64,000 nucleotides of DNA from Liolophura sinensis. Its lineage: Eukaryota > Mollusca > Polyplacophora > Chitonida > Chitonidae. The number at the start of each line of letters is the position of its first letter. Position 1 is the stretch's first letter. Shown here piece by piece: positions 1 to 64,000 of this stretch. Both the position numbers and the translations under genes were made by a program. A model generated the notes under the pieces. It saw only the letters and a program-made list of their open reading frames with translations, did no database searches and was not told the DNA's origin. The stretch is from positions 32,705,979 through 32,769,978 of the forward strand of contig NC_088302.1 of the NCBI RefSeq assembly GCF_032854445.1, given 5' to 3'.

Positions 1-860
1 TGTGCGTCGATCCGCACATGCATTGTGTTTAAAAGCCACAAGAAGTTATAGGCTTTTGTGCGCATAAGCAAAGCAAATACCTACAAATCAGCCAAACTCT
101 ACAAGCTTATTAACATAAGAGCACTTGTTTCTGTGCAGCGTACAAAAGCAATTACAACACTATATAATTCGTATCAGAACTTCCACCTGTACAGCACACA
201 ACCCCGAACTCCGTTCAACCTTTCAACAATCTATACTAATGTCTCCACCCACCGCACATAAAGTATATCAATCAGGATGTATTTATGGTTATTAGAATGT
301 CCGTCGGTCCGTCCGGCATTTGGATTTTGTATATATTGGTTCAAAGGTCTTAGATTGCATGTAAAGGCTCAATTTTGGCATATAGGTGAACTGTATAAAA
401 TGCCTGTATATATACACCCTAAGCATTTTGCTATATTTTTTACACAGATTACTATTCAAATGTACTCCTATATAGGTCTCCAGTACTGATATGACGTAAA
501 CGTAATTATTTAACTTATACAGCACCTTGCTTATGTAACCGTACGCAATCGGCTGTATATTAAATTACAGTCAGAGTTGAGAGTTGTTTATTTATATATA
601 GCTAATGAACTATTGCCAAACCTGCCAGCTAATTTTACTATACAATTCACAATATGTTATTGCGGTGTATCTGAATATGCAGTCTTGTTTGGTATTGTTT
701 TATTAATCTGACCCAGTCCAACCCGTATGGTCTTTCATTTACATAGGCATTCCGGTATTCCTGTTCATTCCTGTATTTCCTATGCTCAACCGTTCACCTG
801 TATATTACCCCGACCGGTATTTGGTTTCCGCATTATATTTTAGCTAAAACTTTTGGGATT
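1..860. other. gene-free AT-rich stretch
   Basis: No open frame here has splice sites or composition suggesting a gene. It is AT-rich single-copy-looking sequence with short TATATA runs near 340-420. The words 'ccgtccggcatttgg' and 'ttggcatataggtg' near 300-390 read like decayed repeat DNA, but I could not pair them with another copy in the window. Confidence 0.5.
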
Positions 861-861
861 G

Positions 862-1075
862 ATTCATTGATTGATTGGCGTTTAACACCACATAATTTGT
901 CACTCAGCAATACGCATGACGGCGATCTGGTTTGTGGGTAGAGGAAGACGAAATGCCCGAAGTAAACCACCAGTGTTCGCCTGTTACCTGACTAATCTCC
1001 TGAATTAACCCCGCAGCCGAAACAGCGAGAGCTATAAGTTGATTCGAACACGCCACTTCAGTGCTTGACGGTTGT
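862..1075 (-). repeat. second tRNA-like SINE family (SINE-B), copy 1
   Basis: Read on the minus strand, this segment has a B-box-like GTTCGAATC (1041-1049 region), a middle part whose plus-strand form contains 'gtaaaccacca', and a tail of short GATT/AATC repeats at 862-880. The same order of words recurs at 23785-23990 in the same orientation and, truncated, at 46490-46560 in the opposite orientation. A tRNA-derived SINE distinct from the main family is the simplest reading. The boundaries are approximate. Confidence 0.45.
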
Positions 1076-1099
1076 GGCAAGCCATTGCTTTATCGTCAG

Positions 1100-1870
1100 C
1101 CATCGTCAGTCACGCCCGTAAAAATTTTCGGACTGGTACCAGATTTGGCCTGTTGGTATACATCGGTTTGGCAGTGTCTTTTGTCTGCCTGCAACCCCAC
1201 CGTTTGTGTGCAAGGTGGTACTGGTTTCCCAATGATATAGATTAGCTAAAAAATTTTGGGCTAAACCCAAATTTGGTCCGTGTTTACCCTGACATGAAAC
1301 CAAAATTTCTTTGGACTGTTTTGCGCCCACCGTTCCTCCGTCAGTTAGTCCATTCAGTATTTGTTTTCCCAATGATATCTCGACTTCATGTATGTTTGGA
1401 TTGCTACCGAATTCAGCTTGTTGGTTCCCTGGCATGAGACATTAACCTAGCTGGTATGGAATTACTTTTTGCCTGTCTGCGCACAAGCGTTCATCTGTCC
1501 GATATAGTCAATGTGGAATTCGGTTCCCACATCTTGATATCTTTACTGTATACATGCTTGAATGGTTCTCAGATTTGGCATTTTGTTATCTTGGCATGAA
1601 ACTTTCTCTTGGGATTGTCTTTTTGCTTTATACTTGCATGCGACCAATCGCTTCTATGCCACTTCTGTCAGGCATTTGGATTGCTCTCACGTTTGGTTTA
1701 CTAACTGGTGCCTGTTTGTATCCTTACTTGGAAATGCTTTTTGTTTTTGCCTGCCTGCAAACATCAAACTTTTCGTCTGTCAGTTAGCCCATCTCTTATG
1801 TGATTACAACATGATGACATTGGCTCAAACTTTTTAAATGGGCCTTAAAGTGTGCCTGTGGGTACGTTCC
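1100..1870. repeat. strongly diverged tandem or segmental repeat
   Basis: Several words return along this stretch with drift: 'ctgcctgcaa' (near 1190 and 1750), 'gtcagttag' followed by CCCA or TCCA (near 1342 and 1779), '(g)catgaaac' or 'catgagac' (near 1289, 1433, 1595, 1873), and 'cccaatgatat' (near 1226 and 1366). This suggests an old repeat array whose units have decayed. The overlapping short open frames are by-products. Confidence 0.35.
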
Positions 1871-2373
1871 CATGAGACTTGGTTGGGAATGCGTTATACC
1901 TGTTGTAGACAACTTCGTCTGCATCCTTGCCCTGTCTTCCTCCACCTATAAACCTAGCTATGTAGCCGCCGTCGACACATACATCAGTAAAATATCGTTG
2001 AGGGGGGCGTACAACACAAATCAAATAAATAAATGTTATAATTTCTGCATAAAAGAATAGCTGTCTTTCGATCAACGTTATGAAAGTTACGGAAAATAAT
2101 CTTCATGAACGTATACCTCCCACAGCAGGGACACTCACAGCCTCTGTGTGCCAGAAAAGGCTTACCTTAAGAAAACCTGTCTTTTTTGAAAACTTCAGTA
2201 AAATGTTTTCATATAGACCATATAGAGTTTTGGGGCCTAGAATCTCCGAACAGGTTTGTTAACTAAAAGCAAAATCAGTCACACGGTTGACATCGTTTCT
2301 TGAAAGGAAGGGTTTTATATTTGTTCGCGTGAACAGCTCGTCGCCGTAATTCCAACACATACATAAAGATCGT

Positions 2374-2407
2374 TGGGGAGTAGGGGTTGGGGTGTTGGTG
2401 GTGGGGA
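2374..2407 (+). other. G-rich tract with quadruplex-type spacing
   Basis: Four runs of four G's occur in 34 bases, separated by loops of about 4, 2 and 10 bases. This fits the usual pattern for a possible DNA G-quadruplex. No gene is anchored here, so any role is unknown. Confidence 0.35.
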
Positions 2408-2949
2408 GTGCTGTGGGTTATCCCCATAATTACACGCTGTTAGGTCTAAAGGGACTGTAGAATTATCTACTCCAGGCTGCAACAATTATAAGTGTACGTA
2501 TATTATATTTCGTCTATTCATTGGACTCGTATAACGTCGCTTGTGTGACAGTTAAGGAATGAAGGAAAACGGCGGACAGAAAAGACGTCCCTCTCCAGTT
2601 GTAGCGCGTAATTAAACCCACTGTCATAAAGACGCATTCACGGAGAATGGTGACGGAGCTTAAAAGAGAATATGGGAGACTTTTTGTCTGGTAGAAGAGT
2701 TGTCTTCTAATAAAACGCTGTAAACTCTTCGCATATTTACATAATGGGTCCCTTCAAGCGTAGACAGAAAATTGAAGCGCCATTGAAAATTGGAACTGTT
2801 TGCCAAACGTGTAGCCTCTATGTATTTAGCATGAGTAAATTCGTCAGTAATACCAGTACTGCCAAAGATCACCCATCAGAACTCCGCCGCTCTGCATCGC
2901 TGTTGACATCACGTGGGTCAGGTCACATGATGCATTTGCAAAATTAATA

Positions 2950-3390
2950 CCGTCTCTGATGGCGCGACCGGCGAGGTGCCAACATCGAGCTGCACGCAAG
3001 AGATACCATGCAGATCCCAAGCCTATCTCGCTACCGCGTCTCAGAATACGGATGGCGACAGCAAGAGCTTAAGGCGATGACCTTGGCGTATGTCTGATAT
3101 ACGCGTAGAGTAATGTCTGCGAGAACACTCGGTGAGTTTGGGAAAACGGCTTTTGTGGAGATCAAAGGAATCCTCGCAGGTTAAAACGTCCAGGGATGAG
3201 GAGACAAGAAATGATGATGTTGCAAGGCAGTATTGGCGAGTCGATGCTGTAATCTGCCGCGTCAGAGCTACTCGGTGAAGGCGGACAGAGGCACAATGGC
3301 AGCCCGAAGACCGGGGGACATCTTCACCCCTGACCGAAGGCGCAAGTCACTAGGATACTGGTACCCGGGTGGGTAGGCTGATGTAATACA
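2950..3390 (+). other. GC-rich, CpG-containing island, possible promoter, first exon or old retroelement end
   Basis: This 440-base stretch is clearly richer in G, C and CpG than its flanks. Just upstream, at about 2910-2930, lie a CACGTG E-box and a GTCACATGAT motif. It contains a short open frame from an ATG at 3008 to a TGA 29 codons later. It could be the promoter or 5'UTR exon of the TPR gene that begins coding at 9691, or the decayed 3' end of a retroelement. Sequence alone does not decide. Confidence 0.2.
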
Positions 3391-4449
3391 ATAACATTAA
3401 CAAATACATTTACATTTGTTTGTGTTTTATGTTTGGCAGCTGGCAGTCTTTAACGATGCTTCCATTCTAAATTATTTAAAGGTAAACATTCATTGCAGCA
3501 TATATCCACATACAAGCATGTAGAGATATGCACGTTATATAAACGCTGATGCACGTAAAACTAACCGTTGGACATGATCAATGCCTGTGTGCTGCAAAGC
3601 TTATTCGATCAGTTGGAAGGTATTGGTGCTGATAAGGTAGGAATGCAGGCCTGCCGTCGAATTAACCCAAGGTAAATCAATATCCACTCATAGAATGGCT
3701 GTCCAGTGGTGTTATCATATGTTGAGAAAAAGAGTACAAGTCTGACAAAATGTCAGCAGAAGTGTCCACTATATGACATTTCTACTGTTTCCAAAAGAAA
3801 ATATATATAATCTGTTTAAAAAAAGCTTCTACTGCATAGTTTCGTTGTAAACAATATTAGGTAACGGCTTAAAACATTTATGACTGGGTTTGTATTATTT
3901 GTATGTTGTATTACTATTCAGTATTAATATCTTCAGAACATGTATCCATGAATACTTTCAGTACAAACATGTAGCCTACTTGTGTTTATACGTGCACATT
4001 CTTCAAATCATATCTATGTGTAAAAAGCATCTGTTTTTTGGCTTTAATTGGTGTACCATACATATATAAAAAAGTGAGTACGTAAGCCTATTTTAAGGGT
4101 TAAAAGATATTTTAGTGCGTATATCATTCAATCAGCTGAGCTGATAGCAGATCCTCAGGTCCAGTGTATATCTGCTGTCATTGTGACAGGTGTAGTCTGG
4201 CATATGACCTGTTGTCAGTCACAATGAAGGTTGTTGTCCTATGAACTAGGATCATCCAGGTGTGGACCTCTGTGATTTGACACTAATTCATGGTCAGTCA
4301 CACAATACCTTTAAATATGCCCATAGCCTTACACTTCTATACAAATATGCACAATGGTCACTGTACATGAACAATATTTTTATATGCCATTAATCATATG
4401 TGGTGTCAGTGTGGTAAATACATTTAGCTACTATAATTCCACAATTTTT

Positions 4450-4680
4450 TGCATGTTTTTGGTTACCCTTATTCCTCAACCTTTTCACATATAAAAGAGC
4501 AACTTTCAGTACAATTTATGCACATTTTAAATTGATTTTGGAAACAAAACTACATTGGTAGGATTGGTCAGTTATAGGAGCTTCACAAATAGTGTAATTT
4601 TGTCAGCAAACACAGAATAATGCCTTCAGAATTTGCTTGAACAAACATCTTCCAAACATGTGAAGCGGTTGAAGAATTAC
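4450..4680 (+). repeat. dispersed repeat family X, copy 1
   Basis: The block 'ttgattttggaaacaaaact', then a 'ggattgg' word, 'gtgtaattt', 'cagaataatgccttcagaat' and 'gcttgaa' recurs in the same order at 38360-38545 and 44735-44895. The family is unclassified, with no coding content. It is followed directly by the 26 bp minisatellite. Confidence 0.6.
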
Positions 4681-4687
4681 AGTAGGT

Positions 4688-4881
4688 ACGAACATTATCT
4701 GAACGATTTCTGGACGAACATTATCTGAACGATTTCTATACGAACATTATCTGAACGATTTCTGGACGAACATTATCTGAACGATTTCTGTACGAACATT
4801 ATCTGAACGATTTCTGGACGAACATTATCTGAATGATTACTGGACGAACATTATCTGAACAATTTCTGGACGAACATTATC
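4688..4881 (+). repeat. 26 bp minisatellite, about 7.5 copies
   Basis: Units start with ACGAACATTATCTGAACGAT at 4688, 4714, 4740, 4766, 4792, 4818 and 4844, with a partial unit at 4870. Differences are confined to a few positions, mainly the last two bases of the unit. Confidence 0.95.
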
Positions 4882-6970
4882 CTGATAGAGTGTAGACTGA
4901 AATTTGTTTATTTTGTTTTAAATTTGAAGGTAGCTTTGCCGGCCCAGTTCACGCAGGGTACGTCTTAGTCATTTTGTACTTGTATACCAGTTAGGATATG
5001 CATGTAAGCCTAGTGTGAACATTGTAGTTATAAGAATTACAGAGAGAAACTTGAATGATTATTTTCCAGTATAATGGTAAGGAGCTAAAATTGTTCAGTT
5101 TTACACACATATCCAGCGTATACTGCAAAGAACCCGGACTTGGCTGTAGCCCGATGAGAAAAGTGTCAGTTTCTGTAAAGTTGGGTGATTGTCATGGGCT
5201 GTTTTTCGTGGTTGAGTGAGCCTCAAGATAGGTAATTTAACAATGAGAACACTCATGCATTTGACCCAGCTAAATTAAGTTTTATTGTGTCTGTGTGAGT
5301 GTGAACAGCGACAAAATGCTCCTGGATAGTGCTGTAACTCTAACATACCCTAATAATCTAAAATTTTGCCTCCAGAAGTTGCTTTTAGAGCCAACTGAAA
5401 ATTACATTAAAAATTGGCAAAAATTTGGGGTCATTCAATACCATATTTATGTAAAGTTTGATTCTGTTCAATTTACACAGCCGTCCGATTAGACTGCCAC
5501 TTGACTTGACAGTGTTTCATTCAGGCTACATCAGTATATCCTTGTAATATTTGCATACATTGAGATATAGTGCTGCCTCACTGCATAATGTATTAAGGAC
5601 ACCTGAAAAAAAGCCTCAGTCTTTTGCCATGCCTCAGCACTGGTGATCTACTGGAAACAAAATCACTGACAGTTCACAGAACTTAATGTCATATTCACGC
5701 TCACCACAAAAAAAAACAGCTGCAGATTATAATTCAGTACTTGAAAATTTCATGTTGGCCACATTTAAAACTTGTGCAGTAGGGTGTATACTTTTAAATT
5801 TTTGCTTTGTATCCAGAAGAGCTTTTTGTTGGCTTCTTAGGCCTGAAGCATCAAAGGTCCATTATCCACCCCTAAACAATGAGACTGCAATATCAAATCC
5901 TGCTCCTGCGTAGTCAGATTTTTGTCAGGTTTCGTTCCTCATCTTAATAAATAAAACTCAACCAATAGCACCACCAGGTGCTGTTTCATCATACATGGCA
6001 GTCTACATGTAGCTATTGCTTTTAATTTTCATGTGTGTTACAGCTCTATCGGGCATAACAAGTATATTCTCTTTTTTTTCTTATTTGCCTTATATACTGG
6101 CAGACTTTAAGGCCTCTGGGGAATTGAGTTTCATTTACTAATGATGATTAAAGGCAGTGCCCAGCAGCTGTGCTGAAGCTGTGTATCATCTGGTGGTCTT
6201 TGACAGACTCGGATCCTATATATTGAGTTTTCTGATCTACTACAAAATATAGCTTACCTGTGTACATGTATGTAGCAGTCTACATGCATAGTGTAATTTA
6301 ATTACTCCAAACTCCATATACACATTACGGAATTATAATTCACAAATTACATGGCTAATAAAGCCTATACCGTGGTCATTCCCTATAAGCACCTGCCATT
6401 ACAGTTATACAAATCATCTATGCAATTTTAAATAAAAAATCTCTCTGAATAATAATAAATACAACTAGAATGGATCTGCGAATAGCAGATCCTAGGCCGG
6501 GATCCCGGATCTGATCGATGACGTTTTCCCCTTCATGATCTGTTCGAAGGACCCATGTTCCACATACACGGCTTTCAAAGTTTCTATGCGACCTTACACC
6601 GTTTGTCACTGAGGCAGTCGGCCGGTCATTTGCAATCCCTCGAATAGATCGGCGACCTTGATGATACTACGCTATGCCCAGTGAAAAACGGTCGTTCCTT
6701 GGCAGACTTAGCCATTAATTGTAAGAAATAATGCAAAACACGACTAGTGCAACACAAAGTTTGTACAGACTCACAGCTCCACTGATAGCTTGGCCATCGT
6801 TAGAAAGTCAGCACTTGGACCACGGCACATGTCCATATCTGTCAATCACCCTGAACTGTTTAACGTATAGTAAAGAGCACGAGGTCTGCGCAAAACAAAG
6901 CTAACTTTTACAGGTCCATGTCATTTGCTGTTGTAGTTAGATCTCTACGCCTTCTAATAGAGTACTGGAG
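4882..6970. other. gene-free stretch
   Basis: No supported gene. The short open frames at 5295-5492 and 5686-5913 lack splice context and look like chance. Confidence 0.45.
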
Positions 6971-7537
6971 TTAGATGGGAACTGGAATCAATGTCATCCT
7001 ACAACCGTTTCGGGAAATCACGGACAGTGTAGCCGAAAGCATCAGGTCAAATACTACAAACCCAGTCCAGTCCCCATCTAACTCCATGTTAAAGCAATGG
7101 GATTTCCACATTTTTCCAAACAAAAAACGGTGTTGTCATTTAAACGCTTCTAGCGAAAAATCTATCGATCGCAGCTCAAATCCATTGACGAATGTTCGAA
7201 AGAGCATGTCTTGGGCTACAATTTCGTGCAGGTTGCACATTTCTAGCTGTCATAGTTCTCGAGTTACAGGTCATTCAAGTTACGTAACTTTTTTGAGTTT
7301 TTTTGCTAATATCTCAAAAAGTTACATAGATATGCAAAAAATACAAGCAGATTCGGAATTAGCAGCTCAAGATACATCAGAATATGTTCAGAACAATTGA
7401 ACTTTGAGAACTTTTTGTGACGTCACAAATTCGACCAATAGCGAACTTCCAGAGTTTTGACCGGAAGTGAACCATTTTCGCAAACTTTAAAGAACTCGTG
7501 ACTTACTAGCTGCATGTCAAATTTGAAAACTATCGGT

Positions 7538-7568
<31 letters not shown>

Positions 7569-7728
7569 GTTTTACACAAAATCCAATATGGCGGCCGAAC
7601 CACGTGACATAGCAAAAAAGTGGAGAATTTGTCCCGAGATATTGACCGCCAGAATATGTGTGCGAAATTTGGAACCTGTATGTTGAACAGTGAAAAAGTT
7701 TCCTTGCTAACAAAGTCGGTGAAAAAAA

Positions 7729-7766
<38 letters not shown>
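7729..7766 (+). repeat. (TAA)n microsatellite
   Basis: Uninterrupted TAA/AAT trinucleotide run of about 12 units following an A-run. Confidence 0.95.
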
Positions 7767-7788
7767 GAAAAAACAGAACGATTACAAT

Positions 7789-7824
7789 AGGGATCCCGTT
7801 CGGGAGAACGGGATCCCTAACTAG
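7789..7824 (+). other. perfect 13 bp hairpin followed by CTAG-T, Helitron-like 3' end
   Basis: The arms AGGGATCCCGTTC (7789-7801) and GAACGGGATCCCT (7806-7818) are exact reverse complements around the 4-base loop GGGA. Two bases later comes CTAG followed by T. Helitrons end with a GC-rich hairpin and then CTRR, inserted before a T. The spacing here is shorter than the usual 10 or so bases, so the class is only suggested. Confidence 0.35.
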
Positions 7825-8249
7825 TTTTTACAACGCAAAATACAGGTATATGGTGATATTTCAGTCTGCCATTTTTGCACTTTAGAATGTGAAATTATAC
7901 TACTAACAAAATACTGGCTTTTTTACAGAATTTTATCCATCAGTAAGTTGAATTATTTGCCTGATTGTGTGGGTTCCATGGTGTTTGTGGTTCGGTTGCA
8001 AACCAGTTACATGTAGAATGATATTGTACTGAAAACATGTAACGTTCTGCACCAAAAGTAGCATATTATAACATTATATCATTTGCTTCTAAAAGGGGTG
8101 TTTTGGGCGAATTTTTTGGACAAGTGCAATAATTTTGTTAGCAGATTGTTATTAGTGACAGCCAAAGATACGACCCTAAATCAAAAATGACACTGAAACA
8201 GCGTATTTTCTTAGTTCAACCTAATCTCAACACAACAAGACCAACGCTG

Positions 8250-8590
8250 CATTAAGGCAACACCACTTTTAGTTTGTGTTTTACGGGTGAGATGACAATA
8301 AAAAATCCCCCCCAAAAAAGCCAATGAAAATAAAATTTAAACTTCAGCTTTTTATTTTGTCTGATATTAATGTTCAGTAAGATTTTCCATTTAGTAAAGG
8401 CTGTCTGATCGCATGAATACATGTATGTCTTCAGCATAAGTAATTGCTGGGACAGTCCACATTTCCCACAAATGAGAAGAGATTTTTCAGCTTTTTTTTG
8501 TATTCTTCCCATACATTAAAGAGAGATTAATTCTGCCCATAAAACAAACATTTAATTTGGTGTGGCCTAAAGAGCAGTCATTGTAAACAC
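8250..8590 (+). repeat. dispersed repeat family Y, copy 1
   Basis: It shares an ordered set of words with 24830-25135 and 51240-51560: 'tccacatttcccacaa', 'ttattttgtctgat', a 'ctgcc-taaaac' word and a final 'ttggtgtggc'. The family is unclassified. The minus-strand 86-codon open frame inside it is part of the repeat, not a gene. Confidence 0.6.
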
Positions 8591-9690
8591 CTGAAAACCT
8601 GTGAAATACTTAAATTCAGACGTCTATCCAGAATTTATTTCCAAGCTTCAGATTTTATCTGAACTGAAAGACACTAGAGCCAGATATGTCTTGAAAAATT
8701 TAATGACTTACAGAAGAAATCACCATATAGGTAGCACAGTTAGAATACTTGAACACTGTATACATGGTAACTTTAGCAGTTTCACGTGGATTTGTGTGAA
8801 AAGTAGGTCCATATTTAGAAAATTGATTCTGTAGATAGTGGATTGAGTCGAATTAGTTTACTTTATCAGAAACATGGAAAGTGCGCTGTGCCTGGAAAGG
8901 GGATTGTGCAGAAAATTGATACAAATGTATGTTCATTGGGGACAGACAGGAAGTTACCATTAAATCACTCATATGTTCAAATATCCAGCAATGGGTTTAT
9001 ACGACCTTAAAGATGAGTAAACAGAGGTGTAATTGCCGGATGACAGGAAATTGAATACAGCAGGGTGCAGTTTAACGTAGCCTACCTGGCCATACATGTG
9101 GCTTACCAGTGACCTAGTTAGAGTCAGCTGATAGCGACATATTTAAAGTTGACCCATTTCTACTGGTCGGTTGTCATAACCGACTTTATGTGCACCAATG
9201 AACTTAAAGCGAGGCTCAGGTTAAACTGACTTTACCATAAGTACACCTACAATGTATAGCCCCAGGTCATGCATCTATCAGTGAAGTTTTCCTCTGTCTG
9301 GGCTAAAACCTGTTCAGTTCATGAAGGCAGCGGGAACTTTAACAGAACTAGACAAAACATGAATTTGAATTTGCTGTGTTTTGATTAGTTGAAAATGTTT
9401 TTGCTTTGATTCAAAAGTTTTTGAAAAGTTTGTGCTGGGCATATATATAAGAGAATCTGGTAATTAAGTGAAGAACAGTTATTATCAGGTCATAGACCAA
9501 TTAACTGCTCCAGTAGCTGTAATATAGATCATCAGAAGACTTAAATTCAGCTGGATTTTAATGGACTTAAAACTGGGAAGCCTTGATTTTTCTACCCAGT
9601 AAATGCTGTTGGATAACACAGAGAAAAGATAACATATTTGTTTCCTGGCAAAAACTTATTTACTGGTAGAAGAGCTAAAAAATTACTAAA

Positions 9691-9784
9691 ATGCCACCAA
9701 ATCTAGGAGAAGAGGACACAATTGAAAGGATCATAAAGGATCCAAAATCTGTTTCCTGGGAAACATTCAAAGAATTTGGAATCG
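9691..9784 (+). CDS. TPR gene coding exon 1
   Basis: Starts at ATG (context AAAATGC) and encodes 31 residues beginning MPPNLGEEDT. In-frame TAA and TAG codons lie just upstream (at -15 and -24), so this ATG is the only start available in this exon. It ends after one base of a codon, before GTAAGT. Confidence 0.8.
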
Positions 9785-12700
9785 GTAAGTGTTGTAAATT
9801 TGACCAAGCTTGTTTGATTTTATTTTAATTTGGAGTTATTACAGTGTATGTTAAGACAAAATGCCTCAGCCACTATCATTGTTGGCTTAAAAATTTGTTG
9901 AGTTACTAATATAGTTTCTACGAACAAAAATTCATTACTACTGTATTTCATGTGCAATTTTGTAACAGAGGAGTTTAGTCTCTTAGTTTCTCACAGAAGA
10001 CAGACATTACTTTGTGCAGTTAGTCTTTTCTCAGATAGTCTGTCTGTGTTAAATCTCAGGTCATCAGTGCTGCTGAAAATGGTGTAAAAGATGAAACTGA
10101 AAAGAAGTGTACACACTTGATATATTTTCAGATCAGCATAGAATCCATTAAGCTGGTTATCATGTTTCTATATTTAATACTGTATTATATCATTGCATGC
10201 ATGGGTGGGTTTAAACTCATTTTTTTTTAATATCTAAAATGTTATCATCATGCTAGATGTCAGGTGTGTGAATTTAGTGGTAGAAAGTATTGCTATTAAT
10301 TAATGAAACTGATTGATTAATTAATTAATGAAGCAGTAGCAATATTTTCATAATCATATTCATTAGTAGGAACACAGCCTTTAATATCAAAATGATGGTC
10401 CCACATTGGTCAGCCTTCATTATTATCTACATGTAGCCTGGATTTAAACTGAAGTAGAATTCAGTTTGAAGAATTATTACACTTACATATATTTCCAATT
10501 CTCTTGTTTTATGTTTTAAGTGACCATGATCAAGACTAAACAGTGAATTATGACTATATATGGAATCTGACAATGTGAACTCTACACAGCTTGAATTTCT
10601 GATAAAATTTAATCCAGGAAATTAATAAATTTTAAGAATAAGCAGTGCACCAAATTACAGGAGTAGCCAGCGTGTGACTACAACAATTTAATACATTGTT
10701 TCTCTTCATGCCTGATATATAAATGTTTCTAAAACTCCAGATGCTGGAACACAAACAATACATAGTTCCTGAAATAAAGCATTGTGCAGAGTTATGTCCC
10801 TTTCATGGTATTATTTTGTAATCTTAACACAGTATTAAAAAGCCTCACAGCTTTCTTCTTGGGTCATCAAAACTACATCTTTCCTAAGGCCCCCATCGGC
10901 CAGTTCAGAAATTAAGAACAAGTATGCATCACCTCTGGTAAAAGCCACAATATGGGGCAATGTACACAAAATGTTACATTTGGGGTTGTATCTTAAAAAG
11001 TACTGCAGGTATTGAGCTCAGGGTTTGCACACATGTAGAGCACAATAGGACAAGGGTGATAGTCCACCGTTGATTTGATACACATCATAGATTCGTTGAT
11101 TGGGTGTGCATATCGAATACTGTAAATTACTGAATTCCTGACATAATGTATTGTGTATTAGAATCAGTGTTAAACAAATTGTTTGAGGTGGTATCTCAAT
11201 GACTACTGCATTTATTGAGCTCAGGGTATGCACGCATGTAAGGCACAATAGCACGAGGGGGATGTTCCATCATTGATTCCTGACTAAGAGTGTTGTGAAT
11301 TAATGTTAAACAGATTGTTAGGGGTGGAAGTATTGACCTGAAGTTTAACATGCATATAAAGCACAATGACACAAGGAGGATATTCTAGCGCTGATTCTCT
11401 GCGGCATGCAAATTACTGTAAATTACAAAATTCACGAATTTAGGACTTGAGCTCAAGTTTTGCATGTATCTCTACAGGCGAGCTCTTTCGTAGCTGGGGG
11501 CCTCCGTGGCTCAGTCATTTAGCGCCCTAGCGCAGCGTAGTGACCCAGAAGCCTCTCACCAATGCAGTCGCTGTGAGTTCAAGTCCAGTTCATACTGGCT
11601 TCCTCTCCGGTCGTACGTGGGAAGGTCTGCCAGTAACCTGCGAATGGTCATGGGTTTCCCCCGGGCTCTGCCCGGTTTCCACCCACCATAATAATGTCCG
11701 CCGTTGTATAAATGAAATATTCTTGAGTACGGCCTAAAACACCAATCAAATCTTTGGTAGCCTTGCTACCAAATTTAAGTGCTTTTTAAAGTGAAAAGCA
11801 AAGATTTTTTCTCTGGATGACAGCACTTATTTGAACTTGAATTTACATCTGAAACTTTAAGTCTAACACTTCATTTTCTAAGGAAAGAGACAATTTTAAT
11901 TAGATGTTGAGTGCTTATATCAAAAGTTGCTTTTGTGGTATTCTGTTGAAAGTCCACAGTGCACATCAAATTATCAACAGGCAACCCTGGTTTGGACAAG
12001 ACAATGCATGTTCATTTGGTCCGAACTCTGATACGAGCCAATGTGTTTGGAAATACCCTGGAGTATAGACTTAATGAGTCAATAGTACAGAAATTCACAA
12101 TGATGTCAGCAGAAGCAAATGAATAATTCACGCCACGACTGAAAATCATATGTTGTTATTTTTGCAGACCCTGTCTCCCTCATCCCTCCGCGCCGAGACT
12201 ATGACTGGAGCGTCCACAGCAAGCTTCCTGTCCACTCATACACTGGAGTCTCCTCCTTATGGAGAACCAGGAAGACCTTTGTGCCTGCGAAATACAAGAG
12301 TTTCTGCTCAAATGTGTCCAGCACTGACCGTGAGAATCTCTACAGCTCATCTGTAAGAAACACTGACCAGGGTGACAAGTGGCAAGCCAACACTTCTGCA
12401 GTAAGTCAGACATTCAGCTGAAGTTACATGTATATATATGTAACACTTGTTAAGTCAGGGTATGGTTGATATCTACTCGCTGAATGAAGATTAGCCAGGG
12501 CAGATTTTTTTTTGTTTTTACTGGAGTTAGAGTCTTTACAGCATTTCTCCTTCAGCAAATACTATGATCAAAGAAGTTTTTAACCATGGTATCAAACAAA
12601 TAGAGTATAATTAGGTTCCTAAATCTAGTTACTAATCCTTAAAAGATGTTCTGGGGCCTCCGTGGCTCAGTTGGTTAGTGAGCTAGCGCAGCGTGATGAC

Positions 12701-15700
12701 CCAGAAATCTCTTACCAATGCAATGGCTGTGAGTTCAAGTCCAGCTCATGCTGGCTTCCTCTTCGGCCGTACGTGGGAAGGTCTGGCAGCAACCTGCAGA
12801 TGGTCGTGGGTTTCCCCCGGGCTCTGCCCGGTTTCCTCCCACCATAATGCTGGCAGCCGTCGTATAAGTGAAAAATTCTTGAGTACAGTGTAAAACACCA
12901 ATCAAATAAATAAATAAGTAAATTAAAAGATGTTCTCAACACATCCACCCAAACTCCACAACTTTGACACCACGCTACCTCCCTGAAACTCCACTTGTAA
13001 TATATATGACATCTGCTCTGAATAAGTCCACAGATTATTATTAAAATATGAAGTGTTCTTAACGGGAAATAGTGGAATATACTCAAACATTATATATTCA
13101 ATTGGCGTTTTAAAATATTGTCATATATTCCATATTGAAAAGAAATTCAATTAAACTATGGCAGTTGGCTTTATGTGTGTAGGAAACCTAGCACAAACCA
13201 CCAAAACCAGTTGTTCTTGGAGTAGGTTGCACTGTACATTGTATGTTTAATTATATTTATTATACATTTGAAGCCAAATTTCATACTGAAGTCCAGACCT
13301 TACCAGTCATGTAGATACTCAGTTCGTATAGCCTTCTCTTTAACTATTGCAGGATGATGAACTGATTGTGTATGACACTGAGGTGATCTATGTGAACTGC
13401 ACCCCAGACAATGTTGAATCAGAAACCAATGTCCGCTCAGATAACGAAACGTTTTATCAGAGCCCAGAATCAGACAGCCATCTGGATGATTCCGTGGACA
13501 ACGCTTATGAGCTTCTGGCCAGTTTCAAGCTCAATGATGCGGAAACAATGTTCCTGAACGTGTTCAAAGACCTGGATGAAACTTCTGAGGAAGGCAAACA
13601 GTCAACAGTGAAGGTGATGATGGGTCTGGCTGAGATCTGCTTACGGAAAAGTCGTATGACACGTGGGAATCCAATGGAGAGTCAGTGGCTGCAAGCGCAC
13701 AACATTGCACTTCTGCAGTATGCTGTTCAGCTGTGCAGTGAAGCACTGCAGAGTGAGGGCAACAACCAAATGATCACCTGGTATCAAGAGCAGCACAATT
13801 GTGCGCTTAAAAAAATGAAACCTGCAGAGGAGAACTTTGTTAAGTCCATGTACACATACATCCAGAGTGACAAAGCTTCTCTTCAACGTCAGATGTTCTT
13901 TTCACTCTCTGCACCCACAACGCCAACGGGAGAATTCAACTTTCCCCTGAGCAGCACCCCACTTCAGCATGTCTTCCCTGGGGTACAGTTCCAGAGGAAT
14001 GCCTCTGTGGAACACTTGTCATCGGAAAATAATGCTTTTCCTGGGGGACTCCAATGGATGGTGAAATTTCAAGAATACTGCCAAGACCGTCTCCGAAGTA
14101 AGGATTCAGCGCGAATCGTGGAGCAGCTGTTTTCATTGAACTCTGAAATTTCTGACCTACTGAATAAGGATCCGGAGGATTGTGATAAAGACAAGGCTAC
14201 TGCACAATCCGAAACAAAACCTGATGAAGGATGTAATGATATAACTCAAGAATTAGACGTGCCATCTGAACAGCAGTCTGATGAAGGATGCAAGGATAAT
14301 GTTCAGGAATCAGGAATCAGAGATGAGGCTGTAGAGCTTCAGACAGTGTCTCCTCTACATGCCTGTACAGTGAGCCTCACCCTAGCCAAACTGATAAGTA
14401 AACTTGCAGAAAAACTGGTCGGAGAAGGAGAATGTGTGAAAGGGGAAGCCCTGTATGAACAGAGCAGAGAAATTCTAGAGTTCATTCAGGATGGAACAAA
14501 AGGTATGGTGGTGCTGTATGCCCAGACTGTCAAGAAACTAGGGATGCTGAAGATTAAACTAGGCGATATTAGCTCTGGCATCCAACTGCTACAAACAGCC
14601 ATTCGCTCATACAGGGAAGTGGGCGATGAGGCCTCTAACGGAGACATTGCCTTGGCGCTAGTAGAAATTGGGGACAGTCATACCATTGAGAAATGGGATT
14701 CGGAGTCCATATTTGATCATGTTATTGATGTCATACGAGAGGCTTTTGACAAGGAATCTCTTGCTGATGTCCCACTTACGTCTAAGAGCAACAATGACCC
14801 AGAGGAGAGCAAGTGCAATTCACCAAGCAAAGAGATGAGCCAGAGCTACTGTTCGAGCACTCAGGAAGCCATATGGTGTTATGAGGAGGCCATTGACATC
14901 CTTGAGAATCTGCCATTGTGCGATGTTCTGAACAGTACCGTGTATGCCCGTGCCATCACCAGGCTTGGGGATTCGCACTTCATACAACAGGAGTACAATG
15001 AAGCTCTGTTCTGCTACGAGAAAGCTCAGACACTCTTCCGTGTGACAAGCGGGAGGAGTGCCCTAATACAGCATGGTCACGTCCTCTGCATGCTTGGCAC
15101 TACCAGTTTCATGTTACATCTCTACCCAAAAGCTGCCATGGTTTTCGAGTGTGCATACCGTATGCTGAAGCACGCATTCAGGGGAGAGTACCCTTACAAA
15201 ATGGCCCTCCTTTTGTCTCTGCTGGGATTAGCCACTTACAAGCTCCAGCATTACCACAAGTGTATTTCATGGAGCTTCCGTGCCTATGAAATGTACATTG
15301 ATCTGTTTAAAGACAGCCTAACAAATCTGCCCAGACAGAAGCTCTGGATAGCCTGCCAGACTCTGTACATCCTGGGGAATTCGTACAACGTCCTGAATCT
15401 TCATGAGAAGGCCATCCACTACTTAACCCTTGGGAGATCCATCATGACTGTGGCCAGTAACACGGACAGGCGACAGTACATGCGGGTTCTACAAGTCCTG
15501 GGGGACTGCTACTTTGCGCAGTACGACTACAAGACAGCTCTCACGTTTTACAACGAGGCGCTGCAAGACTTTGAAGGAGAAGCCTTGCAGCTGATTCGCG
15601 TTCATCAGAACATCGCGGAGCTGAACCAGTCTTCGGATGACAAGGGTTTCCACAATCAACTACTGAGCAGATCAGCCGATGCTCACCTCCACATGCAGGA

Positions 15701-16550
15701 GTACAAGGATGCATTCGGGCTTCTTGCACAGGTCAGCAATATTCAGGACGTTTTAGAAGATGACATAAAGGGTGATCTGGTGACGACACTCCATCAACTA
15801 GGCAACATGCACTCTATGTCTGGGGATGCAGACCAGGCCATCCAGTCATTCAAGGACTGTGTGGAAATATACCAGGAGGTGCACGGGGATCTTGGGCCCG
15901 AGATGAGCATCATTCTGGGCAACCTGGCCACAATGTGCTACGTGAAGGCATGCACCAGCGAAGGCGCCGAAGAGGAGTTGGAGATGACCATAGCTGCAGA
16001 GCAGAACTTCCAGGATGCCATTGCCCTGGAGAATAATCTCAACGTTCTGGTGAAGTATTCCAGCTTTCTGTTCAGCCAGGGAAACTATGACGATGCTGTC
16101 ATGTATCTCCAAGACGCCTTAAAGCAAGCCCATGAAGAGCAGTTGATTGGTTACAGTGGGCTAGAGAAGGTCACTCTGCCAGAAGTTCTCCAGGATGAGG
16201 TGGATTATCAGTCCGAGGTCAGCTTCCCAGCTACACCTCTCATCCACTACCTCCTGATGGTATCACACAAGGCACTGGGTGAAATGAAAGTGGCAGAGGA
16301 CCATCTCCTCCTCCTGATGAAGGAGGTCATGAAGGGAGACAACCCTGTCATGCACTCTCTGGTAGGCTATGCTCTCATGGACATGGGGATGTTCAAGGAT
16401 GCGGCAGAGTTCTTTGCTATTGCGTTTCACATGAAAGAGGATTATCATTTGGCCACAGACAATTATTGTACATGTTTAGGGATCATGGTACTACACACTC
16501 TACAGAAATCTGTGGAAAACATCTACTTCAGCAGAAACAAAGAGCAGTAG
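9691..16550 (+). CDS. large tetratricopeptide-repeat protein, whole gene span (3 coding exons)
   Basis: Joining 9691-9784, 12168-12400 and 13353-16550 gives 3525 nt, encoding 1174 residues. Both introns are GT-AG with strong GTAAGT donors and T-rich acceptors, and the phases match (1, then 0). Residues 1-110 form a non-repeat N-terminus. From about residue 450 to 1150 there are many degenerate 34-residue helix-turn-helix units of TPR type, such as LGDSHFIQQEYNEALFCYEK and LGDCYFAQYDYKTALTFYNE. No signal peptide or membrane segment is evident, so it is likely a cytosolic scaffold that binds partner proteins, as TPR arrays do. I do not recognise the family and assign no specific function. An isolated TPR array of this kind also fits ciliary or trafficking adaptors, but that is speculation. 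Confidence 0.85.
10970..11490 (+). repeat. dispersed repeat family W, copy 1 (internally duplicated)
   Basis: Within this block 'ttgagctcaggg-tgcac-catgta' occurs twice (near 11012 and 11215), with a more diverged third version near 11330, so it is a roughly 200 bp internal repeat. The third version also matches 45560-45880: 'attgacctgaagtttaacat' against 'attgacctgaagttttacat', then 'aagcacaatgaca'. It lies in intron 1 of the TPR gene. The class is unknown. Confidence 0.55.
11496..11752 (+). mobile_element. tRNA-derived SINE (SINE-A), near full length
   Basis: The 5' head carries an A-box-like TGGCTCAGTCATTTAGCG and a B-box-like GAGTTCAAGTCC, followed by the conserved 3' domain with 'tttcccccgggctctgcccg' and 'gaaatattcttgagtacgg', ending in 'aaaacaccaatcaaat'. 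Intronic in the TPR gene. The short open frames over it are not genes. It resembles tRNA SINEs with a conserved 3' domain known from molluscs. The exact family name is not verified. Confidence 0.85.
12168..12400 (+). CDS. TPR gene coding exon 2
   Basis: Begins after TTTTTGCAG and ends before GTAAGT. It completes the split codon from exon 1 (GAC, Asp) and adds 77 more codons with no stop. Contains PPRRDYDWSVHSKLP and SSLWRTRKTFVP. Basic and aromatic, with no TPR in this part. Confidence 0.8.
12653..12922 (+). mobile_element. SINE-A copy with 14 bp target-site duplication
   Basis: Full-length copy from the GGGGCCTCCG head to an (AAATA)n tail. TTAAAAGATGTTCT stands immediately before it (12639-12652) and after it (12923-12936), an exact 14 bp target-site duplication, so the element limits are firm. 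It sits in intron 2 of the TPR gene. Confidence 0.92.
13353..16550 (+). CDS. TPR gene coding exon 3 (long terminal exon)
   Basis: Begins after TTTAACTATTGCAG and runs 1065 codons to TAG at 16548. It holds all recognisable TPR-like units. A low-complexity linker around 14150-14330 (D, E, Q and S rich, with two copies of a DEGC-D motif) separates an N-terminal helical part from the C-terminal repeats. A short serine- and asparagine-rich insert near 14780-14850 splits the repeat array. A 3.2 kb uninterrupted exon is unusual among the short exons of the other genes here. Confidence 0.88.
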   Translation, partial: DDELIVYDTEVIYVNCTPDNVESETNVRSDNETFYQSPESDSHLDDSVDNAYELLASFKLNDAETMFLNVFKDLDETSEEGKQSTVKVMMGLAEICLRKSRMTRGNPMESQWLQAHNIALLQYAVQLCSEALQSEGNNQMITWYQEQHNCALKKMKPAEENFVKSMYTYIQSDKASLQRQMFFSLSAPTTPTGEFNFPLSSTPLQHVFPGVQFQRNASVEHLSSENNAFPGGLQWMVKFQEYCQDRLRSKDSARIVEQLFSLNSEISDLLNKDPEDCDKDKATAQSETKPDEGCNDITQELDVPSEQQSDEGCKDNVQESGIRDEAVELQTVSPLHACTVSLTLAKLISKLAEKLVGEGECVKGEALYEQSREILEFIQDGTKGMVVLYAQTVKKLGMLKIKLGDISSGIQLLQTAIRSYREVGDEASNGDIALALVEIGDSHTIEKWDSESIFDHVIDVIREAFDKESLADVPLTSKSNNDPEESKCNSPSKEMSQSYCSSTQEAIWCYEEAIDILENLPLCDVLNSTVYARAITRLGDSHFIQQEYNEALFCYEKAQTLFRVTSGRSALIQHGHVLCMLGTTSFMLHLYPKAAMVFECAYRMLKHAFRGEYPYKMALLLSLLGLATYKLQHYHKCISWSFRAYEMYIDLFKDSLTNLPRQKLWIACQTLYILGNSYNVLNLHEKAIHYLTLGRSIMTVASNTDRRQYMRVLQVLGDCYFAQYDYKTALTFYNEALQDFEGEALQLIRVHQNIAELNQSSDDKGFHNQLLSRSADAHLHMQEYKDAFGLLAQVSNIQDVLEDDIKGDLVTTLHQLGNMHSMSGDADQAIQSFKDCVEIYQEVHGDLGPEMSIILGNLATMCYVKACTSEGAEEELEMTIAAEQNFQDAIALENNLNVLVKYSSFLFSQGNYDDAVMYLQDALKQAHEEQLIGYSGLEKVTLPEVLQDEVDYQSEVSFPATPLIHYLLMVSHKALGEMKVAEDHLLLLMKEVMKGDNPVMHSLVGYALMDMGMFKDAAEFFAIAFHMKEDYHLATDNYCTCLGIMVLHTLQKSVENIYFSRNKEQ

Positions 16551-16749
16551 AAGCAACATAGTACATGCAGCAGAGTCAGCAAGCCACCTCTTCACACAAC
16601 TCCTGAAGCAAAACAAGTGCTCTATGATGTTACATGTTTCTGAACTATCTGTCTTTCTTGGGTCTACTTTTCTGTGTATTACTGGCGTACCAAACTTGTT
16701 TTAATAGACACTACACATGCATACATTCAATCAGATGAAAGCATTATAT
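16551..16749 (+). other. proximal 3' flank of the TPR gene
   Basis: Follows the stop codon and precedes the inverted-repeat element. Presumed 3'UTR. There is no AATAAA here; the nearest plus-strand one is at about 17404, beyond the element. Confidence 0.3.
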
Positions 16750-17340
16750 CAGGTGGGCATAAAAGAATGGGCCGTACTTTGACACTCAATATTTCTGTTA
16801 CCCTCTTACGTCAGCTTCTAAAAATTTACACACTTACAAGCCATTATGTCCTAAGTATACAGACCAAAGCTCAATTTCATCCTTTAAGATTTCTGTTCAT
16901 GGGACCAAAATCGAGTCAAAAACGCATGTTCCAGACATTTAAAAATGATGTTCTATCTTGTTTTACTTGAAAAGGTGATCAATTGGTCCTCCATCTTGGC
17001 GCGTAAATGTTTCTTCCGAGAAATGATCGAGTCCCGAATTTCCTTTAATTTTTTTCCAGCAGTCCTTGATGCATGCTTTTAGTTCATCCTCAGTGAATTT
17101 TTCCATGCAACCCTCATAGGTCCCTGACAGGTGATGCAATGTGGGTCACCAAAACGTGCAATTTTGAGGGTATGTTTTCATTTTAACCCTGTGTACAGAC
17201 TACTCAAGCTATGACCTTGAAAATTGATCAGTATATTAACAAAATCCTGTCATTTGAATGTCTGAATTTTGAAAGGGTTTGAACTAAGGATAATGGGGCA
17301 ATGCAGCATCAAAGTACGGCCCATTTTTTATGCCCACCCG
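16750..17340. mobile_element. 591 bp non-autonomous DNA element with about 32 bp terminal inverted repeats
   Basis: The left end is CAGGTGGGCATAAAAGAATG continuing to 16782. The right end (17309-17340) is its reverse complement except for about two differences, including one missing base. ATAT flanks both sides, consistent with a short AT target duplication. There is no transposase frame inside: the 98-codon open frame at 16674-16970 starts outside the element and has no motif. This is a MITE-like element of undetermined superfamily. Confidence 0.7.
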
Positions 17341-18960
17341 ATATATACTACATGCAGTAAATGACCTAAAATTTTGCCCCCAAAAATTGGATTGTTAGAG
17401 ACAAATAAATGTCATAAAATATTACATTTAGTAATGACATTTTCCCAGTCATATCATCCTACATTCCAAACAAAGTTCAGACCACTTTTCTAAGACCAAT
17501 ACAAATCTCAGAATCTGGCAAAATATGCATCTTGGTAATAGGAGAAATTTTAGGCCGCCACCTTTGTATAGTAATTTAAATCTTAATCCTTTTCGAATGA
17601 TGTTGTCAAAATAGATCTTTATAACGATAGGTCTTTATAATGATCTATAGCATGTGAAACTTGTCCTGTCTTTTCTCTCTATCTCTTCCTCTTTACCTTA
17701 TGAATATTCATATACATATATCTAAGCAGCATTAGCAGTTGTGATCAACACTGTAGCCAGCAGCCCTAGATTTGCTTGCAAGCTAAATCGCTAGTGTATC
17801 TTGTCTGCTGTTTAATTAAGTTGAATGTATTTTTATACAACACACAGAGGAAGGTTATTTCACAAACTGTTTACGTTGTAGAACTGCTAACATTTTCAAA
17901 TATGCAGTTCTTCTGTGATACATATAAATACTTCACATGCATTTGGTGCTACTGAATATTATTTAACAACATACCTGTATGTCATGAATCTGTAAGTTTT
18001 GTGCGTCCAAATCAGTATGTATGTCAAAGATCTAGAGCCCTGTAGTTGCTTACTGACGTGTTCAGCGACATTTTTAATTGCATTTAGTGCTTTTGTTTAA
18101 CTTATTTATTCAGAGTAGAGAGCTGAATGCTTTGAAGTATAGTTTATTGAAGAAGTGGATCACCACTAGTTGATCTTCAGTTGCTGTGTACACAACAATC
18201 CGTATTTCTGTGACATTTCCATATGATTGATACTACTTGTGACCAGGTGAGGGTCACAGCCGAAACACCACTGATCAAGGGAAACAGCCAGTCAGGTGAA
18301 ATAGCTGTGGAATTACAGTATGCTGATCATTTCAGATCTATTCACTACAGTCCCATAGGACATCTGCGCTTCAAAGAGACTTTTGTAAGTGTGAAAGTTA
18401 AGTATCGAGGTATTGAATTTGTGTTATACATATAGTCCTGATCTTTAAAAACCAAGTGCATGTGGTAGCTAGAATTGTAATCATGCCTGTTTGAAATTTG
18501 CACAAGAAATGATAAGTCATGGTTTCAAAGCAATAATTGGGGAAATTTTTATTGAAGAGTCATAGCATGAATTATGGCAACAAAGAACAAATGCGAAACA
18601 TACAGAAAATATTGCGTGATTTATTAAAAAGGTGGATGATTTCATGCACTCATGCCTAGCTATTATATAAAATTTTGGAAACTGTATCTTTCAGCAACAT
18701 TTGTACATGACCATGATAATTTACAAGTTTAATTGTCTACATGAATATTTCAAAGGTTGTTTGAAGGAGGAATTTTTAACCTGGCCCTAGACAGGATATA
18801 GATGTAATAGATTTACTGTATGAATTTACACATTACGCTAGTAATGTACATGTACAGCTCAACTTTTTAAAGAAAGTATCCTTGTCCTTTGTTTAAGCTG
18901 TGATGAAAACCAATGGGCTTGGTTGTGATAATGCCAGATGCCTATGCATGCAAACACAGG
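17341..18960. other. intergenic stretch, one exon-like segment
   Basis: AT-rich. The only candidate coding segment is at 18247-18384 (separate entry). Confidence 0.4.
18247..18384 (+). CDS. exon-like segment, 46 codons, unidentified
   Basis: Lies between TTGTGACCAG and GTAAGTGT and is open in one frame (phase 0 to 0). It encodes TAETPLIKGNSQSGEIAVEL followed by QYADHFRSIHYSPIGHLRF. Composition is protein-like, but I found no matching upstream or downstream exon. It could be a chance open frame, an old pseudogene piece, or an exon of a gene not otherwise seen. Confidence 0.2.
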
Positions 18961-18973
18961 TTTGAACTAACCA

Positions 18974-19138
18974 AAACCAACAAAAATTTCCGTGCACAAA
19001 TAAAGCAAAACATGTATTGTTGATACCAAAACAAGGAATAAAATGTACATGCAAACGCACATGTAAACATGTCAAACCAACAAAATTTCCTGTCACAAAT
19101 AAAGCAAAACATGTATTGTCAATACCAAAACAAGGAAG
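18974..19138 (+). repeat. two-copy tandem duplication, about 100 bp period
   Basis: The block 'cacaaataaagcaaaacatg' then 'ataccaaaacaaggaa' occurs at 18996-19038 and 19096-19137 with a few differences. The mirrored open frames on the minus strand come from this duplication. Confidence 0.8.
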
Positions 19139-20440
19139 AGAACACATAATTACATGTCAAATGTCATACGTGTCAATGTTACAACAGTCAATGACAAATT
19201 GCATATCGTACACATGACAATTGCATATATCACATGTACAGTATATACACACATACGTACTGTGTAATACATTTTCTCTGGCATTCACTGTTTTCCCATA
19301 TTCATGCAGTTTTAATGTCTAAAAAGCAGACATTTGTCAAAATACAAGTACAATTCCAAGTACATGTATTAGAGTTTAACTCGGCTGTTAAAGAAAAATT
19401 CGCATCACCATTTCCCCCTAAAGACACTGAAAACTGTCATTTTAATACATGTACCCATACAATTACATGTACAAATGCCCATATAACAGTTTGTTCAACA
19501 GTGCTTGCTTACAATCAGCATCCTCCTGTCCCTAACCACAACTGTCAATGTTAGAAGATATTAAAGCCAGCTAAATCTGTAACCATGAAACTGGATCAAA
19601 ATAAAAGTGTACACCAAAATCGGACTTTGACTTCACAGTGTTGTTTTATTTTGAAGTGAAATTTGAATTAAACTTGACAAAACATAGAAGTTGTATCTTG
19701 TCAGGTGATCACTGAAGGTCCCTAACCATATGTATACATTACTTACCAGGGTATGCAAGAAAAGGAGGGGATATTCTACATAAATTATTCACAGCTAGAA
19801 TTAACATTCAACATCTTCAATTAGATAAATAGTTTATCAACACCACCAAAAAATCTGATGAAGGAAGTTACAATTTACACACAAGTTTTAATTTACTTGT
19901 GATTTAATCAAATGTATGGAAACATTCAAGTGGATAAATTTTTGATGCAAATTTAAAAAATGCAGCCTGATCAGATTTGTGTTCATTGTGAGACAAAATG
20001 TCGGCATGGTAACTGTGTTGTGATGATCACCATGACATGTCCCAAACAGCCTGTAAACCCTGATGACATAAGTTATTGCCGATTTGCATAATGATCTCTA
20101 TTAATATATCTGATTATAGTTTAATGTCAAACTGAAGAACTTTGCACTTATACAGTGGCAGATGACTTTATAGATGGAGGAAACCATGGAAATTAAATAG
20201 GCAAGTTACATGTACTTACAAACTTCCTCAAGTGACATTCAGGTACATGTATGCACAACATATTGTTGGAAGACAAGTTCTCAACGAAGCTTAGACTGCA
20301 CAACCTGAAACAGTCATGTAAGTGTCCTCCACCTTTGTCACAATCGTCCAACACTCAAGGACGGTGGGTGAATACAAAAAAATACTGTTCAAAGCCAAGA
20401 TTGAACCCATTTATCGTGTCGTGACGACAAAAAGACATAA
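19139..20440. other. gene-free intergenic stretch
   Basis: AT-rich with many ACATGTA words. No supported gene on either strand. Confidence 0.4.
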
Positions 20441-20449
20441 CCACTTGGC

Positions 20450-20756
20450 CATGACCCACTGTTTGCAAGGTTGTTAACAAAGTTAGAGTTGCATGAAGAT
20501 GTGTAACACCCCATGACCAACTGTTTGCAAGGTTGTTAACAGAGTTGAGTTGCATGAAGATGTGTAACACCCCATGACCGACTGTTTGCAAGGTTGTTAA
20601 CAGAGTTGAGTTGCATGAAGATGTGTAATATCCCATGACCCACTGTTTGCAAGGTTGTTAACAGAGTTGAGTTGCACGAAGATGTGTAATATTCCATGAC
20701 CCACTGTTTGCAAGGTTGTTAACAGAGCTGAGTTGCAGGAAGATGTGTAACACACC
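20450..20756 (+). repeat. 61 bp minisatellite, 5 copies
   Basis: Units begin CATGACC-ACTGTTTGCAA and contain 'gttaacagagttgagttgca'. Starts are near 20450, 20512, 20573, 20634 and 20695. Because 61 is not a multiple of three, the reading frame shifts each unit. The minus-strand 93-codon open frame is a by-product. Confidence 0.95.
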
Positions 20757-21659
20757 TTGTATTAGACTAGGAGGGTACTATGCACACCTAAATCCATGCT
20801 CTCCAGAGTTTGGAGTGTGCTACACGTTTTTATTCGCATGTCCATATATTGTTTCAGGAGTGCACAGGTGTGGGCCAGAGTGTGATACCATTCCTCAGAT
20901 CTGAAGGCCTACTAATGTCTTGAGCTATGTATAGTAAAGAACCATGTTTGATGTTGTATTATTCTTTTAACACAGGCTCAAAATTTTGTCTCAGTCAGGA
21001 TATAATTTTGTATTTCAGGCCTCAGTTATCTGAATAACAGCATTTCATAAACAAAGATATTGTATAACACTGTCTTAAAAGTTCAGGTACATTCTTAATT
21101 ATACAGGTAAATCAACAGACAGCAACGTGTAACTGGAAGGTACTCACTGAGGGGTGTCTCAGTGTCTTTGAGAGGCCCAATTTTACAAATTAACATGCCA
21201 GAGATAGGAAAAATAGGAGAAAATTGGAAATGTGATGGCATGACTTAAAATTCTGGCTAAATCTATGCTCACTGGTGTATCACTCAATATATTACATGTA
21301 TAATAAACACATCAAAGACATCACGAAGTCCAGGTGAGAGTAAACCATGTTGCACAAGATAATGACTGCACCATCTATAGCGCTGGATCTTCTGATCACT
21401 GATTGATACTAGTAGTTCATCAGTGCATTGCATGCATATTCAAATCTCCTGATATGTACTCCTTAAACCACACAAACATGTAGTTGCATCCACAGGCAAC
21501 TTCTGTGAAGGGAACAAAAGGCATGTATACCACCAGTGGACGATGTACAAACAAATACACCAACGGAGTGGCACTTCTTCCCCACTTCCATAGTACACTT
21601 GTGTAGCTGATGCATATGATCAGTAACAAATACACTTTCCATCACATTTGTCTTGTCAC
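20757..21659. other. gene-free intergenic stretch
   Basis: No supported gene. Two overlapping minus-strand frames at 21420-21645 have no splice support of their own. Confidence 0.35.
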
Positions 21660-21744
21660 CTTAATACACAAAACACTTCGTTGCCATTTTTGCCAGGTTG
21701 AAATTCTGTCAAAGGTCCTTCATATTTTGGTACTTTCTCAGCAC
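21660..21744 (-). CDS. exon-like segment on minus strand, unidentified
   Basis: On the minus strand it lies between GTGTGTTACAG and GTGACAAG and is open in one frame, reading AEKVPKYEGPLTEFQPGKNG and on to NEVFCVL. Entry phase is 1 and exit phase is 2. It lies downstream of the minus-strand gene ending at 23622 but does not fit its terminal phase. It could be an alternative 3' exon or a chance open frame. Confidence 0.25.
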
Positions 21745-22420
21745 CTGTAACACACAATTTTGAAAAACGGAACTACTAACTAGAAGAACTGAGCAAATTA
21801 AGAACTGGTTACAATTTGAGGGGCCTGACTTATAAAAAGAATGCATGCAGTTTTCCTGCCTGGCTCAAAACTGTGTCTTGCATAAGCGGATCATCCACTG
21901 ACAAAGGATGTACATGTAGCAAACTCAAATCTAGGATTGCTAGTCTGGCTGCAGCGCCACGTCAGGAGGTTTGTCTGGTCCACTGCCTAGGGCAGCTATT
22001 TACTCAACATGCTCAGGTTTCCTCCACCCTTGGCACAGTACCATGTTTAATCTAACCATCAGAAAAATGTTTCAATTACAAGACAGCAGTCAGGTTACGG
22101 GTGCAAAAAACCTGAGCGACCCGGGTAAATCACCTAATGTAAATTAAGTTGCAAACAAACCAGTGAGGTTTGATCTTGTCACTTCACCGGTGCGAGGGTG
22201 ACTGCATGGTTGGGAGGAGAACAACTTGAGTGCATTAGAATGATCCAGTGAAGGCTTAAACATTGTTTCATTCGTATTACTGCCTAAAGTATAATCTACT
22301 GGAGTGTATGTGTCCTCGTAAATCCATTTTGGTGTCGATATCCATGCATTATAAATATACACAAGAAATGCCCACTGCACATTTGTGCACGACACAATTC
22401 AGGCTTGACATATACACCTA
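21745..22420. other. gene-free intergenic stretch
   Basis: No supported gene, although it contains the short open frames 21816-22055 and 22144-22395. Confidence 0.35.
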
Positions 22421-22424
22421 CCTG

Positions 22425-22560
22425 TCTGCAAGAAACCTGCAGGTGGTCGTGAGCTTCCCCCAGGTTCTCCCCCGACTCCTCCCACCGCAATGCTGGTTGC
22501 CGCTGTATAAGTGAAATATTCTTGGGTACAGCGTAGAACACCCATCAAATAAATGAATCA
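22425..22560 (+). mobile_element. SINE-A, 5'-truncated
   Basis: Only the 3' half is present: 'gcaagaaacctgcaggtggt' through 'gaaatattcttgggtacagc' to a short AAATAAATGAAT tail. Confidence 0.75.
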
Positions 22561-23287
22561 GATCACATACTGCCACCTGATCCTACAAAACCAGTGCCAC
22601 TGCATTTTTTTTTTTGTTGGACTGGTGTTTAATATCATATTGAAGAATTTTTCATTTGCACAAAGTCAGGTATGTGGTCAACTATGTGCCTGCAGTAAAT
22701 TACAGCCCTTTACTATGTACACATGCATAGAACAAATCCTGAAGACTTAAAGCTGTAACAGAACACGTAAACCTTGCTGCTTCATTGGTAAGTGCCTTAA
22801 TGAGTCCTCTAGGACAATAAGCCAGCTAAAGTCACTGTCAGCTAAATGTAGTATTTGGTCCAACAATTAACACACATGAAACTGAACAAAACTTGGTAAC
22901 ACAAAACAAATCAGAATCTGTTTAGAATACGTTTTCGTGTTACTCTGAACATGAGATGGATTGGATCGTGTAAATCAAAGTTGATCTGAATTCAGTAAGC
23001 AATCTGCATATGGTGTAGACTGTCATTTGTTCAGCAGTAATTTTTACTCTGAAAGGTATCACTTCTTCTTGTCTTGTGCTCAAAGTGCTAATGCCACAAA
23101 AACCCAAGAGGCAATGCTATACAGACAAAAAAGTTTACTATTTTACCTGCACATGAACAGGAGCCAGGAGCATTCTGATGTTCTGTACCCTGTAACAACA
23201 TACACAAATATTATAGCCATTTGTCTAAACCTCAACCATGCATGAGAATAGGCGTTTGAAAATGTGGTTTAATCAAGACATACATAA

Positions 23288-23412
23288 AACATTTATTTAT
23301 TTGACTGGTGTTTTATGCCGTACTCAAGAATACTTAACTTATATGACGGTGGCCAGCATTATGGTGGGAGGAGACCGAGAAGAGCCTCGAGGGAAACCCA
23401 CAACCATCAGGT
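23288..23412 (-). mobile_element. SINE-A, truncated, minus strand
   Basis: Reverse complement of the SINE 3' domain: it begins with the TTTATTTATTTG tail and includes 'gccgtactcaagaatac' and 'cattatggtgggagga', then breaks at about 23412. Confidence 0.75.
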
Positions 23413-23417
23413 TTATT
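23412..23417 (-). terminator. candidate AATAAA polyadenylation signal for the minus-strand gene
   Basis: TTTATT on the plus strand is AATAAA on the minus strand, about 205 bases past the stop codon at 23622. Position and strand fit; usage is unproven. Confidence 0.3.
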
Positions 23418-23621
23418 CATATAATAGAAATATTACTAAAAAAGTATCAGATTACTAACTTTAAAAGGTACAAAAAATGGATGAAAATTTCACTATATTT
23501 CTCAAGTGTGAATACACTGTACATCACAAGATGCATTACGTATATATTTCCACTACATACAGAAATCATTTATAAATTGCTTTTATAAAAATATATTCAC
23601 TGGTTTCACTGGCATTGTATG

Positions 23622-23741
23622 TCATTCTGAGCTGAGTTCTCTTCTTACAATCAACAGGACAGCAATCATTTTCAAAAGGGTTCCAGTATTCTTCTGCTGT
23701 ACAGCGAATCTGGTAATTCTAAACCTTCCACCCTTTTGCAC
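23622..23741 (-). CDS. minus-strand gene, coding exon 5 (terminal)
   Basis: Acceptor CCAACATGCAG. Phase 0 entry, 39 codons to TGA. Encodes VQKGGRFRITRFAVQQ, a basic segment carrying the RFRI motif. An alternative donor (ATT|GTAAGA) inside the exon could extend the transcript into the exon-like segment at 21660-21744, giving a different C-terminus. Confidence 0.45.
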   Translation of the reverse strand: MQKGGRFRITRFAVQQKNTGTLLKMIAVLLIVRRELSSE

Positions 23742-26700
23742 CTGCATGTTGGAAGATGGGAATTCAAAAACCACATTTGTTTGATTGATTAGCTAGCGCT
23801 TGATGCTAAGCTTAACAATTTTTCTCATCCATGACAGCTGTCTGGGATACGGGTGGCAGAAACCACAGTAAACCACCAACCTTTGCCAGGTACCTGACAA
23901 GCCCAACCAGTCAGAACTGGATTCAAACACATGACCTGATTGGTCAACATGAGTTTGAGCTGCCTAGCAGGGTTGGTGAAACAGAATCATCAATAAGATA
24001 TAAGAGACCTATATAGAGGCCACTTCCACAGATCTATCACAATTTATACTTTTTTAATCAAACTATTCATCACCTTCTTTTTTTATGTTGAAGTTAAAGC
24101 AATTTTGTAGCAGGTGTTATATCTTATAAACAACTGAATGTCATTTAATCGCCTTGTTTGGTGAGTGGCCTATGTTAAAGACAGGTGAAAAAATCGTTCA
24201 ACTGACAGACAGAGTTATGTGTACCAACGAAACCGCTCGTTATCCTAGAAACTTTTGTGGAATCAACCTTAACTCAGGCAACGTCACACACGTTACAACT
24301 TCGTACTGAGGTTCCTTCCCAAAATGGTGGGTATTTCTTATCCACTCTAAGAGCCTCTGTAACCTTTCCTATCTGAAATTTTCTTAATCAGATATCCATG
24401 AACAAGAGTCAATTGAGCTCTAGCTAGCTCGGCTAGGGATTGCCCACTAAGGAAATTTCAGAACGCTATGGAAGTTCTCACAGATATTAAAGCTGCACAC
24501 AATTGTAAGGCGTTTGAATTACCTTGTGGCTTGTGGACCTTCTCTTCACCGGTGAGCCTACACGACCCTCTGAATCTGACACAACCTCTTCCTGGTCTGC
24601 TGGCTCATCAATCTCCCATTTGTAGTGTACTTGTTTCCGGGCCACTGCAAGAAATCAGCCAAGTTCTTTACAAGATCAAAACAAGAAAGATATGTTATGT
24701 CATCTCCATGTAGTCACTACAAAAATATCAAATCAACAAATTATGTGTATAAGCAATACAACAGGAAATTGTTTTCATATACTGGAAGTTCTTAAATCAA
24801 GATATCTGCCAAAGTAAGCTGACACCAACTTTATTTTAAGTTTTACAGGTGAGCCAACACTCAAAAATCCAAAACTGGAATGAAAAATAGAATTTAAATC
24901 TATTTCATTTTAGCTGATCTGTATGCTTTTTTATGATTTTCCTTTTTTCTAGGCTTTGTGCTCCAGTAAATATGCTTTTAACAGGAACAAGTGTTGGGAC
25001 AATCCACATTTCCCACAAGTAACATGATTTTTCCGTTTTATTTATATTTATACCCTCCTATGACATTGATAAAACATTTAGTCTGCCTGTAAAACAAAAT
25101 CTTTAATTGGTGTGGTGCAAAGTGATCTTGAGTATGTATTCATTCAAATGTCTGGATCTCAAGAAGTACTCACATTCCTGAATATCAGCAGGAGGCAAGA
25201 AGTAGTCCCCCAGCTTAACATCAGCTGTGCTGCCCATGCTTTTACACTTCTCTATATACATGGAGTGAAACACGGAGATATGGTCCCTTTCATAGTCATC
25301 ACTTTTGTATATCCTAAAAGAACATGTGATATCGAAATAACTCATGATTTTGGCACTCTTACACATTTATCTTCACTTCTGTAAATTCACTTCACATAAA
25401 TTACATGTATATTCACCTGTGTGACATCTACAGATGGAAGGAAACAATATTTTGATCAAGTTCACTATTTCCTAGGAAGAAGTTGACATAATATATGATA
25501 TTCTGGGAAATAAATTCATTTAAATCAACTATCCTGAACACTTAACATCCTTAACATGTCTCACTTATTCATTGTCAGCTTAATTACGACAGCCATGATT
25601 TATGATTTGTATAATCATAACACTTTTAATAAAAGGTACTCTTAGTCTGTCCATTTAGATATAACTACAGTCAGGTTTAAAAGCAAAGGCATCTAGAATT
25701 CAGAATTTTAACTCCTTTGATCCAAATATGAACTTTTAAGAATTCAGATTTTCTTTTCCTGGCATCTTCACATAGTGCTCAACTATACATACATCTGTAA
25801 GAAATGACTAGACCCATGATCTGAGCAACATTCAAAATTACCTCCTAACTCCAAATAATTTTTTTTTTATTTCATTTGTTGTTTTACACTGTACCCAAGA
25901 ATATTTCACTTATACGTGGATGGGCAGAATTGTGGTGGGAAGAAAACAGGCAGCTCTAAATAAGCTGGACCACAATTAGCCCTTACCAGAAGTGGTACTT
26001 ACCATTCTGTGTCCTCAGCCTCAGCATTTTCACTGAAGAAGAACTCAGCTGTGTCAAAAGGAGTTACCTCCCCTCCCTCCTTTTCTGAAACATAAATGAG
26101 ACTATCAAAGAAAAGGGCACTAAAACTGAAGCTTGCCCACAAAAATGCATTTCAATTTACTTATCATGAAAGAATGCAGATATACATTAGCAATGTTGTA
26201 CGACATAATATCACAGCACTTGATGACAGGATGAGTTTTCTCAACAACCATCATTGCATATCAAGTTGCCATGGTAAAGGGAGTGATATGGTACATGTAC
26301 AAGCTTGAAATCAGTTTTCATTTGGTGCATAAGGGACATAAGGGAATATCTTTCAGCTATGCACATTATTACAGGCCTCCACAGCTCAGTTGGTTAGCGC
26401 ACTAGCGCAGCATAATCACCCAGGAGCCTCTCACCAATGAGGTCCCTATGTGTTCATGTCCACCTCTTGCTGTCTTCCTCTCCGCTGTAAGTGGGAAGGT
26501 CTGCCAGCAACCTGCGGAGGGTCGTGGGTTTCCCCCGGGATCTATTTGGTTTCCTCCCACCATAATGCTGGACGACGTCGTATAAGTGAAATATTCTTGA
26601 TTACGGCATCAAACACCAATCAAATAAATAAATCCAATCAATATTCACATTACTGACAAAATTGTAAGGGTATTTACATGGTAATTTTGTTCTGCACCAA

Positions 26701-29096
26701 CCAGCATTCCCCTGTCAAAACATTCTCAACAACTTCAGACGCATTTTTAGGAAATGTACACCATGATGCCTTGCAGGGGTTGTTGTCTGAAGTCGTACAG
26801 TCTCTGTGGGGAATAGGGGATTACTGGTAGTTGAACAGTGACAGTAGTTCACATCTCCATCACACCTCAGTGAGCCTCACCAGCTTGGCAAGACAGGGAG
26901 AGACACTGCCGCATTTTGAAAAGATTAAACTTTTTGTGTGATTGGTCAGCTGTTTTCCAATCATGCCAATGTTGGTTAAAACTCTGCTTACATTTGTAGA
27001 TCTATATTAACTACGTTTTCAGAATTTTCACTTGTAACATATGGGTACATTGCATTTGTGACGTATTTATTAGCTGTGTTCAACTGAATGTGAGCCAATA
27101 GAATCTCTTGTTGGATAACATGACATGTTGTCAAAACATGTAGTTCTCGAAATTTGAAAGCTAATTATTTGTCATTCATAACAACTAGTGGCATTTGCAA
27201 CTTACACAAAGACTATCTAAAAAAAAAATTATTTTAAACATCCTTGTGTAAACTGTCAGGCAGTAAAAGACTACACAAACGCACGTTAGAAATAATTCTG
27301 GAGAAACAACGACAACAGCGACACGATTCGACACAAACCTTTCAAGAAAATCAAAGCTTGGCAGAGTCTGACATATATACACAGCTACTTACTTATTTCA
27401 CAATATTTCTGAGCCCATAATATCGCCCTTGATATTTGGTGAGATACTTTACGCATACAGGCCTACGTCAGAAACAGACATGCATGTTTCCTGGCATACC
27501 AGGCTTGGACAGTTGAGGAGGTTTTATAGCCTACCGGCTGGTGTCATAATACAGCATTCAATACTCAGTAATAAATTCTGTATTGTGTAATGTGAATTGT
27601 CAAACTATGAGGAAATCTTGGCTTGGAATCTAATTAAGAATACCAATTTCTAGGACTTTTTGATGTGACCAGAGGCGTCTTGTGTGGGCTCCTGCTGCTC
27701 AAGCCATGTTTTTATTGCCATATTGAAAATAAAACCTGGTTCAAAATTTTTTTCACAGTAGGTAATCGTTCATTCATTAGCCATTTCATGTACCTGTAAG
27801 CCTGCCAATGATTTGGGAAAGCTCCTTAAAAGTATATTATCAGCAGGATATATAAAAGCTGTGAATTTCTATAACATTTTAATCATGCTTTTTGTTGTGA
27901 GTTTATTATCTGGTAGTAATTTGTAAAACCAGTACCTGTAACAGGTGCATGAGGTTTTGATTTTTGTAATCCACATACACATTGCATATTTTGTATCACT
28001 CACATTCAACTGAAGAGTTTGTCAAGATACTTCAGTTTAATTGAAGTGCGAATAAATGGAGAGGTTTCCGAGGGATGGGTGTTGATATACCTAGCAATGT
28101 AGTTACTGAGGCCATGTCTTGCCGTGCATCATTCATAACTTATGAGCATACTTTTATAGTGATTAGTAGATAAATACAAATGGGGATTTCTCTTTAATTT
28201 AGACATTCATAAGGACACTGAACAAATGGTATGTAAGGCATGTCTTAGACCTGCACATGTTTGATGAAATCTACATGGTTTGTATTCTTGTCAGTGAACT
28301 GGGAAATCAGGCCTTTCATATTTACAGTTGGATCTAACCACCTGAACTTTGTTTTCTGAGCAAACATTGTTTATGTATTTTCTGTGAAATTACCGATGCC
28401 ATTTACGGCAAAACATACTCCTCAGAGCTAAATATTCTCTCAAGGTCGTCTGGTACGTATATGAGTGGGTTTTTAAGGCATTTGTATGGTAAAGTTTAAA
28501 GCCCGGTTCAGCTAATTTAATGACATAAATATATGAATATACATGTATGAATATGAATATATATGAATATACATGTATTACTAACTCTTTCTTGAAATGA
28601 CTGCGGTAATATGTTGCAAACTATCTTTTGAAAATTAATCTAAAAAGAGTGTAGCCCAATCCCCCCCCCCCACCCCAACTCCCTCTTGTCATTGAGACTC
28701 CACTGTCAGATCTATGTCATGTTTTTACCAAAGTAGACATGTCATCTGTAATAAATGGAAAGTCTGCCTTCAGCTCGACATGTATGCTTTATCGTCATGG
28801 GGGTTTTATCCACATATGCAAGGCAGCATTATTATTTCAAAGATCAAATGGCAATCATCCATGTTCCATTCTTGTGTCTCAATAAGTGAGTATCTGTAAT
28901 TATTGAGAAGGTATGGTAATATATGGTGAAGGAGATTGTCCTATGAAGGGAGCATTGTGCTATAAAATCTGAATACCGTGAACTGTCTAATGACGACGCA
29001 TAAATACTCACCCCAGATCTTACGCCTCTTCTTTCTAACACTTGTAGAAAACCAGGCAGTCAAACCATTGAAGATTCCTCCTTCACTCTCAGTCAT
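23622..29096 (-). CDS. unidentified 182-residue protein, whole gene span (5 coding exons)
   Basis: On the minus strand, 29096-29012, 26084-26003, 25313-25174, 24644-24523 and 23741-23622 join to 549 nt with one ATG and one TGA and no internal stop. All four junctions are GT-AG with compatible phases (1, 2, 1, 0). That agreement across five short exons is the main evidence. The product starts MTESEGGIFNGLTAWFSTSV, followed by a basic patch (RKKRRK), an acidic aromatic stretch (FDTAEFFFSENAEAEDTEW), a middle part containing KLGDYFLPPADIQELARKQV, a serine/acidic linker, and a C-terminus with GGRFRITRF. RFRI fits the RFx[V/I] docking motif bound by SPAK/OSR1-type kinases. I do not recognise the family. 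It converges on the TPR gene and diverges from MBD2/3. Confidence 0.6.
23785..23995 (-). repeat. SINE-B copy 2
   Basis: Starts with 'tgattgattagctagcg' and includes 'ccacagtaaaccacca', 'caggtacctgac' and the B-box-like 'ggattcaaacacatgacc' (plus-strand readings), in the same order as 862-1075. It lies in the last intron of the minus-strand gene. Confidence 0.45.
24523..24644 (-). CDS. minus-strand gene, coding exon 4
   Basis: Acceptor TGATTTCTTGCAG, donor AAG|GTAATT. Enters completing TTG (Leu), then 40 codons: ARKQVHYKWEIDEPADQEE and a serine-rich basic end SPVKRRSTSHK. Exits in phase 0. Confidence 0.65.
24830..25135 (+). repeat. dispersed repeat family Y, copy 2
   Basis: Matches 8250-8590 and 51240-51560 in word order, including 'gggacaatccacatttccca' and the final 'tttaattggtgtgg'. 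It lies in an intron of the minus-strand gene. Confidence 0.6.
25174..25313 (-). CDS. minus-strand gene, coding exon 3
   Basis: Acceptor CATGTTCTTTTAG, donor GAAT|GTGAGT. The first base completes TGG (Trp) from the previous exon. The 46 codons read IYKSDDYERDHISVFHSMYI, then EKCKSMGSTADVKLGDYFLP. Strongly protein-like, with no stop. Confidence 0.7.
25860..25950 (-). mobile_element. SINE-A 3' fragment, minus strand
   Basis: Reverse complement of the SINE 3' end with a T-rich leading tail, 'cccaagaatatttcacttat' and 'tgtggtgggaagaaa'. Diverged. Confidence 0.6.
26003..26084 (-). CDS. minus-strand gene, coding exon 2
   Basis: Acceptor TTATGTTTCAG, donor AATG|GTAAGT. 82 nt reading KEGGEVTPFDTAEFFFSENA, then EAEDTE, entering in phase 1 and leaving in phase 2. 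Acidic. Confidence 0.68.
26372..26634 (+). mobile_element. SINE-A, near full length, diverged
   Basis: The A-box-like 'agctcagttggttagcgcac', the middle domain 'gggtttcccccgggatct' and the 3' end 'caccaatcaaataaataaat' are present, with more substitutions than the 12653 and 43794 copies. Lies in intron 1 of the minus-strand gene. Confidence 0.85.
26640..29011. other. intron 1 of the minus-strand gene, remaining part
   Basis: No further exon or clear repeat seen, apart from a poly-C run at 28661-28677 and a small tandem 'atgaatatacatgtatgaat' motif at 28533-28578. Confidence 0.35.
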
Positions 29097-29122
29097 GGTT
29101 GCTGTCACCAGCTTGGCTAGGT
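29012..29122 (-). CDS. minus-strand gene, first coding exon (with 5'UTR part)
   Basis: Acceptor AAATTTTATAG, donor TGGG|GTGAGT. The start ATG is at 29096-29094 in a good context (ACCATGA). The 28 codons read MTESEGGIFNGLTAWFSTSV, then RKKRRKIW. Upstream frame within the exon is open, but joined to the candidate exon at 29991 it meets an in-frame TGA and no other ATG, supporting this start. Confidence 0.6.
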
Positions 29123-29814
29123 CTATAAAATTTATGAGATTTCAATTACAACATAGTTATGTGTTGTTATAATTGTAGCACAAGCTTTATATCTCTGAAA
29201 ATCCAGTTTAAATTATGATTTAATGTTGAAAGTAACATGATGGAAAGGTTGTCAAGCCAGAGCCAATGAAGGTGGAGGAAATGAGATGGAGAATGAGAAT
29301 GATCAATGCAGAGTCAGAACAAATACAGCTTTCTAATTTGGTCACCCTTTTCGTAGCATATGTTGGGCTAAAATATTCAGACATTAAGAAGTTTGAAATT
29401 ACCAAATTACAGTGTAAAATTATACTGCAAAAAAATTACTTATAAATCTTTGTACAGTATAAAGCAAAATGTCATTGTGTTTGACCCTGGGAGCACATTA
29501 GAAATAACAAATGACTTGTGTATCAAGTAGAATACAAAAATATATTTTACCATCATTATGTAATGTGTACATAATGTAATCATGTGATATTAAGTAAATT
29601 TTACTTAATGGAAATGACATATGACACATATTTATAAGAAAAGGTTGTACTCACATCTTTACCGCAATGTAACAATGTGAAAGATATGGCAGACAGACCA
29701 GCAAAGACCCTGTGTCTACTAGTGATGACGCATGGGAACATCTACCTGGAACTGATAGCCGAAACGACGGTCACTACGGACAGACAAATTATTTGGTGCC
29801 CAGCAGGTTTCAAG

Positions 29815-29885
29815 GTAAGCTTATGGAACAAGACAGGGCTATGATAGTATATGTAGTCACAGCCCTACACAGCTAGGGCTCTATA
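29815..29885 (+). repeat. dispersed hairpin-containing repeat, copy 1
   Basis: 'tatggaacaagacagggct' followed after about 20 bases by 'cacagccctacacagct' matches 43774-43793 plus 44061-44105, where a SINE has been inserted into the middle. AGGGCT and AGCCCT can pair as a stem. Confidence 0.6.
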
Positions 29886-29990
29886 TACTAAATTAAGTCC
29901 TGTCCGACTGATCTACAAGCTAACCACCCAAAATCCGGTCTAAGCATGGCTTTGCCTTAGTATATCTACTCACACACAAGGACCACTCAC

Positions 29991-30060
29991 CATCTTTAGC
30001 GTGGACGTCTTGTGCACCCCATTGCCGCCAGGGTATAGGTGAAATTCACCTGACTTCAGC
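29991..30060 (-). other. candidate 5'UTR exon of the minus-strand gene
   Basis: On the minus strand a GC-richer segment ends CTAAAGATG|GTGAGT. If spliced to 29122 it gives a frame with an in-frame TGA upstream. The upstream limit is not determined. The transcription start may lie near 30.5 kb, where ETS-like GGAA motifs occur (30484-30489). Confidence 0.3.
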
Positions 30061-30099
30061 CCATGGCAGGAATTTACTATGGATGTTCTCTCGGCTGTT

Positions 30100-32750
30100 A
30101 ACTGCCGATTTATTGACTAGGCTACATTACATAAGGCTACACATCATGTTAGCAATTAAATACGTACATCGCTGAATAAAACAGGGATAACGTTGAACTC
30201 TAAAAACGTTTAACTGTTAATAGACATGACCTTTTTTTAAATTTTTTGAAAAGCTTTCCTGTCATTTGAGTCAAGATACGGCTATATGTCAGTGTCCTGT
30301 CACTTGTACTTGTAACTATAACAGCCTGCACCCACTCCATAATCCCATACCCCTTACTCAACCATTAAAAAGAAAAATTCAAAGCCAGACAAATAATTTC
30401 AATCAAGTATAACCTGAGGAAGCGAAGAATTTGAGTAAAATGACAAACCCAAGAATTTCCCGGGAACGACGAGCAGACAACCGGAAATGGAACTGCTTTT
30501 GAGGAGCGTAGTAATATTAGTACTTGCAAATTGCAAAACAGGAATGGAGTCGAAAATGGATTTTCATAGTGAAGAACTGCCGAAAAGTCTCACACAGCAA
30601 AGATAATGAAATTAGATACTAAAAACTGAAGTGATGATGGACAAATCTTCAGTAAGGTAATCACCTTCATCAAACACAACACTTCAATAAAGAGAAAAAA
30701 ATGTTGACCAGGATTAAATCAATACAAAGGCCCCTACATCAAAATTTTGAAGTAGCCTTCATGACTATTTTCTGAGTATTTTTTCTCTCATAATCTTCGT
30801 TCACTCTCCATACAACAACGTCGAAATGACAGTTTTCCTATTAGCTCTCATGTTTATGTTTTTCAGCTCTTCCTATCCCTCACAAGCAGATTTAGAAAAT
30901 TAACATATTTTACAAAAATAAAAGTCTCCAGTCATGGTCTGTTTACTAATGGTAACTAAAGTCTGACGAATCACAGTAACAGCTATATCGAAACCAGAAG
31001 TGTATATCAAAATCATTTAAGGTCGAGAAAACATTAAAATTATATAATTACATTTTCTTTTCGATTTTTTTAAACAGAGAAAAAAAAAACACTTGAAAAT
31101 AATGTTTATGGTCGGTATTTGGGGCCACCTATATATTTGCCACGAAGCGCAATAATGTTATCTATAGATGTAGCACATGTTTAATAAATATATTTGTGAT
31201 AGAATTTGGTTTTTTCAGTTAGCCAGTGTGTTAATTATTTATATTTTTAATATATTCATAAATATTATCATAATTCAGATTAAATGCACATGTTTTCAGA
31301 CATTAGACAACACCACATCCTTATCATTATTATATGCAACAACGATAAACACCAAAAGGTGGTAGGCCTACCACATACCCACCATACAAAAATATTTTAA
31401 AATACTTTTTTTTCTTCTGAAAGGGAATATCGCATAAAAATATTAAAGACCATATTTGCAAATAAGTTTCACGATCTTTGGTCCGATTTTTGGCATCAAT
31501 TTTAGGTTTTCTTCACCTTAAACTACTTTCGCGCGATTAAAGATGCGCGACAGCTGTCGTATGTCGAAATATAATTTGGTACTGCATTGCAAATCTCTGT
31601 ATCCTCTGGGAATAATATATTAGTCCCAGGTATCATGTGAAAGTCGTGTTATGTTGATTAAGTTAAAGCCCCTAATTAAGTACCAATACTGAATTTTAGG
31701 AACAGTCCATTTTCATCAGTTTGAACTGTTCTAACTGATTGTTAAAGTCGAGAATAGGATGGCGTCCTATATATGTCTTGACATACCCGGATGGCATGGG
31801 GTGGTACATACAGTGTAGTAGGATGTGGCTTCCATAACCAATTTTAAGAGGAATTGCTTATAAATAAGATGTACATAGAGCGTGAATGGCAGTGACAAGC
31901 TTAGAAACTTTTCTAAACTTCCACCTACCCTGACTGCGTTGATGGCATTTGAACAGTTGCGTTACATGTTAAAATCGTGTGGTTGACTGGAAGTTATACA
32001 TTGCCAATATACCCATATAACCTTGTCATTTAAAACAGTCATTTAATTTATCTCTACCCAAACTGGTTGTAGTTGCAACTGAAATATATTAACGTCTATA
32101 CATAAGTGCAGTTATGAAAGCAATGAACCAAGTTCCGTTCAACATCCAATTTTTTATAGTTCCTGATCACGAATGTTCTGTCTGAAGTCGGAATCATTCT
32201 GTTTAATGTTTAAAAATTAACTGCTAACCGATTTTCTATGTCCATTTACAGTTAGGTAATGTTTGTGTGGTCTCGCCAACATGCCAGCTGTGCGTTGACT
32301 ATACTTTGCATGAAACCAAATAAATACAATTTGATGATGTATACATACAGCTAAGATTAACGTAGCGGTATCGGTTAAAGCTTGAACACAATATGATCTA
32401 CCAGTCATGTACACAATGAAGAGAGTGCGATTGGAAAGACTTCCAGTTGATGTTGTTGCTTTTTTGTTGGAAACAATTTTGAGTTCTTGGAGCCTACGTG
32501 CGAAAATAATCTCAAAGCGTCCGATTCCGTAAATTATATTACAATGAGTTATCAGTAGTGGTTATGGATTTGTATGCACTACTCTATTTCAAAAATAAAT
32601 TCATAAAATCACGACTTTAAGCTGTTACAGCACAATTTTCTTAGATAATGCACATAAATTTTCAGTGGAAATAGATATTTTCTCATTAAAATGGCCCTAT
32701 ATCTTTTAGAACTATATCGTGAGACTGTTTACTCATTACGCCATTAATAA
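30100..32750. other. divergent intergenic region between the minus-strand gene and MBD2/3
   Basis: No coding evidence. AT-rich. Presumed to hold both promoters, but only the ETS-like motif close to MBD2/3 can be pointed to. Confidence 0.35.
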
Positions 32751-32758
32751 TCGTCAAA

Positions 32759-32768
32759 ACTTCCGGTT
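32759..32768. promoter_or_regulatory. ETS-type motif upstream of MBD2/3
   Basis: ACTTCCGGTT (reverse AACCGGAAGT) lies 35-44 bases before the start ATG. This is the consensus for ETS-family factors, which often mark housekeeping promoters near the transcription start. A motif match only. Confidence 0.4.
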
Positions 32769-32802
32769 TAATCGAAGAGGAAGAAAGACATTGTTACCCA
32801 AA

Positions 32803-32918
32803 ATGATGTCCGAAAAGCGTCGAAGTGATTGTGTCGGATTGCCCACAGGATGGAAGCGCGAAGAAGTTGTGCGAAAATCTGGCCTCTCTGCTGGAAAAAC
32901 AGACGTGTATTACTTTAG
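32803..32918 (+). CDS. MBD2/3: MBD2/3 coding exon 1
   Basis: Starts at ATG (context CAAAATGATG; the second ATG at 32806 is also possible) and encodes 38 codons plus two bases: GLPTGWKREEVVRKSGLSAG and KTDVYYF, the first half of the MBD fold. The open frame extends upstream to 32719, but without an earlier ATG. Donor TTTAG|GTTTGT. Confidence 0.92.
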
Positions 32919-35900
32919 GTTTGTGTTCCACGATGCAGGAAATCGTTCACAAGCGTTGTTGTTGTTTCGGTGATAATTTATTCTGTGTTTAGGTTTTGGA
33001 TAAAAGGTGTGTTACTAGTGTTCTACTCCCAGAAGTAAGATGAAGGTCAAAGGCCATAAGGGCTAGACAACTGTAACACTCATGTAAAATGAATCTGGGA
33101 AGGGGGATTAGGGGAGGGAAGTTATAGCCATCTTATTGGATGAATTTGCTAGAGGCTAGACATAGTCAGCACTTTTATCTAATATTAGAATAATGACCAC
33201 AATAACACTGATCGATGGCAAAGCGCTTTCATTTTGACACAGCGTAATTTGTTGAAGAATGTCTCCTGTCTTGCAGTAACATCGAATTATTGATCCATTA
33301 GTAGATTGCTTGGTAAACCCGAATTTATGTAGGCTGGTCGTTTTGAGCGATCAATAATTTTCATTGCCAACGAGTACCATATTCTTAGAGTCGCACTCCT
33401 GTTCACATGAAACCCCTTGCCTTGCATCTCTTTGCTCAGTGAAAAGCCACTGGATCAGGGTAATCTATTTTCGTAACAAGGAAAATCTCGTACAGGAAGT
33501 CTGGTACATTTTATGGAAATGCAATTTTCCGATGAAGTGATATTTTGAAGTCATTTAATGTTTTCTCACGAGCTAAAGACCCCACTATGAATCCACTTGA
33601 ATGCCAGTGTGGGAAACTGATCAAAGTAGCAAAGTTTCATGTATGTGCAAATTGTCATCGCCAAATATTCTACTGGACAACTGCACATAAAATTTTACGC
33701 ACAAAACCACTTTTTGCTGGACATGTCTGACAAGTCAACTGTAATATCGAACCCTGGTGTTAAACTGGGAAAAAAAAAGGGTGGCCAAAACTCTTGTTGT
33801 ATGACTAAGCCACATTCACACTCTAGTCTGCACATTACTGCACTCGCCACAGCAGACCAGCCATGGTCAAATTAGCTCCCGGTCTGGACAGTGCCCATTG
33901 ACGTTTGTGGCTGCAGCAGCTTTTCAGTGTCAATAAAATGGTAACATATCAAAATAACACTTTCTGATTGACATTTTCAGTTTCATTATTTGTACTACAA
34001 GTTGCTGCCAATGGGGATATGATTTCTAAGGCAGAATTTCAATGAAACAGGCACTTTAAGTAGCACACATACCACTAGTAGGGTTTAAGCGTAGCGCTTA
34101 GTGCGAAAATTAAGACCCAGCTCCCGTATCTTGTTACATTTTGATTGAGAAAATAGCGGCCATCTGAAATGTAAATGTGGCTCTTGTAACTTTTAAGTGT
34201 GGACGTTGGTCAGCTTTTCTCCAAATATTTAAAATATGTCTTCATACCCAAAGAAAAGGGCAATACTAAAATGTTATTGTTGACCCTTTCTCCTGTAAAG
34301 TTTTTTATATTTTCTGTTTTCGATGTAAACTATAACTGCCGGCAGTTATATGGCTTTCATGTGGTTTGTACACCCAACCTTTAGCGTCCACTTGCTAAAA
34401 CTTTCCACTTTCTCCACCACAGACCATTCAAATCAGTTCTATGTTCTTCTGAAACCAGATCTCATATTTTCATTTAAAACAAAACTATTTCAGCAATACC
34501 TGTCATCATGATCTTCACAAATGAACCATAGTGTCCATACTTAACTCCAAAATGAATTTGGTAAGATTGGTACGGAGTAGACTGGACTTGGACCCCAGGT
34601 TGAGAGGACCGATAGTCTGGTAAATTCATGATAATTGAAGAAAAAAAGGGAACAAAAGATTGGCAGGAATAAACTGTATTTGAACCGGTGAGTGCTATGG
34701 GTGATGTTCATTGAGGCTATGGTGAAGTGCAGTAAAAAGAAAAAAACATTGCTCTCAAATAACAGTACTGGGCCACATGTTTAGAAAGATTATTCCTTTG
34801 ATCTACTGCTCCCCCTGGCCAGACAGAATTAGAATTCACACCCTGTAGCCAGCACTCTACAGTGAACGTGTTTCATGCAGTCTTAACATGAAGCTCTCGT
34901 GTTATTTGAATGGGAGATTTTGTCCATTTTGGTATGTATGTACGCTGGGGGCGGGTGGGTGAGTTTGAGTCATACTTCATATTTTTGATGGTTTTGTTGT
35001 CATAACCTGAAAACTATACCAAGTACAAAATAATTGTGACAGATCTGTAATCCTGACGTCAAGACTACTAAACAGTGTGTTTTTAAGCATTTTATGCAGT
35101 TTTTAGACTTGACCTACTTTATAGCTAATTTCATTGGTCAGTTACAGCATAACTTGCATACCAAACAAAAAGTTTTTTGACAATATAGGCACAGCAATCC
35201 ACCTGAAACATGCAAGTGAAATTTCGTCTAAAGATCAGTAGCCCTTTCTGAAAAAGGATGGTTTAAGCTTATCAATAAAATTCAAAATGGCTGCTAGTTG
35301 ACGTGACTGGTCAAACTGCCCAAAATGTCAAGAGCTGCTTCATATGTTTGTTTTTTAAAATGCCAAGTTTATTTTTGCTACCTTTACCGGTTTTGGAGAT
35401 ATTGCAATTTTACGAGCTGGCTGTGAATAAAAATAACAAGTTTTTAACACATTTGAATGGCAAAACTATCACTTGTAGCCCTGTGGTCCTACCAGTCAGA
35501 AATGAAGATATTTAGTTGATCTATCTACTGACCAATTTTCAGCTTCATAGCTTTTGCGGTATCCTGTCACTTGACATTTGAAAAATGACACTAAAACGAG
35601 CTTTAATTGCAATTTAAAGAAAACTACACATTGTAGGAAAGAACTAAAACCATGATTGTCTTCAGCAGGTCAAACTACATCTGATTGCTATCTTGTTTTT
35701 TTCAAAATTCAACAGTAGGTCATCATGTGACTAAAACGACCAACAGCGAGCTTCCACATTTCTCGACCAATTTGCATAAAATTATCAATCCTTTATCAAT
35801 ACTGGGGGTAATTATCAATACCCCCAGTAGTCTTGTACATGCATATCAATTTTCATTGCTATCAAATAGGCAGTTCTGGAGAAGAAATTTTTTCTAGATT

Positions 35901-38900
35901 TCCATACTTCTCCAATATGGCCGAAAAGTGGGTCACAGGTGGGTAAAGTTTGATACTCCAGCTGGTAGCCCAAGTGATTTGGTAAATGAAACTGTGTAGA
36001 AAGTTAACAGCTGTGACAGGAAGTTATCTCGCAGAAGGAAAAAACAGTTGTCAGAGGAGAAGAAAAATGATCTGTAGTGAGAACAGTAGTCCTCTAAGCG
36101 AAGCTTGGAAGCCCAACAAATAATTATTTTTTGAAAGTCTTCAGCGCTTGTTACTTCTGGCACTCTAGTATCATTTTTACATAAAACTGACTGATATTTA
36201 ACCTTAAATCATTCGTGAAAAGGAACTCTAAAAAAAGATTATGGGATGTGAAGAAGGTGACTTCCCTCCCCCCCTCCTCACAAAAATTAATTTGTTTTTG
36301 ATACATATTTTCTGTTGTTTAGCCCTCTACTTTAAGCATACTTTCCACCAGTTGTCAAAAATTTGAGGAAACAATGTCAGTGATGCACTTGAGAGCTTAG
36401 CCTGACCAGGTTAAGCACTCCGCATGCATGACATGCTGGCTTTTCCCAAACACAATTGTTTTCACAGCTGTCACAGTTGATGCCACAAGTGCAGGTTACT
36501 TAATTTCCAGATGCACAACTAGAGTCTTATGATAACTCTACTTAAAATCCACTTTTACACCCTGGGAAGAAATCTGGGAATTTTTTTGTTTCTTCATATA
36601 TTCAGTTAGGGAGACATTCTAAACCGCATATATTAAGAAAGTTTCATGTATCCTTTAAGTGGAAAACATTTTCAGCATGGTGTTATACAGGAAATGGGTT
36701 AATTTAAGTAAGTTTATGATACAAAAGGATTGAAACTCATAGGGGTAAATCAAAGGAGCTTTATTTTAGCTGCAGGGGCCTCCATGGCCGAGGTGGTTAA
36801 CCTGCCAGCACGATGCAATGATCCATGAGCCTCTCGCAGATGCAGTTGTGGTGAATTCAAGTCCAGCGCATGCTGGCTTCCTCTCCGACCATACGTGGAA
36901 AGGTCTGCAGCAACATGCAGATGGTCAGGGGTTTCTTTATTCCATCTCCCACCATTAATAAGTGAAATATTCTTGAGTATGGGTAAAACACTAACCAAAT
37001 AGATAAATAAATAAATTTTCGCTGCATATATTTTCTTCAGAAGCAGTCTTCCTTGGAAAAACAATCAAGTGAGGCCCTTTCAACATTTTCTAAAAATATT
37101 AAAACTAGGCAGCTTTGCCTAACCTTATATATTTTTCTTTTTCTCAGTCCTGATGGCAAGAAGATCCGAAGCAAACCTCAGTTGTCACGTTATCTGGGAG
37201 AACTGTTGGACTTGAGCGCCTTTGATTTCCGATCTGGGAAGACAATTCACAGCGCTCTGCGCAAAAGTAAGCGGCACAGAGGAACTGTATATGACCACGC
37301 CAGAGGTTTGTCTTACGACTCAGTTTGCATTTTTGGGGTGAGCATGGTGGAAAAGGGTGTTTGGGGGTGATGCGTGTACTAATACTGCTGGGATCATGGA
37401 CACTTGTGCATATTCATTTAACAAAGTCTTGCCAGATTTCAGCTTCTAGTGTAGTTCTAGGGAATGCCCAGTGCTTTGATAAGGGGCTTTGCTTCCAAAT
37501 GGTAATGGCTAACAAATGCTAACCAACCCTTGTGTTCTCAGCGACCTAACTTGCAGAATTCAGTTAATTTTCAGTTAGCAATCACACTTATTTACAGATT
37601 GAGAAAATTTTATTGAGATTTTCATTAAAAAAAAAAGAGATGGGAGATAATAAGTGTATTCAACATTTATGCTGTTTGCATTGTTTGAAGTACACAAATA
37701 CATTTTAACTCTTGGTACAGTAAAATTCTTTTATCCCAGGCTAGAGATGCATGGTTGTACTGTCTGGTGTGAGTTGCCTCCCTTACATTGACTCTTCACC
37801 ATGGTTTATATAGATAGGTGTCTGTAAATCAGGTGACCAGAAATAATGCTTGCGAACATAAATGAAGAAATGAAATTATAAAGCATGAGAGCCTTGCTAT
37901 TTCCTCCTCCCTACCTTTGTTTCTAGGCAGAAAAACCTCCAATTTTTCAGGTAATTTTTGTTTGCCTTCATTTAAACACTTAAGCTCTTAAGCTGTATTC
38001 TGATTATTTTGTTTCACATGTTGCAGATTTTCTGAATTTCTGTTTGTTTTGATATTAAGATCACGTCCACATTTTTTTACTGAATTCTTTCTGTTTCTGC
38101 TTTCCCTTCGTCGATTTGACAAGTCACAAACAACAGATCTGTTCAAATTTTTTGGTGTTTATTAATATGAAACATATGATAGAAACAGAAAACAAATGAT
38201 AGAAACGGAAAACAAATGATAGAAAAAGAAAACATATGATAGAAACAGAAAGCAAATGCAGATGAATAAAGGTAGTGTTTTGCAATTTATTTTGATCTTG
38301 TATATGTACTTTTGGTTCACCTGAATTTGGAACTAGCCTATAAGCTGTTGGTACCCCCAATTCTGCAACCTTTCAGTGCAGCTTATGTGCATTTTTCATT
38401 TGATTTTGGAAACAAAACTACATTGGTTGGATTGTCCAGTTTCTGGGCTTCACTAAAAGTGTAATTTTATCTTTCGTCACAGAATAATGCCTTCAGAATA
38501 TGCTTGAATTAACACCTTGCAAACATGCTTAAAGAATGAAGAAATAAAGTATACATATAATTTCTTTCTTGGATTTGCTTGAACAAAACTTCTTATACAA
38601 AAGTGCAAATTTTCATTCAAGAAGCTCCATGTACCATGTATTTATTTCAAGACCGGAAACAGTTTAAAGTGTTTTCTATTCCCATATGCCCTATGAGCAA
38701 TTTTGAGTAATACATTGCGCAATATTTCTACATTTAATTCATGAAGCTGGTGTATGTCGTTTGTAAGGTCTGAAAGCAGCCTGCTAAAGATTGTGGGTTT
38801 TCTTCCACCATAATGCTGGCAGCTGTTGTAGAAGTGAAATATTCTTGACAACGAAAAAAAAAAAAAGAAAATCATTAAGCCAGTGGTAAATACATGTAAT

Positions 38901-40669
38901 ACACAGCTGACAAGATGGTAAGAATCCAAAGACTACATTAGTTTGTTCCCTAGAGTATTGTCCCGTGCTCTATCTCTTTTTACTCCACCCTGAGATGCTA
39001 TCCCTTCACCACCCCCCACCTGAACACCCTGCCTCACCCCACGTGCGTAACTGACAGGCAAACTGTATGGAGCCACCGTGTGTTTCCCATAAATTCCTCA
39101 TCCCAAATTTGCCAGTAATGATTAAATCTAATGTATTATGCACGGTGTGATGTTGCATATTCAGCCATATGTAGATACAGTGTGGCATAATTTTGTGTCA
39201 AAAATGTGTCAAAATGTAAGGTATGACATTGTGACTCAGTTGTCTGTAATTGCTGTTCTTTTCTGCGCCCGATCTGGTCAGTTTAGTGATGTGCTGCCGC
39301 TGACAAACGTGCACTGGACCAAAACTTCTCCAGAAAATGTCTACAAGCATCGTGTGTAATTTACTCACCATGTTTGAATATCCTGGATAATCGTTTAGCA
39401 ATTCTCGGAACTTATTCTCCTTTCGTACCTGTCTCTCTCTGCATATTGCCGAGCGATTAACAAGGACATTCAGTGTTGGCTCAATGAGCTGTGCAAGTCC
39501 TGTATCTAGAGAGGAGTTTGTCCAGGGCACGTTTGCAAGGTGATTGCAATGTGAAGCATATCACTAAAACTGACCACACTGTATATCAGGTGCAGAAACA
39601 CCACTTGGGCAACTAGTTGAACAATGTACAGATCATTAGAGTGAGGACAGCAGAAGGGAAGGATATACTAGCAGATTGGGCTATGCTTGTGAATTTATAC
39701 ATAAACATTACCCCACAGAGCCCCACAAATAGCGTATATACTTCTGCATTGTGCTGATGTTGAGCTTGGTGAAAAAATATTTTGTGTGTATAAACAGAAC
39801 CGTTAAATTGTTCATTGTTAAAATCTTTCATAAAATTGTGCTCCCTGTATATGGCAGAATTCACTGGCAACATCTATATTTCCGTTCACCTTCATACTAA
39901 TACATGTAACATATGTGTGTTACACATTTGTGTGTTCTTTCCTCACTACTTTTTTTTGCAAATATTTCAGCTGGCATCTGCACGTAATTAAGAGTGTTTA
40001 TGTTTAGCTTTTTTTTCTTGGATTCACTATATGCATGCTTTGCTCGCATACTAAATGTTTTTTTTTAAACAAGATGAAATTAGTTTAAATATGTACTTGT
40101 GCATTAGAGTTGGTTTAAATATACCTACAGTGGTTAATGTAATAATAGAACTTATGTACAATTGAAGTATTATAAGTTCAGGGCATTTTCACATGTTTTA
40201 GAAATCAACTGGTGCCAGGCGAACATAACATTTAAAAAAAACAACACAAAACGAAAAAAAAAAACAGCAATAATAGAAGCTTTATTCTGTTTGGATGAAT
40301 GGTCATTAAGGGTGAGGGTAAACACAGATCATTCGTTCATTCTGTCCCAAAACTAGACCTTCTAACATGGTTTCATTTATGCCATTCTGTGACCCTTCTC
40401 CTGTGCACTCTAATTTTGCATAAAAATCTGCGCACTATCACATTAACTGTTTATCTCTAACTCTAAATGGTGTTTGCATCTGGATTATCAGGAAGTATCA
40501 ACACTAATGATGAAAATTGTATGTACAGTTTCTGGTATTAATTATCTTGTTGAAAAAAATGGGTCTTGGACCATGCTAGAAGCTAAATGTTTATGTAACA
40601 ATAATATTTTATATTTTTCAATGATTGCTTCTGTAAGATTATGTGCACGTCTGTGTTTACATGTACCTG

Positions 40670-40730
<61 letters not shown>

Positions 40731-43700
40731 TATGTTTTTTTTTTATTATCATCTATGAAACCTTTAGGTTCTAAATGTAGCCCAGTCATGCTTATCACTC
40801 CAGTTTTGTTTCTCGTTACATTTTTCATTCATTTATTTTTTGTTCTGTTTTGCTTCCCTTTGTCTAGTTGACAAGCTGTTACACTGAACATTCTTGAATA
40901 TTAGCAAAGACTTAACCAATGGCATTGCTGTGTGTGATCTTGCAGGGATTTGTCACGACACTACACTGGCTCTGCCCATACGTCAGACTGCCTCTATCTT
41001 CAAACAGCCTGTAACTGTGGTGAGAACGCGCCCCGAGGGGAAGACTAAGTCAGACCTCAAACAGGGGTCTCAGGAGAATCAACCCAGACAGGTGGGCAGA
41101 GGTCATGTCAAGGTCGAAAACCACTCTCAGCCTGACCTTGATTAGAACAATTGAATCTTGCGTTAGACCACACCAGTTTATATTTTTGTTTTACCGGCAG
41201 AAATGACTCTCTTTCTCTTTGGCTGAAAGAGGTATAAAAAAAAAAAAATAACTGACAAATATCTTCTTTTTGAGAAATGTGGACTTTCCCAGAAATTTTT
41301 TTTGTCTTAAATTCATGTTTATTTGATCAATAAATATTTAAAAAACAGGAAAATCAAAAAAAATGTGTGTCAATCAAAATAAAAATGTAGGTTTTTAGGT
41401 TTTTTATATTCAAGTTTTAGATATTTTAGTGTCAGATTGCCCATAAAACACGAAATAAGATTGGTGTCACCTTAGCAGATGTCAAAATGACAAATTTATT
41501 AAAAAAATACCTTTTATCTGGACAAAGTGCAGAACCTTAAAAAGTTTTTGTGGAAATATGTCACTTTATTTCTTGTGTTCATACTGAAAATTGCTTTCAA
41601 GCCATTGATTTGTCATAATGATCTGTCTTGCACCATTGATTTTATATTTATAAACTAAGGCTGAATGTTGGGAAGCTAATGTGAAATATGAAAATATTCA
41701 TAATCGCGGGTAGGTGGTCCTGGATGGACGAGGTCTTGATGAAAAGTGTACTTGTTGGCATGTTTCAGCTGTTCTGGGAGAAGCGCTTACAAGGTTTGCG
41801 GGCCAGTGATAACACAGGAGAATCTCTGCTCTCCCTTCAACTTCCTAAATCCATTCATGGTGAGTCTACACTTGAGATGTGCTTGTATGTCAGTTGTTGT
41901 GTGTATGAGTCAGTGATAACACAGGAGAATCTCTGCTCTCACTGCAACTTCCTAAATCCATTCATGGTGAGTCTATACTTGAGTTGTGCTTCTATGTCAG
42001 TTATCAAGTGCATGGGTCAGTGATAACTCAGAAGAATCTCTGCTCTCACTGCAACTTCCTAAATCCATTCATGGTGAGTCTACACTTGAGTTGTGCTTGT
42101 ATGTCAGTTGTTGAGTGCATGAGTCAGTGATAACACAGGAGAATCTCTGCTCTCACTGCAACTTCCTAAATCCATTCATGGTGAGTCTATACTCAAGTTG
42201 TGCTTGTATGTCAGTTATCAAGTGCATGAGTCAGTGATAACACAGGAGAATCTCTGCTCTCACTGCAACTTCCTAAATCCATTCATGGTGAGTCTACACT
42301 TGAGTTGTGCTTGTATGTCAGTTGTTGAGTGCATGAGTCAGTGATAACACAGGAGAATCTCTGCTCTCACTGCAACTTCCTAAATCCATTCATGGTGAGT
42401 CTATACTCAAGTTGTGCTTGTATGTCAGTTATCAAGTGCATGGGTCAGTGATAACTCAGAAGAATCTCTGCTCTCACTGCAACTTCCTAAATCCATTCAT
42501 GGTGAGTCTATACTTGAGTTGTGCTTCTATGTCAGTTATCAAGTGCATGGGTCAGTGATAACTCAGAAGAATCTCTGCTCTCACTGCAACTTCCTAAATC
42601 CATTCATGGTGAGTCTACACTTGAGTTGTGCTTGTATGTCAGTTGTTGAGTGCATGAGTCAGTGATAACACAGGAGAATCTCTGCTCTCACTGCAACTTC
42701 CTAAATCCATTCATGGTGAGTCTATACTCAAGTTGTGCTTGTATGTCAGTTATCAAGTGCATGAGTCAGTGATAACACAGGAGAATCTCTGCTCTCACTG
42801 CAACTTCCTAAATCCATTCATGGTGAGTCTACACTTGAGTTGTGCTTGTATGTCAGTTGTTGAGTGCATGAGTCAGTGATAACACAGGAGAATCTCTGCT
42901 CTCACTGCAACTTCCTAAATCCATTCATGGTGAGTCTATACTCAAGTTGTGCTTGTATGTCAGTTATCAAGTGCATGGGTCAGTGATAACTCAGAAGAAT
43001 CTCTGCTCTCACTGCAACTTCCTAAATCCATTCATGGTGAGTCTACACTTGAGTTGTGCTTGTATGTCAGTTGTTGAGTGCATGAGTCAGTGATAACACA
43101 GGAGAATCTCTGCTCTCACTGCAACTTCCTAAATCCATTCATGGTGAGTCTATACTCAAGTTGTGCTTGTATGTCAGTTATCAAGTGCATGAGTCAGTGA
43201 TAACACAGGAGAATCTCTGCTCTCACTGCAACTTCCTAAATCCATTCATGGTGAGTCTACACTTGAGTTGTGCTTGTATGTCAGTTGTTGAGTGCATGAG
43301 TCAGTGATAACACAGGAGAATCTCTGCTCTCACTGCAACTTCCTAAATCCATTCATGGTGAGTCTATACTCAAGTTGTGCTTGTATGTCAGTTATCAAGT
43401 GCATGGGTCAGTGATAACTCAGAAGAATCTCTGCTCTCACTGCAACTTCCTAAATCCATTCATGGTGAGTCTACACTTGAGTTGTGCTTGTATGTCAGTT
43501 GTTGAGTGCATGAGTCAGTGATAACACAGGAGAATCTCTGCTCTCACTGCAACTTCCTAAATCCATTCATGGTGAGTCTATACTCAAGTTGTGCTTGTAT
43601 GTCAGTTATCAAGTGCATGAGTCAGTGATAACACAGGAGAATCTCTGCTCTCACTATGAGTAATCCCTACAGCCATGTTCATGAGTAAGGACAGATGCTT

Positions 43701-46259
43701 TTTAATGGCCTCAGCATCGACCCATTGAAGATTGGATTGGAAGTACATTGTACAGAGGTGTTCAAAGTAATCTCATGGAACAAGACAGGGCTGGGGGCCT
43801 CCGTGGCTCAGTCGGTTAAAGCGCTAGCGCAGCGTAATGACCCAGGAGTCGCTCACCAATGCGGTCGCTGTGAGTTCAAGTCCAGCTCATGCTGGCGGCC
43901 GTACGTGAGAAGGCCTGCCAGCAACCTGCGGATGGTTGTGGGTTTCCCCCGGGCTCTGCCCGGTTTCCACCCACCATAATGCTGGCCGCCGTCGTATAAG
44001 TGAAATATTCTTGAGTACGGCGTAAAACACCAATCAAAAAAAAAAAAAAAAAAAAAAAAAGACAGGGCTGTGGTAGCATACATATTTACAGCCCTACAGA
44101 GCTTGTCCACAGCTGATTATTCATGCTTGATCGTCTGCATTATTATAGGAAGTATGCAAGAATTGGTATGGAAACTTTCAGTACCTCAGTCTTTTCGCAT
44201 ATGAAGAGCATTTATTCACATTTTTAATTTGACTGTGAGACATGTACTGTGGAACTTACAGTACATGTATTGTCTGGGTGGTTTGTTGTCTGTGTTTTTG
44301 TTACTTTTGTGAGACAGAGATTTCTAGCCTTGATAATTCTCATACGATAACTTGAAATTAATGATAATGTACAGTGTTTCCCATATCCATCAACTAGTCA
44401 GTCACACTGTCACCAATTTTGTGTTGATGTTGTACAGGTATTGGGCCAGAGCTGACACCGGATAGTGTCTTACAGAGCATCTCGGCAGCCCTTCATCTCA
44501 ACAGTCAGCCTGTCACTGGCCAAAACGCTTCCAAATCTTCAATCAACAAAAATCCAGGTGTCCATATTGATGCGAACCAGCCACACATACAGGTAAGGCA
44601 AATAGCTACGTGTACATGCATCGGGGAGCAAGCTTTGTTGGAGGGGCTAAGGTGCTTGCCGCTTCAACACTATGTTACAAGAAATGTGGGCTCAATACCA
44701 GTCTCTGACGGCAAATTTTGAAGATTTCCATGCTTACCCGAATTCCTCAACTCCCTGTGTTTAATTTGATTTTGGAGACAAAATTGATTGGATTGGCCAG
44801 GGTCAGGGCTTTAGAAAAAGTATAATTTCATCAGTCTACACAGGATAATAACTTCAGAATATGCTTTAATAAACGCCTTGCCAACACACGGAAACACGCA
44901 ATGCTTTGTTCTCAGGACCTTGATGGTAACAATTGGTCAATGGAGTCTCCCTTGTATAGTCTTACATAAAGTTTACTGGAGACAATTTGTTTACCACCAG
45001 CATAATTTGTCAGGGTTAATGATTCACTCGGGGGCATACGGTTTTCTCTGCTTATACTATGCTGGTCGCCATGGTATAAGTAAAAAATTTGTCAGTACGG
45101 TGTTAAACAATGGTCGAAATGAAAGTGAACACAAGAAAAGAAAAATTGTGTTTTATTTTAACAGGTACAGCCAGCATTACTAGTATCATTGTGATGAATG
45201 CCAGTATGTTTGACATCATAAAGAAGTGCACATTCCGATGAAGATCCATTAACACATAGGTTTTGTGTCACTTTACAAAATTACTTTGATGGCTTTTAAC
45301 TCACTTGTGCAAAGTACAGGAGTAGATTATGTGATGTCCCAGGCCATACGCCTTACAGCACTCTCCCTGGCTTTACATCGCTGCCACCACTAGACAAGCT
45401 TGACATTTGGAGCCTGTGAGACACACGTAGGCTTGATTAGACTTAGCCTCACCACTTATGTCCTGGTCAAACTATTTAATCAGCATTGATCAATAAAATT
45501 GTTTCAGAGTTTGGTTAAAAACATGTTGCACAAATTTTAGATAAAGAGAATGCATGAATATACAGTATTATCAGAAGCAAAATTACAAAATTCATAATTT
45601 CATGCATTAGAATCAATGTTACTGTAAATGTTAGGGGTGGTCTCTCAAAAAAGTACAGCATGTATTGACCTGAAGTTTTACATGCATATGAAGCACAATG
45701 ACATGGATTGGGTGGGGTGGGAGGTGGGTGGTGGGGGGGTCGAGTTGGTATTCCATTGCTGGTGCACTGTGTGCATATTAATGACCATTAATTAGCAAAT
45801 ACACATCTGCAGTACCTCATGTATAAAGCTGAAGTTTTGCATTCCTATAGGTGAGCTGTTTGCTAACCTTAGCAGTTTTTTTAATGTTACTGGTAGAATG
45901 ATTTACTTACAATAATTTAGTTATCTTCTTTTTCACAGTCACATTCCTTACTTGTATATTTGAGGTGTTATAAGCATATCCCCAAAATAACTATGTTTGG
46001 GATAAAATCTGACAGAATTAATCAAGATACTTGCCGAAGGGTATTTGCCTTTAATGTGTACTTCACAGTGGCTATATTTCATTTCCTCAGATGTGCATTT
46101 TATAAGCACAAGTCTCCCTTAACCCTCAGTAATCACTTTTTACCTTATTTTGTGCCCCCAAAGGCGACGGTGGTGTCTGAGGAGGATGTGAGACAACAGG
46201 AGAGACTCGTGACTGATGCCAGAAAGAGGCTGCAGGATGCTATCAAAGGATTCGCTTAG
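32803..46259 (+). CDS. MBD2/3: methyl-CpG-binding domain protein 2/3, whole gene span (6 coding exons)
   Basis: Exons 32803-32918, 37148-37305, 40946-41091, 41769-41859, 44438-44592 and 46164-46259 join to 762 nt, 253 residues. All introns are GT-AG with consistent phases (2, 1, 0, 1, 0). Order of parts: MBD domain (about residues 8-75), the p55/MTA-binding MBDa-type region with LPIRQTASIFKQPVT and LFWEKRLQGL, the conserved C-terminal region (IGPELTPDSVLQSISAALH, NPGVHID), and a short coiled coil (EEDVRQQERLVTDARKRL) that in vertebrates binds GATAD2/p66. It should act in the nucleus as the NuRD subunit linking methylated DNA to deacetylation and remodelling. Positions matching mammalian MBD3 H30 and F34 are K32 and Y36, as in MBD2, and the two arginine fingers (R24, R46) are kept, so methyl-CpG binding is expected. 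The MBD2-type glycine-arginine N-terminal extension is absent. Confidence 0.95.
35080..35950. repeat. dispersed repeat family Z, copy 2
   Basis: Shares with 7190-7740 the order 'gaccaacagcgagcttcca', 'ggcagttctggagaagaa', 'ccaatatggccg'. It lacks the terminal (TAA)n and hairpin of copy 1. Confidence 0.5.
36774..37016 (+). mobile_element. SINE-A, near full length, diverged
   Basis: Head 'ggggcctccatggccgaggt', B-box-like 'gaattcaagtcc', 3' end 'gtgaaatattcttgagtatg' and an AAATAAATAAAT tail. The 'cccccgggctctgcccgg' part of the middle domain is deleted. Ends about 130 bp before exon 2. Confidence 0.85.
37148..37305 (+). CDS. MBD2/3: MBD2/3 coding exon 2
   Basis: Acceptor CTTTTTCTCAG, donor CCAGAG|GTTTGT. 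Encodes SPDGKKIRSKPQLSRYLGEL, LDLSAFDFRSGK and a basic tail, completing the MBD domain. R46 (in KKIRSK) is the second DNA-contacting arginine. Confidence 0.95.
38168..38258 (+). repeat. 20 bp minisatellite, about 4.5 copies
   Basis: Units of the type AACAAATGATAGAAACAGAA start at 38171, 38191, 38211, 38231 and 38251, with CATATG or CAAATG variants. Confidence 0.9.
38360..38545 (+). repeat. dispersed repeat family X, copy 2
   Basis: Contains 'tttgattttggaaacaaaac', 'gtgtaatttta', 'acagaataatgccttcagaa' and 'tgcttgaatt', matching 4510-4660 closely. Confidence 0.65.
38772..38864 (+). mobile_element. SINE-A 3' fragment
   Basis: 'gcagcctgctaaagattgtg' through 'ccaccataatgctggcagct' to 'gaaatattcttgac' and an A-run. 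Strongly truncated at the 5' end. Confidence 0.65.
39369..39505 (-). CDS. exon-like segment on the minus strand inside MBD2/3 intron 2, unidentified
   Basis: Minus-strand acceptor AACTCCTCTCTAG, donor ACATG|GTGAGT. Open for 45 codons: TGLAQLIEPTLNVLVNRSAI, CRERQVRKENKFRELLNDYP, GYSNM. The frame remains open about eight codons further upstream. The residue mix (amphipathic, K/E/R-rich) is convincingly protein-like, but no partner exon was found. It could be an exon of a nested gene or a decayed gene fragment. A GC-rich stretch near 39010-39110, also followed by a GTGAGG donor on the minus strand, might be a downstream exon. Confidence 0.35.
40671..40733 (+). repeat. (TA)n microsatellite
   Basis: About 27 uninterrupted TA units (40671-40724) followed by CATATATATG. 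Open frames encoding alternating Tyr-Ile here are artefacts. Confidence 0.97.
40946..41091 (+). CDS. MBD2/3: MBD2/3 coding exon 3
   Basis: Acceptor TGATCTTGCAG, donor AGACAG|GTGGGC. Encodes ICHDTTLALPIRQTASIFKQ, PVTVVRTRPEGKTKSDLKQ and on to QPRQ. The LP-RQTASIFKQPVT signature is diagnostic for the MBD2/MBD3 family. Confidence 0.95.
41769..41859 (+). CDS. MBD2/3: MBD2/3 coding exon 4 (source of the tandem array)
   Basis: Acceptor GCATGTTTCAG, donor TTCATG|GTGAGT. The 30 codons plus one base read LFWEKRLQGLRASDNTGESL, then LSLQLPKSIH, matching the LFWEKKLSGL region of vertebrate MBD2/3. The last 56 bases of this exon, its donor and about 50 bases of intron form the unit that is tandemly repeated downstream, so the true donor is the first of 17 near-identical ones. 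Confidence 0.93.
41804..43655 (+). repeat. 107 bp tandem array derived from MBD2/3 exon 4 and its splice donor (17.3 copies)
   Basis: GTGAGT donors occur at 41860 and then every 107 bases to 43572, 17 in all, with no length change. A partial 18th unit ends at 43655. The first unit includes the genuine end of exon 4. Units fall into types by their intronic part: A ('acacttgag', 'gttgttgagtgcatgag'), B ('tatactcaag', 'ttatcaagtgcatgag') and C ('catgggtcagtgataactca'). From unit 3 on the order is ABAC, C', ABAC, ABAC, AB, a 428 bp higher-order repeat. Near-identity of units suggests recent expansion or homogenisation. Confidence 0.97.
43774..44105 (+). repeat. dispersed hairpin-containing repeat, copy 2, interrupted by a SINE
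   Basis: 'catggaacaagacagggctg' is cut by the SINE at 43794-44058 and continues after the duplicated target as 'tggtagcatacat', 'acagccctacagagct'. It matches the uninterrupted copy at 29815-29885. Confidence 0.65.
43794..44058 (+). mobile_element. SINE-A with target-site duplication and poly-A tail
   Basis: Near-complete copy: A-box-like TGGCTCAGTCGGTTAAAGCG, B-box-like GAGTTCAAGTCC, conserved 3' domain, and a run of more than 20 A's. AAGACAGGGCTG stands on both sides (43782-43793 and 44059-44070). The long pure A tail and intact duplication suggest a relatively young insertion. A few bases before the 'ggccgtacgt' word are missing. Confidence 0.93.
44438..44592 (+). CDS. MBD2/3: MBD2/3 coding exon 5
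   Basis: Acceptor GATGTTGTACAG, donor ATACAG|GTAAGG. Encodes IGPELTPDSVLQSISAALHL, NSQPVTGQNASKSSINK and NPGVHIDANQPHIQ. It aligns with the MBD2/3 segment in which ALH and PITGQ are conserved. Confidence 0.95.
44735..44895 (+). repeat. dispersed repeat family X, copy 3
   Basis: 'tttgattttggagacaaaat', 'gattggattggcca', 'ataacttcagaatatgcttt' and 'cgccttgcc', in the same order as at 4510 and 38390. Confidence 0.6.
45030..45118 (+). mobile_element. very diverged SINE-A 3' remnant
   Basis: 'tatgctggtcgccatggtat' followed by 'aagtaaaaaatttgtcagta' and 'cggtgttaaacaatgg' parallels the SINE 3' end. No tail. Confidence 0.4.
45560..45880 (+). repeat. dispersed repeat family W, copy 2
   Basis: 'attagaatcaatgtt', 'aggggtggtctctcaa', 'tattgacctgaagttttaca' and 'gaagcacaatgaca' match 11160-11400. 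It includes the G-rich insertion at 45709-45740. Confidence 0.55.
45709..45740 (+). other. G-rich quadruplex-type tract in MBD2/3 intron 5
   Basis: Five runs of three or more G's (3, 4, 3, 3 and 7) in 32 bases on the coding strand, with loops of 1 to 4 bases. It lies about 425 bases upstream of exon 6. Confidence 0.5.
46164..46259 (+). CDS. MBD2/3: MBD2/3 coding exon 6 (terminal)
   Basis: Acceptor GTGCCCCCAAAG; 31 codons to TAG: ATVVSEEDVRQQERLVTDAR, then KRLQDAIKGFA. This is the short coiled coil that in vertebrate MBD2 pairs with GATAD2A/p66-alpha. There is no acidic tail as in mammalian MBD3. A GTAAGT just after the stop (46276) could open a 3'UTR intron. Confidence 0.92.
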   Translation, partial: ATVVSEEDVRQQERLVTDARKRLQDAIKGFA

Positions 46260-46489
46260 ACACCCTCATAACACAGTAAGTAACATCTGTTCTTTGAAAA
46301 TCAAGTGCTGAGCCCACTTTCAAGTAATTTCATGAGTCAAAAACTTTGGTTGTAAATCATGTTGTTTTAAGGCTTTACAGGGTCTTTCACTCAAAGTTAT
46401 GAGAAATTACATTTTGTAGCAGACAATTGGCCCTTGATAGGTTGTATTGCATACTTGTATCAACTCTTGCTGCTTTGGCTCTGACTTAA

Positions 46490-46720
46490 AGTAAGGCGGC
46501 TTGTGAGATACCTGGTGAAGGCCAGTGGTTTTCTCTGGTTTCTCCACCCATGAAAACCTGTACTCTGGCATATAAGTGAATTCTGAGAAAGTCTTCCAGC
46601 AACGTAAGGAAGGTTATCGGTTTCACCCGGGCTCCAAACAGTAATGCTGACCGTTGTGGTATAATTGAAATATTCTTGAGTACAGAGTAAAACACCAATG
46701 AAATAAATAAATAAATAATT
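46490..46720 (+). mobile_element. composite of SINE-B fragment and SINE-A 3' end
   Basis: Starts with SINE-B words ('acctggtgaaggccagtggt', 'ctctggtttctccaccc') and continues into the SINE-A 3' domain ('cggtttcacccgggctcc', 'gaaatattcttgagtacaga') with an AAATAAATAAAT tail. It is either a SINE-B insertion into or next to SINE-A, or a chimeric element. Confidence 0.55.
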
Positions 46721-49080
46721 AGAAAGAAACACTTTTCCAGTAGATCATTAAGGCCTTTGTTTTTATAATTATCAGCAGTTAAGAAACACCGTTTTTCCTG
46801 GAAATTACCCCCACAAACGTTTCGTGTACATGCACTGTATTTCAAGCTATAAATACAACTATACACATTTGTTTTTTGGGCAAGTGGGTAAGTGTGTAAG
46901 ATAGGTAAATTTGACTTCTGAAGCCTTGTTACAATAAAGGATTAGGATAAGCCAAACTGGGTTGATGTCTGGAAGATAATGAATATTTACCATTATATTA
47001 CATGTAACAGAGACAATGGTGCCTTAACATTTGCTATGTGCTCAGAATAAAAAAAATCGAAAAATCCTACGAAAACAAGGGAGATAATTTTAACCAGATA
47101 CTTTGTTTGGCTGGTGACATGACTTGGTTACCTCCCTTTGATTGTGTACATGATTTACATGGATCCGAACCTCTATCTGTTTAAGAAACTAAGAAATGTA
47201 AGATAACATGTGCATGCAGAATTAAACTCTGATTTCCTCTTTGTTATTGATGTAGCACATTTCCTTTTTACAAGGTTCTTTTGCTGCTTGTACCCACTTT
47301 CACACTGCAGACCAGTGATAGACCATAGCTTTGCTAGGGCCGTACAAGGGCTTGAAATGCTGTTGGTATATCATTAAAATCTAATTGAATAAGTAAATAC
47401 TATCTGGACTTAGATGTTGTATTATAGCTAATAGAGATCTTTAGTTAGAAGTTAAACTTGTAACTTGTAACATCAAATTGTAATAGGTAAACTAATTCAA
47501 GTCAGAAGTCCCAAGTTACGACTTGTAACTTCTAATTAAAGGTCTCTAGTGACTGTAATTTGGTTTAGATGGGAGACACATCATAATAAAGAAATTATCA
47601 AAAACTCAAAGACTTCAGTGCTCAAAAGAACTGCAGAGGTTTTTGATCAGAAACTGAAAGTTGAGAGAATGAATACATTATAATGATTGTTCTACATTTT
47701 CTGTGTTTTGGTGTACATGAATGCTGTTTGTGAATTTCTTTTGCAAGGAAATGGATGGTTTATCATTTGGTTGAAATGCCTATGACTTGTGTCTCTGGAT
47801 TTTGGAACATTGCGACGCTATTGTGGCCCTAGTTCGTTTATCAGAGTGTCAACAGTGTCACAATAACCTGAATGACGAACACCACTGATCAATTATTGTG
47901 GCATTCTAAAAGCAAAGGGAGATAATCAATGGGCATTTTCCATAGTTTACATTGAAATTGTAAACATTTTTAATATTAAGAGTACTTTATGAATTTTTTT
48001 GACAAAGGTCGCTTCTGCCATCCTATTTTAAGAATACCAGGAGATGCTTGTTATTTACAGATTTTGCGAAAAAAAGCTGTTATTTACTCCGATCAGTGGT
48101 CTTCTCCACTCATACAGGGGTCAAAATATTTGGTCTTTAACTTATTTTAAAGATGTCATAATAACACTTCCGTGTTGAGTTACAGTATTTCTGAACAGAA
48201 TCTGCACTTCACTCCTTAAAATTCAATGACCTGGAACGATCTCAATTTTTGTTGAGGTCATCTCTCTGATGACCTTAAAATATTAAACATTTTGACCCCT
48301 GCCCATATAACTGAATTGAATGAAAATTCTTTAGTTTTCGAAAGAAACACCAATCAAATTGGAAAATAAAGGTGAGGTGGATGTCTGGACTAATTCTCTT
48401 ATTGGTTGATAGTTGGGACATCTGTTTGGTTAAGTATAACATAATCCTTACAGGGTCTGGGTCACTCATTACAATTGCTTCACATCAGAGAAAACACATA
48501 AACTTTAGATCAACCATTGTTTTTAGCAATACTGTATACATATGCATTCTCTGTGTGTAAAGTATGCACAGTGTTATTCTAACCAACACCAGAAACGTTA
48601 TTCAGGAATATTCATTATAAATAGCTTGAAGAAACCAGTATCACACAGACTTGAAATGTCAAGCTTGTCTGGTGGTTGCAGTGATATGTACTAGCGAGCT
48701 CAGAGAATGGCACATGCACTGTTAGGTGTTCGTAGTTTTACTGTGGACTGTGACGTAATGTGAAACAATATTTTGTACTTCAGATTCAGTGCGAGCTGTA
48801 TGGCTTTAGTTGGGATAAGCTGTACAATTAAGTGTATAAATAGCAATGATCTTCAGAGTGTTTTGTAGTGATAAAGTACAACTGCATTTCTTATGTCGTT
48901 TATTAAACCTCCTCTGCACTAAGCACTTTTTTAATTTTAATATGATGCAAAAATAATAGTTTATCTTATTTCTTTATGATGTATTATTACACTAATTTTT
49001 TTTCAATGTCAGTTTAAATGATGCAGTTATTTTACAATAAAACAAATTGTTTGTTTTTTTTATATATGGATTATATCATT
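46721..49080 (+). other. 3' flank of MBD2/3, possible long 3'UTR
   Basis: No coding evidence. AATAAA words occur on the plus strand, for example at 49038 ('caataaaac'). Whether the transcript reaches that far cannot be told. Confidence 0.3.
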
Positions 49081-51230
49081 CACACGCCTTGAAAAAAAAA
49101 ATATATTATTGGTGGGCAGTTCATTGTCTTGTCACGGGTATATTAATACTGTTGGAAACAAATCATGATGGCTACCATATATAGCAGTATGATTGTCACA
49201 ACAGGTGAAATTAATTTTCATGCATATCCTATGTGCAGTTTAGCGTATCTGTGCTTCAATCAACAAATTTTGTCGTATGTTGATGATTTCTAAGTATTTG
49301 GGATGAAATCTGTTTTCGTAAAGTTAAAAACCTAGTGTAAGTTATATTTTTGTTTCACATGGTTTACAGTTCAGGAGCCCGTTTCACAAATTGCAAGTAG
49401 CGCTATGTTTTCATAACTACCGTGGCAACGTAATACCTACAATACTGGTCACCATGGAAGTTCAGTGCACGGAATGTTACATACGTTTGTGAAAAGGGCC
49501 TCAGGTGACAAGCTGTGCGTCACCATAGGCTGTATTCTGTAGGCATTTGTTTTGTAGAAACCTAATAGTTAGATATACACACAAGCAGAGACAGGTTGAG
49601 TAAAGGTAAAGCTTAAGACACGACTGGCAGTCCCATGTTATGTCATCCATAATTCTGACAAACCATGATCAATGATACTCTTACAAAAGCTATTCTTTTA
49701 AGAAATCACGAAGTATTTTCACACAGTTTACCAGAGGACAAATTTTTGTTCTGTCAGTATACCTGCCCTGAAGCAGTCCATCTATCCACAAGGAGTGGCA
49801 GCCAGGAATGTAGACATTAGTTGGTCAACACCTAATTTTCTACCTTAATGGCTTTGTCCAGGTTTTCCGAAGCTAAAAACATTAGCAATCGGCAAACACG
49901 TCCAACCGGTTTTCCACTCCAATGATTGTTAACAAACCAAGGCGAGACAGAAGAAAAATTGTTGCCATTATGTGTACATCTGGGCAAACAATAGATCTCT
50001 CCGAAAAAAAGAAAAGTGAATTTTTTTTTGTTTTCTGATAGTAAACAGAGGTATATTGTTTGTTTACAGGCTAATTAAGTTGTCTAGCTGGCGTTTTGTG
50101 AGCGCTGGTCGAGCGGCTCGCACATGTACAGCATTCACAGCGCTCGGCCACACCATGGTCTCTCGCTGGCATGAAAATCAATTCCTGGCTAGTGTCCAAT
50201 TAGCGAGTAATGAGCTTCAATTTACATGCGGCCAGTGTTGAACATACTTTCAGAGAACACTAGAGAGTCGGAGGACCACTGCGTAATGAAATGAGTGAAA
50301 CCCAGTCCTACTCACTGATTTGTCAGCTAGCTTACACACCAGTGACCCTGATTTATGTCACAGCTAAGGAAGAACAAGCTAACTTATATGACCCTTCACC
50401 AACTTATCTCTTTCTCTTTTGGTGGTGTTGGTCGGTGTGTGTGTTCCCCAGATTATGGAGAGTGACCAGATCTTGGTTGGTCAGTCAGTCAGTGAATCAC
50501 TCTCTCACTCACTGTGTAGCTGACAGAGGTATTTAACGGTGGTATTTGTCCTACAAGCTTGCTCAGGCTTTGTAGCTCAAACATCAAGAGTATTTTGAGC
50601 CCGGTGAATAATGTAATTGAGGACATGGCAACACCGTTTAGACGTCTTTGTTTTTTATTACCTCATGCCTTTTCTTTTTTTTTTGTAGGCACTCTTAAAT
50701 TGTTACACTTTTAGAATCTGGCCTGTGTTGACATCTCATCAGCAAAAAAGTTCTTAGTAGCTTTTGTTCCTTATTTCCAGTGTTATGTATTAGATTGCTC
50801 ACCCTCTGCCATGCTTCATCTGTGGCTAGCTGAAATTAACAAAAAAATTCAATTGCAAAATTTGAGATGCCCATTTTGTTTACAAGCAGACACAGAATTT
50901 TATAATCTGATTATTTCTGATTATAAATGTTAAAATTCAGTTGTCACATTGGCGACAGCGATAGTGAAAAAAATAGCAAAACAGATTGAAATTAAAGTGG
51001 AAATAACCGTAAACATGACCAGACACTTTTTTAAACCCTTTGATAAATATAATCCCTTGTAAATATACTTTTTGGGGCAATATGATGCAACATATAACGG
51101 TATTTTGGGTATAGATAATTTCCAGCTAGTGGAGATATCTAGTCCATGTGTTCCCTGACGATGATTGCAGTGTTACTGTATCTGTAATGTATGCAGGTTG
51201 TTATGTGCATATGGTGTGATGATTTGGGGC
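49081..51230. other. gene-free stretch with a conserved-element-like segment near 50050-50240
   Basis: Around 50065-50225 the sequence is complex, not repetitive, and rich in homeodomain cores ('gctaattaag', 'ccaattagcg', 'gagtaatgag') and paired GAGCGCTGG/CAGCGCTC half-sites. It looks like a regulatory element, not an exon. The rest shows nothing specific. Confidence 0.3.
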
Positions 51231-51239
51231 AAATTTATC

Positions 51240-51560
51240 ACCTCTCATTTAAAACTTATTGTTTTCCTGGGTGACACCAGTTTTTATTTGTGTTTTTCGA
51301 GCAACACTATAAAAATCCTTAAGTCAAACTGAAAATCCACCTTTTTATCTTGTCTGATCTTGATGTTTTTGTGGTTTTTCAAGGCTTTCCAATCGTATAA
51401 ATATGTTTCCCAGAGGAAAAGTTGCTACATAGTCCACATTTCCCACAAATTAGATGATTTTCAACTTTTACTTCTATTTTTATACTCTCCTTCAACATTG
51501 AAAAACAGATTTATTCTGCTCCTAAAACAGCAATTTCTATTGATGTGGCTCTGTGCAGTG
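51240..51560 (+). repeat. dispersed repeat family Y, copy 3
   Basis: 'ccacctttttatcttgtctg', 'atagtccacatttcccacaa' and the final 'ttgatgtggct' match copies 1 and 2 in order. Confidence 0.6.
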
Positions 51561-51633
51561 ACCCAACATTGAGAAGCCATGGACTTCGTTATCCTGTGAC
51601 TTTAGGTTGTCGTATGGTATTTCAAAGTCACCC

Positions 51634-51903
51634 TGTTATCCTGAATTTTCCTGTTATTCAGAGGTTTTCTGTTTATAATTCTGTTACCAGGAAGATTTCT
51701 CTTATTCCAAGGTTTTGTGTTATCCCAAGGTTTTCTGTTTATAATTCTGTTACCTGGAAGGTTTCTGTTGTCCTAAGGTTTTGTGTTATTCTGAGATTTT
51801 CTGTTATCCCAAGGTTTTCTGTTTATAGTCCTGTTACCTGGAAGGTTTCTGTTATTCCAAGGTTTTCTGTAATCCCAAGGTTTTTGATTATTCTGAGGGT
51901 TTT
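51634..51903 (+). repeat. degenerate short tandem repeat (TTCTGTTAT-CCAAGG-type)
   Basis: About 16-18 bp units of the kind 'ccaaggttttctgtt', with longer units carrying 'tataattctgttac(c)tgga', repeat across the block. The 120-codon open frame (51545-51907), with its recurring RFSVIP and YNSVT words, is produced by this repeat. Confidence 0.85.
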
Positions 51904-51909
51904 GTAGGG

Positions 51910-54640
51910 AACATACATGTTCATGTGCACTTCGTGATTATTCAAGCCAGTTGTTAGTGATGACACCCGTAGCCATTATTCACTCTGACTGGGCAGACAG
52001 TTGCTAAACACCAAAACAACAAATCATCTTCATTATCACTTTGTTACCCGATAGTGTTGTGTTATCAGCTATGCATGGAATGCTATTGTGATGTAGTGGG
52101 CATATTACTACTGTCAAGACTTATTATCAAACAGATATTTTTTTTAGATAATTTTGTATATGATGTACCTATTTGACAACCTCGAGACGAACTTGGCTGA
52201 CGGTCTGGTTTATCCTTTATCGACAGTTCTTGCTGTCCGTCCAGCGTAAGCTATAGTGTTTATCTCTTGCTATTGATTTCTTCTCTACGCCTGCCATGAT
52301 TTCAATAATTGCTGGTATAAATTAAGTGGAGCTTTCAGCTCCTAGTTGTAAATTTCATTGGCGTGTCTATGTTTTTTTTTTTCCCCCACACACAATTTTT
52401 TTTTTTTTTCGAGTTTGAAGCCTTTTTGGTTCCCACCCACTTAAACTTGTCTGGCCGGGTAATAGAGTATGGGCGGATGGTCCGTTGACGTGGGCTGCTC
52501 TCGTCACTGTATCGCGGCGCTGTGCCGTGAAGCGACCGTAAGTGTTAAGTAAAACACAGTCTCAAACCAGGGTGCTGAGTGGCAGCCCAGAGGCCTGGAC
52601 ACTTCAGTCCACCGACCGATAAACCTGGTCAGGCCAGACTGGTGGAATTCAGGCTTCAACAATAATCAATGCAATCCAGGACAAGATTTTTCCATTAGCT
52701 GCATTACAACAAATGCACAAAGCCTTCCCCCGTGCATCAAGTTCATTTCATGTGCATAGCAAGAGTGTAATTACGTGAAGATGTTGTGAGCTGGCCTGAC
52801 GTAATTGCAGCACTCGTTAATTTCACACTTGCCAGATTTACCTGTTTGACCAATCAGGAGGCTAAGTGGGTTGTTTGGATACAGGCGATATGTGAGGCGC
52901 GGTGAGAACAATGCCACTCTGTTTCTGTTTGTTTACCTCTAATGTTGCGAGCCCTGTGATAAAAACGAGTATCATTAGGCTGTTACAGTGTGTGTACATG
53001 TATATATACAAGCAACAATGAAACACCGTTGCCCTGACTGAAAGCCGTCGGACAAGTGTTGGTGCCTTAAGTTATGCCCCCTTGCTTAGAATTGGAGCTC
53101 GGTCAGATATCATGTCAGCTGTTGCACACCTAAAAACACGTTGCGTAATACAGTTTTTCCTGTTTATAAGCTGAGTAATAGCATGTTCTTATTTTAATGG
53201 CTGAACCACTTCAGGTTCAACGCAGCTGTCATGTTTACAATCAAAGTCTGACTCACGCACGTACATCACTTGTCATTTTACCATGATGAGTAAGAGTATT
53301 TCAGACATGGGTACATTAAGAAATAAATAAGTAAGTAAGTAAAGGAGTAAACGTATTTCAGCATTTTTTAGCTGCTGCTCTTTGTTTTAATGCACACCTA
53401 TAAAAGGAATGTTTATCTGTGAGCAACATTTCAAACTGTTTAGTTTCTGTTTTTACCAGATTAAGTGAATTTCCAAGTCACTGAACTGGTCTGACGAGCG
53501 AGAGAATGGTTGTGTTTTTGGAGGAATGTTCACTTCATGTGAACTTTACTGCTAAACTTGGCACATCTGTATTCACATCTCTTGCCTGTCATGGCACTAA
53601 TTTAATTCTGGCAAACTAACAACTTTATAATAATTTGTGTTTAATTGATATGCTCTGTATTGATGGTAGTGTTAGCCATTGTGTTGTCGTCGTAACGTCT
53701 TTCAGTCACATTCATTTTCCTTATTCAGATACGCACATGGAATAATCAACCATACACTATTTTCATGATTCAAGAGATGATACATTGAGTGACATCTTGG
53801 GTGATTGACTTATGAAATTTACAAGCGGAGTATTCATGTTGTTCTAGGAGAACCGGGAAAAATGTACAATAATGTAAAAATTTGAGGAGGTTTATTTTGT
53901 CTGTTTTCTTATATGTGTATCTGTTCTCCACATCAGAACATTTGACTTTACCAAACATTGTAGAGATACAACATCTTTGTTATCCTAGGTTAAGTTCTGC
54001 ATGTGAGTAACATAATTTTGTACCAATTATGAAAATAGAAATTAACCCTTGTAACTGCACTACCCTAAATAATGGTTTTATATCTTGCTTGTGGCAATTT
54101 GTAGATATCATTTAAGAGTCTTAATAAACTGTCAAAGTGATATTGCACTACCCCCTAGGAATAAGCAGAAATATGAACTGAAAGGATTGAATATGAAAAA
54201 AGTAGTTTCACTTAATCAAGTTTTCTAGTACTGTATTTCAAAGGTTAGATAGTTGCATAAAAGAAAGTTCAAATCAGTCCTGCCCTCTCCTTGAAGTGCC
54301 TTTGTATTGGAAGTTGGGAAGTCTCTTAAGAGCCGCATAAAAGTAGTGTTCTTAAAACCCCTCTTCTGACAAACATGAGAGTCTGAGTGTGAGTTATGAG
54401 TTTGAAACTCTATATATTACTTTGTAATTCTGGGCTGTAGATAACCTTTAATGATGCCAGCTTGTTCTCTTAATTTCCCCTTCTACTGACAAAGCCTATG
54501 TTATTGATGGAAATTTTTTTTATAATTTTTAGCCTCCTCTCCCTTCCCCCCCAAAACCAATCTTCTCCCCACATAACCACTTGGCCAGTTGTCGGCCTTT
54601 AGACCCCTGCTTGTCAGCCTTTCTCATTTAACCATAACAG
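51910..54640. other. gene-free stretch with complex unique sequence near 52160-53000
   Basis: The 52160-52960 part is less AT-rich and non-repetitive and contains no long open frame. It may hold conserved regulatory DNA. Nothing more can be supported. Confidence 0.3.
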
Positions 54641-54666
54641 TTGTGGAAGGAGTCAAGCGATAGTGT

Positions 54667-54903
54667 ATGGCATTGTCTGAGCTGGCCACAGAATCGGGCT
54701 TTAAGTCTGACACAGACAATGACCCCGCAGTGAGGAGTTCGCCAACAAAAGCCCCGCAGCAACCCTACCTCCTTTTACCCGAGCCAAAAGTGGGGGGCGA
54801 GAGGCACAGCCAGGGCCTCTCCCCATTTATCAAAACCTCCGCGCCACGGCAAACATGCTCTTTTCAAGGGGCCCCAGCGAACTGTAAGCCTCTGGCTTTG
54901 TAG
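54667..54903 (+). CDS. candidate small open frame or exon, 78 codons, unidentified
   Basis: ATG at 54667 to TAG at 54901. GC-rich compared with its surroundings and protein-like: MALSELATESGFKSDTDNDP, AVRSSPTKAPQQPYLLLPEP. The proline- and serine-rich composition suggests a disordered region. There is no paralogue in the window and no clear splice partner. It may be a real small exon of the large gene whose exon appears at 63800, or a conserved non-coding island that happens to be open. Confidence 0.25.
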   Translation: MALSELATESGFKSDTDNDPAVRSSPTKAPQQPYLLLPEPKVGGERHSQGLSPFIKTSAPRQTCSFQGAPANCKPLAL

Positions 54904-57900
54904 AGTGGTGCTCTTGAAGAGAGGCTTGCATGTGGCATTGTTCTTCTGGAAGGGAGCCCAGAAAGTGCTAAGCGGTTTAGAGGTTCCCCCCTACACCTAG
55001 ACCAAATGTCCCATTCACACACAAGATTTGTGCTGAAAAAACTTAGTGGATGTGGGTAGGAGGGATGGAGTCTGCTCTTACCTTCATAGCGCGTGAGATA
55101 AGGTGCACTGAGGAGGACAGAGAGATTTGTGTCCTCCACACTGTCGGCGTAGGAGGATGACAGCAGCTCTTCAGATGACCATTGATTGACAGCATACACA
55201 GTGACCATTTATAATGTATATTATGGTGGCCTCGCTCACCTAAATGTCCATGGATTGAAAGGCACAGCAAGTGCCAGTTGAACAAATGGTTCCAGAGGAA
55301 TATCACCTTACAAATAACTTCTGATTCATATTACTTTAATTGCAATGTTTCAAGCCTGTTAGAATGTACATCGAAACCTTGCAAACTAATAAGTGAGAAG
55401 TTGTAATCCTGTGACTTTGATCTGTCAACTTCTGAACTATAGAGTCATAAATAAGTTAAGTGTAAAGGTATGTTAGGGTTTAAGAGGTTGAAAGTTTTCC
55501 AATAAAGGTTCATGTGTATGGCCATATTGGCTGTTGCATTTTAAAACACAAAAGGCAGAGAAAACTAGTTAAAATGAAGCATCTCATGTGGTTTGCAAGG
55601 AAGATCATTCAACATATATGTGCTGTTAAAGCATTGTAGTTGGCTTTGTTTTCATGGGGGTCTGTCTTGAATCATCCAGAAACACCTATCTTGAAATTAA
55701 AGCAGGTCTGGCGACTTTTGAAACTGCAGTCGACATTTAGAGTTTGTATGTATAAAATATTCAATTATTGCACATGTAGTATAGGAGATTGTTCTAGTGT
55801 GCCCAACAAAGTTCATTTTTGTTGATATTATTTGGATTTAAAGGTGTGATGTACGAATAACTGTGGTGCTACATGTAATTAATCGTGTTTTAATGAACTG
55901 ATTTTAGATTCCGAATACGTCACAATGCTGCCAACGGCTTTTGATTAAACTTGTATTATTTGATGACAATTATCCAGGAGTGCCATTGGTTTTTGTTTAT
56001 TCTTCATAACAACAGTCACTGACAAGACTGAAGTACTCTTACTGTGTTGCGTGTCAAAATAACACGTCAAGTATGATTGCTGAACACACTGCGGCATTGA
56101 TAGCGAGAAGAAAAAACTCACCACGTGCATTTGCTGTGAGCAACGTGGTGTGGACAGGTCACTGTGGTCTTACAAACAGCGATTTGCAAGCAAGCTTTTT
56201 GTCTTTGTGTATGGGAATATTGCTTTGGCGCATTGTAGATAGAACACCTGTGACTCTATGCAAAAATTTTCTGTTTACAGGTCTATCCGATCATTATGGT
56301 CACATATGAAATGGCAACGTAGAACTTTCATTGACATATGATTGGCAGATTTGACAGCTACATGTGTCCAGTAATAAATATTTGAGTGGTTAACGAGTGA
56401 GCATGTGTGGCTGAGTTGCTGATAGCGATCACACCACACCAGCTCAGCAGGAGGGATAATACCAGCAGGCATTTGAGCTCTTTAGGCTCCTAATATATAC
56501 ACTCACTGTCAACGGAACATAAACCACTTAATAACGAGTGCACTTTAATAATTAACAGTAAAACTGGCGTAGCGGTGGCTGGGTGTGAATTCAGGATGGA
56601 GCGGTGTTGTGAGGCGTAACGCCAGACATGTGTCGACATGAATCCTGCACCCTTGTCAGGCTCTCACCAATAATTCTATTTAACTTGTCGGCTGACAATT
56701 CACATAATTAAATTATTGTATTATTAAGTAAGGATCTAATTAGACTATTCAGCCTGTCATATGTTGATGTATACACTACTGTAGTATACAGTATGTGCAT
56801 GTTTTCTGTTAGTTCACATGGTTTTGTAGTCAAAGGTACTTGTTTATGTATGATGAAATGAAGAGTTAAGGAATTTTAACTCAGCTGATTTAGATCAATT
56901 TTTCCAGATTGCATATTTTAAAAATTATGTGGGTTGGAAGTTTAATCGACGTTTGGTCCTTCTTAACTGGTTTTACACGTCCTTTGATTTTTTTTTATTT
57001 TTTATGCTCTCATTATCAACATCACATTGAAAACTATTTAATGCTTCATGACTTAAACATGTTCTTGCCATGATATGGCTTAAATGTTGCAGATGTGGTG
57101 TTAAGCTATAATCATTAATTCAATCGTTTGAAAACTGATTGAGCACTCGGCAGTATTTCCTGAAACTATTAATATTCTTTCTTAGGCTTTCTTCCCCTCT
57201 CCCTCTGCATCTGTTTTGGAGGTGACATAAAAATTTTAAATTTTTTATTTTTTTTTTAAATATTAAATACCTATTTGTAGGATTGCATACTTCAGGATGT
57301 GTAATATATCAAGATTATTTGGCATCTTTGCCAGTTATTAACTTGTGAAAATTTCCTTAGGGTCTCTTTATAAATAAAAATATCTTGACCTGCTGCAAGG
57401 TAGGGCTACTACAAGCACTGAAGAGCAACCCAGTTTTTTCACTGTGATTTTCTTGCCAAAGTTTCGGATTTCATGAGTAGCATTTGCTGGAAGTTTTGAT
57501 ACATCGTACTGACTCTAGGGCCTTAAGTAAAGCTGATGATGCAAGAACAGCCATCTATCAACTCAAAACTTCAAGAGCTACCAATTCGTCAAGCTATTTC
57601 ACCCACAGATAAAAAAAAATAAAAGCCAAAAGCCACATTCAGGGTCTCTCCAAGAAATGCATTAGCTCTTCAGACGGCCAGCCGTGCAGTGAAAATAATC
57701 GTTTTTCACGACTCTTATTTGTTTCATTTTTGGCCATAGTGATGCGTTAGAAACCCCTCTATAAAACTGCCAAATTTTCTATGGCACGGAGAAAGTTCCT
57801 CGGCAGAATGAAGGATGATTTGCTTTACCATATTCACCGCCTCGTTTTCTTTTTCTGCACTCGGCACGTTTAATCTGGTCGCAGATTTGACGTCTGAGTC

Positions 57901-60900
57901 TGGAAATGAAATGGAACAGCCTGCCATGAGCTACTGCTTGTATAAACCTCATCCCTCCATTGGTATTCCAAGAAGACCCTTTGCTTTGGTAATTAATTCC
58001 TTTTCACTTTACCAAATTAGTGTGAATGGTTGGAGAAGATTGGTGGTGAAGATTCTGATCAATAGGCCTGTTTGGAATGAGTATATAGGTACACTTTACC
58101 CGTTTATAGATACCTCAAGACATCCCCTCAATACAGAGCTGTAATCAATATATGCTGGTTGAGCTATGTAAACTTGTTTCACCGCTGGACACCTCTCAAT
58201 CCAATCTGTGCTGGTCACGGACAACTTTGCTGACCCTTCTGGACATTCCTCTGTAACAGTTTGGGATTTAATTGAATCACTGCGCAAAGCCATTTCGAAA
58301 GAAACCAGTGAACGTATGTAGGGTTTACCACGGCAGCCTGTGGGAGGAACAGATTGCCTGTACCTTTACACATCCTTACACTTCTCTGTTGAATCAATGA
58401 AGGTTTATACTGCTCCCAAGATTTTTATTTTTTGCTGCTTTTTTTTTTTTTTCCTCCCTTTTTTCTTTCTCTGTATTTTTGAATAATTACATTGCCATCG
58501 GTGGCACAGTAATCAATATAAATGGGCAACTAATTTGATATTTACTGAATTAATCGTGGAATTTGTATAGATTTGCAGGAAAATTGTCCTTCTCCTCCTG
58601 GATAATCACAAAGTGATTGACGAAGCCGATCTCCTTTCCAAGTGTTGTAACAATCCTCCCAGACTTGATATGGGCCCAACTTCTCCCGTAGCTCTGGTCC
58701 CAATTAATACCACTTTATTTCGGCGTGGTGAAAATGGCATGCAGAGGTTTTAACTGATATCGACTGTCTGAAATGGAGTATTATTGCAGCGGCTTGGTCT
58801 AATCTGGCCTCGGTTTCTTCTGAAGATCTACGTCTGAGAGCCGACAAGAAAAAGAAAAGAAAAAAACGGAGACAAAAGATTGGGTTTTAGACAGAGATAA
58901 GGAGTTGTATAACCTCAGATTTTTTTTAGGACAGATTCATTAAGTTAAAAGAAAATTGGCCACAGATTGTATGGAATTTATTTTTCTTAGGACCCAAATG
59001 ATTTACTGAGCTGGAGAAAGAGTATAGCCAATCCTGACACTGTACATTTGTTTTCAAGACAAACCCTTCACACCTACAAATCCTCATACTTCCTGGTTTA
59101 CAGTGTGTGCGTCTGACTTGTGATTATTTTAATAAGCATACAGGGAGGTTGTTGCCTTTGGCTTATTAGCGTTGGAATTGTTATTTCAATGTTGTTATGT
59201 GACTCCAAGACGAATTGTTTGACAACGGTGTTACAGTGTAAGCGAGCTTAAATGTGTTTAGACATTGTTTAGATGATAATGCTCATAATATCTTAAGTCC
59301 ATGGTGAGGAGCAATAAATTACATATACTGTTTTATTTCTTTACTGTCTTTTTATTTGCGCTTGCATGCAATGAGAGCATCTTGATTTGCAACTGTGGGT
59401 GTAGGGGTTAAGCAAATCAATGTGTGCTTGCCGTAAAATCTGCGAAACTAGTTAAAACTATTCCAGTTCGGTACATGTTTTATTGCCAGTTTGATAAATG
59501 TTGTCTCACTAGCTTTCAGTTTGTACCTGTTATTTACCCTTTGGCCATTTTGCTTTAGGTGTGAGGGTTGCACTGCGCGCAGATCGGAACTACCTAGTAT
59601 AATATTTCATTTCACCTGAATTGTAGTATTTTGAAACTACACATTTTGCTTGATCCTGATTGATTCAGAAACCTTATATAGGACAACTTAAATAGTTTTT
59701 TGATGATGTCTGATCAAGGGAAAACTTAACTGTTGACAAAAGTACCATATTAATGTATTTATATCCTTCTGAAAGTGCATTTTTACATTGCAAACTGTAG
59801 GTGAAATACAGTATGGAGAGATCTGTTTATTTGTATTGTTGAACTACTTGGCATATGCATATATATATGTACATGTAAGTTTGTACTTCGAGAGCTTTGT
59901 AATATTGATATTTAAGCATTGTTTGTTTGACGCGCTTCCATCGTCTGGCCTGTGCAGATATTTTGTTGTTCAGCATGTGGTTTTCGAGGCACGAAATTAT
60001 GACTATGCACGGATTTCCCTTTAGGCTGTTGTGAGTTTTGTATCTTGATAAGTATTCAGACTTCCGCCTTAATTCTACTGTCTACACCCCGTGATTGTAC
60101 TTGTTAATTAGATAATTACATTTGTTGTATATGTGAACCTATGTTACAGTTACTTTAAAAATGAATCTTTCATGTAAAGTGGCAACCTTTGCACAGGAAA
60201 GGGATGTCACTTGGGTGTCACACTCTTCTGTAGTTCATTTCATTTAACCCTCAGCTTATTTAATCCTGGGTTTATTGAATTATAAATACGATGTCTTTAA
60301 TTTCCATATTTAATCTTCTGTAATATTACCCTTCAGGGCTTCAGTAGGAGTTGACTGCTTGTTGGAAAATTTTACAAGCTTCAGGCTTCGAATCCCTGTA
60401 ATATTATTGGCAAACTTGACCTCTTTATTGGCGATAAGACCAAACGACCCGTTGATGGACACTTAGCCCTGTTTATGACGGGTGTATTTTAATACAGATT
60501 TGACAAGAGGTGTAAGAAAGTGGCTCTAAAATTCATTTTTCCACTTGAGCGAGTGCAGTGTTGAAGGGAGGATGTGATGAATACAGGTAATTCTGAAATC
60601 TTCTCCTAATGTGGAAACGTCTTCTGCTTGACAGGTCAGGGTGAAACCCAAGGTTTCAGTAGCACGTTTGCCAGTATTGAGGATATCTGTCCATCATATT
60701 AACATGACGCAGGCATGGGGATAAAATGTGGGGAGATGGTAATGTCTGATTGCAGCCTATGGTTTAAAGTCGACCACCGCCAGCTATCTAGGGAACCAAA
60801 CCGAATACTGTGCAGCAAAGCTTGCATGTATTTGTAACTGATATATAATCTACCTGATCGTACAGAGTCACCAATCAGCAAACAGTTGTTTTTAACAAAG

Positions 60901-61330
60901 AAATTATGCCCAAATGACGCACTTGATTTGCTTTGTGAAACAATGAAATCTGTGATATCGTTTGCTTTCCACTTAGCAACATCAAACTTTTTTTTCTTTT
61001 ACAGTAGCCTTTTGTACATGAATGTGACATTTTGTAAACATAAATATTGCTGTTCAATCAAGAGCTTTCCAAGAAATTATTGCATATCAAACAACTGTAA
61101 GTGGATTGTTTAAAATGTCATACTGTTGACTTTTTCTTGGTTACACCATTTTTGTGAGCATTTTGCAACCCTGAAGGCATTTATCAGGATGCTGTTGGAT
61201 TTATTTTCCTATTTGTGGAACCATCAGCCTACATGTATGTAGTTTTTTCTTGCATTATTTTTTTTTTTTCATAAACAATGACCCAGTGTAGGTCATGTGT
61301 AAGATACGACTTATTTGTGTATGTAATTAA
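54904..61330. other. long gene-free stretch, presumed intergenic or intronic
   Basis: No gene supported on either strand. Several non-repetitive segments of balanced composition (about 56410-56770, 57600-57980, 58540-58830 and 60340-60860) alternate with AT-rich filler. The 56690-56760 part is dense in TAAT/ATTA cores. This pattern resembles enhancer-rich DNA around developmental genes. Confidence 0.3.
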
Positions 61331-61334
61331 ATTC

Positions 61335-61533
61335 GGTTGATGTGAGATCAAGTCCTACTTTTACTGGCTTCCTCTCCGGTCGTACATGGGAAGGTCTGTC
61401 AGCAACCTGCAGATGGTCGTGGGTTTCCCCCGGGCTCTACCTGGTTTCCTCCCACCACAATGCTGGCTGCCGTCATATAATTGAAATGTTCTTGAGTTTG
61501 GCATAAAACACCAATCAAATAAATAAATAAAGG
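61335..61533 (+). mobile_element. SINE-A, 5'-truncated
   Basis: Starts just before the B-box-like 'gagatcaagtcc', keeps the full 3' domain ('gtgggtttcccccgggctct', 'atgctggctgccgtcatata') and ends with an AAATAAATAAATAAA tail. Confidence 0.88.
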
Positions 61534-63799
61534 TAGTTAAATTACTGATTTCTTTTTGTATGTACCCATTTGCTTGTGTATAAGCCTTTATTAGATACTA
61601 CTGATTAATAGGACATGTATGATACCAACATTATGAGTATTGGCAAAATTTATGGAGTTTGTTGTTATATGTAACACAGATTAGAGGGTGGGGGGAAAGT
61701 TGAACTTTTAATAGGATGTGATAGCCGACTGCATTAAGGGAAAGTAAGAAAAAAGCTGTGTTTGAGATTTCATCTCTTTGACATGTAACACAGCAAAGCA
61801 TTTAGATTCATTAACCTGCGGGTTGTCAACTGACAAACCCAACTGTGAACAATTGTACACTTTTATTCAGTGGCTATCGTAGCATAGCTGGCTGATGAGT
61901 ATTGATTCGTACCCAAGTGGAATTCAGTAGAGTTGGTAATGAGGGGATATCCCTTGTTCAGACATTGAGGCACATGAATTGGTTATTACATCTACAGGAT
62001 AGCACTAATGGATAAATACACCCAGATTGCATTATATCTTTATCAAAAACAGAAAAAAAAAGTAAAATGAATAAATGAATTTTTAAAAATTCAGCCTAAT
62101 TTGTTAGCAATTAAACTGCCACTGATTTCCCACAAATATGATCCATTTCATTCCTGATCGCAGATCTGTGTGATAGAAATATGATCCATGACATCTTAAA
62201 TATACAGCTTCTCATAAAACACTATAAATGGCCATCTTTAGCTAAAAATAGTAATGAAGCTGTATTGGAAATTTAAAAATGGACATCATGATGAAACGAT
62301 TACCTCAGTTACAACCTTACATAAACTGTTAAATATCTAGCTAGTGACAGCATTCTGTGTAACTTCTGAATTCTGTTAACATTTCTGAATGACACACTAC
62401 AGCTTTGCATGCCTTACATGATAATAATAAATACTTCTTGGTTGAAAAATATTCTGTTAGAAGGTATTGTTTCATTTCTCCGGTCTGCACCCACCTCCCC
62501 CAACCCGCCAAGCAAAAAGAAGTAGGATGGGGGACTGCTGCACTTGTAGTTCATCATCTGTACATTCACTCACTTTCTTACTGAACATTGCAGTTTTGTG
62601 AACCACATACCTGTTCGTATTAAAATGTACATGTGTGGTATAAGTTGTGGTTTTGCCTCCTCAAGGTCGCCTTGCCTCCACTGTTTTTGTGTTTGTGACA
62701 CCTCGGGTAGTATTCAGTTACTTGCCAGAGGCGATTGATTTGGTCCAGACATCTTTTTTTTCACATGTTGAATAAAGCATTATACACTAATAAAATATTA
62801 TGAAGTAAATAAATAAAATTTGTGGATTTAAAAACCCAGGGTTAAATATATGTAAATACTAATATGAAGCTACAGATTTGTTGGTACTTATTTGCTATTG
62901 TATACCAGTCCAAAATATTATTACCGATACAATAAGGGATCCCTTGCTGGCTTACTCAACAAAAGATGCTTTTGTGTGTCCTTACAAATCCTCTAATTAA
63001 TTGGTTTCATGTATTTAGTTCACATTCAGCCCCTGGCAGTTTGTCTTTGTTCCTAGGTGACTACATGTAGGTCCTGTTGTTCACCTAAAGCTCAGCATTT
63101 TTTATGTGACACATTTTGCTTGACAATCTGATTGATTAATCCAACCCAGTTAATCCAATTAGGACAACTTACGAGATTTTGTGAACTTTTTTTGTTTTCT
63201 ACTAGAAAACCATAAACATTGGAATCATCGGTATCATTCCCAGGCCTTTATGTCATCTGTACACTTGTGCATTTTTACATGTCAGAAACATAATACATTA
63301 TTTGTTCTCCACTCTGAAGATTTTTCTACTGGCATTGAACTATTTTAGTTTTACTTTCAGGATGAAATCCTTGTGACTTGCTAAAGAGACTAAATCTTGG
63401 GTGTGGTCGTCCCTGCTAATTAGTCAGTCAGTCAGTTCATGGGAATGGTTATAAAGCATTTTAGTCTGATGAAGACCTAGCTTAAGTGTGTCAGTGACGT
63501 GGGAGCGAGGTCTTTCCTGCCTTTTAGGGGTTACCATGGATTGCCGTTTTATGGGTGATATGACCTCAAGTACGGTGTTAAATGCTAGTCAGTCAGTTAT
63601 CTACCCTTTGATGTTCGCTATGGGGCTAATTCCATGCTGTCATAAAGCTAACCGTTCTGATTTTCAGACACTTCAGTAATCAGTAATATTTCTCACCCAC
63701 CTTGTGCACTGCCGGATGAAATGTGGTACCCATGGCCCAGTTTCTAACAATCTTTGCAGTTTACTCGTTCATTATTGGTTCTTCGTCTCATTTATCCAG
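61534..63799. other. gene-free stretch upstream of the last exon
   Basis: No gene. The word set 'cattttgcttga', 'tgattgattaatc', 'aggacaactta' at 63110-63180 echoes 59640-59700, a further low-copy repeat. A degraded SINE-like piece with 'caagtacggtgttaaatgct' lies near 63565-63590. Confidence 0.35.
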
Positions 63800-64000
63800 G
63801 TCTTCCCCGGCATACTGCAAAGATGACTGGTCACATTTGCTGACGACTGAAGATTACAGCCGAAAAGGACACTTCTCCTTAAATGAGGACTTTCCAATCA
63901 AGGCTAGCAATGTCCGGCAGAGCTCTTCAGTTCAAGAGGTGGGAAAGATCAATGACATCACCATGGATACTGGGTATTGGGCATCTGGAGGATTTTTATC
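63800..64000 (+). CDS. 5' part of an unidentified coding exon, cut by the window end
   Basis: Follows the acceptor CTCATTTATCCAG. Only one frame is open (entering after one base) and it stays open for 66 codons to the window edge. It reads SSPAYCKDDWSHLLTTEDYS, RKGHFSLNEDFPIKASNVRQ, then SSSVQEVGKINDITMDTGYW. Serine-rich, mixed polar, no domain I recognise. Entering out of phase means at least one upstream coding exon exists, either in the preceding gene-free stretch or (if that stretch belongs to a neighbour) further away. It probably belongs to a gene with very large introns. Confidence 0.6.

Follow-up and report, generated by a model that had tools for sequence, protein, structure and literature searches.

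A 17-unit tandem array spanning the exon 4 splice donor of an MBD2/3 gene in the chiton Liolophura sinensis

The MBD2/3 gene of Liolophura sinensis, contained in the 64,000-nt stretch of contig NC_088302.1 analysed here (the window), carries a tandem array in which the end of coding exon 4, its splice donor and the beginning of intron 4 are present in 17 full copies. This array is most likely a recent, probably length-variable minisatellite. In the reading that we prefer, to which we assign a probability of roughly 0.8, a local tandem duplication would have captured the exon 4 end, the donor and intron 4 as far as its base 51, and later unequal exchange or slippage, latest in four- and five-unit blocks, would have expanded this to 17 full units plus a partial 18th. 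Since the duplicated segment runs from within the exon into the intron, the first copy would still have its upstream acceptor, reading frame and original donor and so stay functional, with all further copies being intronic. Splicing from this first donor to 44438 would make the normal protein and would dominate in cells, and use of any later donor would introduce a premature stop ahead of a later junction and expose the transcript to nonsense-mediated decay. A minisatellite whose first copy keeps acceptor, frame and donor could be tolerated, and the array may be close to neutral.

Results

An MBD2/3 gene with the array at the end of exon 4

The first-pass annotation of this DNA had named the gene MBD2/3 and taken 44438 as the start of the next exon. 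Both are confirmed by a spliced model with the following coding exons, whose product is 100% identical to a public record:

32803–32918, + strand: coding exon 1, from the ATG
37148–37305, + strand: coding exon 2, with an internal alternative donor at 37267
40946–41091, + strand: coding exon 3
41769–41859, + strand: coding exon 4, 91 nt, of which the final 56 bases (41804–41859) are the exon part of array unit 1
41860–41865, + strand: GTGAGT, the genuine donor of exon 4 (donor 1), from which splicing yields the sequence of the 253-aa record
44438–44592, + strand: coding exon 5, its acceptor after ACAG
46164–46259, + strand: coding exon 6, the last, with the stop

All five introns start with GT and end with AG. 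The product shows the MBD2/3 domain order of MBD, MBDa (p55-binding) and MBD_C (Pfam, E = 8.2e-22, 1.1e-24 and 3.6e-29), all three matches exceeding the curated cut-offs, and its residues 6–249 align with the MBD2 chain of PDB 7ao8, which we take to be human (E = 1.8e-78). At the protein level, the 253-aa donor-1 product is 100% identical over its full length to ‘methyl-CpG-binding domain protein 2-like isoform X2’ of Liolophura sinensis (P0001, a record representing two member sequences), which bears out the proposal that the genuine donor is the first of the 17. The isoform X3 record (P0002) lacks 13 residues at the end of exon 2 and has the same exon 4–exon 5 junction as isoform X2; no record named X1 was found among the best 120 of 1270 matches.

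The alternative donor at 37267 inside exon 2 (AAA/GTAAGC) fits the isoform X3 record without the 13 aa. The same 13-aa difference occurs in protein pairs, picked by length, of five other molluscs (Sinanodonta, Gigantopelta, two Patella and Mytilus), which points to deep conservation of this alternative donor. Bearing on a possible second copy of the gene, the accessible portion of PMC12005716 reports that Liolophura sinensis went through a partial ancient genome duplication.

The array makes up 70% of the 2578-bp intron 4 and ends in a truncated unit:

41804–43655, + strand: tandem array of 107-bp units, 17 of them full and an 18th reaching 33 bp, with donors at 41860 + 107k (k = 0 to 16)
43623–43661, + strand: truncated unit 18, 33 bp followed by ATGAGT, the 6-base ending shared by 12 of the 17 units

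Tandem Repeats Finder described 41804–43655 with a period of 107, 17.3 copies, 93% matches, 0% indels and a score of 3228. Counted in register, the 17 full units differ from the consensus at 2–9 positions each. Every unit consists of 56 exon bases and 51 intron bases, the intron part opening with the donor, and CATG/GTGAGT is intact in 17/17 full units with the 107-bp spacing held throughout. Thus the extent, exact period and donor retention described at first pass were reproduced, and the ‘about 50’ intron bases given there are 51.

The 27-mer AACTTCCTAAATCCATTCATGGTGAGT occurs 17 times in the window at 0 mismatches (0.00 expected from 100 shuffles), and it has no match within the window outside the array when up to 3 mismatches are allowed. 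Across the final 22 bases of the exon and the first 9 of the intron, all 17 units are identical. Elsewhere in the exon part, two synonymous changes (TCC CTT vs. TCA CTG) distinguish unit 1 from units 2–17, and two further positions vary among the latter, both protein-changing if translated. In unit 18, the ATGAGT unit ending follows directly on the 33 bp; since the two unit endings together occur at only about 5 per 10,000 positions in the rest of the window, this arrangement is suggestive, though only that, of a deletion that removed an internal piece including donor 18.

Just 3' of the array, also in intron 4, lies a repeat that we label SINE-like (43796–44036), in which ARAGORN found no tRNA. 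It has 11 further blastn alignments in the window, the full-length ones including 11499, 12655 and 26374, at 82–88% identity.

Donor 1 alone encodes the full-length protein

Joining donor 1 to 44438 yields the full 253-aa protein. From the nth donor, exon 4 grows from 91 nt to 91 + 107(n − 1) nt, and each of donors 2–17 leads to a premature stop: donor 2 gives a 211-aa product, and donors 3–17 give fifteen identical 224-aa products that share the same stop. These premature stops precede the last exon junction by 137–1703 nt. As the usual rule for nonsense-mediated decay calls for a stop more than 50–55 nt ahead of that junction, transcripts from donors 2–17 would be expected to be destroyed by this pathway.

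A protein search with the array-derived tail (residues 170–224 of the 224-aa product) returned no database candidate sharing three words, in a collection of cluster representatives of limited length range and with decaying transcripts being of a kind that gene predictors may drop. The 211- and 224-aa products share about 170 residues with the isoform X2 record and should fall outside its 90% cluster. As possible acceptors for cassette mini-exons, each unit also contains 8 AGs with 33–60% pyrimidine upstream, a range that on this crude measure reaches into the lowest values of the gene's five genuine acceptors (53–93%); no new intron derived from the array is evident in the two public Liolophura sinensis proteins (isoforms X2 and X3).

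We then compared the donors as splice sites. With a vertebrate weight table applied to all 893 GT sites of the gene, the 17 array donors receive equal scores and tie at ranks 2–18, the exon 5 donor alone being ahead; the genuine donors of exons 1, 2 and 3 rank 126, 91 and 26, which shows how approximate the table is here. The calculated U1 duplex energy is −9.2 kcal/mol for each of the 17, and the same calculation gives stronger U1 binding, down to −13.0, at several other single sites in the gene. Predicted accessibility is lower at donor 1 than the mean of donors 2–17 at all three window settings (0.012 vs. 0.030, 0.009 vs. 0.012 and 0.002 vs. 0.004), so it indicates no structural preference for donor 1, and we reject an RNA structure that exposes donor 1 and hides donors 2–17. 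Very low accessibility was also predicted for four of the five other donors tested in the gene (those of exons 1, 2, 3 and 5), the alternative exon 2 donor being the exception (0.21–0.31), and 20–32% of other GT sites are predicted to be as inaccessible as donor 1.

The equal scores and U1 energies, the lower accessibility of donor 1 and the lower variation of the exon part considered below (P = 0.045) count against our preferred reading. The difference that remains between the donors is their position and order, and donor 1 would probably gain from its nearness to the acceptor, through exon definition, and from being transcribed first. The array therefore amounts to a natural experiment on splice-site choice, with 17 identical donors 107 bp apart that share an upstream exon and a downstream acceptor: the choice among them must depend largely on position and order.

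Donor-spanning repeats in other genes

A tandem repeat that spans a splice donor is a known kind of element, as in human ABCA7 and IFI6. The chiton array belongs to this kind: a coding exon's genuine donor lies in its first unit, and its further units carry intact donors. The first two bases of the human ABCA7 intron 18 VNTR are the canonical donor of exon 18, the unit is 25 bp, the smallest allele has 12 units and alleles reach 9,711 bp, according to the available sections of PMC5954066. The same sections describe splicing measured in RNA and a link of the VNTR to Alzheimer risk: use of the donor one unit on retains exactly one unit and shifts the frame to give a transcript with a premature termination codon (PTC), skipping of exon 19 rose with VNTR length, and unit retention was independent of length. 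Both repeats sit at the donor of a coding exon, and the next-unit donor causes a frameshift and a PTC in ABCA7 and would do so in the chiton; the ABCA7 unit, however, runs for 25 bp from the GT onward, whereas the chiton unit has 107 bp, including 56 coding bases. By analogy with ABCA7, donor leakage in the chiton array should be small, and the exon 19 skipping suggests that skipping of exon 5 would be worth checking.

The minisatellite of human IFI6 (6-16, G1P3), with a unit of 26 bp, likewise contains several splice donors. Two of its downstream units are used as donors, with three mRNA species resulting (Turri, Cuin and Porter 1995, as cited in the accessible part of PMC4526556), and its donors yield known isoforms, whereas the later chiton donors lead to PTCs only. 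In potato RdRp, a tandem duplication that straddled the 3' end of an intron gave rise to a new one (PMC4974935, in the portion available). It resembles the chiton array as a local tandem duplication over an intron–exon boundary that copied splice signals, but it is one duplication at the 3' end with a new intron, whereas the chiton array lies at the 5' end and has 17 full units and no evident new intron.

These human precedents temper the earlier description of a satellite that begins in a coding exon and carries a splice site as unusual. What does stand out is a unit as long as 107 bp with 56 coding bases in it, a donor present in 17 identical copies, the exactness of the higher-order blocks and the setting in an invertebrate chromatin gene. 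Among the matches listed in the open-licence literature, we found no earlier report of this array.

A role in poison splicing is improbable

The array could instead be a regulated poison-splicing device, in which later donors are used at a set rate, their PTC transcripts decay and array length tunes the dose of MBD2/3 and hence of NuRD. We regard this as improbable, although several observations agree with it. The 16 later donors are intact and score as well as donor 1, every one of them leads to a PTC, fifteen to an identical stop, and the exon part varies slightly less than the intron part. In ABCA7, retention of one unit via the next donor amounts to 2 ± 1% in brain, and PTC transcripts increase with cycloheximide (PMC5954066, in the sections available).

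The pattern of variation, however, does not single out the donors. Among units 2–17, 10 of 107 columns vary, and the absence of any change from the 9 donor columns is expected by chance (P about 0.40); we therefore reject donor conservation as a sign of selection. Variable columns are less frequent in the exon part than in the intron part (2/56 vs. 8/51, P = 0.045), and the longest invariant run has P = 0.02, or 0.135 once clustered changes are grouped as 7 events, so that the lower exon-part variation may be a weak hint of constraint that is not robust to grouping. Moreover, no predicted protein with the array tail was found in a search that PTC transcripts may escape, VNTR length had no effect on repeat-donor use in ABCA7 (PMC5954066, same sections), and exact block copies favour recency over long conservation. 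A working, copy-number-tunable element, in which 16 decoy donors set the dose of a NuRD gene that varies between individuals with array length, is more doubtful still.

The array probably grew in blocks and is unlikely to be misassembled

As an addition to the earlier description, we find a higher-order structure of four units (428 bp). Seven unit types can be told apart among the 17 units; they are arranged as A B C D E F G C D E F C D E F C D and define the following blocks:

42018–42445, + strand: block CDEF copy 1, units 3–6, 428 bp
42446–42552, + strand: unit 7 (type G), with two differences from unit 2
42553–42980, + strand: block CDEF copy 2, units 8–11, identical to copy 1
42981–43408, + strand: block CDEF copy 3, units 12–15, identical to copies 1 and 2
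43409–43622, + strand: partial block copy 4, CD, units 16–17

Within units 3–17, the four-unit block CDEF is thus present in three full copies and one half copy without a mismatch. The longest exact runs in the array are 700 bp at a lag of 428 and 585 bp at a lag of 535. Given the latter run and the two differences between units 7 and 2, units 2–6 and 7–11 look like the outcome of one five-unit duplication, in addition to four-unit duplications. The exact 428-bp copies make the amplification look recent, and the last rounds may indeed be so, or the array may have been kept uniform by conversion. Because the higher-order blocks are exact, variation in array length between chitons is plausible and would seem likely.

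Type D units (unit 4, 42125–42231) and type F units carry TTGA/TCAA variants at two places of the intron part, with the same letters in both types, that look like paired changes. When a type D unit is folded, these variants allow a short hairpin, TGAGT...ACTCA, over the donor, with no clear effect on predicted accessibility.

Exact 428-bp copies are also a sequence type on which assemblers can err, and the genome was assembled at 14X coverage with 1.24% heterozygosity (PMC11068029, in the portion available). Even so, an inflated copy number or a misassembled array is unlikely, and we give it very little weight. The hifiasm assembly, from which the window presumably comes, judging by the 100% protein match, used HiFi reads with a mean length of 8,347 bp (PMC11068029, same portion), so single reads can span an array of 1.85 kb, and units 1–7 hold seven different sequences. 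The published chiton genome was first named L. japonica and corrected to L. sinensis (PMC12441733).

Exon 4 as the source of the array

That the array was amplified from the gene's own exon, as first proposed, is supported by comparison with other animals. The repeated codons (18 codons, residues 153–170) can be aligned across 16 MBD2/3 rows, which were hand-chosen from the best 120 of 1270 matches and represent 15 animal species ranging from molluscs to a fish. Across these rows, D154, L165 and P166 are invariant, and there is one single-residue insertion (Haliotis). The codons also align in the MBD2 chain of PDB 7ao8. This alignment across animals marks the exon part as old coding sequence, so that the exon evidently predates and seeded the array. 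An unrelated dispersed satellite that adjoins or was captured by exon 4 is extremely improbable: PMC7492417, in the part available, reports short arrays of satellite-like type scattered over the genome of the Pacific oyster, but the 56 repeated bases here are MBD2/3 codons that align in other animals, and the array motif has no copy elsewhere in the window.

It is hardly more credible that the 16 extra sites serve as a sink or shield for U1 snRNP, through decoy binding, slower elongation or suppressed premature polyadenylation, although 17 U1-complementary sites, at −9.2 kcal/mol each, lie within 1.85 kb. Several single sites of the gene outdo them (down to −13.0), and intron 4 has 0 AATAAA/ATTAAA, vs. 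2–7 in each of the other four introns, and so offers little for U1 to suppress, an argument that concerns intron 4 itself and not its neighbours. On that count, we reject U1 protection against premature polyadenylation within intron 4. The effects on splicing fidelity and elongation and the U1 decoy role that the first-pass annotation had entertained are therefore unsupported: no tail protein was found in the database search, donor invariance matches chance and intron 4 lacks AATAAA/ATTAAA.

By a rough estimate, donor-spanning arrays are to be expected in this genome

A duplication that starts in an exon and ends in an intron has the harmless orientation, which shows why arrays can grow at donors. 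In the window, Tandem Repeats Finder reported two arrays with at least 5 copies of a unit of at least 50 bp; scaled to the genome of 609.5 Mb, this corresponds, as a rough estimate, to about 19,000 such arrays genome-wide. With 28,010 genes (genome size and gene number from the available portion of PMC11068029) and an assumed 8 or so introns per gene, the chance that a random 107-bp segment covers a donor would be about 4%, which gives several hundred such arrays prior to any selection, again as a rough estimate. By this reckoning, a donor-spanning array somewhere in the genome is to be expected.

Other features of the window

Further short tandem arrays were reported by Tandem Repeats Finder at 4688–4881 (26 bp × 7.5), 20449–20753 (61 bp × 5) and 51662–51884 (66/84 bp × 2.2). 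At 13344–16550, a 1068-aa open frame contains many TPR repeats (TPR_12, E = 2.2e-34).
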